DNA from: Lactococcus protaetiae
GTDB taxonomy: Bacteria > Bacillota > Bacilli > Lactobacillales > Streptococcaceae
Assembly (NCBI RefSeq): GCF_006965445.1
Contig: NZ_CP041356.1
Span: 1,922,001 to 1,986,000, forward strand
Reading direction: 5' to 3'
Length of the DNA stretch: 64,000 nucleotides
A model generated the notes under the pieces. The model was not told the origin of the DNA and ran no database searches. It worked only from the letters and a program-made list of their open reading frames with translations. How positions within the stretch are numbered: the stretch's first letter is position 1; each line of letters opens with the position of its first letter. Positions 1 through 64,000 of this stretch are shown piece after piece. The position numbers were made by a program, and so were the translations under genes.

Positions 1-897
1 AGTCGAAATTCTTTCGCCTTTTTCATTTTCAATCGCCATAAATTCATTTTGCGCATAGAGTGTGAAGCGTTGTCCTTTCTCATCTTCAACAACAATCGTT
101 CCAATATCAAACGCTTGATGAGTATATCGCATACGCTTTGACACCACACGCCCTCGCGCCACAATCTCGCCTTTTGTTTCCTTCACGATTTCATCAATCA
201 CATGAGCGCCACCTTTTTTCTCCGCCTTGATGATGGTGTGACCCAGATGAATCGCCTGAGATAAACCACCGATGACTGCATTTTCTTTGACATATTTCAC
301 AGGCAAAGGATGTCTCGCTGTCGCAATGAAGCCGCCGCCTTGATCAGAAGCTGCACGCAATATCTTTGAAGTCGTTTTTGAAGCACCTTTGACTACGACT
401 TCAACATATTTCCCTGTTTCATGCTTTCCTCCAACCGCCGCCTGAGTTGTGATATATTCTGCTCTGGAATTTACCCCAATATCTCCCATTTCTCCAGTAG
501 GATGAGCGCGAATATCTCCCGTCACATCAACAATATATAGACCCAGAGCAGCGGCTGTTATCCAGCCATTCGTTGATGAAGACTTCCCATTTTGTGGCGT
601 CCATAAACCAACAATTTTCTCTGAAATTTGTTCCTGTACGAGCTGAACAGCCTTGATATAGTCTTTCCCCTGCATTTGCCAGTCTGTCGTGCCAGCAGGT
701 GCTCCAATCGCCGTTTGAGTCAATAAAGTTGCATCATCAGGCAACTCATCAATCGAGATGAGATGAACATCGCCTAGTGACAAAGCAGCATAGCCCATCT
801 CAAGTCCATGCTCATAAAAAGCACCACCGCCAGAAGCAAAGACTGCTCCACCTTTTACCGCTGCCAATACATCTGTTTTCGTTAATTTTCTCACCAT
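1..897 (-). CDS. S-Me-THD/DUF917 family protein (C-terminal end off the window)
   Basis: The reading frame is open from the ATG at 897 to the window edge, giving 299 residues of an incomplete protein. It shows the DUF917 layout: a glycine-rich N-terminal loop (ASGGGAFYEHG, near residue 22), LPDDATLL, an IGAPAG turn, then DVTGDIRAHPTGEMGD and a late LYAQNEFMAIENE segment. Pfam now names this domain for S-methyl thiohydantoin desulfurase. The start codon overlaps the stop of the upstream urocanase-like gene by one base (TAATG), so the two are translationally coupled. I infer that it acts on a hydantoin-like product of that enzyme. The specific substrate is not shown by sequence. Confidence 0.8.
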   Translation of the reverse strand, partial: MVRKLTKTDVLAAVKGGAVFASGGGAFYEHGLEMGYAALSLGDVHLISIDELPDDATLLTQTAIGAPAGTTDWQMQGKDYIKAVQLVQEQISEKIVGLWTPQNGKSSSTNGWITAAALGLYIVDVTGDIRAHPTGEMGDIGVNSRAEYITTQAAVGGKHETGKYVEVVVKGASKTTSKILRAASDQGGGFIATARHPLPVKYVKENAVIGGLSQAIHLGHTIIKAEKKGGAHVIDEIVKETKGEIVARGRVVSKRMRYTHQAFDIGTIVVEDEKGQRFTLYAQNEFMAIENEKGERIST

Positions 898-2531
898 TAG
901 AGTTTCACCCTCCGAATTCCTTTTTTCTCTATCTCATCTAGTGAACGCTCATAGCCTGCATCCGCATAGCGCAAGACACCAAGACTCGTATCATTATCTA
1001 AAGCCAACTTCAAACGCTCAGCCGCCTCTGCTGTGCCATCTGCAACAAGCGTTAATCCTGCAGACTGCATATAACCAGCGTAGCCGCCACCTCCAGCATG
1101 AATGGCAACCAAATCTGCTTTTGAGCTACTTGCCACCATTGCATTGATTAAAGGCCAATCAGAAATGGCATCTGAACCATCCTTGAGATGTTCGGTCATA
1201 ATATTGGGATGGGTCATTGCTCCCGCATCCAAGTGATCTCTCGTAAAAGCCACAGGTGCTTTTAATTTTCCTTCTGCGACAAGTTGATTGACCGCTAAGG
1301 CTAACTTCGTGCGCTCTCCGTGTCCTAGCCAGCTGATTCTAGCAGGCAAGCCTTGCACGGGAACATATTTTCCAGCGAGTTTTATCCAATTTGTCACGAT
1401 TTCATTATCTGAGAAATTTTTGAGCAAATAGTCATCAATCAACTCAATATCCTCTACTTCACCTGATAAAGCAATCCAGCGGAATGGACCGATTGCTCGC
1501 TCAAACAGTGGACGTAAGAAGGCTTCTGTAAAAATAGGAATCTCAAAAGCATTTTCTACACCATAAGCCTTAGCTTGAGTTCGGATATTATTTCCATTAT
1601 CAAAGACGATAGCACCCTGCTCCTTAAACTCTAAAATCGCACGGACTTCTTTAGCCAGACTCTTTCCTGCCTTATCAATCACTTCGTCCGGATTGGCTTT
1701 GCGTAACGCTGCAAGATCCGATAATGCAATGCCCTCTGGAACATAGCCATAGAGCAAATCATGTGCTGCTGTTTGGTCACTGACAATATCAGGGATAATC
1801 CCACGATTGAGCAGTTCAGGATAGATTGTTGCTGCATTAGCAATTAAACCAATAGAAAGTGGCTTTTTAGCGCTCAGAGCTTCATCAATCCAAGTCAAAG
1901 CTTCCTCCAAATCATGCATCTTTCTTTGTAAAAAGCCTGTCGCAATCCTCTTATCCGCCTTGCTCTCATCCACATCGACATCTAATATCACGGCGCCAGC
2001 CATCACACCAGCCAAAGGTTGTGAGCCTGACATCCCACCCAAACCTGCTGTCAATATAAATCTTCCTGCAAGATTACCCTCAAAATGCGCTCTAGCAATG
2101 GCTTGAAAGATTTCGTAAGTCCCCTGAATCACTCCCTGAGAACCAATGTATTGCCAATCTCCTGCGGTCAAACCTCCCCACATCGTCAGATTTTGGTCAT
2201 AAAGCTTATAAAACTCCTCGCTATTCGCCCAATGACCCACTAAATTACTGGTCGCCATGATGACAAGTGGGGCGTCTTTATGTGTTTTTAGTAGACCAAT
2301 TGGCTTGCCAGATTGAATAATCAATGTTTCATCTTCTTCAATCTGCTTTAAAATATCTACAATCGCATGATAGCTTGGCCAATCACGCGCTACCTTACCA
2401 ATTGAACCATAAACCACCAAATTTTCTGGGTCTTCAGCATTTTCAAGATTATTTTCCAATAATCTAAGAAGTGCTTCTTGTCGCCAACCCTTTGCGCGAA
2501 GTTTATTTCCGCGTTGTGCAGTAATAGTCAT
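897..2531 (-). CDS. urocanate hydratase-like protein with divergent active site
   Basis: The 544-residue protein has full-length bacterial urocanase architecture, including the NAD+-binding region LTAGLGGMSGSQPLAG (about 160-175), DQTAAHDLLYGYVPEG (252-267) and DGSDAISDWP (451-460). Several hallmark positions differ from classical HutU as I recall it: the signature QGLPARICW reads QGLPARISW with Ser400 in place of the conserved Cys, MYGQMTAGSW reads MWGGLTAGDW, and the late HHGGG segment reads HAGGGGYAGYM. Classical urocanase hydrates urocanate in histidine degradation. Here the altered pocket and the S-Me-THD neighbour suggest a modified urocanate such as thio- or methylthio-urocanate. The upstream AGGTAAAG supports the ATG at 2531. 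No hutH, hutI or fhs gene is in view. Confidence 0.85.
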   Translation of the reverse strand: MTITAQRGNKLRAKGWRQEALLRLLENNLENAEDPENLVVYGSIGKVARDWPSYHAIVDILKQIEEDETLIIQSGKPIGLLKTHKDAPLVIMATSNLVGHWANSEEFYKLYDQNLTMWGGLTAGDWQYIGSQGVIQGTYEIFQAIARAHFEGNLAGRFILTAGLGGMSGSQPLAGVMAGAVILDVDVDESKADKRIATGFLQRKMHDLEEALTWIDEALSAKKPLSIGLIANAATIYPELLNRGIIPDIVSDQTAAHDLLYGYVPEGIALSDLAALRKANPDEVIDKAGKSLAKEVRAILEFKEQGAIVFDNGNNIRTQAKAYGVENAFEIPIFTEAFLRPLFERAIGPFRWIALSGEVEDIELIDDYLLKNFSDNEIVTNWIKLAGKYVPVQGLPARISWLGHGERTKLALAVNQLVAEGKLKAPVAFTRDHLDAGAMTHPNIMTEHLKDGSDAISDWPLINAMVASSSKADLVAIHAGGGGYAGYMQSAGLTLVADGTAEAAERLKLALDNDTSLGVLRYADAGYERSLDEIEKKGIRRVKL

Positions 2532-2639
2532 ATCTTTACCTAATTTCCATTGATTTAATCAGTGCTACTAACATTTCTGGCACAAAACATTCCCGATGAT
2601 GAAAGTAATCACATTAATTTTTTGTATATGTTCAAAATT

Positions 2640-2670
2640 TTAACATGAAAAAAATGTCTAAGACATCAGA
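2640..2670. promoter_or_regulatory. small palindrome upstream of the urocanase-like gene
   Basis: ATGTCTAAGACAT is a 13-bp palindrome (6-bp arms, about 2650-2662) lying 120 bp upstream of the urocanase-like start, flanked by A- and T-rich runs. It could be a repressor operator or a weak hairpin. The rest of the 2532-2710 gap shows nothing else recognisable. Confidence 0.3.
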
Positions 2671-2710
2671 TTTTTTGAAACTTGTGATAATTTTTAACTA
2701 TTGAGAAAAT

Positions 2711-2740
2711 AAAAAAAACAAGAAGTTATTTCTTGTTTTT
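2711..2740 (-). terminator. terminator overlapping the GH25 stop codon
   Basis: Arms AAAACAAGAA (2715-2724) and TTCTTGTTTT (2730-2739) pair around a short loop. In transcription direction a T-rich tract follows. The stop codon at 2726 lies inside the hairpin. Confidence 0.75.
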
Positions 2741-3538
2741 AAAAAGTTTATTATAACTTTCCTGATTAAGCACCATGTTCAAATCAAGATTTCCATTGTA
2801 ACCGGGTAAACTTCCCTTATCAGTATACTGCTGTATACCATAACCTAAACTTGTTTCTGGCGATGCATCCCATACACCGGTATTACGTCCATAAGCTGCA
2901 ATCCAAATTGCATCAAACTTGTCTACATTTATTTGGTTTGCTTTTAAAAACCAATCTTGAGCGTAAATTCCAATGTTTTTTGCCCCTTGTTTTTGCAATT
3001 CTGAACGAAAGGCTTCAATTCCTTCATTCATATTTTTCATATTCGTAACTTCAACATCAAGCCAGTAATAAGTTGGATGATAAACACTTGCCCTTTGATA
3101 AAAATCTTTCGCTTGCTTTTTCATCTCAGCTTCTGTTTTTCCTGTAACAAATGCATATACTGCCACAGGAATTCCTCGCTCTTGAAGTTGTTTAATATGG
3201 GTTCTGTATGCAGTATCTTCTCCATGTTTATTTGCAGAATTATCCGCCTGCCCATAAGAACCATTAACACGAATAATTGCACCAATAATGTGCTGACTCA
3301 GTGTATTATAATCAATTTCATTAGGAGGTTGCCAGCCCGATAAATCAACCACTGGTTTGTTCAAATCTAGAATTTTTTCGTTTAGAATATCGCTCATCAC
3401 AATTTTAGGCTCGGACAACTTGGAAATAGAAATAGGACGTATCCTCACTAAACCAAGTAATCCAATAACTCCAACCATGATTACTAAGAAAAAAACTGCT
3501 CCTAATGCTTTCAGTTTACGTCTCATTTTAGGTTTCAT
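2726..3538 (-). CDS. GH25 muramidase (lysozyme), membrane-anchored
   Basis: The 270-residue protein has one N-terminal membrane segment (about 11-33, after a basic MKPKMRRKLK) and then a glycosyl hydrolase family 25 domain. VDLSGWQ (Asp65) and the YYWLDVEV strand (Asp161, Glu163) are the family's catalytic acid residues. It should cleave peptidoglycan outside the membrane, either in autolysis or cell-wall remodelling. It is a stand-alone gene. There is no Shine-Dalgarno sequence before the ATG; instead an ATGACA-N17-TACAAT promoter with TG extension ends 7 nt before it, so the message may be leaderless. Confidence 0.85.
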   Translation of the reverse strand: MKPKMRRKLKALGAVFFLVIMVGVIGLLGLVRIRPISISKLSEPKIVMSDILNEKILDLNKPVVDLSGWQPPNEIDYNTLSQHIIGAIIRVNGSYGQADNSANKHGEDTAYRTHIKQLQERGIPVAVYAFVTGKTEAEMKKQAKDFYQRASVYHPTYYWLDVEVTNMKNMNEGIEAFRSELQKQGAKNIGIYAQDWFLKANQINVDKFDAIWIAAYGRNTGVWDASPETSLGYGIQQYTDKGSLPGYNGNLDLNMVLNQESYNKLFKNKK

Positions 3539-3575
3539 TAACTATATTGTAACAAAAGTTTCATCAAATGTCATC
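3539..3575 (-). promoter_or_regulatory. promoter placing +1 at the GH25 start codon
   Basis: Reading on the minus strand, the -10 TACAAT (3551-3546) has an upstream TG one base before it. ATGACA stands 17 nt further upstream as the -35. Only seven bases separate the -10 from the ATG, so +1 falls on or next to the initiation codon. Confidence 0.6.
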
Positions 3576-4706
3576 AAAACTCTCCAGATTCAAGAAGGAA
3601 CGTCTCAAAGACATTATTCCCTAATTCAAAACCTTTATCTGTCATACGAATTTGTTCGTGGTCATCATAAAGAAGACCTTGAGCGATTAATGTTTGCACT
3701 TGCTTACCATAGAGTTTTTCAAAAGATAAAGAAAACTTTGATTCAAATTTCATTACAGAAACACCTGATTTTTTTCGCAACCCAAGGAACATTTCTTCTT
3801 CAATCTTTGATTTTTTTGACAAAACTTCTTCATTAACTCTCTTATTAGTCGCTTCAAGATAATGGTGAACAGGTCCATGATTTTTGTAGCGAATCCCTCT
3901 AAATATCCTGAAGCACCAGCACCGACACCATAATATTCAGCATTATCCCAATAAGTAAGATTATGCTGACTTTCAAAACCAGACTTTCCAAAATTAGACA
4001 CTTCATAATGATTGTAGCCATTTTGCGCCAAGATATCCATGATATATTCATACATATCGGCATTTTTATCTTCATTTGGTAATCGCAAAAGTCCTCTACG
4101 CTGTCTATTCATAAACACCGTGTGGTCTTCTAGGATTAAACTGTAGAGTGCAACATGCGGTAACTTTAACGCAAGAAATTTTTTAACATCAGTTTTAACC
4201 ATATCCATTGTCTGATTTGGAAGCGCATAAATCAAATCAATTGTGATATTTTCAAAACCAGCCTCTCTCAACTTTTTTATAGATTCATAAACTTGTGCTT
4301 CAGTATGGGTTCTTCCAATTTTTTTGAGTAGTTGATTATCAAAAGTTTGAACACCCAACGAAATTCGATTAACTTTTGATTGAGCAAGAACCTCAATAAT
4401 TTCATCGGATAAATCACCAGGATTAGCTTCCACAGTGAACTCTTCTAAGACTTCAAGATTTAGATGTTCCGTAAGTTTTGAGAGAAGTTTACCTAATTGT
4501 TGTGCCGAAAGAACTGTTGGAGTTCCTCCACCAATATATAGTGTTTTTAATTCTTTGATATCATAAGCTTGATATTCTGCAATAAGTGCATCAATATAAT
4601 CATCAACAGGTTGTCCTTCCATCAACACTTTTGCGAAATCACAGTAATAACAAATATGTGAGCAAAACGGGATATGAACATAAGCAGCTAGAGGTTTTTC
4701 AGACAT
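3574..4706 (-). CDS. hemW: HemW-like radical SAM heme chaperone, one-base frameshift
   Basis: Radical SAM protein of the HemW (formerly oxygen-independent coproporphyrinogen oxidase-like) family. The [4Fe-4S] motif C15-x3-C19-x2-C22 sits in HIPFCSHICYYCDF, followed by the SAM-site GGGTPT. The frame is broken at the CCC at 3895-3897: upstream it reads to GASGYLEG, and the other frame continues RYKNHGPVHHYLEA and then the C-terminal EEEMFLGLRKKSGVS and LGNNVFETFL family motifs. Restoring one G gives GAG GGG ATT CGC and a 377-residue protein of normal length. The start overlaps the preceding gene by 8 nt. The loss is probably a sequencing error. Confidence 0.85.
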
Positions 4707-5282
4707 TTGCTTTTCCTTTCCAAATTTTCTTCCGTAAAATGATTAACGCAAGTATTCCGTTAATGATAACTAAATAAATTGGAAATGCCAAACTTGTAAA
4801 AGTCCAAATTGTCATCGCAAAAAATCCCGTCCCTGCATTAAATACTCCTGCAGCGAAGGGTTCCCACGTTTCTGTTTCAGGATAACGCCATGCTTTTATC
4901 GCTGTAGGAATCGCCGCCATTATATCTGACAAAATTGCAAAACAAATTGCAAGATTAGGATTGCTTGTCAGTCCCCATACTAATAAAGCCAAAACTGACA
5001 CAGCACCACACATAATGTCAAAACGTTCAATCGCCCAGTAAGATTTTCGATTAATAAAAGAACATATAAAAATTAATGCCGTTGTTGAGAAAGAAATTAA
5101 GACAGGAAATTGCCCCAAGTCCACCCTTTTGAAAGTGCAGCAAAAAAGCCGATTGCAGGTGCAATCGTCCATAAGAGCCAAGACACTTTATTGGGTCTTA
5201 CACGACCAGTAATAGTTGCCCAAGCATAAGGGATGTTAAAAACCAGCGATACAGCTGCTCCAATAAATATCAAAAATTGCAT
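4699..5282 (-). CDS. small polytopic membrane protein, one-base frameshift
   Basis: I do not recognise a named family. With one G restored at the CCCC at 5113-5116 (TGGACTTGG-GGx-CAATTT), it is a 194-residue protein with about six hydrophobic segments. It is clearly paralogous to the gene at 7289-7879: shared features are GRV[RK]PN[KR]V[ST]WL[LI]W near the N-terminus, YW[AG]IERFD in the middle and KxWRYPETE near 130. The Trp-rich repeats resemble small transporter-like or PQ-loop-like membrane proteins, but that is only a suggestion. It overlaps hemW. An extended -10 TATAAT lies six bases before the ATG at 5282, suggesting a leaderless transcript. Confidence 0.7.
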
Positions 5283-5300
5283 AAGTTCATTATAACAGAA
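5283..5300 (-). promoter_or_regulatory. extended -10 promoter directly before ATG 5282
   Basis: TGTTATAAT (-10 at 5294-5289 with TG extension) is followed by six bases and then the ATG at 5282. There is no Shine-Dalgarno sequence and no room for one. The -35 is weak. This matches the arrangement in front of the GH25 gene. Confidence 0.6.
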
Positions 5301-5389
5301 AATCATGTTTAAGGGATTCTTTAGAAATTTAGTAATACTGTTTAATTTCTTGGAAAAATCGTTCTCAAACAGGTCCTAGATAGTGGGGT

Positions 5390-5797
5390 TATCAAAGCAA
5401 GTACGTGCTATCTCCGCCTTACGGCTACGCTGTCCATCCTCACTACGGTGCTGAAGCACCTAGTCGGAATGGCAAGCCTTAAATTTCGTCCGACTGCCCT
5501 AGGGCGTTAGTGCTTTAGCACTTAGGCTTCTGGGACAAGACCACTTCGCCTTGCGACTTTAGTCGATTGCGATTTGAACTTGCCACTTTAGTGGCTTAGT
5601 GAAATCGACAGCGCAGCAAAGCGGAGATAGAGCAAATGGATAACGAAGCGAAGCGGAGGTGTGACCTCATATCGAAGATGTTAAGCAGACTGTTGCAGCT
5701 TTAGCTGCGTACAGATCGCTTAGTTGTTATACCTAGAGGTTGTGTCCTAAATTCAGTGGTGAATCGAAACTCCCACTGAATAAGTATTGACTTCATT
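5390..5797 (+). repeat. mosaic intergenic repeat, copy 1
   Basis: The whole 5307-5813 gap is this element, which runs from TATCAAAGCAAGTACGTGC to TATTGACTTCATT. Inside are short hairpins with TTTA loops: GTGCTTTAGCAC, CCACTTTAGTGG, CGACTTTAGTCG, GCAGCTTTAGCTGC. A terminal hairpin ATTCAGTGG/CCACTGAAT lies at 5751-5781. It ends 17 bp from the permease stop codon. No coding sequence is evident. Confidence 0.9.
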
Positions 5798-5813
5798 TTT
5801 TTATTGAACACTG

Positions 5814-7202
5814 TTACTTTGCCATCTTGCTTAATTTTGAATGTTTATAGCCATATAGAAAATAGATGATACTGATTATAGCTAATAAAATGAGCAATGT
5901 TAGCCAAGTTGTCCAGTGATACTGGATGATTAAAATTAAACTTATCAGAAAAGATAGGGCAGGGAGTATCGGAACAAAAGGAACTTTAAATTCTCCTTTA
6001 TCAGGTGTGCCAAAATCGCGCCGTAGCTTAATAATTCCTAAAGAAAGCATCATCAAATAAATGAGGGTACTTAAATTTAGAAATTCTGATAGTTTATCGA
6101 TTGGGAAAAGACCCGAACCTAGCATTGCTCCTATCCCCATTAGTAAAGTCGCATTTTTGGGAACTTTATACTTTCCAGATATTTTACTTAAACGCTTTGG
6201 CAAAAGACCATCTCGACTAATACTATAGATTATCCGTACCAAAGCATACGCCATCGAAATTCCTACAGTAATCAAAGTAAGCATAACAACAACAGAGATA
6301 AGATTTGCCACCCATGTTAATCCCACCGAACGCAAAGCAAAAGCTAAGACATCTGGAACATCTAACTTAGTGTAATTTACCATACCCGTCAACACTACTG
6401 TAACCAAAATATATAAAATTGCTGTAACAAATAAGGCACCCAGTATTCCTTGGGGCATCGTTTTTTTCGGATATCGTGCTTCATCGGCTGAGGCAGATAC
6501 TGTTTCAAAACCGAGAAATGCCATAAACATTAAAGCTGCACCTGCTGTTACACCGTTACCACTAAGAGGATCTAACCAACCAAAAGGTGCAAAATTATTC
6601 CAATTATCCAGATTCAAATGGAAAACTCCAATAACAATAAAAACAATCAACGCGGTCAATTTTAAAATCACTAGAACATTATTAAAACGTAACATTGCTC
6701 TAGCACTTAGAAATCCCAAAGCTGTTATTATTGCAATGACCAACATTGGAATCAAATCAATTGAAAAATGCTGACTTGACCCTAACGGACCATTAAAAAC
6801 TGTTGGTAATTTCAAACCAAACAAGCTTTTAATATATCCTCCCCATCCACTGGCTGTAATCGAAATAGCTGTGAAAAATTCTCCAATTAATAAGCAGCCT
6901 GCAATCCAAGCAGGAAATTCTCCAAACACAACATAAAGATAGCCATAAGGACCGCCTTGAGTTGGAATTCGCGATGAAAATTCTGAGAAAATCAAGGCAG
7001 ATAACGCTACTGCAATTGCTGCAATAACAATCGAAATCATCAAAGCAGGTCCTGCAACTTTAGCAATGGTAGGGCCTACTATGGTAAAAATACCCGTCCC
7101 TACCATACTTCCGAGTCCTAATAGAACCAAGTCCATGCTATTTAAACTACGTTCAAGTTCGGTTTTTTCTAGCCCAATTCTCTTTTTTCTAAATAAATCC
7201 AT
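5814..7202 (-). CDS. APC-family amino-acid permease
   Basis: The 462-residue protein has about twelve hydrophobic segments and the APC-superfamily N-terminal helix GLGSMVGTGIFTIVGP (near residue 30), where the unwound GxG binds the substrate amino group. The consensus loop SADEARYPKKTMPQGI (near 238) is typical of the YfnA/CAT-like basic and neutral amino-acid permeases. It sits at the cytoplasmic membrane and most likely imports an amino acid by proton symport; the substrate cannot be read from sequence. It is flanked by the two paralogous small membrane proteins and by repeat copies 1 and 2, which bracket the module. Confidence 0.85.
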   Translation of the reverse strand: MDLFRKKRIGLEKTELERSLNSMDLVLLGLGSMVGTGIFTIVGPTIAKVAGPALMISIVIAAIAVALSALIFSEFSSRIPTQGGPYGYLYVVFGEFPAWIAGCLLIGEFFTAISITASGWGGYIKSLFGLKLPTVFNGPLGSSQHFSIDLIPMLVIAIITALGFLSARAMLRFNNVLVILKLTALIVFIVIGVFHLNLDNWNNFAPFGWLDPLSGNGVTAGAALMFMAFLGFETVSASADEARYPKKTMPQGILGALFVTAILYILVTVVLTGMVNYTKLDVPDVLAFALRSVGLTWVANLISVVVMLTLITVGISMAYALVRIIYSISRDGLLPKRLSKISGKYKVPKNATLLMGIGAMLGSGLFPIDKLSEFLNLSTLIYLMMLSLGIIKLRRDFGTPDKGEFKVPFVPILPALSFLISLILIIQYHWTTWLTLLILLAIISIIYFLYGYKHSKLSKMAK

Positions 7203-7288
7203 AGCACCTCTATATCAATGACATTAAATTTCAATCATGTTACTTTTCAATGTTATTGTATCATATTATTCGCTTTTCTCAAAGGTAT

Positions 7289-7879
7289 TCATTGTGCACC
7301 ACGGTGGTTTTTTAGATATCTTCTTCTACCCTCTATGATGATAAAAAAGCTTAAACTAAGTAGGATAAGATAAGTTGGGAAAGCAACTTCTGCTAAATTC
7401 CAATTTTGGATTTCAGTAAAAGTTGTGCTTGCTGAAAAAAGTGTCCCTAGATAAAGAAAACCATTTTCTGTTTCTGGATAGCGCCAACCTTTAAACAAAG
7501 TTGGTAACCCTGCTAACACATCAGATAAGATAGCCAATATAATTGCTACGCTAGGGTCTTTCGTGAGGTACCAAGCAATTAATGCCAAAATCGAAACGAA
7601 ACCGCAAATATAGTCAAAACGTTCAATTCCCCAATAAGCTTCTTTTTTTAAAAAAGAGGCTGTAAAAACAAGTGTAGGACCAAAACCTGACATAAAAACG
7701 GGTAAAACTGCCCAAGTCACACCGCTAGAAATAGCTGCAGCAGCACTAATGAGAGGAGCAATCGCCCAAATAAGCCACGTTACCCGATTGGGTTTCACTC
7801 TTCCTCGTATAATGGCAATAACTGTTGAAATTGAAAAGGATAGCGAAATAAACGCCCCTAAAATTACAAATAAATGCAT
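7289..7879 (-). CDS. small polytopic membrane protein, intact paralogue of the 4.7-5.3 kb gene
   Basis: The 196-residue protein has six predicted membrane segments and no named family that I recognise. It aligns along its whole length with the frameshifted gene at 4699-5282 (GRVKPNRVTWLIW near residue 26, YWGIERFDYICGFVSILAL near 82, KGWRYPETE near 130). This intact copy shows what the broken one should look like. The C-terminus is basic (RRRYLKNHR), consistent with a cytoplasmic end. AGGA precedes the ATG by six bases. It may be co-transcribed with the APC permease 87 bp downstream. Confidence 0.75.
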   Translation of the reverse strand: MHLFVILGAFISLSFSISTVIAIIRGRVKPNRVTWLIWAIAPLISAAAAISSGVTWAVLPVFMSGFGPTLVFTASFLKKEAYWGIERFDYICGFVSILALIAWYLTKDPSVAIILAILSDVLAGLPTLFKGWRYPETENGFLYLGTLFSASTTFTEIQNWNLAEVAFPTYLILLSLSFFIIIEGRRRYLKNHRGAQ

Positions 7880-7904
7880 GATAAATCCTAATTTTCTATT
7901 TTAA

Positions 7905-8543
7905 CCAAGCAAGTGCGTGCTATCTTCGCCCTTTGGGCTACGCTGTCCATCCTCACTACGGCGCTACGTGCTTCGCACACCGTTCTGCGAACGGTCTACG
8001 TAACTTCGTTGCGCCGCTGTCCGTTTGATTGCCATTTGGCGTTGCCTCTATTCTTGTCACTTTAGTGACTTAGAGATAGAGGACAAATGTTCATCGGCAC
8101 TTTAGTGTCTTACAGCCAATGGTCATGCGAAGCTAACTGCTAAGCAAAAGGCAAGGCGATAAGGCGAAATGGCAAGCTTTGCTTTCGTTCTACTGCCCTA
8201 GGGTCTTAGCGCTTTGCGACTCGACTTGTGGCTTTATCCACTTAGCGAGAACCATTACGACTCGGTGCTTCAGCACCGTAGCGAGCATGGATACCCGTGG
8301 TGTGGACAGCGCGGAGATAGCGCTTAAACTTCAGGGACAAGACCACTTCGCCTTGCAACTTTAGTCGATTGCGATTTGAACTTGCCACTTTAGTGGCTTA
8401 GTGAAATCGACAGCATAGCAAAGCGAAGATAGAGCGAATGGATAACGAAGCTTCGCTACGGTGTGACCTCATATCTTTGATGTGAGATTGTGCCCAACAT
8501 CAGTAGGGGAGAAAGAATCTCCTACTGATGAAGTAATCACTTT
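7905..8543 (+). repeat. mosaic intergenic repeat, copy 2 (longest)
   Basis: This fills the 7880-8577 gap. It starts CCAAGCAAGTGCGTGCTATC and carries many TTTA/TTCA-loop hairpins (GTCACTTTAGTGAC, GGTGCTTCAGCACC, CCACTTTAGTGG). It ends in a variant hairpin ATCAGTAGG/CCTACTGAT (8499-8529). It shares a long block with copy 1 from GACAAGACCACTTCGCCTTG to the GTGTGACCTCATATC segment. It is not coding. Confidence 0.9.
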
Positions 8544-8577
8544 AAAACTCTAGGTTTTCTGATTAGCTTTAGTTCAG

Positions 8578-9471
8578 CTATTCTGGAAAACGATAACTTG
8601 TGATGCTCAAATCATTATAACGTTGCAAATAAAGCCTACGGCTTGTGACATCTACTGCACTTCGATAAACAGTATAGGTATCTGAGCGGCCATCTGATTT
8701 TGGTACAGTCACACCATTCAAAATATGCCAAGTTTCAATAACATTTTCTTGTTCATTTATAGGTAATATCGCTCTTTCTTTAAAAATAGCAGCACGAATA
8801 AATCGAGAAGTTGGTGTGAATCCTCCTGGAAATACTGGTTTACCACTGAAATTTCCTGTAGAAATATGATTTAGACCGACAGCCTGCTCTGATAAGTCCA
8901 TATAGGTAGCCAATTTTTCAACTTCGCGCTCAAACTTTGGAGCATTAGTTACCACACCGATTGGATTATCAATAATCACCAGCTTTCCTTCTCTCGGTTC
9001 AATATTTATCATTTGTCCAGTTGGATCGGTCGCCGAAAAATGCAGGTCATTACGCCCATACTTCATTTTTGCATGGTCATCTGTCATAAGTTGTACCTTT
9101 TTAATTTTTTCTCTAATGTCAGCTACTGACCGACAATTTCCCAATATCCACATGACAAATTCAAAAGCTGCAAGTTGAATTTTATTTCTGTCAGCACTGA
9201 CAGAATACTCCGAATGATTAGAGAATGTTAATTTTTGTGCTGCTAAACCAAATTCATTGACCCCATCAGAAATATCCGCATGATGCTCTGGTGAATCACG
9301 ACCCACACCTAAAATCGTATACAAATTTGTAATCAGATTTCCATCATACACCGCTCTCCATGTATAGTTTTTAGGTAAAACAAGCGGTTCAGCACTAAAA
9401 GTATGCCAATCCATAGTTCTTGCAAAAAGTAAGCTTCCATCACTTGATTTCATTTGAAAACTAGTACACAT
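8578..9471 (-). CDS. choloylglycine hydrolase / penicillin V acylase family enzyme
   Basis: The start is set at the ATG encoding MCTSFQMKS, because family members are N-terminal nucleophile hydrolases whose Cys2 becomes the catalytic residue after Met removal. GGGGAGATC precedes it. The protein is 297 residues, slightly short for the family (about 315-340). ARTMDW (Arg and Asp of the active site) lies near residue 17, and DGVNEFGLA and ITNA/VVTNAP-type segments follow. It hydrolyses amide bonds of conjugated bile salts or N-acyl compounds in the cytoplasm; the sequence does not decide between them. A CTGTCAG-CA-CTGACAG palindrome lies inside the gene at 9188. Confidence 0.82.
   Translation of the reverse strand: MCTSFQMKSSDGSLLFARTMDWHTFSAEPLVLPKNYTWRAVYDGNLITNLYTILGVGRDSPEHHADISDGVNEFGLAAQKLTFSNHSEYSVSADRNKIQLAAFEFVMWILGNCRSVADIREKIKKVQLMTDDHAKMKYGRNDLHFSATDPTGQMINIEPREGKLVIIDNPIGVVTNAPKFEREVEKLATYMDLSEQAVGLNHISTGNFSGKPVFPGGFTPTSRFIRAAIFKERAILPINEQENVIETWHILNGVTVPKSDGRSDTYTVYRSAVDVTSRRLYLQRYNDLSITSYRFPE
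9188..9203. repeat. iterated palindrome CTGTCAG-NN-CTGACAG (intragenic)
   Basis: CTGTCAGCACTGACAG within the acylase gene, encoding part of YSVSADR. It is one of six perfect 16-mers of this form in the window; the others are at 24218, 36901, 42161, 45340 and 46738. Confidence 0.9.
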
Positions 9472-9545
9472 GATTGATCTCCCCATATCATTTCTATTTT
9501 TGCCCTGTATCTTCCATACTATCAAAAAACTTCACTTTTTGCTTA

Positions 9546-9563
9546 CTGACAGATTTCTGTCAG
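9546..9563. repeat. CTGACAG-ATTT-CTGTCAG inverted pair
   Basis: The same 7-mer arms in the opposite order, lying in the region upstream of the acylase gene. It is a perfect 7-bp hairpin with a 4-nt loop. Confidence 0.75.
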
Positions 9564-9660
9564 CACCCTAGTTTTAGGATAATGATGCAATTCAAATTTA
9601 CAGCACACAATCACTTTCACGAATCACTAATTCAACTGCTGATAGGGCAGAATTAATATA

Positions 9661-9690
9661 AAAAAGTCTGTCAGTATGCTGACAGACTTG
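9661..9690 (-). terminator. tpiA terminator built on the iterated palindrome
   Basis: AAGTCTGTCAG and CTGACAGACTT form an 11-bp stem around TATG. On the minus strand it is followed by TTTTTTAT. It lies 27 bp past the tpiA stop. Confidence 0.9.
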
Positions 9691-9716
9691 ACTAATCTTG
9701 AAATGAGACTTCCAGA

Positions 9717-10475
9717 TTACATATACATTTTAAGCAAAGCAAGGAATGAATCGGCTTCAAGTGATGCACCACCTACAAGTGCTCCGTCAATATTTTCTTT
9801 ACCCATCAGTTCTTCAACTGTTTCTGGTTTTACAGAGCCACCATATTGAATGCGAACAGCTTCTGAAACTTCTTTACCATAAAGCTTTTCAACTGTTGAA
9901 CGTACAACACCACAAGTTTCATCAGCAATTTCAGCCGTTGCAGTTTTACCTGTACCAATTGCCCAAATTGGTTCGTAAGCGATAACCATGTTAGCAACAT
10001 CTTTACCGTCAATGCCAGCAAGACCAGCTTCGATTTGACCTGAAACCCATTCAGCTGTTTTCCCAGCTTCAAATGTTTCCAAAGTTTCACCACAGCAAAG
10101 AATTGGTGTCACACCTGCAGCAATAAGAGCCTTGGCTTTTTTGTTGATATCTTCATCAGTTTCATGGAAATATTCACGACGTTCTGAGTGACCGATAATC
10201 GCATATTCAATCCCTTCAGCAGCAAGCATTGCAGGTGAGATTTCGCCTGTAAATGCACCTGAATTTTCAAAGTAAACATTTTCAGCTGAAACTTTAAGTG
10301 GATTTTTTCCACGATGATGAACAAGTGGTACAAGGTACATTGCAGGAGCAGCCACAGCTACTTCTACTTTATCTTCTGATGGTAATTTGCCATCAATATT
10401 AGCCATGAATGCAAAAACTTCTTTAAGGTTTTTGTTCATTTTCCAGTTACCAGCGATAATTGGTTTACGTGACAT
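9717..10475 (-). CDS. tpiA: triosephosphate isomerase
   Basis: The 252-residue TIM-barrel glycolytic enzyme interconverts dihydroxyacetone phosphate and glyceraldehyde 3-phosphate in the cytoplasm. The N-terminal GNWKMNK carries the substrate-binding Asn and Lys, AIIGHSERR contains the electrophilic His (near 95) and [16 protein letters not shown] contains the catalytic Glu (near 167) and flexible loop. GGSVKPE binds phosphate. The ATG at 10475 follows AAAGGAGAAATAAA, so a longer open frame upstream is not the start. It is monocistronic, with its own terminator. Confidence 0.97.
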
Positions 10476-10665
10476 TTTATTTCTCCTTTGAGGCTCTGTT
10501 TCATTTATCACAGATGCCTTAAATTTTGAACTATACAGTTCATCTTTACATGATTAATTTTATCACAAAGTTAAATTTTTTGCAGAAATCAACTCAGAAT
10601 GGAATACTTCTATTTTTCATAAAATACTCATCAGCATTTTCAAATATAATCTCCTGTATTATCTC

Positions 10666-13302
10666 TTAACTCTTGATAAATTGCCGAGAAATTAACTTTT
10701 CTACTTCAACAAGCACAAACAAGATAAGACCAGCTAAGAAAGCATAATTCAAATTATGCAAGCCAATATTCATCGTTCCTAGTGCATTGCTAACTACTGG
10801 GACGTAAATAATCATCAGCTGTAAAACTGCCAATATTATCAAAGATATCCAAAGAACATGATTTTTCAACATATCTTTATCAATAGAGAACTTGTGAATA
10901 CTACGACAATTTATCATATAAAATACTTGACCAAACACAATGGTCATCAATAGTGTCGTCTGAGCTACCGCAGTGGGAACACCTTCAGATATTACTATAT
11001 TGTTTACTAAAAAGCCTAAGAAAGCTAATACAATTGATACATAAATAGTTCTAAAAATCGCATACCTATCTAAAATATTTTCATTTGGATTACGTGGTGA
11101 ACGCTGCATCACATCTTTTGCCTCATGTTCAAAACCTAAGGCAAAAGATAATGTAATTGTTGTTACCATGTTTAACCACAAAATCTGAACTGACGTCAGT
11201 GGGAGAGGTCTATCAATCAATATTGACACTACAACTAGCAGCCCTTGAGCAAAAGCAGTTGGCAGTGAAAAATAAATCGTTTTTTTCAAATTATCATAGA
11301 CACGACGCCCCTCACGTACAGCCTCTGCAATGGTTGCAAAATTATCATCTGCTAACACCATATCTGCTGCATCTTTTGTGACTTGTGTCCCCTTTTGTCC
11401 CATCGCAATCCCAATGTCAGCTTTTTTCAATGCTGGAGCATCATTGACACCATCTCCAGTCATTCCCACAATTTGTCCATTGGACTTAATAGCACTCACC
11501 AAACGTAATTTATGCTCAGGGGTTGTTCGTGCAAAAACATCATGGCTCATCACAATATTCGATAATTCTGTATCAGACATCATCTCAATTTCTTGTCCAG
11601 TCACAGCTCTATCAGTATTTTTTAAACCAATTTCTTTGGCGATAGCGACAGCTGTATCCTTATGATCTCCTGTAATCATTTTCACAGATATACCTGCCTG
11701 ATGACTTTCACGAACGGCTTCAATTGCCGCTGGTTTTGGTGGGTCAATAATACCATACATTCCAACCAAAATCATATCATTAAACAACTCTTCATGGCTG
11801 ATCGTTTCTTGATTTAAAGGAACTTCCTTAAATGCTGTTGCCAATATACGTTGTCCCTTTTTGGCTTGTTTTGAAATCATTGCTTCCCATAAATTAAAAT
11901 CAATTTTCTCTACAGCATCATTTCCAAACTGGTAGTCCACCATGTTAAGTAAAACATCTGGCGCACCTTTTAGGTAGATGAAACGTTGATGATTCACTTC
12001 AACTAAAGTTGCCATATATTTATAACTTGAATCAAAAGGAATTTTATACAACACTTTCTCATCCTGAATAAATTCCATATGGTAAGCCCAATCCAATAGA
12101 GCACCCTCGGTCGGATTTCCAATCACTTCTCTCTGACCATTGTGATAATCAATCTTTGTATCATTACAATAAAGCGCTGTTTCCACTAAGCGTTTCAATT
12201 GCGCATCATGATTGAACACATTGATTTCATCTTTCCATTGGTTCGTTTGACTTTTCTCAAATACTTGCTGCTTGGTTAAAATAGCAAGCACAGACATTTC
12301 ATTTTTTGTAAGTGTTCCTGTTTTATCCGAACAGATTACTCCCATACTTCCCAAGGTTTCAACGGCCGGCATTTTTTTGATAATGGCTTGTTTTGTAGCC
12401 ATTCTTGTCACACCAACAGATAAAATGATTGACAGTACTGCCGGTAATCCTTCTGGAACAGCAGAAACAGCTAAAACGATCATCCAAGACACCATTTCTT
12501 CAAATGAAAAATCACGATGGAATTGGCTAAAAATAATTAATCCAATCACTAATATCAGTAAGATAATGAAAATTTGTTTATTCAAATGTTTCATTTTCTT
12601 GATTAGTGGTGTTTCAGTCACACCCACCTCTTTCAAGTGAGTACTGATTTTTCCTATCTCAGTGTTATCTCCGACTCCCACAACAACAGCTTTTCCGCTA
12701 CCACTATTGACTAAAGAGCCCGAGTATCCCATATTAATCCGATCTCCTAGATCAACCTCGTCTTCAATAGCAATTGCATTCTTTTGTACTGGTGTTGACT
12801 CACCTGTGAGCATTGCTTCATCCACCACTAAATTATAAGCTTCCAAGATTCGGACATCTGCTGGGATAATATCACCTGAGTTAAGTAAAACGATATCGCC
12901 TTTTACTAACGTATCTGCTGGAACCACTTGTTTTTCGCCACCAATCAAGAGTGTAGCATCAGCTCCCATCATGCTTTTTAAGCCATCCAACGAGTTGTTT
13001 GCCTTAGCTTCTTGAATAAAGCCAATCAGTGCATTGATAATAACAACTGCAAAAATAATACTCATATCAATGTAATCACCGCTGATTCCTTTTAAGATTC
13101 CTGCCACAATCAACACATATATGAGTAAATCATTGAAATGCTTAAAAAATTTCTTTATTGAACCTTCAACTTTCTCGCCAGTTAGCAAATTGGGACCGTC
13201 TTCAGTTAAACGTTGTTCACGTTCCTCTTTTCTTAGTCCCTGTTCTTCTATTACTTGCAAGTCATTTAAGACTTGTTCCTTGGGTAATTGATACCATTTC
13301 AT
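10666..13302 (-). CDS. cation-transporting P-type ATPase (PMR1/SERCA-like, probably calcium)
   Basis: The 878-residue P2-type ATPase has an N-terminal cation ATPase domain, the TGES actuator loop (residues 167-170), the phosphorylation motif SDKTGTLT with Asp326, and the hinge MTGDGVNDAP. The M4 sequence VPEGLP (about 282-287) is the Ca2+ or Mn2+-type motif; no CPC heavy-metal motif is present. It exports or homeostatically moves divalent cations across the membrane, Ca2+ being most likely. The ATG at 13302 follows AAGGAGGACACCA. It stands alone with its own promoter and a palindrome in the leader region. Confidence 0.9.
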   Translation of the reverse strand: MKWYQLPKEQVLNDLQVIEEQGLRKEEREQRLTEDGPNLLTGEKVEGSIKKFFKHFNDLLIYVLIVAGILKGISGDYIDMSIIFAVVIINALIGFIQEAKANNSLDGLKSMMGADATLLIGGEKQVVPADTLVKGDIVLLNSGDIIPADVRILEAYNLVVDEAMLTGESTPVQKNAIAIEDEVDLGDRINMGYSGSLVNSGSGKAVVVGVGDNTEIGKISTHLKEVGVTETPLIKKMKHLNKQIFIILLILVIGLIIFSQFHRDFSFEEMVSWMIVLAVSAVPEGLPAVLSIILSVGVTRMATKQAIIKKMPAVETLGSMGVICSDKTGTLTKNEMSVLAILTKQQVFEKSQTNQWKDEINVFNHDAQLKRLVETALYCNDTKIDYHNGQREVIGNPTEGALLDWAYHMEFIQDEKVLYKIPFDSSYKYMATLVEVNHQRFIYLKGAPDVLLNMVDYQFGNDAVEKIDFNLWEAMISKQAKKGQRILATAFKEVPLNQETISHEELFNDMILVGMYGIIDPPKPAAIEAVRESHQAGISVKMITGDHKDTAVAIAKEIGLKNTDRAVTGQEIEMMSDTELSNIVMSHDVFARTTPEHKLRLVSAIKSNGQIVGMTGDGVNDAPALKKADIGIAMGQKGTQVTKDAADMVLADDNFATIAEAVREGRRVYDNLKKTIYFSLPTAFAQGLLVVVSILIDRPLPLTSVQILWLNMVTTITLSFALGFEHEAKDVMQRSPRNPNENILDRYAIFRTIYVSIVLAFLGFLVNNIVISEGVPTAVAQTTLLMTIVFGQVFYMINCRSIHKFSIDKDMLKNHVLWISLIILAVLQLMIIYVPVVSNALGTMNIGLHNLNYAFLAGLILFVLVEVEKLISRQFIKS

Positions 13303-13385
13303 TGGTGTCCTCCTTATGAACATATCGTCATGTTTCCTATTTCTATATCGTTGCTTGTAGTCCTTCCTCCATTACCTATTTTAAG

Positions 13386-13401
13386 CAGACAACATTGTCT
13401 G
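13386..13401. promoter_or_regulatory. palindrome in the P-ATPase leader
   Basis: CAGACAACATTGTCTG has 7-bp arms. It lies about 25 bp downstream of the -10 of the ATPase promoter, a position suited to a repressor operator. A T-run follows on the plus strand, so a plus-strand terminator is the alternative. Confidence 0.45.
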
Positions 13402-13425
13402 TTTTTTATTACATCGTTTGATTTA

Positions 13426-13455
13426 ATTATATACAACAGCTCTGTTTTTTTCAAA
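13426..13455 (-). promoter_or_regulatory. promoter of the P-type ATPase gene
   Basis: TTGAAA (13455-13450), 18-nt spacer, TATAAT (13431-13426) on the minus strand. Together with the palindrome and the metF terminator this explains the 13303-13649 gap. Confidence 0.65.
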
Positions 13456-13607
13456 TCTTCCTTTTTAGAAAATGTAAAATTTCTAATTTATCTGATTTCA
13501 ATTAGAAAAATACAGACTAATAAAAAATCTCTCGAGATGAGAGAATTTCCTATTATCAATATTTATCAGTATAAGAAATATACCTTATATTCTATCTTTA
13601 AAATCAT

Positions 13608-13639
13608 AAATAAAAAGCCCATCACTGAGCTTTTTATTT
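13608..13639 (-). terminator. metEF terminator
   Basis: AAATAAAAAGC and GCTTTTTATTT pair just past the metF stop at 13650, with a T-rich 3' side on the minus strand. Confidence 0.85.
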
Positions 13640-13649
13640 ATGGTATATT

Positions 13650-14513
13650 TTAAGATAATTCTTGATAGAATAACGACGAGGTTGCATGATGAATAGACTT
13701 CGCGGTCTCAGCATTATTCATTGTATATAGATGAATACCGTCTACATCTTCTGTTGTTAAATCTATGATTTGGTCAATTGCAAACGCAATTCCTGCATCT
13801 TTCAAAGCAAGAGGATTATGCTCATACTTTTCTAAAATTCTAACGAATTTCTTTGGCAATGGGGTATTACAGGTTTTTAAAAGTCTAATCGCTTGATTTC
13901 GATTAACAATGGGCATAATTCCTGCAAGAATAGGAACCTCTATCCCCGCAATAGCACATCTTTCTTGAAAATCATAGAAAGTATTATTATCAAAAAACAG
14001 TTGCGTGATTAATTTATCACATCCTGAGTCAACTTTTTCTTTTAGATAATGAAAGTCTGTCACGCGGTTCTGAGATTCAGGATGAATGTCTGGATAACAC
14101 GCTCCTAATATTTCAAAAGTTTCATCATACGCTCTGATAAAACGGACTAAGTCACTTGCAAAATGAAAATCATTTTTGGTCGGTAAAGTTGTAATATCTC
14201 CTCTAAGCGCTAATATTTGGTGGATCCCCTTAGTTTTTAACTGCTCCAAAATCTCTTTCACTTGATTTTTATCTAAATAGGCAGCAGATAAGTGAGCCAC
14301 CGCAGGAATATTTAAAGTATTATTGACATAATCTGCTACTCTAATCGTAGTATGACCTATATCTGTACGATTATTATTACTACACGTTACACTTATAAAG
14401 TCTGGTGATAATTCTTTTAACTCATCAAGTGTCTTAAACAATTTTGATGTGCCTACCTCAGTATTTGGTGGAAACACCTCAAACGAAAGCATTTTCTTTG
14501 GATTGTTCACCAT
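13650..14513 (-). CDS. metF: methylenetetrahydrofolate reductase
   Basis: The protein is about 287 residues and reduces 5,10-methylene-THF to 5-methyl-THF, the methyl donor for the MetE reaction encoded just upstream. The N-terminal FEVFPPN, with the catalytic Glu, and the FAD-site segments LALRGD and KVDSGCDKLITQLFFDN are typical. The start is uncertain: ATG 14513 (MVNNPKK) or GTG 14528, both inside the 3' end of metE. The overlap indicates translational coupling. Methionine control through the MET-box before metE should cover both genes. Confidence 0.93.
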   Translation of the reverse strand: MVNNPKKMLSFEVFPPNTEVGTSKLFKTLDELKELSPDFISVTCSNNNRTDIGHTTIRVADYVNNTLNIPAVAHLSAAYLDKNQVKEILEQLKTKGIHQILALRGDITTLPTKNDFHFASDLVRFIRAYDETFEILGACYPDIHPESQNRVTDFHYLKEKVDSGCDKLITQLFFDNNTFYDFQERCAIAGIEVPILAGIMPIVNRNQAIRLLKTCNTPLPKKFVRILEKYEHNPLALKDAGIAFAIDQIIDLTTEDVDGIHLYTMNNAETAKSIHHATSSLFYQELS

Positions 14514-16776
14514 GCTCGTTAACCCCACTTCTAATTAAATTCGTTGCTTCGACTAAATGTTCAAGACTTAAAATGGTCTCTTCATTTCCACGCGTCTTTA
14601 ATCCACAATCTGGATTAATCCATACCTGTTCTAGAGGAAGTTTGTCTAAGATTCGCGAAATTTGCGTTTTGATTTCATTGGTGCTAGGAACTCTTGGAGA
14701 ATGAATGTCATAAACCCCAGGTCCTACAAGCGTTTGGAAATGATGGGTCTTTAGTGCATCAATAATAGATAGTTCGCTACGACTTGCTTCAAAAGAAATA
14801 ACATCGGCGTCCATTGCATCAATAGATGAAATAATATCTTCAAACTCTGAGTAACACATATGAGTATGAATCTGTGTTTCTGGTCTTACTTTTGAATGAA
14901 CAAGTCTAAACGCTGGAATAGCCCAATCTAAATATTCACTATACCAATCACTTTTTCGTAGAGGTAGTTTCTCTCTCAAAGCCGCTTCATCAATTTGAAT
15001 GATTTTAATTCCTGCTTTTTCTAAATCTAAGACCTCTGCCTGAACAGCCAAAGCCAATTGCAAGGTACTTTCACGTAAGCTTATATCTTCTCTTGGAAAA
15101 CTCCAATTTAAGATGGTAACAGGCCCTGTAAGCATTCCCTTAACAGGTTTAGCAGTCTGCTCTTGAGCAAAAGTTGACCAACGAACAGTCATCGAATGTG
15201 GTCTAGTAATATCTCCCCAGACAATAGGCGGTTTAACGCAACGTGTACCATAGGATTGTACCCAAGCTTTTTGAGTAAATACGTATCCGTCGAGTTGTTC
15301 TCCAAAATATTCCACCATGTCATTTCTTTCAAATTCACCATGAACCAAAACATCTAAACCTATTTTCTCTTGAAGTTCAATGCATTCACGGATTTTTTCT
15401 TCCAGAAATGTATCATAGGCTTCATTGCTCAATTCACCTTTTTTATGATTCAGCCGTGCTCGCCGAACTTCTACGGTTTGGGGAAATGAACCGATTGTTG
15501 TCGTAGGTAAAAGTGGCAAATGTAATGCTTCATTTTGAAGAGTACGACGTCTTTCCAAACTGGGTTGACGGATAAAATCTTTCTCAGCTAAATGATCAAT
15601 CGCTTGTTTCAATTGCAAATTTTCTTGTATTCGTTTTTCATTAAACAATGCTTCATTTTGATGGAGTAATTGTTCATTTCCTGTGAAATAGATGTCAGCA
15701 AGCTGGCTAATTTCTTCTAGTTTTTCATTTGCGAATGAAAAATGTTTTAAAATATTCTTTTCTAGCTTATCTTCATTTTTGGTCGTTACCGGCACGTGTT
15801 GTAGAGAACAACTTGTATTGACAATGATCTGCGCTTCTGTTTTTATAGCATTTAAAACTTCAAGTGATTGTTGATAATTATTACGCCAAATATTTTTTCC
15901 ATTAACAACTCCCGCAAATAACAACTTATCCTTAGGAAAACCATATTTCTGAATGAGTGCTGCGGTTTCTCTTCCTTCGACAAAATCAAGTCCGATGCCA
16001 TCAAAATCGAGTTCACATACGCTGGTATAACTATCACGGATGTCACCAAAATAGGTTTGTAGTTGTACTTTAACTTTATTTTTGTGCTTTAACAGTTCTT
16101 GATAGATTTTTTCAAATAAGACAATTTCTTCTTTGCTTTGATCCAAAACAAGAGCAGGTTCTTCAATTTGTAACCACTTTACATTTTCTTGATTAAGAGA
16201 TACTAGGAGTTGCTGATAGGCATTAATGATTTCCGATAAAACAGTTTCTACTGTGGTATCTTCTAGATACTCAGCTAAAGTTAAAAAAGTATAAGGACCA
16301 ATAACAGTTGGTTTAGTTTCAATGCCACTCTCTTTTGCTTCTCTATATTCGTCAATAAGTTTAGAGAAGTTCGCTTTGATTGTTGTTTCACGATTTATTT
16401 CTGGGACTAAATAGTGATAATTTGTGTTAAACCATTTTTTCATCGGTCTAGCCGTTACATCGTGTGCTTCGTCTTGAAAACCACGCGCAAGGGCGAATAA
16501 GGTGTCAAGCTTGTTTAAATTTAATTCGTTGTAACGCTCAGGAATAGCGTTGAGGGCAATAGACAAATCTAACGTTTGGTCGTAAAATGAAAAATCGTTA
16601 GAAATTGGGAAATCAATCCCGGCATTTTTTTGCCGTTGCCAGTTTGTTAAACGAATAGCCTTGGCGACTTGTTGTAGTTCTTTTTCTGATATTTCTTTAC
16701 GAAAATATTTTTCAAGGGCAAATTTTAATTCACGATTTTCACCGATACGTGGGAAAGCAATAATTGATTTTTTCAT
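14479..16776 (-). CDS. metE: cobalamin-independent methionine synthase
   Basis: The 765-residue MetE transfers the methyl group from 5-methyl-THF-triglutamate to homocysteine. The N-terminal half starts IIAFPRIGENRELKFALE; the C-terminal catalytic half begins near residue 425 (LPTTTIGSFPQT) and holds the zinc ligands in HMCYSEF, the Glu of the VISFEASRS strand and the Cys of NPDCGLKTR. The start at 16776 follows GGAGCGTTTAACT; a longer frame from 16791 lacks this. It forms an operon with metF, which overlaps its end. Confidence 0.96.
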   Translation of the reverse strand: MKKSIIAFPRIGENRELKFALEKYFRKEISEKELQQVAKAIRLTNWQRQKNAGIDFPISNDFSFYDQTLDLSIALNAIPERYNELNLNKLDTLFALARGFQDEAHDVTARPMKKWFNTNYHYLVPEINRETTIKANFSKLIDEYREAKESGIETKPTVIGPYTFLTLAEYLEDTTVETVLSEIINAYQQLLVSLNQENVKWLQIEEPALVLDQSKEEIVLFEKIYQELLKHKNKVKVQLQTYFGDIRDSYTSVCELDFDGIGLDFVEGRETAALIQKYGFPKDKLLFAGVVNGKNIWRNNYQQSLEVLNAIKTEAQIIVNTSCSLQHVPVTTKNEDKLEKNILKHFSFANEKLEEISQLADIYFTGNEQLLHQNEALFNEKRIQENLQLKQAIDHLAEKDFIRQPSLERRRTLQNEALHLPLLPTTTIGSFPQTVEVRRARLNHKKGELSNEAYDTFLEEKIRECIELQEKIGLDVLVHGEFERNDMVEYFGEQLDGYVFTQKAWVQSYGTRCVKPPIVWGDITRPHSMTVRWSTFAQEQTAKPVKGMLTGPVTILNWSFPREDISLRESTLQLALAVQAEVLDLEKAGIKIIQIDEAALREKLPLRKSDWYSEYLDWAIPAFRLVHSKVRPETQIHTHMCYSEFEDIISSIDAMDADVISFEASRSELSIIDALKTHHFQTLVGPGVYDIHSPRVPSTNEIKTQISRILDKLPLEQVWINPDCGLKTRGNEETILSLEHLVEATNLIRSGVNEHGEQSKENAFV

Positions 16777-16857
16777 AGTTAAACGCTCCAAAATTCTAAT
16801 GAGTCTATCTTATCAAATTCGCTTGATCATTAATAATACTTTTATAATATGCTTTTG

Positions 16858-16874
16858 TATAGTTAAAAACTATA
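16858..16874. promoter_or_regulatory. MET-box (MtaR/MetR-type LysR operator) before metE
   Basis: TATAGTTAAAAACTATA is a perfect 17-bp palindrome with 7-bp arms. It matches the Streptococcaceae MET-box described for LysR-type regulators of methionine genes (TATAGTT-N3-AACTATA). It lies 82 bp upstream of the metE start. Confidence 0.85.
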
Positions 16875-16913
16875 TTATCTACTACCTATTCCTAAATATT
16901 GGATAAATAAAAA

Positions 16914-16943
16914 AATAATACTCCCAAGGTTGGATGTATTATT
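16914..16943 (-). terminator. dlt operon terminator
   Basis: AATAATAC-TCC and GGA-TGTATTATT pair beyond the dltD stop at 16951. The minus strand continues into a T-run. Confidence 0.85.
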
Positions 16944-16950
16944 TCTATGA

Positions 16951-18222
16951 TTAGTTTTCTTCATTCATTGCCCACTCTTGAGATAAAAATCGTGAATTAT
17001 CAAGATGATAGTCTACTTTTCTTGGCTGTTTCATAAATTTCTTTATAGATTGGTCTACGGCTAACCAACCTCTATATCCAAAGTGAATCGTATCACCAAC
17101 AGCATATGGTGTATTATACATTCCTGTGAAATCTGCCACTTGATTAAAACCTTGAGTATTCAATTGCTGACGAATCTTGACACTAAAGTCTTGTAGTGCT
17201 TTTTCAGATAGTCCTGAGTAGCGATACCAATTACCATTCACGGGTTGAATAACAAAGAGAACATCATCATGATTCGCCGCAAATGTATTTAACAATTGTT
17301 GGAAATCTGTATACTCTGGACTTTTTAGATAGTTTACCCTTCCCATCCGATTTTTACGACTTTTATAAATTGCTTTCATCTTGTTTTTCCATATCGTATT
17401 GTTAATACAGAATGGATTATTGTCGGCGGCTTTTCTTCCTTTTAGATATGCTAATCGGTCTAATTTTTCAAAATTCCATATCTGAGGAAGATGGTGTGAT
17501 AAATTCCGTATTTTTGGAGATAGGCCAATGTGATTTGCTGTAAGCTGTGATATTCCTGAAAATAGTAAATCTTCTTTACGCCAAAATTGTAGTGACATTG
17601 AAACTAAAAGATGTTGCCAGCTTGTCATGTCTTTACCAGCAGCTAGTCGTTCAAGCACTGAATGAATCGTTTTTTCAGCTTCAAGTGATTTAAAGCTTAG
17701 TAAACGTTGTGCCATTTTTTGAGTCGATATTGATTTTGAATTTGCATTTTTTATCCAAGAATAAATTTCCCCCTTGGAGATAAAATTTTCAAATTCTGAC
17801 TCTGTAATTCCCCGCTTGGAGAACCACTGAGGGCTTATAATGAAGACTATTTTCCGATTTTTTAATTGTTCGGCTACTGAATTCACATAGAAAAAATGTG
17901 TCAGCGTTGTTGTGCCTGGTTGCCCTGCTAGATATGGAGTAAAGCCCGCTGGATATTTCGAAAAATAAGCACTGGGGTGAAAAGGATCAATGTGTCCTAG
18001 CTCTGATGATCCTAGAAGGGGTAAAAAATTGGGATTTGAAAATGCCTGTTTTTTTACTGAGTAGCCTGTGAAACTTGGTGTATTGTAGGGAGCTTGGGCA
18101 AATTTTGTAAGTTGTTTTTGTGAGTATCTTGTTCCGACATTGAGGGGAATAAATATCAAAATACCTGTCAAAACGAGCGCTACGAAAAAAGGGCCCAAAG
18201 CTTTAATAATTTTAGTTTTCAT
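16951..18222 (-). CDS. dltD: D-alanyl-lipoteichoic acid biosynthesis protein DltD
   Basis: The 423-residue protein has one N-terminal membrane segment (about 6-26) and the DltD extracellular SGNH-like domain: the LLGSSELGHIDPFHPSAYF segment carries the nucleophilic Ser, and the late DTIHFGYRGW carries the Asp/His pair. It completes transfer of D-alanine to teichoic acids at the outer face of the membrane. The ATG at 18222 lies inside the dltC stop region (11-nt overlap, ATGAAAACTAA) and is preceded by AGGAAAAAG, so it is preferred over the longer frame to 18249. Confidence 0.93.
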   Translation of the reverse strand: MKTKIIKALGPFFVALVLTGILIFIPLNVGTRYSQKQLTKFAQAPYNTPSFTGYSVKKQAFSNPNFLPLLGSSELGHIDPFHPSAYFSKYPAGFTPYLAGQPGTTTLTHFFYVNSVAEQLKNRKIVFIISPQWFSKRGITESEFENFISKGEIYSWIKNANSKSISTQKMAQRLLSFKSLEAEKTIHSVLERLAAGKDMTSWQHLLVSMSLQFWRKEDLLFSGISQLTANHIGLSPKIRNLSHHLPQIWNFEKLDRLAYLKGRKAADNNPFCINNTIWKNKMKAIYKSRKNRMGRVNYLKSPEYTDFQQLLNTFAANHDDVLFVIQPVNGNWYRYSGLSEKALQDFSVKIRQQLNTQGFNQVADFTGMYNTPYAVGDTIHFGYRGWLAVDQSIKKFMKQPRKVDYHLDNSRFLSQEWAMNEEN

Positions 18223-18451
18223 TGACTTTTTCCTGAACACGTTTAACAATTTTATTCGCTGTATTCCAGTCTTCCCTGTCCATTTCAGATGGTGGTAAGC
18301 TGATATTGAAATTTCCCTCTAGATCGACAATGAGCATAATTGCTTTCATTGAATCAAGAATTCCCTCTTCAAATAGGTCCATATCTAAATCTTCTCTAAA
18401 TTCATCTGTAGCTGCAATTGTTTCAATAATGTCAAAAATTTGTTCTTTCAT
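18212..18451 (-). CDS. dltC: D-alanyl carrier protein
   Basis: The 79-residue acyl-carrier-like protein has the 4'-phosphopantetheine attachment serine in GILDSMKAI. It carries D-alanine from DltA to DltB. The ATG at 18451 follows AAGGAGAAATCAA and gives the standard DltC length; the longer frame to 18478 runs into the repeat and is rejected. Unusually, it is separated from dltB by a 377-bp repeat instead of the usual few bases. Confidence 0.95.
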   Translation of the reverse strand: MKEQIFDIIETIAATDEFREDLDMDLFEEGILDSMKAIMLIVDLEGNFNISLPPSEMDREDWNTANKIVKRVQEKVNEN

Positions 18452-18472
18452 TTGATTTCTCCTTGTGTACTT

Positions 18473-18849
18473 TATCAAAGCAAGTGCGTGCTATCTCCGC
18501 CTTACGGCTACGCTGTCGATGCTCGCTACACCACCAAAGTGGCTAGTCGCAATCGCAATACCTCTACCTCTTAGATAGGAGATAAAGCAGCACTAAGCCT
18601 TGAATTTCGTTCGACTGCCATAGGGCGTTGGCGCTTTTAGCACCTAAGCTTCTTGGACAAGGTGACCTCATATCGAAGATGTTAAGCAGACTGTTGCAGC
18701 TTTAGCTGCGTACAGGTCGCTTAGTTGTTACACCTAGAGGTTGTACCTTAAATTCAGTGGTGAATCGCCCTTTTATCAGTCGCTTCAGCGACTAGAGAAA
18801 ATGGACAAATGTTTTATGAAACTCCCACTGAATAAGTCTTGACTTCATT
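18473..18849 (+). repeat. mosaic intergenic repeat, copy 3, inside the dlt operon
   Basis: It runs from TATCAAAGCAAGTGCGTGC to GTCTTGACTTCATT and fills the dltC-dltB gap. It contains the nested TCAGTCGCTTCAGCGACTAGA hairpin module between TTCAGTGG and CCACTGAA. Its end lies about five bases past the dltB stop. Confidence 0.92.
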
Positions 18850-18854
18850 TAGAA

Positions 18855-20078
18855 TTAAAAATTAGGTAGTGGATTAAATGGATTGAGATAATGCATGAGA
18901 ATGTAATTTGGAATTCCTGAAAAAATCAAAAAACCGATAAATACAAGATTAAATGTGATAAAAATGCTAATTGCCCTTGTCCATCTGGTGTTTGGAATTA
19001 CCCAGTTGCGACGTTTTTTCAAACGATTCCATGCATCATACAGAATCATTAGAAACGCATGATATAGTCCATAAAGCACATAATACCATGTCAGACCATG
19101 CCAAAATCCCATAAGCAACATATTCGTTAGGTAACCGATATTAGAAATGGTTACCATGTTTTTTGACCATTTTTTTACCATGAATGTTTTCACTAAACGC
19201 ATAAACACAAAATCTCTAAACCAAAAACTTAAAGTCATGTGCCATCGTTGCCAAAACTCATGGATATTCTTGGCTAAAAAGGGTTTATTAAAGTTATGAG
19301 GAAGGTCATATCCCATCAAATTACTTACACCAATCGCAAATAGAGAATAACCAGCAAAGTCGAAAAAGAGATAAAGACCATAGGCATACATGGACTGAGT
19401 AATTGTCCAAAAATTAGGATGAAGTGTTGCTGCGATTGCTATTCCATGAAGCCAATATTGGTCAATGAGATACCCAATGATAAATTTATAGAGAAATCCC
19501 TGAAAAATTCGGAAAATTCCCTGATTTAGTAGTTCTAGATATTTTTGAGAAACGGGTGCTTTCAGTTCTTTGCTAAATCTTCTAAATCGGTCAATTGGTC
19601 CTGATGAAATTGTTGGATAAAAATAGAAAAAGTATAGGAAATCTTTGAGTGGAACCGACTTTATCAATCCATCACGGATTTCCATAATCATTGCGACACT
19701 TTTAAAAGTAATATAAGATATTCCTAAGAAACCAATAATTGATGCTGGATGATTGGGAGATATGAGCGGAGTTGCTTTAACAACAACAAGAGGAGAAATA
19801 GCCAAAATAATCGCTAGATAAAAAATAGTGGTCCAATTCTTTTGTTGTTTAATCCGATAGTATTCATAGCCCTTGATAAGTAGGGTTTGAAAAATTCCAA
19901 AGCCAATCAACGCCAAGAAAGTGGTGCTTCCTGAAAAAGTTAACCAAAGAAAACCAAGAGTAAATACGAACTGATACCACATCATTTTTTTGCCAAAAAT
20001 TTGGGCAATAACAAGCGGTGACAAAGCTACACTAAGAATTACAAAATAAAAGGGAGTTGAATATGGTTGCACGTTCAC
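18855..20078 (-). CDS. dltB: MBOAT O-acyltransferase DltB
   Basis: The 407-residue polytopic MBOAT protein has the family core NIHEFWQRWHMTLSFWFRDFVF near residue 270, and the active-site histidine in FWHGLTWYYVLYGLYHA near 320. It moves D-alanine from DltC across the membrane towards DltD and teichoic acid. It starts inside the dltA stop (ATGA, 4-nt overlap), which shows tight coupling to dltA. Downstream, repeat copy 3 separates it from dltC. Confidence 0.95.
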   Translation of the reverse strand: MNVQPYSTPFYFVILSVALSPLVIAQIFGKKMMWYQFVFTLGFLWLTFSGSTTFLALIGFGIFQTLLIKGYEYYRIKQQKNWTTIFYLAIILAISPLVVVKATPLISPNHPASIIGFLGISYITFKSVAMIMEIRDGLIKSVPLKDFLYFFYFYPTISSGPIDRFRRFSKELKAPVSQKYLELLNQGIFRIFQGFLYKFIIGYLIDQYWLHGIAIAATLHPNFWTITQSMYAYGLYLFFDFAGYSLFAIGVSNLMGYDLPHNFNKPFLAKNIHEFWQRWHMTLSFWFRDFVFMRLVKTFMVKKWSKNMVTISNIGYLTNMLLMGFWHGLTWYYVLYGLYHAFLMILYDAWNRLKKRRNWVIPNTRWTRAISIFITFNLVFIGFLIFSGIPNYILMHYLNPFNPLPNF

Positions 20079-21604
20079 TCTCCTGACATTTTAAGAGCAA
20101 GCGCCTTTCGGTCAACTTTTCCATTTTGATTAAGGGGGAATTCTTCCAAATAGATAAATTGTGTTGGCATCATATAATCCATAATTGTTTTGGACAATTC
20201 TGCTCTGAGCTGTTTTGTAAATGCACGCATTGCTGATTTATCAACTAGATGAGATAGACGTTGATTCATTTTTACAAAAGCAACAAGCGCTGTAACTTTA
20301 TGCTGTGTATTAAATTTTGGTAAAACAATTGCTTTCTCAATTTGTTCTATTTCTTGCATATTTGCTTCAATGTCTTGGAGTTCAATTCGAAAACCATTGA
20401 ATTTAACCTGAAAATCTATTCGTCCTTGATAATATAACATTCCGTCAGCACTGACAGAACCTGCATCCCCTGTATGATAGGCTTTTTCCCCATCAATGGT
20501 AAAAAAACTTTGAGCAGTTTTTTCTGGATTTTCATAATAACCTTTTGCAACGGAATCACCAATAATAATGATTTCTCCACCTATTATTCTTACTTCTACA
20601 CCAGGTTTTGCATAACCGATAGGCAAACGTGCGTGATTTTTCAGTAATTCTTGAGTAATCTTTACTGACGAAATAGCTCCAGTTGCTTCTGTAGGTCCGT
20701 AAGTATTAAAAATGCTCGCTGACGGAAAAGCTGTCAGTAATTTTTCTGCCGTTTTTACTGTCAGTTCCTCACCACAAAAAATAAATTGTTGTAAATGAGG
20801 AAGATTTTTCTCTATAAATGAAGAATCAAGCAGGCAAATATCGACAAATGATGGAGTTGAGATCCATGTATTGATTACAGTTGAATTCAATCGTTCAAAG
20901 AGAAGTTTGAAATTTGTTGTTTCTTTTCTTGATAAAGAAACCAAGTTTCCTCCTGTAGTCAGACTTGGATAGATACTAAAAATGGATAAGTCGAAGCTAT
21001 ATAAAGCTTGAGATAAAATTTGATTATTTATAATATGTAAAAAATCATGATTCATCCAGTTTGTAAAACTAACAAGATTATCATGGCTGACTTCAACCCC
21101 TTTGGGAATCCCTGTCGTACCTGAAGTGTAGATAATATATGCACTATCATCGCCTGATATCGCATCATCTAAATTGATTGCTGGAAATTTTTTACTGACA
21201 GAAAGTTGTTCAATGCTGTCAGTGCTGATAGAAATTCTGTCAGCAAAAAGTTTCTTAAAATCTTCTGACAGCTCCGTCGTTGTGATTACCATTGTGACTT
21301 TTGATGCTGACCAAATCATTTCAGTTCGTTCAAAAGGCGTATGCGCATCTACTGGAATATAGGCATGACCTGTCAAATTTGCTGCCAGCATTGAAGTTAA
21401 TGTTATAAAATCATTTTTACCAAAAATCAAAATCGGACACATCTGCTCTTCCTCATTTGCAGGTCGCTTTTGTTTAATTTTATCTGCAATTAATGACATC
21501 ATATAAATCAATTCACGGTAAGTATATGAGCGTTCAGCTTCAGAGAAAGCTACCTTGTCAGGAAATTCCTGAGCAATTTTTAAAATACGTTCTAATAATT
21601 TCAT
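20075..21604 (-). CDS. dltA: D-alanine--D-alanyl carrier protein ligase
   Basis: The 509-residue adenylate-forming enzyme activates D-alanine and loads DltC. Motifs are IIYTSGTTGIPKGVEVSH (near 155), NTYGPTEATGA (near 295), YHTGD (near 385) and the C-terminal NGKVDRKAL with the catalytic Lys. Several CTGTCAG/CTGACAG words lie inside the gene (20443-20457, 20731, 20760, 21195, 21216-21231, 21237, 21265), coding for short Ser/Asp-rich stretches such as GSVSADG and ISISTDS. DltX precedes it by eleven bases. Confidence 0.96.
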   Translation of the reverse strand: MKLLERILKIAQEFPDKVAFSEAERSYTYRELIYMMSLIADKIKQKRPANEEEQMCPILIFGKNDFITLTSMLAANLTGHAYIPVDAHTPFERTEMIWSASKVTMVITTTELSEDFKKLFADRISISTDSIEQLSVSKKFPAINLDDAISGDDSAYIIYTSGTTGIPKGVEVSHDNLVSFTNWMNHDFLHIINNQILSQALYSFDLSIFSIYPSLTTGGNLVSLSRKETTNFKLLFERLNSTVINTWISTPSFVDICLLDSSFIEKNLPHLQQFIFCGEELTVKTAEKLLTAFPSASIFNTYGPTEATGAISSVKITQELLKNHARLPIGYAKPGVEVRIIGGEIIIIGDSVAKGYYENPEKTAQSFFTIDGEKAYHTGDAGSVSADGMLYYQGRIDFQVKFNGFRIELQDIEANMQEIEQIEKAIVLPKFNTQHKVTALVAFVKMNQRLSHLVDKSAMRAFTKQLRAELSKTIMDYMMPTQFIYLEEFPLNQNGKVDRKALALKMSGE

Positions 21605-21615
21605 TCATCTCTCCT

Positions 21616-21744
21616 CTAAAACTCATCATAAATAAAATGTACTCCTCCCGTATGGCTATACGAGTACAGATAAAGCAGTATGATGATTATAATAAAATAA
21701 AATATTGTCTTGCTAAAAAATACAACTATTTCTTTTTTATTCAT
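21616..21744 (-). CDS. dltX: DltX small membrane protein
   Basis: This 42-codon gene has one membrane helix (about residues 7-28) and the C-terminal FIYDEF, matching the conserved FIYNEF-type ending of DltX. DltX peptides sit first in dlt operons and are required for D-alanylation in other firmicutes. A strong AAAAGGAGGTGGAGG precedes the ATG at 21744. The stop is 11 bases before dltA. Confidence 0.88.
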   Translation of the reverse strand: MNKKEIVVFFSKTIFYFIIIIILLYLYSYSHTGGVHFIYDEF

Positions 21745-21853
21745 CCTCCACCTCCTTTTACAATCAAATAAAGTTTATTTAATCATATTTAGATAAACGA
21801 ATAGATAAATTTCACTTTATTGAATACATTTTATCATCCTGACAGAGAACCAA

Positions 21854-21869
21854 ACTTACATTTATGTAA
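21854..21869. promoter_or_regulatory. inverted repeat upstream of dltX
   Basis: CTTACAT-TT-ATGTAAG has perfect 7-bp arms and lies about 110 bp before dltX in the presumed promoter region. Function is unknown; a regulator site is the simplest reading. Confidence 0.45.
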
Positions 21870-21905
21870 GAAAAATGTAGTATATACCAAAAAGTATACA
21901 AAATA

Positions 21906-21932
21906 AAAGTAGCTTCTATGGAAAGCTACTTT
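21906..21932 (-). terminator. second hairpin downstream of rplL
   Basis: AAAGTAGCTT and AAGCTACTTT pair, followed by a T-rich stretch on the minus strand. It is a back-up terminator after the one at 21947. Confidence 0.7.
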
Positions 21933-21946
21933 ATTATTTATTAATC

Positions 21947-21972
21947 AAAAAAAGCCCTTAACAGGCTTTTTA
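21947..21972 (-). terminator. rplJL terminator
   Basis: AAAAAGCC and GGCTTTTT pair around CTTAACA (21949-21971), directly after the rplL stop. Confidence 0.85.
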
Positions 21973-21987
21973 TCATACTCATAATGA

Positions 21988-22353
21988 TTATTTAAGGTTA
22001 ACTGAAGCACCAGCTGCTTCAAGTTTTTCTTTGATTTCGTTAGCTTCTGCTTCAGAAACACCTTCTTTAACAAGCGCAGGCGCACCGTCAACAAGTTCTT
22101 TAGCTTCTTTAAGACCAAGACCTGTGATACCACGAACTTCTTTGATAACTGCAACTTTCTTATCGCCTGCTCCAGTCAATTCAACGTCAAATGAATCTTT
22201 AGTAGCTGCTGCTTCACCAGCACCTGCTACTGCTGCTACAGGAGCTGCTGCAGTTACGTCAAATTTTTCTTCAATTGCTTTTACGAGTTCTGAAAGTTCA
22301 AGGATTGTAGCTGTTTCAAGTTCAGCAACGATGTTTTCAATGTTCAATGCCAT
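21988..22353 (-). CDS. rplL: 50S ribosomal protein L7/L12
   Basis: The 121-residue stalk protein has an N-terminal dimerisation helix ([20 protein letters not shown]), an Ala-rich hinge near 35-50 ([16 protein letters not shown]) and the C-terminal factor-binding domain ([25 protein letters not shown]). It is downstream of rplJ, and L10 control of the leader governs both. Codon use is strongly biased, as expected for a highly expressed gene. Confidence 0.98.
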
Positions 22354-22434
22354 TTTAATATTCTCCTATTAATTTTTTATTTTGTTGCGTAAATCCGCCG
22401 ATTGTTTGTTGCTCAAGCAACAAGTAACCTGTCA

Positions 22435-22950
22435 TTAAGCTGCCGACTCTTCTTTTTCTGCAACTGCTTTGACTGCAAGAGCCACGTTGCGAACTGGTGC
22501 TTGAAGCACTGAGAGAAGCATTGAAAGAAGACCTTCGCGACTTGGAAGAGACGCAATAGCTTGAATTTCTTCTTTTGAAGAAACTTTACCTTCAATTACA
22601 CCAGCTTTGATTTCAAGATTTTCAGCTTCTTTTGCGAAGTCAGCCAAAACTTTTGCAGGTGCTACAACATCTTCGTTAGAAAATGCTACTGCTGATGGAC
22701 CTGAGAAAGCTTCTGATAAACCTTCAAGACCAGCTTTTTCAGCTGCACGACGCAAGATTGAGTTTTTAACCACTTTGAATTCAACGCCAGCTTCACGGAG
22801 TTGTTTACGAAGTTGAGTATCTTGATCAACTGTCAAACCACGTGAATCTGCAACAACGATAGATGCTGCATCAGCCATTTTCTTTGTGTAAACATCAACC
22901 AATTCTGCTTTTTTAGCAATTGTTGCTTCATTTACTTTGTAATCGCTCAT
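22435..22950 (-). CDS. rplJ: 50S ribosomal protein L10
   Basis: The 171-residue L10 anchors the L7/L12 stalk on the large subunit. The start at 22950 ([14 protein letters not shown]) follows TGGAGGTAAAAAA; the open frame continues into the leader but that part is not coding. [25 protein letters not shown] and [13 protein letters not shown] are typical L10 segments. It is co-transcribed with rplL. Confidence 0.97.
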
Positions 22951-22964
22951 TTTTTTACCTCCAT

Positions 22965-23115
22965 ATTTTATTGTCGGGCATAAAAAAACTATGCCGACCA
23001 TAGACATAGAGAGTTCAATTATCATTTTTTACTGTGATATTTGTCCTCGGTAGGAATATTATGACATACGTCCCTACTGTCTTCGGTCAGTTCTTTTAGA
23101 ACCTTTAACAGTATA
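22965..23115 (-). promoter_or_regulatory. ribosomal protein L10 leader
   Basis: The untranslated region before rplJ holds GTCGGCATAGTTTTTTTATGC and AGGACAAATATCACAG-type paired segments, together with GACCGAAGACAGTAGGGA. This is the usual position and shape of the L10-L12 autoregulatory mRNA leader. Exact ends are approximate. Confidence 0.7.
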
Positions 23116-23173
23116 ACAAAGTTTTCATAGATTTGCAAGAGAAAATTTAAGAAATTTTATTTCTTAAATTTAT

Positions 23174-23365
23174 TCATGCAATACTTTTTTCCTTTTTGAA
23201 GAAATGTAAATTTTTTATTTTACTTATTTCTTGCTCCTGCTTTTTTGTTTTTTTTATCTCTTTTTCATCAAGTTTTACGGAAATCCATAGGACTAATTCA
23301 TACAACAGTGCAAAAATTACCCCAATTCCTACAATCGGTAAAATATCTTTTATCCAAGCTATCAT
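23174..23365 (-). CDS. small single-pass membrane protein, function unknown
   Basis: The 63-residue protein has one hydrophobic segment (about 8-31, PIVGIGVIFALLYELVLWISV) and a very lysine-rich tail (EKEIKKTKKQEQEISKIKN). I recognise no family. It begins six bases after the hdiR stop and is probably in the same transcript, which could make it a stress-induced gene under HdiR. It could equally be read-through from that promoter without functional link. Confidence 0.5.
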   Translation of the reverse strand: MIAWIKDILPIVGIGVIFALLYELVLWISVKLDEKEIKKTKKQEQEISKIKNLHFFKKEKSIA

Positions 23366-23371
23366 TTACTC

Positions 23372-24125
23372 TTAGTCCTCAATCTGTGCTTCTTCAATTT
23401 CTTCAAAATGATCTACAACTGGCCCAATAATACGAAAATTATCTTCCTGTCCTAGATAAAAATCTTTATATTGTGGTTCTGGATTGAGTGAATGAATTCT
23501 AAAGCAATCTTTTTCTTCAAAAACCTGTTTAATGTAAAGCTGCTCTTCTCCCAAATCCCTTCGGCGATTGCATAGATATCACCGCTACGACCAAAACCAG
23601 TATGTAAAAATGTTGCGATAGAGAAATTAGGAAACTCAGGTTCCATAGATTCTCCTTTAACTCGTGCAGCACCATCATAACGAGAAAGGGCATAGTGGTA
23701 TAAGCCTTATAGTATCCTCCAGTGTTGCTGACAGAGTTTCCCAATCCTGCTGACAACTCTTCATCTTCGACTATGGCATAATAAAGTGAATTCCGAGAAT
23801 AAGTTTGTAACTCAATAATATTTGATTTATTTTGCTCAATCAAAAAGTCAGTAAAATTAATGACAGATTCCTGTTGTTCCTCTGTCAGCAAACGATAATT
23901 TTCTAATAGCTGTTTTTCGGTAGAATAATCAGTTTTTTTGATGAGTTCTTCAATGGATAACCCATAAATTTCTGACAATTTTTCCAACAATTCCAGTGTT
24001 GGATTGCTCTCTTTTTGTTCCCAAAGGACATAGGCACTTTGTTTCATACCAAGTTGTTCAGCAAGCTGGCTCTGAGTGAGCTTTGCATTTATTCGAAGTT
24101 GTTTAAGATTTTTCCCAAAGTTCAT
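23372..24125 (-). CDS. hdiR: HdiR-like XRE/S24 self-cleaving repressor, two one-base frameshifts
   Basis: The N-terminal XRE helix-turn-helix (residues 1-62; LKQLRINAKLTQSQLAEQLG) is followed by a LexA-type S24 domain. An Ala-Gly pair in SAGLGN is a candidate autocleavage site, VKGESMEP carries the catalytic Ser and the later EEQLYIKQVF the Lys. The frame breaks twice, at GGG 23688-23690 and CCC 23557-23559; adding one base at each gives a continuous 251-residue protein, matching the size I recall for lactococcal HdiR, a heat- and DNA-damage-inducible regulator. Both losses fall in short G/C runs, as elsewhere in the window. Confidence 0.82.
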
Positions 24126-24139
24126 TACTCAGCTCCTTT

Positions 24140-24156
24140 TATCAGTTTTTCTTATA
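24140..24156. promoter_or_regulatory. putative HdiR operator 1
   Basis: TATCAGTTTTTCTTATA overlaps the -10 of the hdiR promoter and matches the element at 24192-24208 in 15 of 17 positions. Confidence 0.55.
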
Positions 24157-24184
24157 TTATATTCTAATATTTCTACTTTGTCAA
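24156..24184 (-). promoter_or_regulatory. hdiR promoter
   Basis: TTGACA (24184-24179), a 17-nt spacer and TATAAT (24161-24156) on the minus strand: a consensus housekeeping promoter, as expected of a gene held down by its own repressor. Confidence 0.8.
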
Positions 24185-24191
24185 TATAAAA

Positions 24192-24208
24192 TATCAGTTT
24201 TTCTGATA
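24192..24208. promoter_or_regulatory. putative HdiR operator 2
   Basis: TATCAGTTTTTCTGATA has perfect 6-bp arms (TATCAG/CTGATA) and lies just upstream of the hdiR -35. Confidence 0.6.
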
Positions 24209-24213
24209 AAAAA

Positions 24214-24237
24214 ATTTCTGTCAGTACTGACAGAAAT
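24214..24237 (-). terminator. ABC exporter operon terminator (iterated palindrome)
   Basis: ATTTCTGTCAGTACTGACAG with mirrored ends forms a 24-bp palindrome, followed by a T-run on the minus strand. It is three bases past the stop at 24240. Confidence 0.85.
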
Positions 24238-24239
24238 CA

Positions 24240-26027
24240 TTAAAGTTCATTTTGTAAGGTTTGAATCCGGTACATATCTGCATAATAACCATTTTGCTCA
24301 AGAAGTTCATCATGATTGCCACGTTCAATGATTTCTCCTTTATCAAGTACAAGAATCTGGTTGGCATCTTTAATCGTTGATAACCGGTGAGCAATCGCCA
24401 TTGTTGTACGGTTTTGACGCATATTGGTCAGTCCTGCCTGAATCAGTGCTTCTGTTTCTGTATCAATATTTGCCGTTGCTTCATCTAGGAGAAGAATTTT
24501 AGGATTTCTGACAATCGTTCTAGCAAAATTAATCAACTGTCGTTCACCTGCTGAAAAAGCTGCCCCACCTTCAATGACACGCGTATCATAGCCGTTTTCT
24601 AATTGTTGAATGAATCGGTCAGCTTGTACAAATTTTGCAGCCTCTTTAGCAGCTTTGTCAGTAATGACAGGGTTCATCATTTTAATATTGTCAGTAACTG
24701 ATGCAACAAACATGAACGAATCTTGCAAAACTAGACCTAATTTCTCTCTTAATTCTTCTTTCGAATAGCTGCGAATATCTCGGTCATCAATCAAAACTTG
24801 TCCTTCTGAAAATTCATAAAAACGCATAAAAACGTTGATAATACTTGATTTTCCAGAGCCCGTATGTCCGACAAAAGCCACAGTTTCCCCAGGATTTACA
24901 ACAAATGAAATGTGTTTAAGCACTTGATGCTCTCCATCATAAGAAAAACTTACATCTCGAAATTCAATTTTTCCTTGTGTAATCGTTGGTAAATTGATAC
25001 CAGAACTGTCAGTAGCCTGTTTCGGTACAAATTCTGTTTCTTCCATGATAGATTTGATTCGACTTGAGGCCACTAAACCATTTGAAAAATTTGATAAAGA
25101 ATCCATCAGCCCAGAAATCGGATTAAAATAAATCTGCACATTGCTGATAAAAGCATAGACCAAGCCAGCTGCGACAACGGTATGCATGCTTCTATCAGAA
25201 TACATAACCAAAACGACAATAATCGATATTGCCATCAAGAAATTAACTAATGGACTGAGTAACATTCCATTAATTTGAATGACTCGTCGTCTGAAACCAT
25301 AGTATTCATCGTTTGTTTCTTCAAATTCCTTGCCCAATCGAGACTCCTGACGAAACTGTTGAATAATACGCATCCCAGAAATGTACTCATTTAACTTTGT
25401 ATTTAATTCCGATCGTTTTGCCAACATTGCGCGATAAACACGTGTACTAACACGCTGATAAAGCATCACTGACAACAACAAAATCGGCAAGAAAATTAGC
25501 ATCACTAAGGCAATTTGATGATCAATCAAAAACAGTGCAATGAAAGCAATGATAATAGACAACACACTTGTTAACGCATTAAACAACATCTGCCAAAAGT
25601 CAAACAAATCCGTATCATTCGTGATTCGCGTAATTAACCATCCTGTTGGTTTTTGGTCAAAGTAGCGCATACCCAAAGTGTGAATTTTTGCATAAACCTT
25701 TTTGCGAATATACTGGTTAACAAAAATCGAGCCATTTTGTAGATAGTTCCATTTGAAGAAAAAAGCAATTGAATTAATAATTGCAAGCACCAAATAAAGC
25801 CCTGCAAAGTAAAAAATAATTTGGTCCGTTGCTCTCATCGGTGTCAAATAAGAATCCATAAAAGCAGAAAGAACGAAAGGCATAATCGAAGCCAATGCCG
25901 TTGTTATCACGCTAAATACAAACGCCCAAACAAAATACCGCTTGAAAGGAAGCAAAAATTTGAAAATAAATTTAAAAACTTGCCAACTCTCACTGACAGA
26001 CATTTTGTCATCACGATTCTCCGTCAT
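24240..26027 (-). CDS. ABC exporter subunit, heterodimeric multidrug type (second subunit)
   Basis: The 595-residue protein has an N-terminal ABC transmembrane type-1 domain of six segments (about 35-330) and a C-terminal nucleotide-binding domain. Walker A is GHTGSGKSS and Walker B ILLLDEATANID with the catalytic Glu present, but the signature is FSAGERQ in place of LSGGQ. This is the reciprocal of its partner, so one ATP site of the pair is degenerate, as in BmrCD and LmrCD. It probably exports drugs or lipids. It overlaps the partner gene by 17 nt. Confidence 0.88.
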   Translation of the reverse strand: MTENRDDKMSVSESWQVFKFIFKFLLPFKRYFVWAFVFSVITTALASIMPFVLSAFMDSYLTPMRATDQIIFYFAGLYLVLAIINSIAFFFKWNYLQNGSIFVNQYIRKKVYAKIHTLGMRYFDQKPTGWLITRITNDTDLFDFWQMLFNALTSVLSIIIAFIALFLIDHQIALVMLIFLPILLLSVMLYQRVSTRVYRAMLAKRSELNTKLNEYISGMRIIQQFRQESRLGKEFEETNDEYYGFRRRVIQINGMLLSPLVNFLMAISIIVVLVMYSDRSMHTVVAAGLVYAFISNVQIYFNPISGLMDSLSNFSNGLVASSRIKSIMEETEFVPKQATDSSGINLPTITQGKIEFRDVSFSYDGEHQVLKHISFVVNPGETVAFVGHTGSGKSSIINVFMRFYEFSEGQVLIDDRDIRSYSKEELREKLGLVLQDSFMFVASVTDNIKMMNPVITDKAAKEAAKFVQADRFIQQLENGYDTRVIEGGAAFSAGERQLINFARTIVRNPKILLLDEATANIDTETEALIQAGLTNMRQNRTTMAIAHRLSTIKDANQILVLDKGEIIERGNHDELLEQNGYYADMYRIQTLQNEL

Positions 26028-27854
26028 TGTTGCCTCCCTTCGTTTTTGTCAGCATACTGACAGATTCATCATCCTCGCTCTGCTTTTCTGTCAGTGAATA
26101 TGGAGAATTTCGACTTTCAAGATGACTCTCGATCTGTTGCATTTGCCACATTTGTGCATACCAACCCTCTGCTTTTATCAGATTTCCATGCAAGCCTCGC
26201 TCAGCAATTTTACCAGCTTCTAAAACCAAAATTTCATCAGCATCCATTACTGACGAAAGCCTGTGACTGACAATCAAAGTCGAACTTTCATGACGAAGTG
26301 CCTTTAAATTAGATAAAATCAACTGTTCAGTCTTTGCATCTACTGCAGATAATGCATCATCTAAGATTAAAATTTTAGGTTGAATCAGTAAAGCACGAGC
26401 AATAGACAAGCGTTGCTTTTGACCACCAGAAAGTGAAACACCACGTTCTCCAACCAACGTATCGTAGCCTGCAGGGAAAGCAACAATATCCTCATGAATT
26501 CCTGCAGCTCTGGCAGCAAGCTCAACCTCTTCTTGAGAAGCCGTCATTCGCGCAAAACGGATATTATCTCTCACTGACATTGAAAACAGGAAATGTTCCT
26601 GCGGCACATAACCAATCGCAGGCAAATATTCATCAAGCTGGTAATCCATAATATCTCGACCAGCAAAATCAATTTCACCTTCATAATGATCAAATTCACG
26701 CATTAATAACTTGATAATCGTCGATTTCCCAGAACCCGTCCGTCCAACCAGACCAAGTACCTTCCCCTTTTTCAAATCAAATTGAACATTCTGTAGATTA
26801 CGCCCTTCATGCTCATTTGGATAAGTAAAATCCTGAACATTAAAAGTCAAATCTCCCGAATCAGGCATCAATAACTTTCCTTCAGAAACTTTTGATTCAG
26901 CCTCTTGAGCCAATAATTTATCCACACGTGAATACGATGCACGCCCCGTTCAATCACATTAAATAACACACCAATTGCAAACATTGGCCAAACCAAGTTA
27001 CCTATATAAGTCATAAATGCAACCAATTGCCCTAAGCTTAATACATGGTGTACCACATAATAACCTCCAAGTGCAATTGTCAAAGTATAAGACACACCAA
27101 CAATTAATGTAATTAAAGGATCATACATCGAATCAATTCGATTGACCTTGACAAAGGCTTCATCAATGTTATCTAATTTTTGCTGGAAGTCCGCCATATC
27201 TTGCGTTTCTTCTCCGAAAGATTTAATCGCTTTCATTCCAGTAATTGACTCTTGTACCTTATCGTTCATCTCAGAAAACGTCTCTTGAGCGTGTTCAAAA
27301 CTCACATGAATTTTATCACCCAAAATCTTTGAAACCAATGCCAAAAAAGGTAAAGGAAGAACAGCAATAATTGTCAAACGCCAATCAATAAACAAAAGCA
27401 TCGCGATAATCGTTGTCCCACCTGTCATCAATGAATCTGCCCACGTTAAAACGCCACGACCAGCTACTTCCTGAATCGCTTGTAAATCATTAGTGGCATG
27501 GGCCATCAAATCCCCTGTACGATTTCGCTGGTAAAAAAGTGTATCCATCCGCAAAAAATGCCGAAAAAGGCGCGCCCGCATAATTTTTTCTAGCTTAAAG
27601 GCCTCGCCCCAAATATTTGTTGACCAAAGATAGCGAAAACCATATTCAAAAGCGGCAGTTGCCAATAAAATTCCAGAAAATTCTAGAACTAAAGTTAAAG
27701 TCAACGTATGCTTCACAATATGGTCGATAATTTCTCCAATTACTAACGGTGGAATAAGATGCGTCATTGACACCATAAAAAGTGCAAATAGACCTACTCC
27801 ATATCCTTTCTTCTCTGATTTAAAAAACCACCAGAGGTCTCTAAAAATTCCCAT
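26011..27854 (-). CDS. ABC exporter subunit, heterodimeric multidrug type (first subunit), one-base frameshift
   Basis: The membrane domain (to GVLFNVIERG) and the nucleotide-binding domain are in different frames. Adding one G at the CCCC at 26944-26947 restores VIERGRASYSRVDKLL and a 614-residue protein. The NBD has Walker A GRTGSGKST and signature LSGGQKQR, but Walker B is ILILDDALSAVD with Asp in place of the catalytic Glu. Its partner has the opposite pattern. A CTGTCAG-type palindrome (26046-26063) occurs near its C-terminal end. No riboregulator or TetR gene is adjacent. Confidence 0.85.
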
Positions 27855-27950
27855 AAAGTTTATTCCAATTTATTTTATAATATTCTAAAGATTAGTATAG
27901 CATAAAAACTCAAAATAAAACAAAAAAGGCTGATAAATCAACCTTTTATC

Positions 27951-28571
27951 TTAAACATTATAAAATTTAACCACCTTATTTTTTCGGAAAACAGCGACAA
28001 TTAAACCAAAGACAAGCGCAAAAATTAAGTTTTCAATCGTGTTAAAAGGAAGAACGACACTCATCAAGTAGTTAGGATTGAACGTTACCGCCAAAGACCC
28101 CATATCAAAAAGATGAACTGCCCCAGGGAAAATCTTGTCAACATCAAATCCCGCTGCCAAACGATATAGTGGAAGGGCATAGAATACATTCAAAATCATC
28201 ATGACCACTACTGCTGAGATTGTTGCAAAAACAACACCAACAATGTAATTTTTAATCGAAAACTTCTTCTTAGTAAAGAGCCACACCATTGTCATAAAAA
28301 GTCCAAGCGCAATAAAATTCATTGGAACACCAATCCAAGTCGAGGGACCCTGATTAAATAAGATATACCACAGGACTGAACGGATAAACAGGATAATAAA
28401 TCCATCTCCGAGCCCCAAAGTAAATACCCCTACTAATACAGGAATAATCGAAAGTTCAACCTTCATGAAATCAATTCCTGGTAAAAGCGGAAATTGCAAA
28501 ATAGGCAATAATAAAATTGTAGAAAGTGCAGCAAGCATAGCAATAAGCACCATTCGACGTGTTTTAGACAT
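27951..28571 (-). CDS. ribU: riboflavin ECF transporter S component
   Basis: The 206-residue RibU has six hydrophobic segments. The start is placed at MSKTRRMVLIAMLAAL, which follows TTTGGAGGTTTTTTT and gives the same length I recall for Lactococcus lactis RibU. LPGIDFMKVELSIIPVLVG forms the conserved riboflavin-binding loop region. It binds riboflavin in the membrane and works with shared EcfA/EcfT subunits encoded elsewhere. An FMN riboswitch directly upstream confirms the substrate. Confidence 0.95.
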   Translation of the reverse strand: MSKTRRMVLIAMLAALSTILLLPILQFPLLPGIDFMKVELSIIPVLVGVFTLGLGDGFIILFIRSVLWYILFNQGPSTWIGVPMNFIALGLFMTMVWLFTKKKFSIKNYIVGVVFATISAVVVMMILNVFYALPLYRLAAGFDVDKIFPGAVHLFDMGSLAVTFNPNYLMSVVLPFNTIENLIFALVFGLIVAVFRKNKVVKFYNV

Positions 28572-28692
28572 AAAAAAACCTCCAAATATGAGAAAATAAT
28601 TCTTCAAATTTCGAGGAAGTTGATAGACATTTTTTTGTTTGGCCAAAAACATAATCATAGCGAAAAAGCAGTGATTACATCACAAAAATTGT

Positions 28693-28886
28693 TCATCTTC
28701 TTCCATCCAGACTATCAAACCAATAAACTTTGTTAAACAAAAGCTATTGATTAAATGCTCCCATTTGGTCACATTTAACTGTCGCTAGCAGGTTCTCACT
28801 GCTTCAATCGCCATTGCGAATCGCGGAGTCATAAGGTCAAAGCCCTATTTACCGCCGGTCCCGAATCTCACGGTGCCCTGAAGATA
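28693..28886 (-). promoter_or_regulatory. FMN (RFN) riboswitch before ribU
   Basis: On the minus strand the element opens TTATCTTCAGGGCACCGTGA, continues GATTCGGGACCGGCGGTAAA, AGCGACAGTTAAATG and closes AGTCTGGATGGAAGAAGATG. These are the conserved RFN blocks. FMN binding should reduce ribU expression. Confidence 0.95.
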
Positions 28887-28891
28887 AGTTT

Positions 28892-28921
28892 ATTATAGCA
28901 CAAGTAGATTCTTCTTTTCAA
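28892..28921 (-). promoter_or_regulatory. ribU promoter
   Basis: TTGAAA (28921-28916), 18-nt spacer, TATAAT (28897-28892), ending just upstream of the riboswitch. Confidence 0.65.
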
Positions 28922-28984
28922 GACCTAAGTTTTCATACCAGATTACTATAATTTTTTCTACCGAACAAATATTCCAAAAAAGAG

Positions 28985-29162
28985 ATGAAGTCAAGACTTA
29001 TTCAGTGGGAGTTTCGTAAAACATTTGTCCATTTTCTCTAGTCGCTGAAGCGCCTGATAAAAGGGCAACTCCCCACTGAATTTAGTCGGACGAAATTCAA
29101 AGTTAGTGCTGCTTCATCCCCTACCTAAGAGTTAGGAGTATTGGCACGCACTTACTTCGAAA
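28985..29162 (-). repeat. mosaic intergenic repeat, copy 4
   Basis: Opposite orientation to copies 1-3: it begins ATGAAGTCAAGACTTATTC and ends GCACGCACTTACTTCG. Long paired arms ATTCAGTGGGAGTT and AACTCCCCACTGAAT enclose a TAGTCGCTGAAGCGCC hairpin. It closely matches copy 5. Confidence 0.9.
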
Positions 29163-29194
29163 ATAATAAAAAGCACCTTATCAGATGCTCTTTA
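29163..29194 (-). terminator. scpA-scpB-rluB terminator
   Basis: AAAGAGCATC and GGTGCTTTTT pair (with G-U pairs) around TGATAA right after the rluB stop. Confidence 0.7.
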
Positions 29195-29911
29195 TCAAGC
29201 TTGTGCCGCATTAATTAATTGTGAAACTTCTTTCTTATTCAAACGACGATATTGTCCAGTAGGAACTCCATCCAAAACCAAGGTTCCATATTGAACACGA
29301 CTTAATTTTTGGACTGGGAGCCCTACTGCCGCAAACATATTTTTAACTTGATGATTTTGTCCTTCATGAATTGTGAGACTAACAATAGAGTGATTTTTGA
29401 CTTTATCCTGCTTGATAATTTCATAGCGTGCGGGACTCATCTTTTTCCCATCAATCTTAATTCCTAAAGTCAATGGACGTAAATTTTCTTTATTCGCCTG
29501 TCCTTCAACTTTGGCAATATAAACCTTGTCTACACCGTGTCTTGGATGTGTCATTAAGTTAGTGAACTCACCATCATTAGTTAATAAAAGTAGACCACTT
29601 GTATCCCAATCCAGACGTCCCACAGGATAAATTCTTTCCTTTACTTGAGGCATTAAATCCATTACTGTTTGTCGTCCTTTATCATCACTTACAGAAGAAA
29701 TGTACCCACGTGGTTTGTTCAATAAATAGTAAACCGGTTCTTCATTATAAACCGCTACACCATTTACTTCAACCACATCTCCTGAGGAAACTTGATAACC
29801 TAGATTCGTCATAGGAACATTGTTAACTACAACCTTTCCTGCTAAGATTAATTCTTCTGCTTTGCGGCGACTTGCCACACCAGCGTGTGCCAAATATTTG
29901 TTAATTCGCAT
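29195..29911 (-). CDS. rluB: 23S rRNA pseudouridine synthase (RsuA/RluB family)
   Basis: The protein is about 238 residues, with an N-terminal S4 RNA-binding domain (MRINKYLAHAGVASRRKAEELI, residues 1-60) and the catalytic domain with GRLDWDTSGLLLLTNDG, whose Asp is the nucleophile. It should modify helix 89 uridine of 23S rRNA. The ATG at 29911 is chosen because the protein then starts as family members do; a start at 29926 would add five residues. It overlaps the scpB stop, which fits the conserved scpA-scpB-rluB operon. Confidence 0.93.
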   Translation of the reverse strand: MRINKYLAHAGVASRRKAEELILAGKVVVNNVPMTNLGYQVSSGDVVEVNGVAVYNEEPVYYLLNKPRGYISSVSDDKGRQTVMDLMPQVKERIYPVGRLDWDTSGLLLLTNDGEFTNLMTHPRHGVDKVYIAKVEGQANKENLRPLTLGIKIDGKKMSPARYEIIKQDKVKNHSIVSLTIHEGQNHQVKNMFAAVGLPVQKLSRVQYGTLVLDGVPTGQYRRLNKKEVSQLINAAQA

Positions 29912-30464
29912 CTTCATCACTTTCATTAAATAAAATTTGTTTCTCTGCTATAAATTGTTCTTCATCAACTTCTGGAAGTTCCGCAAGTTGATTAATCCCA
30001 ATATAATCTAGGAAAAACTCTGTTGTTGCATAAAGACTAGGACGCCCTGGAGCTTCAAGTTCTCCTACTTTTTCCACCAAATCAAAAGCACGCAGAGTAG
30101 CAATAACTCCAGATGAATTAACACCACGCAATTGTTCAATTTCTAATCGAGTTAAAGGCTGCTTATAGGCAATGATAGATAATACTTCTAACGCTGACTT
30201 CGATAGAGACTGATTAAGCGGTGTTTTCGCATAAGTGCTAAGCAAATCAGAAAATTCCTCTTTTGTTGCCATTCTATACTTTCCCGCAGTTTCAATAATT
30301 GTTAAAGCAGACTCCTCATCAGCATGATATTTTTCTCGAAGATAAACAATTTGCTGTTGACAGGCTTGTTTAGAAAGTTCAGCCAGTGATGACAACTCGG
30401 TAAGAGTCAAGCCCGATTCACCAGAAACAAAAAGTAAGAGCTCACAAGTAGCAGTCTTATTCAA
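29901..30464 (-). CDS. scpB: segregation and condensation protein B
   Basis: The 187-residue kleisin-associated winged-helix protein has two tandem wHTH domains, with family segments ALEVLSIIAYKQPLTRLEIEQLRGVNSSG (near 95) and GRPSLYATTEFFLDYIG (near 145). It works with ScpA and SMC in chromosome condensation. It starts inside the scpA stop (4-nt overlap). Confidence 0.96.
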   Translation of the reverse strand: MNKTATCELLLFVSGESGLTLTELSSLAELSKQACQQQIVYLREKYHADEESALTIIETAGKYRMATKEEFSDLLSTYAKTPLNQSLSKSALEVLSIIAYKQPLTRLEIEQLRGVNSSGVIATLRAFDLVEKVGELEAPGRPSLYATTEFFLDYIGINQLAELPEVDEEQFIAEKQILFNESDEDAN

Positions 30465-31192
30465 TATTTCAGCTCTCCTTTTCTTTCTAATATAATTTCC
30501 CCAAAAAGCTCTTCTTGAGAAAAAGAAATTTGTTGATTTTTAATCAATTCTAGTAATGCCATAAAAGTTGTGACAAGTTCTTCTTTTTTAGCATCTTTAG
30601 AAAACAGGCTAGAAAACTTACATATTTTTTGTTTGGTAAATTTTTTAGTAAGTTCCAAAATTTTATCAGCTATCGTATACTTCTCAGCTTCTATCGTTGT
30701 GTTTTCATCCTCTATCTGTTGCCGTTGAAGTTCGAGAATTTTATTAAAAGCCAAAAACAAATCTATTGCGTTTTTATCTTTGATAAGGCTAGTTTCATCT
30801 GTAATGATTTCTGTCTTGGACTTTGAATAATAATGACTTCGCACTGTATGTAGATTATTAAGGCTTTGAGATAACATCTTATATTTTCGATACTCATCAA
30901 TTTGTGCAAGCAAGTCATATTCTAACTGTTCCGTATCTTCTATAAAATCATCAGAAATCGTTGGTAGAAGTCTTCGAGATTTGATAAGCATAAGTTGACT
31001 AGCCATAAGCATATACTCACCGGCAATCTCTAACTCAAGAGTTTGCATTTTTCTAATATAATTAAGATATTGTTCTATAACTGGTACTAATGGAACTTGA
31101 AATATATCCATTTGATATTGACTAACAAGGTGCAAAAGGAGATCCAGTGGACCTTCAAAGTTGTCAATCTTTATATTTATTTCTTCTATCAT
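30461..31192 (-). CDS. scpA: segregation and condensation protein A (kleisin)
   Basis: The 243-residue kleisin opens with the diagnostic FEGPLDLLLHLV, then MASQLMLIKSRRLLP (near 90). It bridges the SMC heads with ScpB. It is the first gene of scpA-scpB-rluB. It begins 30 bp after the xerD-like stop, so that group may read through. Confidence 0.96.
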   Translation of the reverse strand: MIEEINIKIDNFEGPLDLLLHLVSQYQMDIFQVPLVPVIEQYLNYIRKMQTLELEIAGEYMLMASQLMLIKSRRLLPTISDDFIEDTEQLEYDLLAQIDEYRKYKMLSQSLNNLHTVRSHYYSKSKTEIITDETSLIKDKNAIDLFLAFNKILELQRQQIEDENTTIEAEKYTIADKILELTKKFTKQKICKFSSLFSKDAKKEELVTTFMALLELIKNQQISFSQEELFGEIILERKGELKY

Positions 31193-31221
31193 GTTTACAT
31201 ATTTTTAATAATGTAATTCCT

Positions 31222-31938
31222 CTATCTATAATATTTCTCAAGTGTAGTAATCGTTGATAATCCTAATAATCCTGCAACTTCGTAAATTGTTTTTCCATTT
31301 TTTACCTGATGCAAAATATATTGTTCTCTAATTTCTTTTGAAGAATATGGAGTAAATTTCTTTAGTTCAGTATAGAGAAATTGCCTTGATTTTGCAAATA
31401 GCTCATCGGCATTTTTGATTGCTTTAACACGCATTGAAAATTTCTCTCTAATAGGAAGTACACGTTTAATCCCAGATTTTTCAACTGTCAAATACTTAAA
31501 TTTCCAATTAAAATTTTCCCACTTTAACTTCTGAATCTCTGAAAAATTTAAACCAAACTCCAAAATCAACAAGGCCAAAAATTGTCCTGGTCCAGTAAGT
31601 GGACCATAAAATTCTGGAAATTCTTTTATTTTCGGATGATAACTATGAGTTTTATCTATTTTCTTTTGAGAAATCTGTTCTAATTTATAGTAACGATTTA
31701 TTTTTTTATTTTGGTAAAGATATAAAAGATACTGATTTGCGCTCGAAATCTTTCTCCGTTGAGCAGATGGAGAAAGCGCCGAAAGATATAATTTGTAAAG
31801 TTCCAATGCTTCGTCTGATATTGTTCTTTCTTCAAAAAAATCGTGAAAAGAAGCTAAATCATAGTAGTAGTTCGAACGAGTATTTGCTGAAAAATCCTTA
31901 CTACTCAAATACCCATTAATTTCGTTTGGTAATTTCAT
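31222..31938 (-). CDS. XerD-like tyrosine recombinase/integrase-family protein
   Basis: The protein is about 238 residues with the N-terminal SAM-like DNA-binding domain and a C-terminal catalytic-like domain ending in ...LEKYYR with a terminal Tyr. Conserved Arg/His positions of functional Xer recombinases are not obvious, as in the streptococcal XerD-like protein; chromosome dimer resolution in this family usually relies on XerS. ATG 31938 ([11 protein letters not shown]) is preferred, but 31956 is possible; both overlap the upstream CBS gene. The location between cbpB and scpA is conserved in related genomes. Confidence 0.85.
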
Positions 31939-32377
31939 AATATTTTGTAAAGTCATGAGAAAAAGCGTTGTATGCTTTTAATATTTCTTGTCGAACAATA
32001 ATTCCAATAAATTCTTGTCCTTTAACAACAGGCAAAAAAGGCTCTTTAATGAGTTTATTCATAATTTCTTCAAGAGTAACTGAAGGTCTCAAAGTCGGCA
32101 CTTCTTTATTTACAATCTCTGAGATTGTTGTATTTTGCGATTTTTCATAAAAGAAATCATGTTCCATTTCAAACTCAACGATTTCTGTCAAGCCAAGTAC
32201 ACCTATATATTCTTTTTGAGTGTTCAATACTGGAACTCGTGAATACTTGTATTGACTGAGTAACAATTTCGCATGTGCGATATTATGCTCTGCGTACAGA
32301 ACGGCAACATTTTTTGCGGGCACAATGAAAGTATCACTTCTACTTAAAATAAACTCTTCTATATTTTTATCAATCAC
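31916..32377 (-). CDS. cbpB: CBS-domain protein, CbpB-like
   Basis: The 153-residue protein consists of two CBS repeats (about 12-65 and 83-135; [19 protein letters not shown] and [20 protein letters not shown]). Homologues bind cyclic di-AMP or adenosine nucleotides and signal nutrient status. It overlaps the xerD-like gene and follows yfcE by about 20 bp, forming a single transcription unit. Confidence 0.85.
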
Positions 32378-32398
32378 TTACTCCCCTCAAAATATGAT

Positions 32399-32902
32399 TC
32401 ATAGTTTAAACTGTAATTCTGGGATTGGTTCATGCTGAAGATTATGATAAGAGATATTATATTGTCCTTCCTCGATTTCAATCACAGCATACATTTTAAT
32501 GTCATATTCTCCTCTTGGTTGTGCAACAGAACCTGGATTCACATAAACAATATTGTTGATTTTTTGAACAACGGGTCTATGAATATGTCCAAATAAAGCA
32601 ATATCTGCTTCTTTTTCCTCAGCAAAGTATGAATAATGTTCCAATCCCAAGCCAACATAAAATAAATGACCGTGGGTAATCAACACTTTTTTTCCTTCAA
32701 CTTCTTTGAGAACATACTCAGGATATCCATCATCATAATCACAGTTGCCAGCAACTACTGTAATTCCATTCCAAATTTCATCTGAGCTGGGAAGTTCTGA
32801 ATCTCCACAATGAAAAATGTGACTTGCAGTATTTTGATACTTCTCTTTAATTGATTTTATGACCTCACGATCATAATGTGAATCTGACATTACTACAAAC
32901 AT
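32399..32902 (-). CDS. YfcE/YsnB-type metallophosphoesterase
   Basis: The protein is about 167 residues, with the calcineurin-like metal motifs SDSHYD, HCGDSE, AGNCDYD, THGHLF and GHIHRP in order. It acts as a phosphodiesterase, natural substrate unknown. The start at 32902 (MFVVMSDSHYD) follows AAGAAGGTATCT; the longer frame to 32926 begins inside repeat copy 5 and is not favoured. The repeat separates it from rdgB, with which related genomes keep it in one operon. Confidence 0.9.
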   Translation of the reverse strand: MFVVMSDSHYDREVIKSIKEKYQNTASHIFHCGDSELPSSDEIWNGITVVAGNCDYDDGYPEYVLKEVEGKKVLITHGHLFYVGLGLEHYSYFAEEKEADIALFGHIHRPVVQKINNIVYVNPGSVAQPRGEYDIKMYAVIEIEEGQYNISYHNLQHEPIPELQFKL

Positions 32903-32916
32903 AGATACCTTCTTAA

Positions 32917-33096
32917 ATGAAGTCAAGACTTATTCTGTGGGAGTTTCGTAAAACATTTGTCCATTTTCTCTAGTCGCTGAAGCGACTGATAAAAGGGCAA
33001 CTCACCACTGAATTTAGTCGGACGAAATTCAAAGTTAGTGCTGCTTCATCCCCTACCTAAGAGGTAGGGGGTGTTAGCACGCACTTACTTCGATAA
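32917..33096 (-). repeat. mosaic intergenic repeat, copy 5
   Basis: It begins ATGAAGTCAAGACTTATTC and ends GCACGCACTTACTTCGATAA. It is nearly identical to copy 4, with AGTCGCTGAAGCGACT as the inner hairpin. Its left edge supplies the sequence directly before the yfcE ribosome binding site. Confidence 0.92.
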
Positions 33097-33127
33097 ATTT
33101 TATATTACATAAATAGCATTATGAAAA

Positions 33128-33733
33128 TCAATTATTCAACCACTCTGGAAGTTCTTTCATCAACTTTCGGAGTGCTTGCCCTCTATGAGAGACTTTATTC
33201 TTCTCTTCATCTGATAATTGAGCTGCTGTCCGAAACGCATCCACTAGAAAAATAGGATCATATCCAAAACCATTCTCTCCTTTTGGCGTTAATCCAATAT
33301 AACCATTCCAATCTGCCTCAACAACTAAACTTTCATGATTGGGTCTGGCAGCAACTAGCGTCGTATGAAAATGTGCACTTCTTTTTTCTGGTGTAATTGC
33401 TGTTGGAGCAAGTTCATGCAAAAGCTTGGTAATGTTTTTTTCGTCAGTAGGATTTGGTGCGGAGAACCGATGTGACCAAATTCCAGGTAAACCTCCTAGT
33501 GCATCTACACAGAGTCCTGAATCATCACCAATCACTACTTTACCAGTGAGTTCTGCAATTTGCTCAGCTTTTAAACGTGCATTTTCTTCGAAAGTTGTTC
33601 CAGTTTCCTCAATTTCAGGAAGTTCTGGATAGTCTGTCAAATCTTTGATTTCATAGCCAAAGTCGCCAAGCAAACTCTCGAACTCTTTAGTTTTTCCTTT
33701 GTTCCCTGTGGCAATAATCAACGTATTTTCCAT
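33128..33733 (-). CDS. rdgB: XTP/dITP diphosphatase
   Basis: The 201-residue Ham1/RdgB-family pyrophosphatase cleans non-canonical purine nucleotides from the pool. Motifs are [15 protein letters not shown] at the N-terminus, [22 protein letters not shown] (near 70), GYDPIF (near 157) and [10 protein letters not shown] near the end. It abuts murI directly (ATG at 33733, murI stop at 33734-33736). Confidence 0.96.
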
Positions 33734-34546
33734 TTAAAGTTCCTTGCCCTCTTCTATTTCAGCGTGCATAACATTTATGTGTCCAATATTTAGCCATTTT
33801 TCTGCGATAATTTGAAATGACTCAACACCCGCCGTTGTATAAAATTGATGATTAATTTGTTCACGTTCCGTTCCATTTAGCATGAAATAATTAAGTAAAA
33901 CTGAAATATCACGTACGGTTTCAGCTCCTGAATCAATCAATTTAACATTTTCTCCCATTGTTTTTTGTATTAAAGTACGTAACAATGGGTAATGAGTACA
34001 TCCCAAAATAAGTGTATCAACTTTTCCTATAAGAGGTTTTAAGCTCTCTTTAACAACCTTTTCAGCAATTGTTGAATCCATCTCATTTGACTCAACAATT
34101 GGAACAAATTTAGGACAGGCTAAACTGGTTACTTCGATTGATGGTGATTTGAAATGTATGGCTTTTGGATATTCACCCGATCTTACAGAAGCTTGTGTGG
34201 CGATGACACCAATTTTTTTACCTGTTGTTTGTTGAATTGCTGAAGAAGCTCCAGGTAATATAACTCCAATAACGGGAATATCAAGTTTAGTTTTTACATT
34301 TTCGAGTGCCACCGCTGTTGCTGTGTTGCAAGCCATAACAATCATTTTTACATTCTTTGAAAGCAAAAAATTGACCATATCCCAAGTGAAAGCAAGAATC
34401 TGCTCACTGCTACGAGGGCCGTAAGGCGCGCGACGCGTATCTCCGATATAGACAATTTCTTCGTTAGGGAGCTGTCTGAGGAGCTCACGAGCAACGGTCA
34501 GTCCGCCGACACCTGAATCTAATAGGCCTATTGGTCGGTTGTCCAT
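33734..34546 (-). CDS. murI: glutamate racemase
   Basis: The 270-residue enzyme makes D-glutamate for peptidoglycan. The catalytic cysteines are in [10 protein letters not shown] (near 74) and [10 protein letters not shown] (near 185); the N-terminal [12 protein letters not shown] is the substrate-site signature. It is the first gene of murI-rdgB. GAAGGAGAAGAAAA precedes the start. Confidence 0.97.
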
Positions 34547-34611
34547 TTTTCTTCTCCTTCAAGAGTTAAAGAAGCTGTAGATGTTTATCCAGCGCTCTTT
34601 TTTGCTACCGA

Positions 34612-34677
34612 TAAAAGTAAACGCTGAGAGAGCTTGGTACAATGTCCCTGCTACTTGCTCAGCGTATACACTTTTAC
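34612..34677 (-). terminator. yneF terminator, long-loop hairpin
   Basis: Arms AAAAGT...ACGCTGAG and CTCAGCGT...ACTTTT pair across a loop of about 30 nt, ending in a short T-run on the minus strand. The yneF stop is one base upstream. Confidence 0.55.
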
Positions 34678-34916
34678 TTATTTTTTCTTTGTGTCAGCTT
34701 GTTTTGCTGCAGCACGAATTTGACGAAGAACTTGTTGAACTTGTACTTCGCTTGGCTTACGTCCCATTGAACCCATCATAAGACGCACAGCATCTTCGTT
34801 AAGTGGTGGGTTATCCATGAGCATTTTTTTAGTTTGTCGTTGTGAGAACCATGTTCCCCAAAGAAACCAGCCAGAAGGCAGACAACCATAAGCAAGATAG
34901 CTAACAATAAGTTCAT
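34678..34916 (-). CDS. yneF: YneF/UPF0154 membrane protein, one-base frameshift
   Basis: The first 19 codons (MNLLLAILLMVVCLLAGFF) and the rest lie in different frames. Adding one G at CCCC 34856-34859 gives FFGGTWFSQRQTKK and the UPF0154 core MLMDNPPLNEDAVRLMMGSMGRKPS, making 79 residues, the normal length. It has one N-terminal membrane helix and unknown function. Each fragment is too short to be picked up alone, so the gene is easily missed. Confidence 0.85.
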
Positions 34917-34932
34917 TTTGAATCTCCTAAAT

Positions 34933-34951
34933 TTGGCGAAACGCTTTCGCC
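34933..34951. promoter_or_regulatory. cre-like palindrome before yneF
   Basis: TGGCGAAACGCTTTCGCCA has 8-bp arms and lies about 17 bp upstream of the yneF start. The core resembles a catabolite-responsive element only partly, so it may instead be an mRNA hairpin that masks the start region. Confidence 0.4.
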
Positions 34952-35032
34952 ATTGATGACACTTTATTATATCAAAATTTATGTATTTTGTCAGTAGTTT
35001 TTGTAATGAAATTTATGTTGCTGAGGCCTTTT

Positions 35033-35545
35033 CTAATCTCTGAGTAACCAGTCCAGTGTGGTTTCTCCCAAATCTGCGATTTCAATGAGATGCTCTATTG
35101 ATGGAATGAATTGATTATTCTCCATCTCCTCAATAAAATTTGCAGGAACACTTGGTGAAAGAGTAGCCCCAAGTTCCAATTCAGAAAAATTGAGTTCAGT
35201 ACGAATTTTTTTAATTTTTTCTCCTAATTTATTGGGAATATTTGAGTGAGAAAAATCTAAAGATTGATAAGATTTATTTGATATTTCCATGGGATTATCT
35301 GGAAAGCTGCGTACTCTCTGTAATCCTTTTCTATTTTTTGAGGAATTCGTTATTTCATTTTCTATCTTATCCAACAAATCCATATCAGGTTTTTTTCTTA
35401 AAAAAAGGATATCAGCTATTATTGTGGCGGGATAGTTTAAATCTTCCGAGAGTTTTAAAATGGAAAGACGATTATGTCGCATCTCTGTTTTTAACTGTTT
35501 TATGCGTGTACTGATACTTACCTGTTCTTTCGTCGTAGTCATCAT
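35033..35545 (-). CDS. two-domain XRE-type helix-turn-helix regulator
   Basis: The 170-residue protein appears to contain two HTH regions: residues 13-65 (TRIKQLKTEMRHNRLSILKL, SEDLNYPATIIADIL, somewhat DUF2316-like) and 108-168 (LGEKIKKIRTELNFSELELGATL, a classical XRE fold). The linker (70-105) is polar and low in conservation. I do not know its targets. Inverted copies of ACGAAAAATTGTAGTTTTT upstream are candidate operators. The start may be either of two adjacent ATGs (35545, 35542). Confidence 0.65.
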   Translation of the reverse strand: MMTTTKEQVSISTRIKQLKTEMRHNRLSILKLSEDLNYPATIIADILFLRKKPDMDLLDKIENEITNSSKNRKGLQRVRSFPDNPMEISNKSYQSLDFSHSNIPNKLGEKIKKIRTELNFSELELGATLSPSVPANFIEEMENNQFIPSIEHLIEIADLGETTLDWLLRD

Positions 35546-35681
35546 AGTCAGCTCTCTTCCACATTTGAATTCGTCAATATTAACTTATTTTCTCTTTTAA
35601 TACAGTTTAAATTCTCACAAAGTATTAGTTTAAACCCCACGTTACTCTTCTTCTCGTTCATAAAACTCTCCTCAATTTTAT

Positions 35682-35718
35682 GATTTCTACGAAAAACTAC
35701 AATTTTTCGTAAGAAATC
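35682..35718. promoter_or_regulatory. inverted repeat, candidate operator
   Basis: GATTTCT-ACGAAAAA, a CTACAA loop, then TTTTTCGTAAGAAATC: 15 of 16 arm bases pair. It lies about 140 bp upstream of the two-HTH gene. A related 19-mer in opposite orientation is at 35912-35930. Confidence 0.55.
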
Positions 35719-35911
35719 AGTAATAAAATTAATAATTTATTTAATACATTAGCTATATTAATAGTATACAAACATATATAGTATGTCAAGCTTTTTTTAG
35801 TATTTCTTAATAAATATTAAAAAATTATGATAAATATCAAATGAATCGTGATAAAACATGATAACGCTACAGATCTCTTCTACAATATTACATTTAATAT
35901 CTGATATTTCT

Positions 35912-35930
35912 ACGAAAAATTGTAGTTTTT
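35912..35930. repeat. second copy of the ACGAAAAATTGTAGTTTTT element
   Basis: ACGAAAAATTGTAGTTTTT repeats, in inverse orientation, the core of the inverted repeat at 35689-35710. Apart from these and the lysA terminator, the 35546-36038 gap shows only AT-rich sequence. Confidence 0.6.
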
Positions 35931-35994
35931 TGACCTCTTCGTTTTTATGCGAATGTTTTAGAAAAAAATTGTCATTCTATTACTTTTATTTATA

Positions 35995-36033
35995 AAAAAA
36001 ACATGCATTTATCTATAAAATGTATGTTTTTTT
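35995..36033 (-). terminator. lysA terminator
   Basis: AAAAAACATGCATTT pairs with AAATGTATGTTTTTT; a T-run follows on the minus strand just past the lysA stop. Confidence 0.85.
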
Positions 36034-36038
36034 CTTTA

Positions 36039-37291
36039 TTAAAATTCAAAACCTTGAAGTGTGGCGAAATAATCTTCTGGTCGCTCCGCTCTGCGAATCA
36101 TTCGACTTTTTCCATCTTCTTGGAGCAAAATCTCACTACTTCTGAGCTTAGCATTATACTGATAACCCATTGAAAAACCATGAGCACCTGTGTCATGGAT
36201 AACAAGCAAATCTCCAATTTCTATTTTAGGAAGTAAGCGTTGTTTAGCAAATTTATCATTATTCTCACAAAGGGAACCTGTAACATCATAAGTTTCTGTT
36301 GCTATATCATTTTCCTTGCCTGACACGCTAATGTGATGGTAGGCATTATAAAATGCTGGACGCATCAGGTTTACGGCACTTGCATCTACGCCAACATAGC
36401 TTCGATATGTTTCTTTCAAGTGAAGTACTTTTGTGATCAAGACACCATGTGGAGCAAGCATAAATCTTCCAAGTTCTGTGAAAATCTTAATATCACCTAA
36501 ACCATTTTGTGTTAAAACTTCATCATAAACTTGATGAACACCTTCACCAATAATGGAGATATCGTTTGCCTTTTCCTCTGGTCGATAGTTCACTCCAATC
36601 CCACCTGATAAATTAATAAAATCAAGCGTTACACCTGTTTTTTCACGAATTTCAAGAGCAAGTTCAAATAACTGACGAGCGAGTTCTGGATAATATTCAT
36701 TCGTTACAGTGTTTGAAGCAAGGAAACTGTGCATTCCAAATTTTTTCACACCGAGTTGTTGCAAGTCTTTAATCCCCTGAAATAGTTGAGCTTTTGTCAT
36801 ACCAAACTTGGATTCTTCTGGGTTATCCATAATTTTTGTTCCCATCGAAAATACGCCCCTGGATTATAGCGTAAGCTCATTGTTTCAGGAAATTCAAAGT
36901 CTGTCAGTGCTGACAGAAATTTAATATGTTCATAAGCATCAAGGTTAATCGTTGCACCAATTTTTTTGGCAAATTTAAACTCTTCAGCTGGTGTGTCATT
37001 AGATGAAAACATGATTTCGGAACCAGAAAATCCACATTTTTGTGACATTAGCAGCTCGACATAACTTGCACAGTCTACTCCGCAACCTTCTTCGTGTAAT
37101 ATTTTTAAAATTGCTGGTGTGGGTGTCGCTTTTACAGCAAAAAATTCTTTAAAACCTTTATTCCACGCAAAAGCAGTATGAAGTGCGCGTGCTTTTTCAC
37201 GGATTCCTTTTTCATCATATAAATGAAAAGGCGTTGGATATTTAGCAGTGAGCTGTTCAAGTTGTGTTTTTGTTACAAAAGGGTTCTTCAT
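36039..37291 (-). CDS. lysA: diaminopimelate decarboxylase, one-base frameshift
   Basis: PLP enzyme of fold type III that makes L-lysine from meso-DAP. EFFAVKATPTP holds the PLP lysine, LSGGIGVNY binds phosphate, SLCENNDKF carries the catalytic Cys and Glu. The frame breaks at CCCC 36856-36859; one extra G restores RYNPGGVFSMGTKIMDNPEESKFGMT and a 417-residue protein. The ATG at 37291 follows GGAGAATACT. A CTGTCAGTGCTGACAG palindrome lies in the gene at 36901. Loss of lysA would be costly, so a sequence error is likelier than decay. Confidence 0.9.
36901..36916. repeat. iterated palindrome inside lysA
   Basis: CTGTCAGTGCTGACAG, read on the minus strand as part of FLSALTDF. Confidence 0.9.
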
Positions 37292-37496
37292 AGTATTCTC
37301 CATGTTTTTTCTTTGCTCTATTATATCAAGATGTAAGGCTGCTTGTCCAGAACTCTGTTATACCAAGAGGTGAACAATGCCGTCAAGAAATGGAGAGATT
37401 GGAAAATGCCACTATTACCTTCTCTTTTGATTCTCAATGGACTTAATTACAAGCTATGAACCATAATGAGCTTAGTTCTTACAACGTTATCACTGA

Positions 37497-37533
37497 AAAA
37501 GCTCAAAATGTCTTGCTGACAAATTGAGCTTTT
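37497..37533 (-). terminator. gltBD terminator
   Basis: AAAAGCTCAA and TTGAGCTTTT pair around a loop of about 17 nt, 37 bp past the gltD stop. CTGACAG words flank it at 37535 and 37556. Confidence 0.65.
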
Positions 37534-37569
37534 ACTGACAGAATGTTCTAGATTACTGACAGACTTTAA

Positions 37570-39012
37570 TCAGTAACTCGTCACCATTTTTATCAGTTGT
37601 TCATCAACGACCTCGGCTGCTTTTCTCCCTTCACGAATTGCCCAAATAACGAGAGAGGGGCCACGCCTTGCGTCTCCAGCGACCAGAACCTTGTCATTAT
37701 TAGTTGTGTAATTATCATAAATTTCTTTTACCCCAAAATTGCTCAGTAAATCTTTGTCAGTACTGACAAAACCCATCGCAAGCAATACAAGATCAGCTTC
37801 TAGTAATTTTTCAGTGCCTGCAACGGATTTAAAATCTGGACCAACTTCGGCAACTTGTAATGCTTTGATTTGCCCTTGATTATCACTGATAAACTGTGTT
37901 GCGGTCATTTTATAAGCAGTCAAATCAATATTTCCCGCAAACTGTGCTTCTTCCTGTCCATAGCCTTGTTTTAGAACCATCGGCCACTCTGGCCAAGGAT
38001 TATTTTCTGTCCGCTCAAAAGGCAAAGGAGGCGTAATTTCAAGTTGTTGAACACTAGTTGCTCCGAGACGAACGGCTGTCCCGATGCAGTCATTTCCTGT
38101 ATCTCCACCTCCGATAACAATTACTTTTTTTCCTTCAAGTGATTTTGGAACATTATTTTCACCAACAGCGAGTACAGTTTTTGTTGTTTCAGTTAAAAAA
38201 TCCACTGCAAAACGAATCCCTGATAATTCACGACCAGCGATAGGTAAATCTCTTGGTATCCCAGCTCCAATTGCCAATATTATTTTATCAAATCGGCTCT
38301 CTAAATCATCATAACTCAAATCACGTCCAATCTCAGTATTCGCTACAAACTGGACACCAAGTTTTTCCATTAAATCAATTCGTGTCTGAACAACGTTCTT
38401 ATCAAGTTTCATGTTGGGAATGCCATACATCAGCAAACCACCAAAACGGTCTGATTTTTCAAATACCGTGACAGTATGACCAAGCTGATTAAGCCTCCAA
38501 GCTGCAGCTAGGCCTGCAGGACCTGAACCAATCACTGCAATTTCAAAACCTGTTGGTTCTGCTGCTTGCCCAGCTTCAAATACCCAACCTGAATCATTGG
38601 CTAAATCTCCAAGGAAACGTTCGTTATCCTTAATGGTTATCCCTTCACCATGAAGTGCTTCAGCACAAGATTTTTCACAAGGTGCAGGACAAACTCGTCC
38701 TGTAAATTCTGGAAATGGGTTAGTCAATACTAGACGTTCGTAAGCCTTTTTCTGAACCCCTCTATAAATCAAATCATTCCACTCTGGAATATGATTATCA
38801 TTTGGACAACCAGAAACTGCTCGTTTGCCTCCATAAAAGATTCCTTGGTGACAGAATGGCACATCACAATGCATACAGCGCGCTGCTTGTCTTTTTCGTT
38901 CTTCTACGGATAAAGGAACTTGCAATTCTGCAAAATCGCGTACACGCTCTGCAACTTCTCTATAAGGATTATTTACTTTTTGATATTTTAAAAATCCATT
39001 TGGATCTGCCAT
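37570..39012 (-). CDS. gltD: glutamate synthase (NADPH) small subunit
   Basis: The 480-residue FAD/NADPH subunit has an N-terminal Fe-S domain (CMHCDVPFCHQG, GCPNDNHIPEW, CPAPCEKSC), FAD site VIGSGPAGLAAAWRLNQLG (near 152) and NADPH site VIGGGDTGNDC (near 294). It delivers electrons to GltB for glutamate formation from glutamine and 2-oxoglutarate. Its ATG shares one base with the gltB stop (TAATG). A TTTGTCAGTACTGACAAA palindrome is inside the gene (37753-37770). Confidence 0.97.
   Translation of the reverse strand: MADPNGFLKYQKVNNPYREVAERVRDFAELQVPLSVEERKRQAARCMHCDVPFCHQGIFYGGKRAVSGCPNDNHIPEWNDLIYRGVQKKAYERLVLTNPFPEFTGRVCPAPCEKSCAEALHGEGITIKDNERFLGDLANDSGWVFEAGQAAEPTGFEIAVIGSGPAGLAAAWRLNQLGHTVTVFEKSDRFGGLLMYGIPNMKLDKNVVQTRIDLMEKLGVQFVANTEIGRDLSYDDLESRFDKIILAIGAGIPRDLPIAGRELSGIRFAVDFLTETTKTVLAVGENNVPKSLEGKKVIVIGGGDTGNDCIGTAVRLGATSVQQLEITPPLPFERTENNPWPEWPMVLKQGYGQEEAQFAGNIDLTAYKMTATQFISDNQGQIKALQVAEVGPDFKSVAGTEKLLEADLVLLAMGFVSTDKDLLSNFGVKEIYDNYTTNNDKVLVAGDARRGPSLVIWAIREGRKAAEVVDEQLIKMVTSY
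37753..37770. repeat. iterated palindrome variant inside gltD
   Basis: TTTGTCAGTACTGACAAA, an 18-bp perfect palindrome with the GTCAGTACTGAC core, encoding part of GFVSTDKD. Confidence 0.9.
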
Positions 39013-42000
39013 TAGATTACCTCCGATACTTTCTCAAAGGTTGCCATCGTAAGCTTTTCGCCTGACAAACCTGTTTTGGCAAGTGTTTCTTCTACATCTT
39101 TGATATGATGATATTCTCTCGGATAAACTTTAATAAATTTTTGATGTTCTGTTTCCCAATTTTCCAAGATATATCGTGCTTTTGCAGAGTTTGTATATTG
39201 TAAATGCTTCTTCAACAACACTTGTAATTTATCGTCGCCTGTTGTTTCTCCAAGATGATAAAGTTCTACCATTTCATGATTAACTTTTCCTGCAAAGTTT
39301 CCTGCAACATCATATACATAAGCGACACCGCCAGACATCCCTGCTGCGAAATTACGACCAGTTGTGCCCAAAATCACTGCAACCCCACCTGTCATATATT
39401 CGCAACCATGATCGCCTACACCCTCAACAACAAACTCTGCACCAGAATTTCGGACACCACAGCGTTCACCCGCTCTGCCTCGGAAATAAGCTTCTCCACC
39501 GATTGCTCCAAAAAGGGCGACATTCCCAATGATAGAGGTGTTTTCTATGTTATATGCCGCATCAACAGGCGGCTTGATAATCAGTCGTCCTCCAGATAGA
39601 GATTTGCCAATATAGTCATTTGCCTCGCCAACAAGGGTTAACTCCATGCCAGCTGTTGCGTAAGCTCCAAAAGATTGTCCAGCAACACCATCATAGCTGT
39701 AACGTACTATAGCATCTTTCAGTCCAAAATTACCATAACGTTCTGCAATCCATCCCGCCATTCTCGCTGTAGCTGTCCGATTAATATTCTTAATTTCTTC
39801 ATGAACGCTAGAGAAAGCGCCTGAGTTGATTGCTGATTCTAATGTTGCATCAAGCTCACGCCAAGGACGACTCTCATCAAATGGATTTTCGTGTTTGACA
39901 GCGATAGGTAAAGTGTGACCAATCATTCGCTCAAAGTCTAAACCTTGCATCTTATCTGGAAGCTGTTCTTTTTTATGAAGCAACTCTGCATGACCAACAA
40001 GCTCATCAATCGTTCGGAAACCAAGTTCTGCAAGAATTTCTCGCAGTTCTTCTGCCATAAAATGCATCAGACGCACAATATGCTCAGGTTTTCCCATGAA
40101 ATTTGCACGTAATTTTGGATTTTGTGTCGCAATCCCTACTGGGCAGGTATTCAAATGACAATTTCTTGTCATAATACAACCAATAGCGACTAAAGCAAGA
40201 CTACCAAATGAATACTCCTCGGCGCCTAACATTGCCGCAACTGCAACATCACGACCTGTCACAACCTTGCCATCAGTTTCTAAAATCATGCGGTCACGCA
40301 AATTATTCATTGTCAATGTTTGGTGTGCTTCAGCTAGTCCCATTTCCCATGGAAGCCCTGCATCACGTGTAGAATTTCTTGGACTTGCCCCAGTACCACC
40401 ATCATATCCAGAAATAACAACTTTATCAGCACCAGCTTTGACACAGCCTGTAGCGATTGTTCCTACTCCAGTGGACGAAACTAATTTCACATCAATTTGA
40501 GCATAGGGATTAACTTTTTTAAGGTCAAAGATAAGTTGAGACAAATCTTCGATTGAATAAATATCATGATGAGGTGGAGGGGAAATCAAGCTCACACCAG
40601 GTGTAGAATTTCTTACTTCTGCAACCCACGGGAATGCTTTTTTACCTGGCAATTGTCCGCCTTCACCTGGTTTTGCTCCTTGTGAAATCTTAATCTGAAT
40701 TTCTTCGGCAGACATCAAGTAAGCTGCTGATACACCAAAGCGGCCTGAGGCAACTTGTTTGATTTTAGAATTAAATGCAGTACCATAACGTTTAGCATTT
40801 TCTCCGCCTTCTCCAGAGTTGGACTTGGCACCAATGGAATTCATTGCTTCAGCTAGGCATTCATGTGCTTCTTTGGATAGTGAGCCGAAACTCATCGCAC
40901 CGATTTTAAATCGTTTGACAATGTTTGAGGCAGGTTCAACTTCCGCTAACGTTATTGGTTTACGATCGGATTTGATTTCCCAGATATGACGTAAACTAGT
41001 TGGGTGTTGTTTCGCTTCGTCAGTCAAATATCCTGTGTATTTTTTAAACTTTTGATAATCATTTTGACGGACAGCATTTTGGATTTCATAAATCATGATT
41101 GGGTCATAAATATGATGTTCTCCACCATCTTCAAGCGAACGATATTGAAAGCTTCCGCCTGTTTCAAGTAAGTCATTTGCCAGGTGACCATAAGCTTTTT
41201 CATATCTTGCACGATATTCATCTTCTATTTGTGCCAATGAAAGTCCACCGATTCTTGTGCTCGTCCCTGTGAAATATTTGTCAACAACTTCTTTTGATAA
41301 ACCAATGGCCTCAAAAAGCTGTGCGCCTTTATAGCCGACAATGGTTGAAATTCCCATACGACTCATGACTTTCACAATTCCTTTTTCGGCAGCATGACGA
41401 TAATTTTCAAGTTGTTCAGGTGAGCCCATTTCCCAATCTGATAGTGTTGCATAAGCACCATAAGGATGGATTGCAGATGCGCCGTAACCCACAAGTGTTG
41501 CAAAGTGATGGACTTCGGAAACCTCTGCTGTATCTAAAACAATCGCAAATTTTGATGCTGCACGTCTTCCAAGCATGTAGTGATATAAGCCTGATAAAGC
41601 AAGCAAAATGGGCATCGGCACTTTTCCTTTTTCAAAGGCTCTATCACTCAGAACAATGATTGTCGCACCCGCATTGATGAGTCCTTCGACTTTATAGAAC
41701 AATTTATTTAACGCATTTTCTAAAATGTCATTTTCATCATACAATGTAGAAACAACTTCTGTGTGATACTGAGGTTCTTTTAGTGCTAAAATCTTTTCAA
41801 AATCTGTTGTTGAAAGGACTGGACTTGTTAATTTGAGCTTACGAACGTTGTCAGCACTTACAGAAGCCGGATTTCCATCTTCACCAAGATAAGTTTCTGT
41901 GCCAATAACAATCTGCTCTCTAATTGCATCAATAGGTGGGTTGGTGACTTGAGCAAACTGTTGTTTGAAGAAGTTGTAAAGTGATTGCGCTTGTTCTGAC

Positions 42001-43465
42001 AAAACAGCTAGTGGCGCGTCAAATCCCATTGATATTGTAGGTTCTGCTGCATTTTCCGCCATTGGCAACATAACTGTACGAATCATTTCGTCATTATAGC
42101 CAAAAAGCTTCCACATTGCTTTAATGTTTGCTGACGGAATCTTGTCAGTAGATATTTTTTCTGTCAGTGCTGACAGATTTTTTAAACCTGCTGATAGCCA
42201 GTCTTGGTAAGGATATTTGCTCGCATAATATTTTTTGACTGCATCATTTCTTATCATTTCGCCTTTGTCAGTGTTGACCAAAATCATATTACCTGGACCA
42301 AGTACTGATTTTTCAACGATTTGATTGGCCGGAATATCCACAACACCTGACTCTGAAGACAGAATGATAAAATTATCTTTTGTAATAAGATAACGGCTTG
42401 GACGTAGTCCGTTTCTGTCAAGCCTAGCACCAACGGTCGTTCCATCAGTAAATACAAGTGCTGCTGGGCCATCCCAAGGTGCGATATGTGCAGTACTGTA
42501 TTCGTAAAATGCTTTTAGTCCAGGAGCCAAACCTGTATTCTCTCCCCAAGCTTCTGGAATCATTGCAAGTAGACTCTCAGGCATTTCTCGTCCGTTTCTA
42601 TAAAGATGCTCCATACAATTTTCCAATTTTGCTGAGTCAGAGTTCTCAGAGTTATACATCTCAATATCATGAACTTTCATCCAATTTTCAGCGCCACGTA
42701 ATGTATTAATTTCGCCATTATGCGCCAAAAAACGGAAAGGCTGGGCCCGATTCCATGATGGAAAAGTATTCGTAGAAAATCGACTGTGTGTCAAAGCAAT
42801 GTGGCTTTTAAAAGTTTCATCAGATAAATCTGGATAGAATAATTTGACCTGATAAGCGTGTAACATTCCTTTATAGACCACTGTCTTACTTGACAAAGAA
42901 CAAATATACAAGTCATTTTCATCAAATCTTTTTTCAAGTGAACGACGAATATCAAATAAGTCACTTTCAAAATCTTTGTCAGCACTGACAGCTTTTTGTT
43001 CAATGAATACTTGCACAAAAGCAGGCATAATTTTTTGAGCAGTCAATCCACATGATTCATAGTGAAAAGGAACTGCACGCGTGAATAAAACTTCGTGTCC
43101 CTGCGCTTTTACTGCGGCAGTAATGGATTCCAATGCTTGCCTTTGCTTGTTTTCTTGACGCGAAAGAAAGAATTGCCCTACTGCGTAGTTTCCTTTCTCT
43201 GGAAGTTTCACATTATTTTCTTTGGCTATTTTTACAAAAAATTCATGAGGTAAAGCAAGTAAAATTCCCGCTCCATCTCCTGTTTCGGGTTCAGCACCAG
43301 TCCCCCTCTATGATTCATCCGTTTAAGCATCGTGAGTGCGTGTTCAACAAGTTGGTGACTTGCTCTGCCATCAATTTGAGCAATAAAGCCCATTCCACAA
43401 GCATCCGACTCAAAGTCTGGCTGCCACAAAGTTGTTTTCATTGCTTTTCTTGCTTCAGCTTTCAT
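39012..43465 (-). CDS. gltB: glutamate synthase (NADPH) large subunit, one-base frameshift
   Basis: The protein is 1484 residues once one G is added at CCCCC 43302-43306, which joins MNHRGG to TGAEPETGDGAGILLALPHEF. Cys23 in ESDACGMGF is the N-terminal nucleophile after propeptide removal. The FMN/synthase domain holds GEGGQLPGKKAFPWVA, and the 3Fe-4S cluster motif is CIMTRNCHLNTCPVG. A GXGXG region at the C-terminus closes the protein. It takes glutamine amide nitrogen to make glutamate. Iterated-palindrome copies occur at 41848, 42161 and 42976. Confidence 0.93.
42161..42176. repeat. iterated palindrome inside gltB
   Basis: CTGTCAGTGCTGACAG, encoding part of NLSALTEK on the minus strand. 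A looser pair GCTGACGGAATCTTGTCAG lies just before it at about 42130. Confidence 0.9.
42976..42991. repeat. iterated palindrome variant inside gltB
   Basis: TTGTCAGCACTGACAG, one mismatch to the perfect form, encoding part of AVSADKD. Confidence 0.85.
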
Positions 43466-43528
43466 TTCTTTCCCTCTCAGTCATTAAATTTTGATAATTT
43501 ATTATTTTCTGACTATTATCTGGTTTAA

Positions 43529-43548
43529 AAAAGCGGAAAACCGCTTTT
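43529..43548 (-). terminator. ilvE terminator
   Basis: AAAAGCGG and CCGCTTTT pair around AAAA; T-run follows on the minus strand. Confidence 0.9.
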
Positions 43549-43577
43549 GATTTTTACTCCTTTGATATGAATCACTC

Positions 43578-44600
43578 TTAATTTACTTTAACAATCCATC
43601 CATCAGGTGCTTCTACATCACCAAATTGAATGCCAACAAGTTCATCATATAAACGTTTAATCGTTGGCCCAACCTCTGTTTCCGAATGGAAAACATACTG
43701 TTTTTCTCCATCATCAATACGTCCAATAGGTGAAATAATAGCAGCTGTTCCACAAGCTCCAGCTTCAACAAATTGATTCAAATCACTCACAGGAACATCT
43801 GTTTCAATTGCTTTCAAACCCAGACGATGTTCCGCTAAATATAAGAGTGAATATTTAGTAATTGAAGGCAAAATAGACGGACTCAACGGCGTAATAAATT
43901 CATTTTCCGCCGTAATCCCGAAGAAATTTGCTGCTCCGACTTCTTCAATCTTTGTATGTGTTGCTGGATCAAGATAAATGGCATCAGCATAACCCGCTTT
44001 TTTAGCACCAACTTCTGCTTGAAGTGATGCAGCGTAATTTCCTCCAACTTTTGCACCGCCTGTCCCCAAAGGAGCAGCACGATCATAGTCGCGTGAAATA
44101 ACAAAGTTTGATGGTGCCAAACCACCTTTAAAATAAGAACCTACAGGCATTGCAAAAACAGTAAAAAGATATTCATCCGCAGGTTTCACCCCAATAATAT
44201 CCCCAATCCCAATAAGCAGCGGGCGAAGATAAAGCGTCCCACCTGTACCATAAGGAGGCACAAAATCTTCATTAGCTTTAACTACTTGCTTAACTGCATC
44301 AATAAACATTTCTGTTGGAACTTCTGCCATGCACAAGCGACGCGCCGTTTTTTGAAGTCGTGCTGCATTTTGGTCTGGGCGGAAAAGCTGAATTGAGCCA
44401 TCTTTTGTGCGATAAGCTTTCAGTCCTTCAAAACCTTGTTGACCATAGTGTAGAGCAGGAGAAGACTCACTAATATGGAGTTGATTGTCTCCTGTTAGCT
44501 CCCCTGTACTCCATTGTCCATCTTTATAGCGGGCAATATAGCGAAATGGTAAGTTTGTATAGTTAAATCCTAGGTTTTCCCAGTCTAAATCAATCGTCAT
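43578..44600 (-). CDS. ilvE: branched-chain amino-acid aminotransferase
   Basis: The 340-residue PLP fold-type IV enzyme transfers amino groups to and from Leu, Ile and Val. The PLP lysine is K184 in GGAKVGGNYAAS; HYGQQGFEGLKAYR (near 51) and GTLYLRPLLIG (near 121) are family motifs. The start at 44600 (MTIDLDWENLGF) follows TCGGAGGATGTT; the open frame upstream to 44837 overlaps the divergent mscS gene and is rejected. Confidence 0.96.
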   Translation of the reverse strand: MTIDLDWENLGFNYTNLPFRYIARYKDGQWSTGELTGDNQLHISESSPALHYGQQGFEGLKAYRTKDGSIQLFRPDQNAARLQKTARRLCMAEVPTEMFIDAVKQVVKANEDFVPPYGTGGTLYLRPLLIGIGDIIGVKPADEYLFTVFAMPVGSYFKGGLAPSNFVISRDYDRAAPLGTGGAKVGGNYAASLQAEVGAKKAGYADAIYLDPATHTKIEEVGAANFFGITAENEFITPLSPSILPSITKYSLLYLAEHRLGLKAIETDVPVSDLNQFVEAGACGTAAIISPIGRIDDGEKQYVFHSETEVGPTIKRLYDELVGIQFGDVEAPDGWIVKVN

Positions 44601-44775
44601 AACATCCTCCGAAAATTTTCTGTTATAATAGATTATATTATTTTCTGAAAAGGAAAACAAGAAAATATTCAGAATTTTTATTAAAAATTCAGTCAATGTT
44701 CGGTTTTGTTTTGATAAAACAGCATAATACCAAGCTTTCATAGCTTTTAATAAAAATATCAGCGATTGGAGAATT

Positions 44776-45528
44776 ATGAACTTTTTAAAAATAAATTGGG
44801 AAGATTTAGGCACGCTTCTCCTTGACAAATTAATCACTATTATCCTTGTCAGCCTACTTTTCTTTATCCTTTATCAAGCTGGAACTCGAATTGTAAAGCG
44901 ACTTTTTAAAAACTATAGCGAACAAAAATGGACGGATACTTCTCGAATTTTAACGCTCTCTAGACTTACAACCAGTGGCATCCATTACCTTACCGTTTTT
45001 CTATATATCTACACGGTTCTTGGCCTTATCGGTATTCCTGTAGGAAATGTTTTAGCTGGTGCTGGAATTATTGGTGTGGCCCTTGGCTTTGCGGGACGCG
45101 ATTTAGTTGCTGATATTATCAATGGTTTTTTTATCATTGTTGAACATCAGATTAATGTTGGCGATACTGTGGCCTTTTCCGGTTTAGATATTGAAGGAAT
45201 TGTCAAAACTGTAGGTATCCGCTCTATTACTGTCATTGGGACAGATGGTGCAACTACTTTTATCCCAAATCGTAACATTGCCGCACTAAAAAATTACTCT
45301 TATACAGCCCGCACAGTCAATCTTGATGTACCAGTAGACCTGTCAGTACTGACAGAAACAAAAGCACATATTTTATCAGTAAATGCTGATTATCCGCAAG
45401 TTAAATTCGCAGGAATTATTAACCATGAAGAAAAATTATTTATCCGTAGCACATTAACTGCTTCATCAGCCGAACTTCCAGCTTTAAAAATGGAAATTTT
45501 GGATAAATATTACGACACCCCATACTGA
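44776..45528 (+). CDS. small-conductance mechanosensitive channel (MscS family)
   Basis: The 250-residue protein has three membrane segments, the last being the pore helix with the Gly/Ala pattern GAGIIGVALGFAGRDLVADIINGFF (near 95-120), and a cytoplasmic MscS beta domain (NVGDTVAFSGLDIEGIVKTVGIRSI). It opens under membrane tension to release solutes. It is divergent from ilvE. A perfect CTGTCAGTACTGACAG at 45340 encodes LSVLTE in its C-terminal domain. Confidence 0.93.
   Translation: MNFLKINWEDLGTLLLDKLITIILVSLLFFILYQAGTRIVKRLFKNYSEQKWTDTSRILTLSRLTTSGIHYLTVFLYIYTVLGLIGIPVGNVLAGAGIIGVALGFAGRDLVADIINGFFIIVEHQINVGDTVAFSGLDIEGIVKTVGIRSITVIGTDGATTFIPNRNIAALKNYSYTARTVNLDVPVDLSVLTETKAHILSVNADYPQVKFAGIINHEEKLFIRSTLTASSAELPALKMEILDKYYDTPY
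45340..45355. repeat. iterated palindrome inside the mscS gene
   Basis: CTGTCAGTACTGACAG on a plus-strand gene, showing that orientation of the host gene does not matter. Confidence 0.9.
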
Positions 45529-45609
45529 CAGATTTTTACAACGAATTGATGTTACAATCTAACTTCATGGCGTAAAAACATTGCCATGACACACTAATTG
45601 CAGTTGCTA

Positions 45610-45953
45610 TAGCTAAACCACTCTAAAATCCAACCAAGATTGCTCTAAATTAATTGAGTTCGGTGCGCTAGAAGCTAGGAAAATAGCTGCTCCGCTGTTC
45701 ATTCGCTCTATGCGAGTAAACTCGCTAGGCGAAATGGCAACTTGGAACCTGTCCTTGCGGACAGAACCCCAATTTCCTATCTACGCAGCAAGCTGCTCCG
45801 CTGTCCACACCGCAGGTATCCATGCTCGCTACGGCACTAAAATGCCTAGTCGCACTGGTTCTCGCTAAGCGACTGAAGTCGCAAGTCAAGGACGACAACG
45901 AAAGACTGGCGGAAAATTTGAGGAAGATTGGGGGTTTTAGAGTGGCTTGGCTA
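45610..45953. mobile_element. MITE-like element with TA ends and 20-bp inverted repeats
   Basis: GCTAAACCACTCTAAAATCC at the left and the complement of GGGTTTTAGAGTGGCTTGGC at the right match in 17 of 20 positions. Each end is bordered by TA, as for IS630/mariner-type insertions. The interior has no transposase, but carries the same hairpin modules as the mosaic repeats (CTGTCCACACCGC, GTATCCATGCTCGCTACGGC, CTAGTCGCA). It accounts for most of the 45529-46054 gap. Confidence 0.7.
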
Positions 45954-46025
45954 TAATTCCCCCACATCTATAAAGTGGAACGAAAGTAGCGGTTAGTATA
46001 ACAGAACACTTGTCAGCTACTACAA

Positions 46026-46055
46026 AAAAAACGTGAAAATTACTTCACGTTTTTT
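46026..46055 (-). terminator. terminator of the 80-residue ORF
   Basis: AAAAACGTGAA and TTCACGTTTTT pair directly at the stop codon. Confidence 0.8.
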
Positions 46056-46297
46056 CAATACTGTCCAGTCAAAAATTTCTCTAAGTTAGCAACTGTTTTG
46101 ATTTGGTAGTCCGTTTTACTTGCATTATTTTCCAAGTAACCTTGCTCATAGCCTGTCACAATAAACTTCGCCATCTGCTTACCATTCATCAATAACTCAT
46201 ACGATTGGTCTAGTTTTTTCAAAACATAAGCTCGATACTTGGAAGAACCTGACTCTTCCGCTTTTTCGACCAATTTTCTAATCAATTCAGTATCCAT
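46055..46297 (-). CDS. conserved small soluble protein, function unknown
   Basis: The 80-residue protein is mostly helical and charged (MDTELIRKLVEKAEESGSS, LEKFLTGQY), with no signal peptide, membrane segment or motif I recognise. AAAAGGAGATGAA precedes the ATG, and a good terminator follows, so it is likely real and monocistronic. No function is inferred. Confidence 0.6.
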   Translation of the reverse strand: MDTELIRKLVEKAEESGSSKYRAYVLKKLDQSYELLMNGKQMAKFIVTGYEQGYLENNASKTDYQIKTVANLEKFLTGQY

Positions 46298-46444
46298 TTC
46301 ATCTCCTTTTCGAGGTTAAACTCAACTGCTTGAAACAAATGATAGCAATCTTGAAAGAAAAATCCCTCGTTAAATTCTTTAAAATATAATTACAAAGTCA
46401 TTGTAGCAAAGCTAAAGCGATTTTTCAAGAACTTATAGGAAAAT

Positions 46445-46670
46445 TCATCAAAGATATATTGCTTTGAATTTCGTCTGACATCTATAAAACACTAGTGCTT
46501 TGCGCCTCAACTTGTGGCTTCGGCTTTTGCTCTTGGGGCTTTAGGACAGCGGAGACAACACTTAGTTTTCTTGGATCAATCATTTTTTAGTCGCTTAGTT
46601 GTTGCCCCTAGAGAATGTAGCTTAATTCACCAGCGATTCAAAACTTTTCCTGAATAATTCTTGATTTCAT
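46445..46670 (+). repeat. mosaic intergenic repeat, copy 7 (degenerate)
   Basis: It runs from TCATCAAAG to TTCTTGATTTCATT and matches copies 1 and 3 in TTGAATTTCGTC, TCGCTTAGTTGTT and CTAGAG. Its final TCA is the complement of the rnhB stop codon. It explains most of the 46298-46666 gap. Confidence 0.75.
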
Positions 46671-47443
46671 TTTTCGGATTCAACCATAGACTTAATCGGT
46701 TCATAGGATTTTCGATGAATAGGTGTAATTCCCAACTCTGTCAGTGCTGACAGATGTTTTGCTGTACCGTAACCAACATTATTTTCAAAATCATAACCAG
46801 GAAATTCAAGAGCAAAACTTGCCATCATCTCATCACGGGTCACTTTTGCAATAATTGAAGCCGCGGCAATCGAAAGCGATGTTGCATCCCCATGAATAAT
46901 CTTGGTCTGTGGTATCTCAATATCAAGCGCCATCGCATCAATCAACAGATGCTCAGGAACAACTTTCAAATTTTCTACTGCCTGTAACATTGCGATTTTT
47001 GTCGCTTCATAAATATTAACTTCATCAATTTTTTCGTGACTAACCACTCCAATTCCGACAGCAATAGCTTGTTTTTGGATTTCAGTAAATATCGCATGAT
47101 GTTTTGATTTTGGCACTTTTTTACTATCATTCAATCCTCTAATTTTACAATTAGGAGGTAAAATCACCGCCGCTGTCACTACTGGTCCTGCAAGTGGTCC
47201 CCGTCCCACTTCGTCAATTCCAGCAATTAACTCAATGCCTTGCGCATATAAATTCCGCTCAAATTCAAGCATTTTCTCCAAGCGTTCATTTTCTACGGCT
47301 TCCACAAGAATTTGTTTTTTTCGAGCCTTGATTGCCAAATGAACACCTGAGCGTAAATCAGCTTCAAAAATCTCAAATTCAGGTGCTGACAAATCTGTCA
47401 GTTCTGACAATTGTTCTTTAATTTCTTTAATCGTTTGTCCCAT
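46667..47443 (-). CDS. rnhB: ribonuclease HII
   Basis: The 258-residue enzyme removes ribonucleotides and RNA-DNA hybrids. [17 protein letters not shown] (near 94) has the catalytic Asp-Glu pair, and [10 protein letters not shown] and [21 protein letters not shown] supply the other acidic residues. Its TGA stop is formed by the edge of repeat copy 7 (GAAAAATGAAATCAAG). Two iterated-palindrome copies lie inside (46738, 47395), the first encoding HLSALTE, where the motif forms a surface stretch before the conserved [13 protein letters not shown] end. Confidence 0.95.
46738..46753. repeat. iterated palindrome inside rnhB
   Basis: CTGTCAGTGCTGACAG. A second, imperfect copy CTGTCAGTTCTGACAA is in the same gene at 47395-47410. 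Confidence 0.9.
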
Positions 47444-47513
47444 TTTTATAAATTCCCATTTTCAAGAAAAAATTACTGACACTGTTTAACATTTATACCT
47501 ATGGTTTACGTTT

Positions 47514-47742
47514 CACGCAAACCGCTTCTTGCAGTATCTTTGCAGCTGCCACTTAGTGTTAGATTGCGATTTGAACTTGCCACTTTATAGGATCTTCAGC
47601 GCTTACGGATATGCTAGTTGTTACATCTAGTGGCGTAGCGAGCATCGGCAGCCTTTTTATCAGACGCTTTAGCGGCTAGATAAAACGGACAAATGTTTAT
47701 CGCGTAGCCGTAAGGCGGAGATAGCACGCACTTGCTTTGATA
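47514..47742 (-). repeat. mosaic intergenic repeat, copy 8
   Basis: The right end, TAGCACGCACTTGCTTTGATAA, lies nine bases from the rbgA stop. It shares GCCTTTTTATCAGACGC, TTTAGCGGCTAGATAAAACG and GACAAATGTTTATCGCGTAG with copy 9. The left end is degraded. It fills the 47444-47751 gap. Confidence 0.85.
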
Positions 47743-47751
47743 AAAACTCCA

Positions 47752-48603
47752 TTAATTCTTGTAATCACCGACTCTATCCAAGCAGAAAAGCCCTAATTTC
47801 CCATCTCGAGCATCCTTTACAAATAGACTGTAAAATCGGTCATAATCATCTCGAAATCCAAAACGACGTGTCAATTCCATAATTAATTCAGGAACCTCTA
47901 AATCTAAATCTTCATCATTAATATGATAGCGTTTCTTTGTCAATTCAGGATAATGCTTCAAAAAATAATCCAAACCAAAAATTGTTACCTCATCCATCGG
48001 AAGCAAATCATCCTTGATCGCACCCGTCAAAGCTAATTTCAATCCCACAAGCTGATCTTCAAACTTAGGCCACAGAATCCCTGGAGTATCGAGTAATTCT
48101 AGTTCCTTATTTGTACGAATCCACTGCTGCCCTTTGGTAACACCAGGACGATTTCCCGTTACGGCTACCTTTTTACCAGCTAGACGATTCATCAATGTTG
48201 ATTTTCCAGCATTTGGAATACCAATAATCATCGTTCGCAAAGTGGTATGGGCAATTCCTCGTTCGCTGTCACGCGCCATTTTAGCCGACATTAACTTTTT
48301 AGCAGCTATCGTCAAACGTTTTGCCGTGTATTCTTCCTTAGAATTTATCGCCAATGTTATAAAGTTTTGTTGCTCAAAATATTCAATCCAGTCCTTCACA
48401 GCACTAGAATCAGCCAAATCCGCCTTATTCAAAGCAATAATTCGCGGTTTATCACCAATAATTTGTCCCAGCATAGGGTTTCTTGAACTCATCGGTAACC
48501 TAGCATCTACCAGCTCAATCACAAAATCGACATACTTCAAGTTCTCTTGCACCTGTCGCCTTGCTTTTGACATATGTCCTGGGAACCATTGGATTGTACT
48601 CAT
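47752..48603 (-). CDS. rbgA: ribosome biogenesis GTPase RbgA (YlqF)
   Basis: The 283-residue circularly permuted GTPase has G4 NKADLAD (near 58), then G1 GIPNAGKSTLMNRLAGKK (near 130) and G3 DTPGILWP (near 175). The N-terminal IQWFPGHMSKARRQ is the family start. It acts in late 50S subunit assembly. It is adjacent to rnhB, an arrangement conserved in this group, here interrupted by repeat copy 8. Confidence 0.96.
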   Translation of the reverse strand: MSTIQWFPGHMSKARRQVQENLKYVDFVIELVDARLPMSSRNPMLGQIIGDKPRIIALNKADLADSSAVKDWIEYFEQQNFITLAINSKEEYTAKRLTIAAKKLMSAKMARDSERGIAHTTLRTMIIGIPNAGKSTLMNRLAGKKVAVTGNRPGVTKGQQWIRTNKELELLDTPGILWPKFEDQLVGLKLALTGAIKDDLLPMDEVTIFGLDYFLKHYPELTKKRYHINDEDLDLEVPELIMELTRRFGFRDDYDRFYSLFVKDARDGKLGLFCLDRVGDYKN

Positions 48604-48844
48604 CTATTTCTTTCCTTTCATACTCACAATTAAACTTCTTTCTAGTTTTTATCACTTCACTTTGTAAAATCAATTTTTCTCTTTTTCACGCAAAGTAATA
48701 AAGTGAGACAAAATAATAAATTATAATTTTATTCAGTACCCCATTTTAGCATTTTTTTGCCTTTATTTCTTGTCCTTAAAAAACCGTATTTTTCCAAAAT
48801 AAAAAATTATCTCTTAAATTTTACCACTATGTATAAATAATCCC

Positions 48845-48873
48845 TTGACAAGCATTTAAAACAATTTTAAAAT
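48845..48873 (+). promoter_or_regulatory. rgg promoter
   Basis: TTGACA (48845-48850), 17-nt spacer, TAAAAT (48868-48873), in front of the Rgg gene. The rest of the 48604-48925 gap is AT-rich without other recognisable features. Confidence 0.8.
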
Positions 48874-48925
48874 AAAGAGCGTATTTTTTTTAATATGGAT
48901 TAATATGGCAGTGAAAGGAATTTAA

Positions 48926-49741
48926 ATGATTTATAAAAAATATGGTGAGATTTTTAGAGCATTAAGACAACAAAAAAAGCTCTCTGTTTTGCACTTTGAA
49001 AGCATTGGTATCTCAAAAGCAACCTTAGCGAAATTTGAACGTGGAGAATCAATGATGGGATTTGACCGTGTCGTTCTAGCATTACAAGAGTTAGGCATCT
49101 CTCTTGAAGAATATGAACAAATTTTAAATAATTATACAAATAGTGACCAAGATGAATTAATTGAACGCGTCATCATCGCAGACCTCTATAGTGATAAAAA
49201 TGAATTATTAAAACTTATAAATGACCTTGAACAATCCGGACATTATTCCCTCGCTCTTGCTGCCAAAAGTACCTTGTTTTCCTTGAATGACATAGAAAGT
49301 GAACAAATTATTGATTATTTATTTTCAATCAGTATCTGGGGCTATATGGAGCTAAGTATTTTTTATCTCTTTCTGCCAAATCTCAGCGCTCGAGAAACAC
49401 AATTATTAATCAATTCTTTTTTGATTGAAAAACATCCTCTACTTTCTTCTTCCAAACATAGAAATAAGCTACTTCAGATTGCTTATAAATCTGCCATTCT
49501 TTTTTCATCACGTGGATACATCGATTCTGCAAAATACGTTATAAATTGTATTGATAATTATCATCTAGAACATGATATGTTCAATCAAAATTTGAGAAAT
49601 TTGTCCGTAGGGTACTGGAATTTTTGTTTTAAAAACACCTCCGAAGGAAAACTACAAATACAAAAAGCAATTGATATTTTCAACAGTCTCAATCTCTCCG
49701 AAGTCTCGAAATATTATCAAAATATGCTCGATAGACTATAA
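48926..49741 (+). CDS. Rgg/GadR/MutR-family transcriptional regulator
   Basis: The 271-residue protein has an N-terminal XRE-type HTH (residues 7-60; IFRALRQQKKLSVLHFESIG, SKATLAKFERGESMMGFDRV) and a C-terminal alpha-helical repeat domain typical of Rgg peptide-sensing regulators. Such proteins bind short hydrophobic peptides imported by Opp and then switch neighbouring promoters. The HTH segment SKATLAKFERGES is the classic Rgg signature. GAAAGGAATTTAA precedes the ATG. A hydrophobic peptide gene converges on its 3' end. Its target may be that peptide, the YitT pair downstream or both. Confidence 0.88.
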   Translation: MIYKKYGEIFRALRQQKKLSVLHFESIGISKATLAKFERGESMMGFDRVVLALQELGISLEEYEQILNNYTNSDQDELIERVIIADLYSDKNELLKLINDLEQSGHYSLALAAKSTLFSLNDIESEQIIDYLFSISIWGYMELSIFYLFLPNLSARETQLLINSFLIEKHPLLSSSKHRNKLLQIAYKSAILFSSRGYIDSAKYVINCIDNYHLEHDMFNQNLRNLSVGYWNFCFKNTSEGKLQIQKAIDIFNSLNLSEVSKYYQNMLDRL

Positions 49742-49772
49742 ATACCTAATCCCTCTTGCTTATTTCTAATTA

Positions 49773-49806
49773 AAAATCTCCCCTTTTCTAACAAAGAGGA
49801 GATTTT
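49773..49806. terminator. bidirectional terminator between rgg and the peptide gene
   Basis: AAAATCTCC and GGAGATTTT pair, with T-rich tails on both strands. Confidence 0.85.
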
Positions 49807-49819
49807 ATATTCTATGTTT

Positions 49820-49936
49820 TTATATGCCAAAAATGAATTCACAGATAAAAATTATGATAAACGAAATAGAAACAATAAAAATAAAAATCATCATTAATAA
49901 CGCAACAACAATTTCCATTTTTGATACATTTTTCAA
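49820..49936 (-). CDS. short hydrophobic peptide gene, candidate Rgg partner
   Basis: This 38-codon frame starts TTG (MKNVSKMEIVVALL...) and is preceded by an excellent AAGGAGG six bases upstream. The product is a basic N-terminus followed by a long hydrophobic stretch ending FIFGI. It converges on rgg and shares its terminator, an arrangement known for Rgg-SHP pairs in streptococci. It lacks the usual SHP ending (for example ...IIVGG). A small membrane peptide or toxin-like peptide is the alternative. Its promoter appears weak at -35, which would suit activator control. Confidence 0.6.
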   Translation of the reverse strand: MKNVSKMEIVVALLMMIFIFIVSISFIIIFICEFIFGI

Positions 49937-50237
49937 ATTTGTACCTCCTTATATTATTCTATGTTAACTTTATCATAAGCAAATACGATTTTTAGTCCCT
50001 TCTTTTATACGATAAATCTATCCCTTTCTTCTCTTTTCATATCGCTCTATAAAATCTTACCTATTTTATGACACATTCTGATTTTGGCCAATATATTTAG
50101 TGTATAGTAATTTATAATGATTATTCAAAAATACCAAATTATACGTTTTTCACTACTTTTCACAAGTGTTTTTGAGACTCTATAAATACCAATACCAAAG
50201 AAAGGACTTGCAAACTCAAAATTGCAAGTACATACTC

Positions 50238-50845
50238 ATGAAAAACAATATCAAAGAATATATATTAATCATTATTGGCTCTCTATCAATTGCTTTTTCT
50301 GTAAATTGTTTAGCAATTCCAAACCTGCTAGGTGAAGGAGGAGTACCCGGACTAATCGCTATGGGCACTTATTTATTTGACATCCCCTCCTATCTTACCA
50401 ACTTTTTTCTTAACGGTTTACTTATAATATTTAGCTATCGTTACTTTAATAAAACTCTAATTTTTCGGACAGTTTTTGTCGTAATCCTCTCCACTATCTT
50501 TTTGCATCTTACAGCACATCTCCCTCTCAGGCTTCCATATCCTATCCTTGCCGCTGTTTTAGCTGGTGCTTTCATGGGAGGGGGATTGGTCTCATTTATT
50601 TAGGAAAAGCAACGTCTGCAAGTGGTAGTCTAATTGCTAAAATACTGGAAAAAAAATTCAATATCCGAAAAAGTCTGGGCTTGCTTATATCTGACCTTTC
50701 TGTAATTCTTCCATCTAGTATTTTTTTAGGAATTGAGCGTTCACTTCTCACCATCATTTCTGTTTATGTGTCCTCTAAAGTATTATCTATCATTATCGAA
50801 ACAGATTTATCCAAGTTCTTCAAAATTTCTAAGAGTTTTTCATAA
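50238..50845 (+). CDS. YitT-family membrane protein, one-base frameshift
   Basis: The frame breaks at GGGGG 50580-50584. Adding one G gives AGAFMGGGIGLIYLGKATSASGSLIAKIL, the YitT/DUF161 core, and a 202-residue protein with five hydrophobic segments but no C-terminal DUF2179. Function of the family is not settled; transport of small molecules is suspected. The start is uncertain: ATG 50238 lacks a clear ribosome binding site, and an in-frame GTG exists at 50166. A small unknown gene follows 25 bp downstream. Confidence 0.75.
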
Positions 50846-50870
50846 AATATCATTCTACTAGGAAATAATT

Positions 50871-51209
50871 ATGCTCATTATTGATATCTACACAATACCA
50901 AATACTCTCAAAAATAAAAAAAGCCTTGCAAAACTTGTGGCTCGTGTCGTTAAAAATATAAAAAAAGATAAAACTCACGGAAATGTCCTATGTCTCATTC
51001 ATGAAACTGATGCTCTTTCCAACGACAATGGAGAAGACAATTATATTCACAGCCATATTATTCATAGCTCTGGAGAGCTTAATCGCTCTCAACAGTCAAA
51101 AATATTTGAAGAACTCACATATTTACTTCCGAGATTTTCTGAGCAAACCAATAGAATATCTATCTCTTTTAGCGAAACAACACCCACTTATTTTAGTAGT
51201 TTTTGGTAA
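50871..51209 (+). CDS. 112-residue protein of unknown function after yitT
   Basis: The frame starts ATG after TAGGAAATAATT and is 112 residues, ending SETTPTYFSSFW. It is probably alpha/beta (LIIDIYTIPN, GNVLCLIHETDALSN). The middle is faintly reminiscent of the tautomerase superfamily but lacks its N-terminal proline, so I do not assign it. It is downstream of yitT on the same strand and converges on the lyxose-isomerase-like gene, sharing that hairpin terminator. An overlapping frame at 50983-51282 is judged a shadow. Confidence 0.5.
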   Translation: MLIIDIYTIPNTLKNKKSLAKLVARVVKNIKKDKTHGNVLCLIHETDALSNDNGEDNYIHSHIIHSSGELNRSQQSKIFEELTYLLPRFSEQTNRISISFSETTPTYFSSFW

Positions 51210-51253
51210 AGTTATTGATTTGCACTATATCCAATACACGAAATTCAAATTAC

Positions 51254-51286
51254 TAAAAAATGAGCTAGGATTAACGTCCTAGCTCT
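51254..51286. terminator. terminator of the PTS/lyxose isomerase operon
   Basis: GAGCTAGGA and TCCTAGCTC pair around TTAACG; on the minus strand TTTTTTAG follows. It may also end the converging transcript. Confidence 0.85.
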
Positions 51287-51298
51287 GCATAAACTCCA

Positions 51299-51814
51299 TT
51301 AACGTTTAATATTAGGATTAGTGAAAATATCCGACGAATCATCACTAGGCGATGAAAACTCTGAAATAATCGCTCCCTCTTCTGCTGCTTGAAACCAATG
51401 CAAAGTATCAGGAATAATTGTATACTGTTCTCCTGCCTCAAGTACAATCTCATGTCGAATGGTATACCACTCTTTGCTCTTTTCTGGAATTTTAGCTGAG
51501 ATTTCTTGCACATTTTCCTCGCCTTCCACATAAAGATAGACTTTACCATAACGAACTCGAAAAGTTTCTTCTTTTCCTTCAATTTCTAACTTTACTCCTC
51601 GCCGTGGATGGCGATGTTCTGGACAAGTTTGTCTAGGAAGTAAAACCATTTCTTTCGCACAATAGCGGTCATTATTCACATAAACAATGAGATTAAGTCC
51701 CTCTTCCTCAATGTTTTTCAACCCAAAATCAGCATACTCTATACCATCTAGTTCTTGTCTTGTAAAAGCAATACCTGAATTTTTAAATATTGCTCTAATT
51801 TTTTCTTGATACAT
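51299..51814 (-). CDS. D-lyxose ketol-isomerase-like cupin protein
   Basis: The 171-residue cupin has the D-lyxose isomerase fold: LPRQTCPEHRHPRRGVKLE (metal-binding His and Glu near 65-80) and TIIPDTLHWFQAAEEG (third His). The enzyme interconverts D-lyxose and D-xylulose, and often D-mannose and D-fructose, with a divalent metal. The ATG at 51814 follows AAGGAGTGTAAATTA. It is the last gene of a PTS operon that also has an aldolase, so it probably acts on a sugar or sugar phosphate of that pathway. Confidence 0.82.
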   Translation of the reverse strand: MYQEKIRAIFKNSGIAFTRQELDGIEYADFGLKNIEEEGLNLIVYVNNDRYCAKEMVLLPRQTCPEHRHPRRGVKLEIEGKEETFRVRYGKVYLYVEGEENVQEISAKIPEKSKEWYTIRHEIVLEAGEQYTIIPDTLHWFQAAEEGAIISEFSSPSDDSSDIFTNPNIKR

Positions 51815-51827
51815 TAATTTACACTCC

Positions 51828-52930
51828 TTAAGAAATTTTGAGATCTCCAAACTCAATATCTTCCTCTTCTTTTTCCTCAAACTCAGCCATTTCATTTGGA
51901 TTAACGGGCTTCATTATAAATACAAAGACAATAGCTTGTGCTAATGAACCAATAATAAGAGCAACAACGAAGAGAAATCCACGATTACCCGTCATCGTTG
52001 GCACAGCAAACATCCCTGATGCTGGAATATGACTATCACAACCCCAAAACATTGACAATGCCCCAAATATACCACCACCAATGCCTGTTGCAATCATATT
52101 TTTTAACCAATTTTTGAAGATAATTGGAAAACACCCCTCGGTAATCTGACAAAATCCCATAGGAATAGCAGATTTTAATGTTTCAATATCCTGTTTATCA
52201 AAGACATTTTTCTTAAATATTTTCTGAAGGATTAAGGCAAGTCCGTAGCCAAATGGTGTAATCATGGAGGCACCAATCAAAACGGTAAGCGGTGCATAAA
52301 TATTTTCTGAAAACATCGCAAACACCACTGCAAATACTGTTTTATTGATAGGTCCGCCATAATCAATAGAAGCAAGAACACCAATAATCAAACCATAAAT
52401 CAAAAGTTGTGAAGAATCAAGATGATTTAAATAATTTGTCAGCAAACCGACCAGATAGTTGATTGGCGTACCAAGTATATAATACATCACCATTCCACCT
52501 AGAAAAGATGATACAAATGGCACAATTAAAGTTGGCATTAGACCTTCCATCCATTTTGGGACTTTAACATTAGCATAGAAAAGTAATGTAATAATCCCAA
52601 CAACAAATCCTGATGCAATGCCACCGATAAACCCAGTATTAATCCCATGAGCAACGAATCCAACAATCAATCCTGGTGCAATACCTGGCTTATCTGCAAT
52701 AGAGTAAGCAATCGCAGTAGAGACCACTATGGGAAGATAACCTAATCCATAGCCCCCATTGTTGTCATAGTGTCCGCAAAACTAAATCCTTTTGAAAAGT
52801 CAGCGATTGATGCTCCTCCCATAATATTACCAATAGCGAGCAAGAACCCTGCCGCACAAATGATTGGTAAAAAGAATGAGATTGCCGTCATTAAATGTCT
52901 TTTAAAACCTAAATCTTTTAAAACACCCAT
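51828..52930 (-). CDS. PTS fructose-family EIIC component, one-base frameshift
   Basis: The membrane permease is of the fructose-mannitol family (FrwC/FruA-like). The frame breaks at CCCCC 52753-52757; one extra G restores TMGGYGLGYLPIVVSTAIAYSIADKPGIAPG, the family signature, and 367 residues with about nine membrane segments. The GFVAHGINTGFIGG segment also follows family pattern. EIIA and EIIB are separate genes upstream. It starts two bases after the EIIB stop. Confidence 0.88.
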
Positions 52931-52932
52931 TA

Positions 52933-53247
52933 TTATACTCCTTGATGTACTTCTTCGAGTTTTTCAACTAGTTTGTTTGGCGACTTGACAACAAGGCTAG
53001 TTGGTACTTCGACAACTTTTTTACCTTCAAAGCGATTACGACCATTAATTTTTATATCTGCCGCAATAATAACAATATCAGCTTCAGCGATTTCTTCTGG
53101 CGTCAGCTTATCCTGTTGCCCAGCAAGTCCTTGTGTTTCGATATGAATGGTATGCCCATGTTCAATACCTGCTTGTGTCAACTTCTCCTTAGCAATATAG
53201 GTATGAGCAATCCCCGCTGTGCATGCTGCAATTCCAACAATTTTCAT
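52933..53247 (-). CDS. PTS fructose-family EIIB component
   Basis: The 104-residue cytoplasmic EIIB passes phosphate from EIIA to the incoming sugar. The active-site cysteine sits in AACTAGIAHTYIAKE (residue 9), close to the usual CPTGIAHT. It is followed immediately by EIIC. A strong hairpin separates it from the aldolase gene. Confidence 0.92.
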   Translation of the reverse strand: MKIVGIAACTAGIAHTYIAKEKLTQAGIEHGHTIHIETQGLAGQQDKLTPEEIAEADIVIIAADIKINGRNRFEGKKVVEVPTSLVVKSPNKLVEKLEEVHQGV

Positions 53248-53297
53248 AGTTCACCTCACAATTTTTATTTTTGTAACCGTTATCTTTTTCATTTTTT

Positions 53298-53331
53298 AAA
53301 TTTCTCTTTGGATTTAACCAAAGAGAAATTT
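53298..53331. repeat. perfect inverted repeat between aldolase and EIIB genes
   Basis: AAATTTCTCTTTGG and CCAAAGAGAAATTT are perfect 14-bp arms with a 6-nt loop. No T-run follows, so it is more likely an mRNA stability or processing hairpin than a terminator. Confidence 0.8.
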
Positions 53332-53348
53332 AGTCTATCAGTACCAAA

Positions 53349-54224
53349 TTACTGAAAATAATACTTAGCTGTATTACTCGCGCCAAAAAGTTGATTCTTT
53401 TGATGAACTACTTTTTCGGTTTCTTTCATAGGTGCTGGGAAGAGTATATTCGGTTCGCGTTTTTCATTATTACCATCATTAAGCTCTTCTCTTAATCGTT
53501 CTGCAAAAACAATTTTAATATCTGATGAGATATTCACCTTATTGATTCCATGCGTAACTGCTGCTTTAATCTCAGAATCCAAGTTATTAGACGCCCCATG
53601 CAATACTAGCGGAATACCTGTTTCTTTAACAATTTCTTCCAAAACATTAATTGCTAATTTGGGCTGAAGCCCTTTTGGATAAAGACCATGAGAGGTCCCA
53701 ATACCTACAGCAAGTGAGTCACACCCTGTCCGCTCAACAAATTCTTTAGCTTGTGCTGGATCAGTATAAATTCCTTGTTGATTACCTCCTTCCACATTAT
53801 TACCAGTATTGCCAATTGTTCCAAGTTCAGCTTCAACGGACACCCCAACAGCATGTGCCGCTTCAACAACTTTTTTAGTAATTTCAATATTTTCTTCGAA
53901 TGGAGCTAAAGATTTATCAATCATAACCGATGTCATCCCTAGTTGAATTGCATGAATGACTTGTTCATAACTTGCACCATGGTCCAGATGGATCGCGATT
54001 GGTAACTTGGTCTTATTTGCTGCATCAATACATGAAGCAACAAAATTATCTTCCAAGAAGCTCAATTCATCTGGATGAATTGCTATGATAAATGGTGCTT
54101 GATCTTCTTCGCATGCTTTCAAAGTGGCGTTTAAGAGTTGTCCTGACCCACAGTTATAAGCTGGAATTGCAAAGTTCTTTTCTTTTGCGACTGAGAGTAG
54201 CTCTTTACCTGTTACTAAAACCAT
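53349..54224 (-). CDS. class II ketose-bisphosphate aldolase
   Basis: The 291-residue zinc aldolase is of the Fba/GatY/KbaY family. AIHLDHGASYEQ carries zinc- and catalysis-linked Asp and His, VSVEAELGTIGN a Glu, GTSHGLYP and LVLHGASN further His ligands. It splits a ketose 1,6-bisphosphate or tagatose bisphosphate to triose phosphates. A tpiA gene elsewhere in the window serves glycolysis, so this copy is presumably pathway-specific. Confidence 0.9.
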   Translation of the reverse strand: MVLVTGKELLSVAKEKNFAIPAYNCGSGQLLNATLKACEEDQAPFIIAIHPDELSFLEDNFVASCIDAANKTKLPIAIHLDHGASYEQVIHAIQLGMTSVMIDKSLAPFEENIEITKKVVEAAHAVGVSVEAELGTIGNTGNNVEGGNQQGIYTDPAQAKEFVERTGCDSLAVGIGTSHGLYPKGLQPKLAINVLEEIVKETGIPLVLHGASNNLDSEIKAAVTHGINKVNISSDIKIVFAERLREELNDGNNEKREPNILFPAPMKETEKVVHQKNQLFGASNTAKYYFQ

Positions 54225-54278
54225 TGTGGTTCTCCTTTATAAAATATAATTTTTTATGACAAAATTTGTCTTGCAGAT

Positions 54279-54743
54279 TTAGTTAGCAGTCGTCATTAGC
54301 TGATATAACTCATCAACACTTGTAACTTCTTTGAGTTTATCAAGAAAATCACTATGTGCTAGTAACACAGCAATTTGCTGCAATAGTAGTATATGAGTTG
54401 TATTAGCATCTGTATCTTTGACAGCAAACATAATGACTACTTTGACAGGCTGTTCATCCAAAGTTTCCCACTCAATTTCTTCATCTAATACAGCAACTGC
54501 AATCGTGGTATCCTTAACGGCAATTGATTTTCCGTGTGGAATAGCAATACCTTGTCCTATCCCCGTCACTCCCTCTTTCTCTCTCAAATAAACATCATCA
54601 ATAAATTCTTGAGCATCAAAGAGATATCCTTTGGTTGCAAGCAAGTGACCCAGTTCATTAATCACCTCATCTTTAGTTTTGGATTTTGATGGTACAACTA
54701 TCAAATTCTTATGAACGACTTTACCTAAATCAATGTCTGTCAT
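54279..54743 (-). CDS. PTS fructose/mannitol-family EIIA component
   Basis: The protein is about 154 residues, with the EIIA-Fru/Mtl motif VTGIGQGIAIPHGKS (active-site His near 64). It relays phosphate from HPr to EIIB. The start at 54743 (MTDIDLGKV) overlaps the antiterminator stop by 14 nt; a GTG at 54755 would add four residues. It is the second gene of the operon. Confidence 0.9.
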   Translation of the reverse strand: MTDIDLGKVVHKNLIVVPSKSKTKDEVINELGHLLATKGYLFDAQEFIDDVYLREKEGVTGIGQGIAIPHGKSIAVKDTTIAVAVLDEEIEWETLDEQPVKVVIMFAVKDTDANTTHILLLQQIAVLLAHSDFLDKLKEVTSVDELYQLMTTAN

Positions 54744-56223
54744 TCGTTTTCTCACTTTCTTCTAAAATATAATTTATTTTCTGAACGTCTTTCTCTGTTA
54801 AAAGTGGACTAATCGTCAGAATTGGAACTTTGCCAATTTTTGTAACGGATACATCAAGTGTTGATAAAATCAAGTCAATATTTTCTTCAATAAATCCTTG
54901 ACTTTTTCGTGCCTGGCGATTGCTCATCGCTGCAATAACATTTAAGTTGGGAATTTTCTTTTGGAGCCGTGCTTTTAATAACTCGCTGGTACCAATACCT
55001 GTTGCACAAACTAATAATACTCGTTTGTCAGTTGTCACTTCTAAATGATATTTTTCAAAATAAAGTGATAAATATCCAATTTCTGCCTCATCTATTTTAG
55101 TTTCAAAGGCAAGTTCATGGTTGATTCCATCAATGATTTTTGACAATTTTTCAAAGGTTTTCGTGTACTTTAACTTCACTTCGTCTAGCAAATTGTTTTC
55201 AATCTTAATTCCTAATCGCAAACGAGAAAGCATGGGTAACACATGTTGGTATAAATCTTCATATAGTCTACGACTTTGTGGCAATAGAGTAACATTAGCT
55301 ATTTCAAATACATTGATTATCAGTGTTTTGGTGACTTCTTCTGCCAAACATTCATCTATTGCTTGACTTTCTTGTCTACTTAAATTGATAGCATATAAGG
55401 TTTGAAACATTAATAACTGTTCTGCCTCTTTTAACTCAACATTGAGATAGTTTGAAAAGTTTTTCGTGATAATGCTTGCGAGATCTGCTAAAGACTTATT
55501 TTTCATCATAAGTTGTCTCTCTGATTCATTTATCTCATGGATAGATGTTTGAATACTCCCTTCTCTGACCCGCTTAACAAGAACAGATAGATGAAGTCTG
55601 ACAGTCCAATCATAAGGATAGCTAAGATATTGTTGTGTTTTTTCTTCTATTAACTCTACTTGTTTATCAATAAATTGATTGTCCACTGAAAAGAGGTTAA
55701 GCCCAATTTGTTTGAGACTGTTATTTTTGTTAATCGTCATAATCAAATCGTTAATCGCTCGTCTAATTTGAATTTCATCTCCTTCAATCCAGACATAATA
55801 CTGATTTGTCTTGAAAACAAGATGAAAATCTTTAAATGCTTGTTTGATTTTATTTAGGCGCGTGGTCTTTGCACTATTTGACAGATAATCTATTTTCAAA
55901 ACATCATACTGCCTTTTATTAGGATGGCTGAATAAAATTGTCAACATAATATCATATAAGGCTTTATCATCTTGTTCATCAACTGATAATTCAGCGTAAA
56001 CATCCTTATCTTTGAAGTAAGCTGATAGCCGAAATCCTTTTCCCGCCTGTGATAGAATTAGTGGTTCAGCATAATGTCCTGTATACCGTTCATTGATTTT
56101 TTTAATCATCCGTCGAATCGTTTTATCCGATACGAGTAACTGTTTTGCTAAACTTGCAGCTTCAACATAATACTCAAAATTTAGTAGGCTCATCACCTGT
56201 CGTTCATTAGCATTTAATTCCAC
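54730..56223 (-). CDS. PRD-containing transcriptional activator/antiterminator (MtlR/ManR type)
   Basis: The 497-residue regulator has an N-terminal HTH (residues 12-50; AASLAKQLLVSDKTIRRMIKKINERY), a mid-section with PRD-like repeats, and an EIIB-like domain (VLLVCATGIGTSELLKARLQ, near 395). There is no C-terminal EIIA domain, a function probably served by the next gene. Phosphorylation by PTS enzymes should control it. The GTG start follows GGATGGAGTT. It heads the operon, so it probably activates its own genes. Confidence 0.88.
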   Translation of the reverse strand: MELNANERQVMSLLNFEYYVEAASLAKQLLVSDKTIRRMIKKINERYTGHYAEPLILSQAGKGFRLSAYFKDKDVYAELSVDEQDDKALYDIMLTILFSHPNKRQYDVLKIDYLSNSAKTTRLNKIKQAFKDFHLVFKTNQYYVWIEGDEIQIRRAINDLIMTINKNNSLKQIGLNLFSVDNQFIDKQVELIEEKTQQYLSYPYDWTVRLHLSVLVKRVREGSIQTSIHEINESERQLMMKNKSLADLASIITKNFSNYLNVELKEAEQLLMFQTLYAINLSRQESQAIDECLAEEVTKTLIINVFEIANVTLLPQSRRLYEDLYQHVLPMLSRLRLGIKIENNLLDEVKLKYTKTFEKLSKIIDGINHELAFETKIDEAEIGYLSLYFEKYHLEVTTDKRVLLVCATGIGTSELLKARLQKKIPNLNVIAAMSNRQARKSQGFIEENIDLILSTLDVSVTKIGKVPILTISPLLTEKDVQKINYILEESEKTNDRH

Positions 56224-56314
56224 AACTCCATCCTTTCTTTTTTTATTACGTTTCTATCTTTTTTTCTTCATAAGTCTATTTTATCTGTTTTCTATAGATT
56301 TACTCACTTTCCTG

Positions 56315-56332
56315 TGTCCACATATATGGACA
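56315..56332. promoter_or_regulatory. palindrome upstream of the PTS operon
   Basis: TGTCCA-CATATA-TGGACA has perfect 6-bp arms about 90 bp before the operon start. It is a candidate binding site for the PRD regulator. Confidence 0.5.
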
Positions 56333-56341
56333 ATTTATAAA

Positions 56342-56619
56342 ATGAAGTCAAGACTTATTCAGTGGGAGTTTCGTAAAATATTTGTCCATTTTATCAGTCG
56401 CTATCTTCGCTGCGCTACGCTGTCCGTTTGCTCTTGCTGCTTTAGCAGTTAAGCAAACGGACAGCGGACGGAGACCGTTCGTAGAACGGCGTGCGAAGCA
56501 CGTAGCACCGTAGAGAGCATCGACAGCCTTTTTATCAGACGCTTTAGCGGCTAGATAAAACGGACAAATGTTTATCGCGTAGCCCGAAGGGCGGAGATAG
56601 CACGCACTTGTTTTGATAA
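56342..56619 (-). repeat. mosaic intergenic repeat, copy 9
   Basis: It runs from ATGAAGTCAAGACTTATTC to GCACGCACTTGTTTTGATAA, with hairpins GCTGCTTTAGCAGT, GACGCTTTAGCGGC and GTGCGAAGCAC. It lies in the 56224-56818 gap. Beyond it, 56650-56818 shows no gene that I can support. Confidence 0.9.
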
Positions 56620-56818
56620 AAATTTGTACGAAAAAGACCTCCATTTGCTTCTGGAAGTCTCACTTTAAGAATTTGCTACTAACGATGATTATCACGGATA
56701 CATCTTTTCCATATTTTGAACGCGCATGGATTTATTCCTTGATACGTGAGATGCTGGATAGTAAAACACTTGATTTTATGTATGCCCGATGATTTATCGC
56801 GACTCATGACAGACTGAC

Positions 56819-57243
56819 TTATTTTACAACCATGACATTACAAGGGGCATGACTTACTACATATGTTGTTGTAGAGCCACGAGCATACGATTTATCAGAC
56901 CTTTGCTGTTGGAGCCGATGACGATTAAATCAACATTATTTTCCTTCGCAAATTTGACAATCTCTTTTTTGGGATTACCCATGAAGCTGTGAAGTTCAAA
57001 CTTTACTTCTTCATTGATACTGTTTGATACATCTTCTGTAATTGTTCTTGATTTTTCTTCTAAATCTTCTAAACTAATTGTTAAGGCAAGTGGTGTCCCG
57101 CTAAGCATGGTTTCATCTTTAATATGCAGGACAAACAGCGACGATTTATTTCTTTTTGTAATCGCTACTGCTTCATGAACCGCCTGTTTTGCTTGTTCTG
57201 AATCATCTACTGCAACTAAAATTCTTTTATATTCGTCTCTCAT
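56819..57243 (-). CDS. universal stress protein (UspA family), one-base frameshift
   Basis: The 141-residue ATP-binding USP has RILVAVDDSEQAKQAVHEA at the start and the nucleotide loop VIGSNSKGLINRMLVGSTTTYVVSHAPCNVMVV at the end. The loop is only continuous if one G is added at CC 56877-56878; without it the frame ends early. GGAGACGC precedes the ATG. It probably has a stress role in the cytoplasm. Confidence 0.85.
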
Positions 57244-57320
57244 TGTAAGCGTCTCCTTTATTCTATTTTATTATAAAATGTAGAAAAAGTCTATTTTTTA
57301 GAATATAAATTACACTGAAC

Positions 57321-57350
57321 AAAAACAAGCAGTTAATCCTGCTTGTTTTT
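57321..57350 (-). terminator. terminator after the 65-residue membrane ORF
   Basis: AAAAACAAGCAG and CTGCTTGTTTTT pair just past the stop; T-tract on the minus strand. Confidence 0.85.
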
Positions 57351-57548
57351 TTATTCTCTTTTTCTTCTTTTTCGCCGTAAATATTTGATGATTACCCCCG
57401 TCAAACCACAAGTCAACGCTCCTACTGCTCCAATGGCTCCTGTAACTTCTAAGATGGGCTGATAAAGATATCGTCCTAAGATAAAAATAATGACACTTGC
57501 TATGATAATAAATATCCAAGTTTTACTCATCGCAACCCTATCGTTCAT
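57351..57548 (-). CDS. small membrane protein, function unknown
   Basis: The 65-residue protein has two hydrophobic segments (about 10-28 and 36-54) and an Arg/Lys-rich tail (KYLRRKRRKRE). AAGGAAATAATTT precedes the ATG; MSKTW seven codons in is an alternative start. It has its own terminator and sits between the USP and GNAT genes. I recognise no family. Confidence 0.6.
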   Translation of the reverse strand: MNDRVAMSKTWIFIIIASVIIFILGRYLYQPILEVTGAIGAVGALTCGLTGVIIKYLRRKRRKRE

Positions 57549-57659
57549 AAATTATTTCCTTCTGAGCTTTTATTATAAATTATAGCACAAAGATATTCTT
57601 TAACGCACAGCTAAGAAACATGATATAATAAGCAAACTAAGTATTGAGAGGATTCGCAA

Positions 57660-58199
57660 ATGTCTCATTTGGAAATTAGAAGATTAACTGAAAATGATGA
57701 ACAAGCTTTTTTAAATTATGTTGAGGCTTGCAAAAATGATTTTACAACATTTGGTCATTTTGCAAGGCATCGTTATGCTAACTTTAAAGTGGGAAATTAC
57801 AAACAACTGCTCGGAGAATTACAACAAGTTGAGATTTCTCCGAAAGATTGTAACCAGTCACGACAAATCAGTTATTTTGCTTTTAAAGCTGGAAAAATCG
57901 TTGGAAGTATTCGTTGTCGATTTGACTTGGAAAAAGATGACTTACTTTTGTATGGTGGACATATTGGTTACGATGTTCCTGAATTTGCTAGAGGACAACA
58001 TATTGCTGAAGAAATGTGCCAATTCGCCTTTAAGCACTATCTTTCCGTTAATATCACCTCTATTTTAGTTACGGTTGATGAAAATAATTTTGCAAGTCGG
58101 CATATTATTGAGAAGTTGGGAGGTCAGTTAAATAACTGGGTCTATGATTCTGAAGACCAAGCCATTCTAGCACGATATTGGATTAATCTTTTAAAATAA
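57660..58199 (+). CDS. GNAT-family N-acetyltransferase
   Basis: The 179-residue protein has the GNAT acyl-CoA site GYDVPEFARGQHIAEEM (motif A, V-x-x-x-x-R-G-Q form, near 105) and a late NFASRHIIEKLGG motif (motif B). It acetylates an amine, either on ribosomal proteins, antibiotics or small molecules; the substrate is unknown. A TATAAT precedes it by about 35 bp. It is convergent with radC. Confidence 0.85.
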   Translation: MSHLEIRRLTENDEQAFLNYVEACKNDFTTFGHFARHRYANFKVGNYKQLLGELQQVEISPKDCNQSRQISYFAFKAGKIVGSIRCRFDLEKDDLLLYGGHIGYDVPEFARGQHIAEEMCQFAFKHYLSVNITSILVTVDENNFASRHIIEKLGGQLNNWVYDSEDQAILARYWINLLK

Positions 58200-58312
58200 A
58201 AAGCACCTTTTCAGGTGCAATGTAAAATTAGATGAGATATAGGTAAATTACCTACTATCATTTTACTTTTATATATGAAATAGGTCAAAAGAATTGTTTA
58301 CAAAATTAAAAT

Positions 58313-58340
58313 AAACTCTGTCAGTACGCTGACAGAGTTT
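58313..58340. terminator. bidirectional terminator between GNAT and radC (iterated palindrome)
   Basis: AAACTCTGTCAG and CTGACAGAGTTT form a 12-bp stem around TACG. It serves the two convergent genes. Confidence 0.85.
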
Positions 58341-58376
58341 TGTCAATTTCAATTTACTCCTTTGTCAGTAACTCTT

Positions 58377-59051
58377 TTATCTTTCGTGTTCGCGGAAACT
58401 AAAATAATTTCCACCACCGACAATGATATGGTCAATAAAAGAAATGCCTAAATTATCACAAGAAATTTTTATTTTGTCAGTAAAAGTTCGGTCTGCACTA
58501 CTTGGTTGCAAACTTCCAGAAGGATGATTATGCGCGACAAGCAAACCAACTGCAAGATTTTTCACAGCATGATAAAGAATTTCTCTTGGGTTAGCCAAAG
58601 CATGATTTACAGCCCCTATAAAAATGGTTCGTTTCTCAATAATTTTGTTCTGGCCATCAAGATATATCGCAAGGAGATGCTCCTGTTCGTAGTCACGCAT
58701 CTCAAATGCCAAACTCAAACCAAACTCTTGAGCGCTCATCACTTGTCCATGCCTATGGTGTTCTGCGGTCTGAATCCTTTTTCCAAGCTCCATCATCGCA
58801 CGAATTTCGATTGCTTTAGCTTGACCAATTCCTGAAATTTCCTTCAACTCTAAAATAGAAGCATGGCAAAAACGCTCCATCGTCTGAAAATGTTGTAAAA
58901 TTTTTGCGGCAAGTTCAAGCGCGGATAACTTTTTTGTTCCTGTCCGCAGCAAAATAGCAAGTAATTCACTATCCGATAACTTCTCTGACCCTAATAGTTC
59001 TAGTCTTTCTCTTGGTAACATGGGATAAGGATTCTCTTTTACTTCGTACAT
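58377..59051 (-). CDS. radC: RadC-family JAMM protein
   Basis: The 224-residue protein has an N-terminal helix-hairpin-helix part (ISGIGQAKAIEIRA) and the JAMM zinc motif HNHPSGSLQPSSAD (near 172-185) with an upstream catalytic Glu. Despite its name, its cellular role is not settled. It stands alone. Confidence 0.93.
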   Translation of the reverse strand: MYEVKENPYPMLPRERLELLGSEKLSDSELLAILLRTGTKKLSALELAAKILQHFQTMERFCHASILELKEISGIGQAKAIEIRAMMELGKRIQTAEHHRHGQVMSAQEFGLSLAFEMRDYEQEHLLAIYLDGQNKIIEKRTIFIGAVNHALANPREILYHAVKNLAVGLLVAHNHPSGSLQPSSADRTFTDKIKISCDNLGISFIDHIIVGGGNYFSFREHER

Positions 59052-59110
59052 ATCTATTTATACGAAAAATAATGTCTTTTGTCACTGACAGACTCAAAAA
59101 TTTACTGACA

Positions 59111-59142
59111 AAAATCCTGTCAGCACATTCTGACAGGATTTT
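59111..59142 (-). terminator. glmS terminator (iterated palindrome)
   Basis: AAAATCCTGTCAG and CTGACAGGATTTT form a 13-bp stem around CACATT. It lies past repeat copy 10, the first terminator after the glmS stop. Confidence 0.8.
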
Positions 59143-59172
59143 CTTACTAACAGAAAGTCTGTCAGTGATTTT

Positions 59173-59294
59173 TATCAAAGCAGCACTATCTCCGTTTCGC
59201 TGTCCATCCACCGCAGTCATCCATTCGCTCTAAGCGACTAGAGAAAATGGACAAATGTTTTACGAAACTCATACTGAATAAGTCTTGACTTCAT
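59173..59294 (+). repeat. mosaic intergenic repeat, copy 10 (short)
   Basis: TATCAAAG to TTGACTTCATT, only about 122 bp. It keeps the TCGCTCTAAGCGACTAGAGA hairpin and both ends. Its final TCA is the complement of the glmS stop codon. Confidence 0.88.
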
Positions 59295-61105
59295 TCTACT
59301 GTAACAGCCTTTGCGAGATTACGTGGTTTGTCAACATCAAGGCCACGTTGCATTGAAGCAAAATAAGCAATCAGTTGCGTAGGAATAACCATCGAAATAG
59401 CTGATAAGAATGGATGAACATTATTGACAACAATTGTATCATCTTCACGTGCTACGCCTTCTTCAACAATGGTAATTGCTGAAGCACCACGTGCTACCGT
59501 TTCCATCACATTTCCACGTGTATGCGCTGCAACTTCTTCATTATTAGAAATCAAAGCAAGAACTGGGGTATCTTTTTCAATCAGCGAAATAGTCCCATGC
59601 TTTAATTCACCAGCGGCGAAACCTTCACATTGGATATATGAGATTTCTTTAAGTTTAAGCGAAGCCTCCATCGCAACGAAATAATCTTGTTTACGTCCAA
59701 TATAAAAAGCATTTCTTGTAGTTGGCAAGAGTTTCGCTACAACCTCAGCGATTTCTTCTTTTTCAGAAAGCGTAGACTCAATCGACTGAGCAACTAGAGA
59801 GAGCTCCTTAACAAGCTCAAAGTCGCTCGCAGCCGCATTTCCATCAGCTTCTCCAACTGCTTTAGCAAGAAAAGCGAGCGTTGCAATTTGTCCTGTGTAA
59901 GCTTTCGTTGACGCCACAGCAATTTCAGGACCTGCACCAATCAACATCGTATAGGTCGCTTCACGTGACAAAGTTGAACCTGGAACATTTGTCACGGTCA
60001 ATGAAGGGAGACCAAGTTCATTGACTTTAACCAAAACTTGACGGCTGTCTGCTGTTTCTCCAGATTGAGATAAGAAGATAAAGAATGGTTTTTTAGAAAG
60101 CAATGGCATACCATAACCCCATTCACTAGCAACACCAAGCTCGACTGGGGTAGAAGTTAAAGATTCCAACATCATTTTTGCACCAAAACCTGCATTATAC
60201 GATGTTCCAGCAGCAATGATATAAATACGGTCTGCTTCTTGCACAGCCTTAACGATATTTTCATCAACTTTCATTGCCCCGTTTTCATCGGCATAAGTCG
60301 CAATCAATTTGCGCATAACGGCAGGTTGTTCATCGATTTCTTTGAGCATGTAAAAAGGATAAGTCCCTTTACCAATATCAGAAAGGTCAAGCTCTGCTGT
60401 GTAGCTTTCACGTTCGACACGATTTCCATCGTAATCTGCAACTTCTACATTATCCTTAGTTAAGATAACCAGCTCTTTGTCGTGAATTTCCATGAATTCT
60501 GAAGTTTCGCGAATCATTGCCATCGCATCAGAGCAGACCATATTGTAGCCGTCACCCAAACCAATCAGGAGCGGTGATTTATTTTTGGCAACATAGATAA
60601 CATCAGGTGTTTCAACATCCATTAGCGCAAAAGCGTAAGAACCTTTAATCACATTCAACGCTTTTTTAAAAGCTTCAAGCGTTGCAAGACCTTCTTCTTC
60701 AGCAAATTTTGCAATCAAATGTACTGCAATTTCTGTATCAGTTTGCCCCTTGAACACATCATCTGCCACATATTCTTCTTTTAACTCAACAAAATTTTCA
60801 ATCACACCGTTGTGAACAAGGACAAAACGACCAGATGTTGAAGTATGAGGGTGTGCATTATCCTCCGTTGGTTTACCGTGTGTTGCCCAGCGTGTATGAC
60901 CAATTCCTGATGTTCCAGCGACATCAATGCCGATTTTACTACGCAAATCTGCAATGCGTCCTACTGATTTCACAAGACTATTATTTTTGCTTCCTGTTAC
61001 AAAAATTCCTGCTGAATCATAGCCACGATATTCCAGCTTTTCAAGTCCTTGCATCAAAATATCCGTTGCATTACGTGAACCCACAACACCTACGATACCA
61101 CACAT
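59291..61105 (-). CDS. glmS: glutamine--fructose-6-phosphate aminotransferase
   Basis: The 604-residue GlmS has an N-terminal glutaminase domain with Cys2 nucleophile (MCGIVGVVGS) and two SIS domains (IAAGTSYNAG near 295, AVASTKAYTGQ). It makes glucosamine 6-phosphate for cell-wall precursors. The TGA stop is supplied by repeat copy 10 (GTAGAATGAAGTC). Upstream are TGGTATA repeats typical of NagR-like GntR regulators and a TTGACA-N17-TATAAT promoter. I saw no glmS ribozyme. Confidence 0.97.
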   Translation of the reverse strand: MCGIVGVVGSRNATDILMQGLEKLEYRGYDSAGIFVTGSKNNSLVKSVGRIADLRSKIGIDVAGTSGIGHTRWATHGKPTEDNAHPHTSTSGRFVLVHNGVIENFVELKEEYVADDVFKGQTDTEIAVHLIAKFAEEEGLATLEAFKKALNVIKGSYAFALMDVETPDVIYVAKNKSPLLIGLGDGYNMVCSDAMAMIRETSEFMEIHDKELVILTKDNVEVADYDGNRVERESYTAELDLSDIGKGTYPFYMLKEIDEQPAVMRKLIATYADENGAMKVDENIVKAVQEADRIYIIAAGTSYNAGFGAKMMLESLTSTPVELGVASEWGYGMPLLSKKPFFIFLSQSGETADSRQVLVKVNELGLPSLTVTNVPGSTLSREATYTMLIGAGPEIAVASTKAYTGQIATLAFLAKAVGEADGNAAASDFELVKELSLVAQSIESTLSEKEEIAEVVAKLLPTTRNAFYIGRKQDYFVAMEASLKLKEISYIQCEGFAAGELKHGTISLIEKDTPVLALISNNEEVAAHTRGNVMETVARGASAITIVEEGVAREDDTIVVNNVHPFLSAISMVIPTQLIAYFASMQRGLDVDKPRNLAKAVTVE

Positions 61106-61146
61106 ATTGTTTCTCCTTTAAATACCAAAATTATAAATTATATAAA

Positions 61147-61155
61147 ATTGGTATA
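61147..61155. promoter_or_regulatory. NagR-like half-site downstream of the glmS promoter
   Basis: ATTGGTATA, the same word as the sites at 61236 and 61259, between -10 and the start codon. A complementary AATACCAAAA occurs at 61121. Confidence 0.5.
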
Positions 61156-61191
61156 TTCATTTTATTTATCGTTTTTTGAATTACAAATAGC

Positions 61192-61220
61192 ATTATAATA
61201 TAACTTTATCATCATGTCAA
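61192..61220 (-). promoter_or_regulatory. glmS promoter
   Basis: TTGACA (61220-61215), 17-nt spacer, TATAAT (61197-61192): full consensus. Confidence 0.85.
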
Positions 61221-61235
61221 GAATTTATATATAAA

Positions 61236-61270
61236 ATTGGTATAACCACAATAAAAGGATTGGTATAGTT
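61236..61270. promoter_or_regulatory. NagR-like (GntR/DasR type) operator cluster before glmS
   Basis: ATTGGTATAACCA (61236-61248) and ATTGGTATAGTT (61259-61270) lie upstream of -35. The palindromic GGTATAACC agrees with the dre-type sites of amino-sugar regulators. Confidence 0.6.
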
Positions 61271-61286
61271 GTTAATTTTATCACAA

Positions 61287-61320
61287 TAAAACCTAGATTT
61301 CACAAGGAAACTAGGTACTT
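61287..61320 (-). terminator. PAP2 gene terminator
   Basis: ACCTAG and CTAGGT with flanking TTTC/GGAAA pairing; TTTT on the minus-strand 3' side. It lies just past the stop at 61323. Confidence 0.65.
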
Positions 61321-61322
61321 TT

Positions 61323-61987
61323 TTACTTCAATATTTTTAACGTATATTCTTTATTGTTCCATTTGACAAAACTAGGATAAGTCAACATTAAGAAAGTTAA
61401 CCCTTCAAGAAATCCACCAATAGTATCACTTGGATAATGTACCCCACAAATACTCTTGAGAACATCACAAGAACAGTTAATAACAACACTAACCCTGCCA
61501 GACCAAGCTTTGCGCTTCTCGTTTTCAACTTAGTGAAATAAATCAAAAAAAGACTTCCAAATAAAATTGTCGCAAAAACAGAATGACCACTTGCAAAACT
61601 TTTCCCACTTTGGTGAGCAAAAGCTGCAAGACGATGGATATCTGGTCTGCTCCGACCAATCACATCTTTAACAAGTGTATTAAATCCTGTTCCAAGCACC
61701 GTCAATCCAGCAAACCACAAGCCACCTATTTTTTGTTTGAGCAAGAAAAATAAAAGTAAGGCTACAAGAGCAGCTGTGATAATCCCACCTGTATCACCAA
61801 ATAAATTGGTATAAGCAGTAAAAAAATGTGTTAAAATTGACGAATTTTGGAGTTGAAAAGCAAGATTTTGTATTGGCCCATCAAAACTTAGCGGTATCTG
61901 TGTATAATCCAATTTGACCCAAACCATCAAAATTATGAATAAAATTCCGGATATTACCCCAATAGAATAAGATATTTTTTTGTTCAT
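61323..61987 (-). CDS. PAP2-family membrane phosphatase, one-base frameshift
   Basis: The 221-residue type 2 phosphatidic-acid phosphatase has motifs KDVIGRSRP (C1), SGHSVFA (C2) and SRVFVGVHYPSD (C3). The last motif is only read if one base is added at CCCC 61442-61445; the frame then runs through TIGGFLEGLTF to a stop at 61323. It has about six membrane segments and probably dephosphorylates undecaprenyl diphosphate or phosphatidylglycerol phosphate-like lipids. Confidence 0.85.
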
Positions 61988-62252
61988 TTTTTTCTTTCTA
62001 ATCTTGTTTAATTTATACTAGTTTCATTTTAAAATCAGGCAGGATTTTATACCACTTGTACTCCTGTTCAAATCGTAAGCGACTAAACGGCTACTTAGTG
62101 TAGCTGCTTTACAGCATGCCTGTGGCGTGAAATGAATAGACCGCGCAAACAGAGTGTATGCCATGGCATCATGAAGGTCAATTAGATTACTTTTTACTGT
62201 AGTAAGAGACTTCAATTCATAAGCATTGTATTTACAACTTAAATACTCTCAT
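61988..62252. other. gap of 265 bp with no supported gene
   Basis: A 63-codon frame on the minus strand (62024-62215) has no ribosome binding site or recognisable motif, and its composition is unlike neighbours. A GCTGC-TTTA-CAGC segment near 62090 recalls the mosaic-repeat hairpins, but no ends are seen. Confidence 0.4.
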
Positions 62253-63707
62253 TTACTCAATATGAGAATTCACAACTGGCACTTTCTCAAAATGCTCAAT
62301 CAATGAATAGACCCCTATAAAAAATAAAAGTCCAAAAGTCATAAATTGATAGCGCGTCTTTACTTCCCAAATCAATGTATGAAATAGACTTATACCAAAT
62401 ATAGTTAACAAAGCAAATAAGAAGGAATTTTTAGTTAGCTTTTTATTGCTCAAAAGTCTTAATGCCACGGCAAGAAGGAATAAAGCTACTAAGGCTTTTG
62501 AAAACACTTGAAAAATAAGTCTAATCGCACTGATGTGTTCCAAATAAAACTTTGGTGCAAAAATATAGGATTTTTGATAATCTGTCAATGTTTGAAAGGT
62601 TCCTTCTCGCCATAAAATACCGTATTTGACAAACAAATGAAAAATAAAAGTCTCTGGATTATAGCTTGCAAGTCGTGTTGCAATTCCTGAAATATCCGCA
62701 CTCTGTGCAGAAGAAAAACCGATATGATGTAGTGTATAACTGCGATCAGCACGATTATACTCTCCAAATTTTTGTTGATTTAAACCCATATAAATCCAAT
62801 GTGCTATAGGAAATTCGTCTAGATTTGCACTGTTATAGTGATAATTTGCATCAAGAACTTTCCCAGCACCTATCGCTAACAAAAGCCCTACAATAGATGC
62901 AATAAAAAGTTGAATAACTTTTCTATAGATATTTCTATGTGTTTTATAAGTGAATAGTCCAATTATCACTAAGGCGACAAGGGCAATAATAAGATTTGGC
63001 CTCATAAGATAACCATATGCAAAAACTAATGCAATAATCAATAACTTCCACCAGTTCAATCTCCTACATTCGAAGAAAAACAATAGAAGTGCTAGAGCAA
63101 AAATACTAGCTCCATCAGTATAACCAACTTGAATAATAAAACTATAAAATGCTGGGATAATGGTTGATAATAAAGCCGCAAAAGTCGCAGCACGTGGATT
63201 TTTATGCCATAAAGTCGAAATAATCAATATTACACTTCCCAAAAGTAAAGCAATATTGTAAGCAAGGAAAATCGGATTAAAACCTATATGTAAAAACTGT
63301 CCCACTCTCATGAAAACACTATACAAAATCGTTAATGGAACAAGATTTTTATATTGTAAAATCCATTCACTCCAGTTAAAATTACCTTGCACGAGCTGTC
63401 TAGCCATAGTTATACATATCTGGACATCTCCAAATAATTGAACTCTTATCAGGATGACATTCAATAGTGCGCTGACAGCGACACCTATTACTGACAGAGC
63501 AATGATTCCCCTTAACTGGCTTACTGACAGCTTTTGCAACCCTCTATCAATGGCTCGGAAGACTAAATATAATACGAACATTGTTAAAATAACATAAATC
63601 GGATTAACAAATCCTGTATCAGTATTTACAACGAAGACCATCATCAAGAGCGAAAGCAACACAAAACCTAGTAAAACATAACGAGTTACTCTTTCAAATT
63701 TAAACAC
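62253..63707 (-). CDS. polytopic glycosyltransferase-like (GT39/PMT-type) membrane protein
   Basis: The 484-residue protein has about eleven membrane segments with a large external loop containing YNRADRSYTLHH. It resembles lipid-linked sugar transferases of the dolichyl-phosphate-mannose type seen in many firmicutes. I cannot name a substrate. The start is GTG at 63707 (FKFERVTRYV); its ribosome binding site (AGAAGGGAAAC) is rather distant. CTGACAG words occur at 63459, 63490 and 63523 in its 5' part. Confidence 0.7.
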   Translation of the reverse strand: MFKFERVTRYVLLGFVLLSLLMMVFVVNTDTGFVNPIYVILTMFVLYLVFRAIDRGLQKLSVSQLRGIIALSVIGVAVSALLNVILIRVQLFGDVQICITMARQLVQGNFNWSEWILQYKNLVPLTILYSVFMRVGQFLHIGFNPIFLAYNIALLLGSVILIISTLWHKNPRAATFAALLSTIIPAFYSFIIQVGYTDGASIFALALLLFFFECRRLNWWKLLIIALVFAYGYLMRPNLIIALVALVIIGLFTYKTHRNIYRKVIQLFIASIVGLLLAIGAGKVLDANYHYNSANLDEFPIAHWIYMGLNQQKFGEYNRADRSYTLHHIGFSSAQSADISGIATRLASYNPETFIFHLFVKYGILWREGTFQTLTDYQKSYIFAPKFYLEHISAIRLIFQVFSKALVALFLLAVALRLLSNKKLTKNSFLFALLTIFGISLFHTLIWEVKTRYQFMTFGLLFFIGVYSLIEHFEKVPVVNSHIE

Positions 63708-63729
63708 ATCTAATGCTGTTTCCCTTCTT

Positions 63730-63870
63730 TATCAAAACAAGTGCGTGCTAAGCTTTGAATTTCGTCCGACTAAATTCAGTGGCGAGTTGCCCTTTTATCA
63801 GTCGCTTTAGCGACTAGAAAAAATGGATAAATGTTTTACGAAACTCCCACTGAATAAGTCTTGACTTCAT
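63730..63870 (+). repeat. mosaic intergenic repeat, copy 11
   Basis: TATCAAAACAAGTGCGTGC to GTCTTGACTTCATT, with TTCAGTGGCGAGTT and AACTCCCACTGAA arms around AGTCGCTTTAGCGACT. It separates the glycosyltransferase-like gene from the histidine kinase; its end forms the kinase stop codon. Confidence 0.92.
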
Positions 63871-64000
63871 TTTGGTCCAAAAACAAGGTGAAAAACAGAA
63901 CCCTGTGGTAAATTGTCAGACACAAAAATCCATGCTCCACAAGCCTCAGCATATTGTTTAGCAATCGCAAGTCCTAGACCAGTCCCAGGAATTTCACTTG
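63867..64000 (-). CDS. sensor histidine kinase, C-terminal end (partial)
   Basis: Only the last 44 codons are present. SEIPGTGLGLAIAKQYAEACG is the G2 box of the HATPase domain, and SDNLPQGSVFHLVF the last strand. It would phosphorylate a response regulator, presumably encoded outside the window. The TGA stop overlaps repeat copy 11 (CCAAAATGAAGTC). Confidence 0.9.
   Translation of the reverse strand, partial: SEIPGTGLGLAIAKQYAEACGAWIFVSDNLPQGSVFHLVFGPK

Follow-up and report, generated by a model that had tools for sequence, protein, structure and literature searches.

A probable ergothioneine-breakdown operon with adjoining uptake genes in Lactococcus protaetiae

The window analysed in this study, a stretch of 64,000 nucleotides, corresponds to bases 1922001-1986000 of the single-contig 2.70 Mb genome of Lactococcus protaetiae, and its left edge cuts through a row of five genes that run in one direction (minus strand) in the order hydratase, desulfurase, lyase, permease fused to a binding domain, and ATPase. 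The part beyond the edge was read from a stretch reaching further left (L002), for which the window coordinate equals the L002 coordinate minus 14000. The first gene of the operon (897..2531) encodes a urocanase-family protein of 544 residues, and the second (1..897, the remainder at L002 13794-14000) a desulfurase of 367 residues in full when taken from the genome, 299 of which lie within the window. A one-base overlap of these two genes had been reported in an earlier note on this DNA, and base 897 is indeed common to both open reading frames. The lyase gene (L002 12262-13785; 507 residues) starts eight bases after the desulfurase gene; the permease gene (L002 10480-12048; 522 residues) follows the lyase after 213 bases and overlaps the ATPase gene (L002 9530-10480; 316 residues) by one base. 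Downstream of the ATPase gene are genes for a deaminase, an acyl-ACP thioesterase, a HAD hydrolase and a GMP reductase, which are not pathway genes.

When compared with the closest relative (G001), the five operon genes gave dN/dS values of 0.036-0.132, indicating purifying selection, and these values together with an E of 8.7e-294 for the hydratase family model argue that the signal did not arise by chance. The operon has a G+C content of 0.412, compared with 0.366 in the window. The five genes presumably form one transcript, although the importer may be transcribed apart, since a promoter-like site lies within the 213-base gap preceding it.

The protein encoded by 897..2531 carries three urocanase domains (Pfam) and passed the NCBIfam model of thiourocanate hydratase (NF058530; 975.1 bits, cut-off 930). 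It also passed the HutU model TIGR01228 (710.8 bits, cut-off 375), which is a broad model, and its gene was the sole match in the whole genome to the urocanase family (PF01175). 7NED, the thiourocanate hydratase of Paenibacillus sp. Soil724D2, was the top solved match of this protein both by sequence and by fold (Z 42.1 over 447 residues), the fold having been compared with a predicted structure of mean pLDDT 84.5 in which residues 42-47, 96-103 and 116-127 are weak. Because bacterial urocanases and S-methylthiourocanate hydratase came close behind (Z 37.5-40.5), the fold alone hardly discriminates the type of hydratase. Sequence identity was 66-67% to 7NED compared with 45-52% to the urocanase and S-methylthiourocanate hydratase structures. 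The earlier note had suggested a tree of HutU and thiourocanate hydratases, and the present protein falls with the latter: in a tree of 83 rows, made by a quick method with long branches flagged, one branch (SH-aLRT 99) sets off 47 thiourocanate-type rows, this hydratase among them, and another (SH-aLRT 96) sets off 30 same-class HutU rows, the rows comprising neither 7NED itself, nor the fragments L080, L081 and L085, nor the type II urocanases of L008-L036 except three. By family model, nearest structure and tree, the assignment of 897..2531 to thiourocanate hydratase is well supported.

An altered active site had been proposed in the earlier note from a serine (Ser400) in place of the signature cysteine. 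The serine is present within QGLPARISW, where Cys is found in 29 of the 30 same-class HutU rows, but it is not diagnostic of an altered site: among the 47 thiourocanate-hydratase-type rows the residue is Ala (33), Gly (8), Ser (5) or Cys (1), one HutU row has Ala, and 7NED has Gly where the present hydratase has Ser. Ser400 was rejected as the key change or a group marker because the position varies in this way. The changes described in two further segments were found as stated, with MWGGLTAGDW in place of MYGQMTAGSW and HAGGG in place of HHGGG. The two groups of rows are split by 44 other positions, each conserved at 90% or more within each group, examples being W118, G120, L121, Q127, H404, H441, I444, M445, D473 and L474.

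Leftward extension of the sequence, which had been recommended for finding an ergothionase-like lyase, disclosed such a gene in the same direction as well as the EgtU-type importer. The top solved match of the lyase was the ergothionase 6S7J (337 bits over about 480 residues; next match 183). This enzyme (6S7J/6S7Q), which we take to be from Treponema denticola, resembles the present lyase in that the MIO tripeptide is absent, although the bit score marks the two as distant in sequence. The MIO-forming Ala-Ser-Gly is one residue short in the present lyase (GEA-DLG), as it is in all 23 readable lyases of thiourocanate-hydratase loci, the present one included, and it is complete in all 16 HutH-type rows (14 Ala-Ser-Gly and 2 Cys-Ser-Gly). 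PMC13405746 likewise describes ergothionase as having no MIO. In the lyase tree, which is unrooted with long branches flagged, the 23 MIO-less lyases and the 16 HutH rows were found on opposite sides of one branch; the fragmentary L041 lyase stands outside both the tree and the motif count. One lyase of an ert locus (L082) was placed beside the HutH rows in this tree. The histidine ammonia-lyase model TIGR01225 was not passed (275.8 bits, cut-off 539.15), and since the HutH cut-offs were missed and the NCBIfam scan of the lyase returned no ergothionase model, its putative substrate is deduced from one solved relative, the motif and the context. The identity as a lyase of the ergothionase type is well supported, and release of trimethylamine would be expected from it.

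These observations bear on ordinary histidine use, in which the genes would encode HutH and a HutU with a changed active site. HutH and HutU belong to the same protein families and presumably have the same reaction types as the lyase and hydratase here, the broad HutU model accepts the hydratase, and there is a sub-cut-off match of the lyase to the HutH family. Nevertheless, both proteins fall in separate tree groups from HutH and HutU and have altered signature residues, the lyase being devoid of the MIO residues; nor were the ordinary hut or fhs neighbours against which the earlier note had weighed its reading found among the flanking genes scanned, save for the MIO-less lyase as a HutH relative. 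Histidine use is thus hardly credible as the function of this operon.

The desulfurase carries the Pfam domains S-Me-THD_N (54.9 bits) and S-Me-THD_C (96.5 bits), both against cut-offs of 27, and passed the NCBIfam model of thiohydantoin desulfurase (NF058529; 571.4 bits, cut-off 440). Its predicted structure (mean pLDDT 89.8), of the S-Me-THD/DUF917 fold, has a single clear match, 2O3I (Z 34.5 across 336 residues at 21% identity; the next match has Z 4.8). The title of the 2O3I entry is a locus name only. The identity of the 1..897 product as a thiohydantoin desulfurase is well supported by these comparisons.

The name of the Pfam domain could bring to mind an S-methylergothioneine pathway, in which S-methylthiourocanate would be the lyase product and methanethiol would be released from it through the hydratase and S-Me-THD protein. 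The models for the methylated substrates do match, at 756.8 bits for the hydratase (NF058531, S-methyl thiourocanate hydratase) and 281.7 bits for the desulfurase (NF058532, S-methyl thiohydantoin desulfurase), but under their cut-offs of 880 and 450, respectively, while both unmethylated models are over theirs. In addition, the hydratase is only 48-49% identical to the S-methylthiourocanate hydratase structures 8Q9U/8Q9V, well below its identity to 7NED, making the methylated route improbable. The earlier note had allowed for either a thiolated or an S-methylated urocanate; the thiolated, ergothioneine half of that proposal agrees with the lyase, importer, models and tree, and the S-methylated half does not hold.

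The importer consists of the permease with its fused binding domain and the ATPase. The top structures matched by the binding domain were Listeria Lmo1422 (4Z7E) and EgtUC entries (254-263 bits; next 172). Nine of the 11 ligand-contact residues of SpEgtUC, as discussed in PMC9732360, are identical, and the two changed are N339, a residue of the aromatic cage that is replaced by D (Asp355 here), and T274, replaced by N. The same text excepts Thr274 from the strongly conserved EgtUC residues and names Lactococcus lactis among the EgtU carriers (PMC9732360). The EgtU of Streptococcus pneumoniae has the same arrangement of a permease-binding domain fusion and an ATPase; passages of that account stress antioxidant use, whereas the importer here adjoins breakdown genes (PMC9732360). 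Binding of ergothioneine by the present protein is predicted from these residues, and the system would probably transport it inwards.

A bacterial pathway has also reportedly been found for ergothioneine sulfonate, the oxidised form of ergothioneine, a substrate to which lyases lacking MIO and relatives of urocanase might be suited. To our knowledge, no thiohydantoin desulfurase is needed on the sulfonate route, yet one is encoded here above its cut-off by a gene overlapping that of the hydratase, and the importer residues match ergothioneine-binding ones. The sulfonate therefore appears a very unlikely substrate.

Taken together, the two genes in the window probably encode the enzymes for the second and third steps by which ergothioneine is broken down, within one five-gene operon that also provides step 1 and uptake. 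Ergothioneine, an antioxidant of mushrooms, would be taken up by the EgtU-type ABC importer and split by the MIO-less ergothionase-type lyase into trimethylamine and thiourocanate. The hydratase, for which NAD+ is the expected cofactor as urocanases use NAD+, would then add water to give thiohydantoin propionate, in which the desulfurase would swap sulfur for oxygen, leaving hydantoin-5-propionate and sulfide. The bacterial catabolism of ergothioneine said to have been described by Beliaeva, Leisinger and Seebeck in 2021 has five steps, and the first three enzyme types of that pathway (lyase, hydratase and desulfurase) are side by side, as they are here. The present operon differs from it in having an importer in the same gene row, in its Lactococcus host, and in that ErtD and ErtE were found in neither the locus nor the genome.

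ErtD and ErtE are named by NCBIfam as hydantoin-5-propionate amidohydrolase and N-carbamyl-L-glutamate amidohydrolase, respectively. The earlier note had expected a hydantoinase and a carbamoylase to the left of the window, and neither was found at the locus or in the genome. ErtD or ErtE was found near none of the six lactococcal loci as against 39 of the 44 other loci (Fisher 2.9e-5, uncorrected for relatedness). Genome-wide, a single ErtD match (30-33% identical) was found in each of eight Lactococcus genomes; in the present genome, the one of the eight to which this identification applies, the sole ErtD relative proved to be a dihydroorotase, scoring 698 bits on the model of that family (cut-off 576) and 197 bits on an ErtD model (cut-off 650). 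ErtE had no match in this genome and no match above 33.5 bits in seven other Lactococcus genomes. Scores with the ErtE model were at most 42 bits for L. insecticola, P. suebicus, L. hircilactis, L. nasutitermitis and the metagenome-assembled L037, about 300 bits for L040 and L041, and 570 bits for Calidifontibacillus; the ErtD search in L. insecticola and P. suebicus covered the loci. Among four Ert proteins scanned with the NCBIfam models, one ErtE passed its cut-off and the other scored 303 against 520, and the two ErtD proteins, at 521 and 649, were both under 650. A distant or unrelated hydantoinase might escape the searches.

Because the genome is without recognisable ErtD or ErtE, the cell probably throws away the carbon-nitrogen skeleton and would profit from the sulfide, which its cysteine synthases could fix. 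If the pathway ended at hydantoin-5-propionate, the remaining products would be sulfide and trimethylamine. Outside the operon, which itself contains none of the sulfur genes, this genome encodes a cystathionine-gene/cysK pair together with another cysteine synthase.

Sulfur genes were noticed post hoc near several of the related loci. An O-acetylhomoserine sulfhydrylase gene is located between the hydratase and desulfurase genes in L. hircilactis, upstream of the Paucilactobacillus suebicus locus, and directly before ErtD in Loigolactobacillus bifermentans; at 50% identity or more, the sulfhydrylase was found at three of nine Lactobacillales loci and at none of 41 others. The sulfhydrylase adjoining L041 (read from L158) passed its family model (576 bits, cut-off 495), and none was found upstream of the Lactobacillus locus L040 in a further 5.5 kb (L157). 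Since Loigolactobacillus has the sulfhydrylase together with ErtD and ErtE, this gene is not tied to truncation alone. An NlpA/MetQ-type lipoprotein gene occurs inside the operons of G001 and L. hircilactis, the product of the latter being above the Pfam cut-off and below that of the MetQ model, and cystine-type ABC genes, below the model cut-offs, adjoin two Lactobacillaceae loci.

Whether the truncated pathway serves sulfur supply was considered evenly balanced, because these neighbours were noticed post hoc, the look at L040 failed and Loigolactobacillus keeps ErtD and ErtE. The fuller proposal, that lactococcal ergothioneine breakdown is a dedicated sulfur salvage in which sulfide would go to cysteine or methionine synthesis, hydantoin-5-propionate would be excreted and EgtU-type uptake, which other lactococci would use for holding the antioxidant, would have been turned to consumption, is put forward tentatively, with slightly less expectation. 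The same pathway may instead serve to supply nitrogen, to balance redox state or to detoxify, a possibility of somewhat lower probability that competes with the sulfur part only. The loci outside Lactococcus with ErtD or ErtE, which presumably continue to glutamate, agree with such a role, as would an undetected hydantoinase completing the path here; the identification of the ErtD relative as a dihydroorotase above its own cut-off and the unmatched ErtE in this genome speak against it.

A scan of species genomes recovered 51 loci amongst Lactobacillales, Bacillales and Pseudomonadota, of which 48 are of the thiourocanate type (45 by the tree, and the three fragments L080, L081 and L085 by identity only) and three (L075, L076 and L078) group with HutU and were left out of that count. 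Adding this genome and G001 gave a tally of 50 loci, for which flanks of up to 10 kb were read (contig ends shorten some, such as those of L069 and L080) and ErtD and ErtE were counted from 100 bits upwards. In these loci the hydratase was accompanied by the desulfurase in 47, the lyase in 24, ErtD in 33, ErtE in 38 and either of the last two in 39. The desulfurase is absent near the hydratase in L055, L080 and L084, the lyase was found near it in only 10 of 36 Pseudomonadota loci, and L045 (Bacillales) has neither ErtD nor ErtE nearby. L116 aligned badly and was left out of a later comparison together with L076, and the L037 desulfurase, which has unread bases, was left out of the desulfurase comparison. 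Among 395 genomes sampled from the order, the only match above the hydratase cut-off was in this genome, which suggests that the hydratase is uncommon in the order.

Within the genus, EgtU relatives (at least 49% identity) were found in all 18 genomes, and the hydratase and lyase are present in the same five, a coincidence expected by chance about once in 8,600 when uncorrected for kinship. Likely consumers of ergothioneine may thus be separable from likely storers among EgtU-carrying bacteria. The enzymes are of known kinds and the pathway is a published one, but its shortened, uptake-linked form in a lactic acid bacterium looks new; no report of a lactococcal ergothioneine-breakdown operon was found amongst the titles and abstract openings of open-licence papers. 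The loci mark Lactococcus and three Lactobacillaceae as likely consumers of ergothioneine that would release trimethylamine and sulfide, and suggest ergothioneine as a sulfur source. A 2026 paper that used BLAST with the Burkholderia enzyme describes ergothionase as limited to a few genera, with the caveat that such a search can overlook divergent homologues (PMC13405746); the loci here hold divergent MIO-less lyases such as that caveat allows for.

The intergenic stretch upstream of the operon (2532..2725, minus strand) is its presumed promoter region and contains the block TAAAAATTATCACAA followed by TGTTAAAAT. When six upstream regions were compared, TAAAAATTATCACAA was found in this genome and G001, and with one base changed in L. 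hircilactis, while TGTTAAAAT is shared by this genome, G001, L. hircilactis and L. nasutitermitis; the blocks are weaker or absent in the remainder. Rfam at the gathering threshold gave no riboswitch or T-box at six loci, the only hits being a ribosomal leader and tRNA. Another upstream block, WAAAAATTATCACAA, was considered as a possible sulfur-regulator site and rejected: with at most one mismatch it occurs at 31 places in three genomes (10, 12 and 9; the reversed pattern 4, 11 and 6), and the open reading frames downstream of 24 of these, read by eye, included no sulfur gene except the operon itself. At one of the 24 places inspected (L140) the site was absent where expected. Promoter-like sites numbered 26, compared with 17.3 (sd 4.4) in shuffled sequences, and terminator-like sites six compared with 7.0; neither count was used in defining the operon.

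The desulfurase gene shows the lowest similarity of all the operon genes between L. protaetiae and its closest relative, at 86% compared with 93-98%. The pair compared lies at 13794-14897 of L002, the stretch of this genome that crosses the left edge of the window, and at 13200-14297 of L088, the locus of the relative. The L. protaetiae desulfurase is closer to the L. hircilactis copy (88%) than to that of the relative, and a MetQ-type gene that adjoins the desulfurase gene in both the relative and L. hircilactis is absent from that position in L. protaetiae. Replacement of the desulfurase gene via recombination is possible.

The 544-codon hydratase gene of L. hircilactis (L039 10001-11632), directly upstream of the O-acetylhomoserine sulfhydrylase gene, is interrupted by an in-frame stop at codon 505, which may indicate a pseudogene, a shortened enzyme or an assembly error. 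The hydratase gene of L. nasutitermitis and its desulfurase-lyase pair are divergent and 192 bases apart (L038 7172-11638), with the EgtU relative about 9 kb from these genes. Close to the ergothioneine locus of Paucilactobacillus suebicus are two adjacent ORFs (L042 14258-16308), and the single one scanned matched the uroporphyrinogen decarboxylase family at 42.1 bits, against a cut-off of 23.9.

Within the window, a HemW-type radical SAM gene is in two pieces on the minus strand (3574-4706). The HemW model match on its 317-aa ORF ends at residue 280, and the HemN C-terminal domain is found on an overlapping 82-aa ORF in a different frame. A protein of the choloylglycine hydrolase family, also minus-strand (8578-9525), scored under the cut-off of the bile salt hydrolase model as well as under that of the penicillin V amidase model.

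To the left of the window, a series of ORFs, all on the minus strand, occupies L150 238-9852 (genome 1896-1906 kb). Four measure 250-280 aa and another 393 aa; a further ORF, 1651 aa long, has no Pfam match. The series looks like a putative surface-protein cluster, perhaps of the WxL type.
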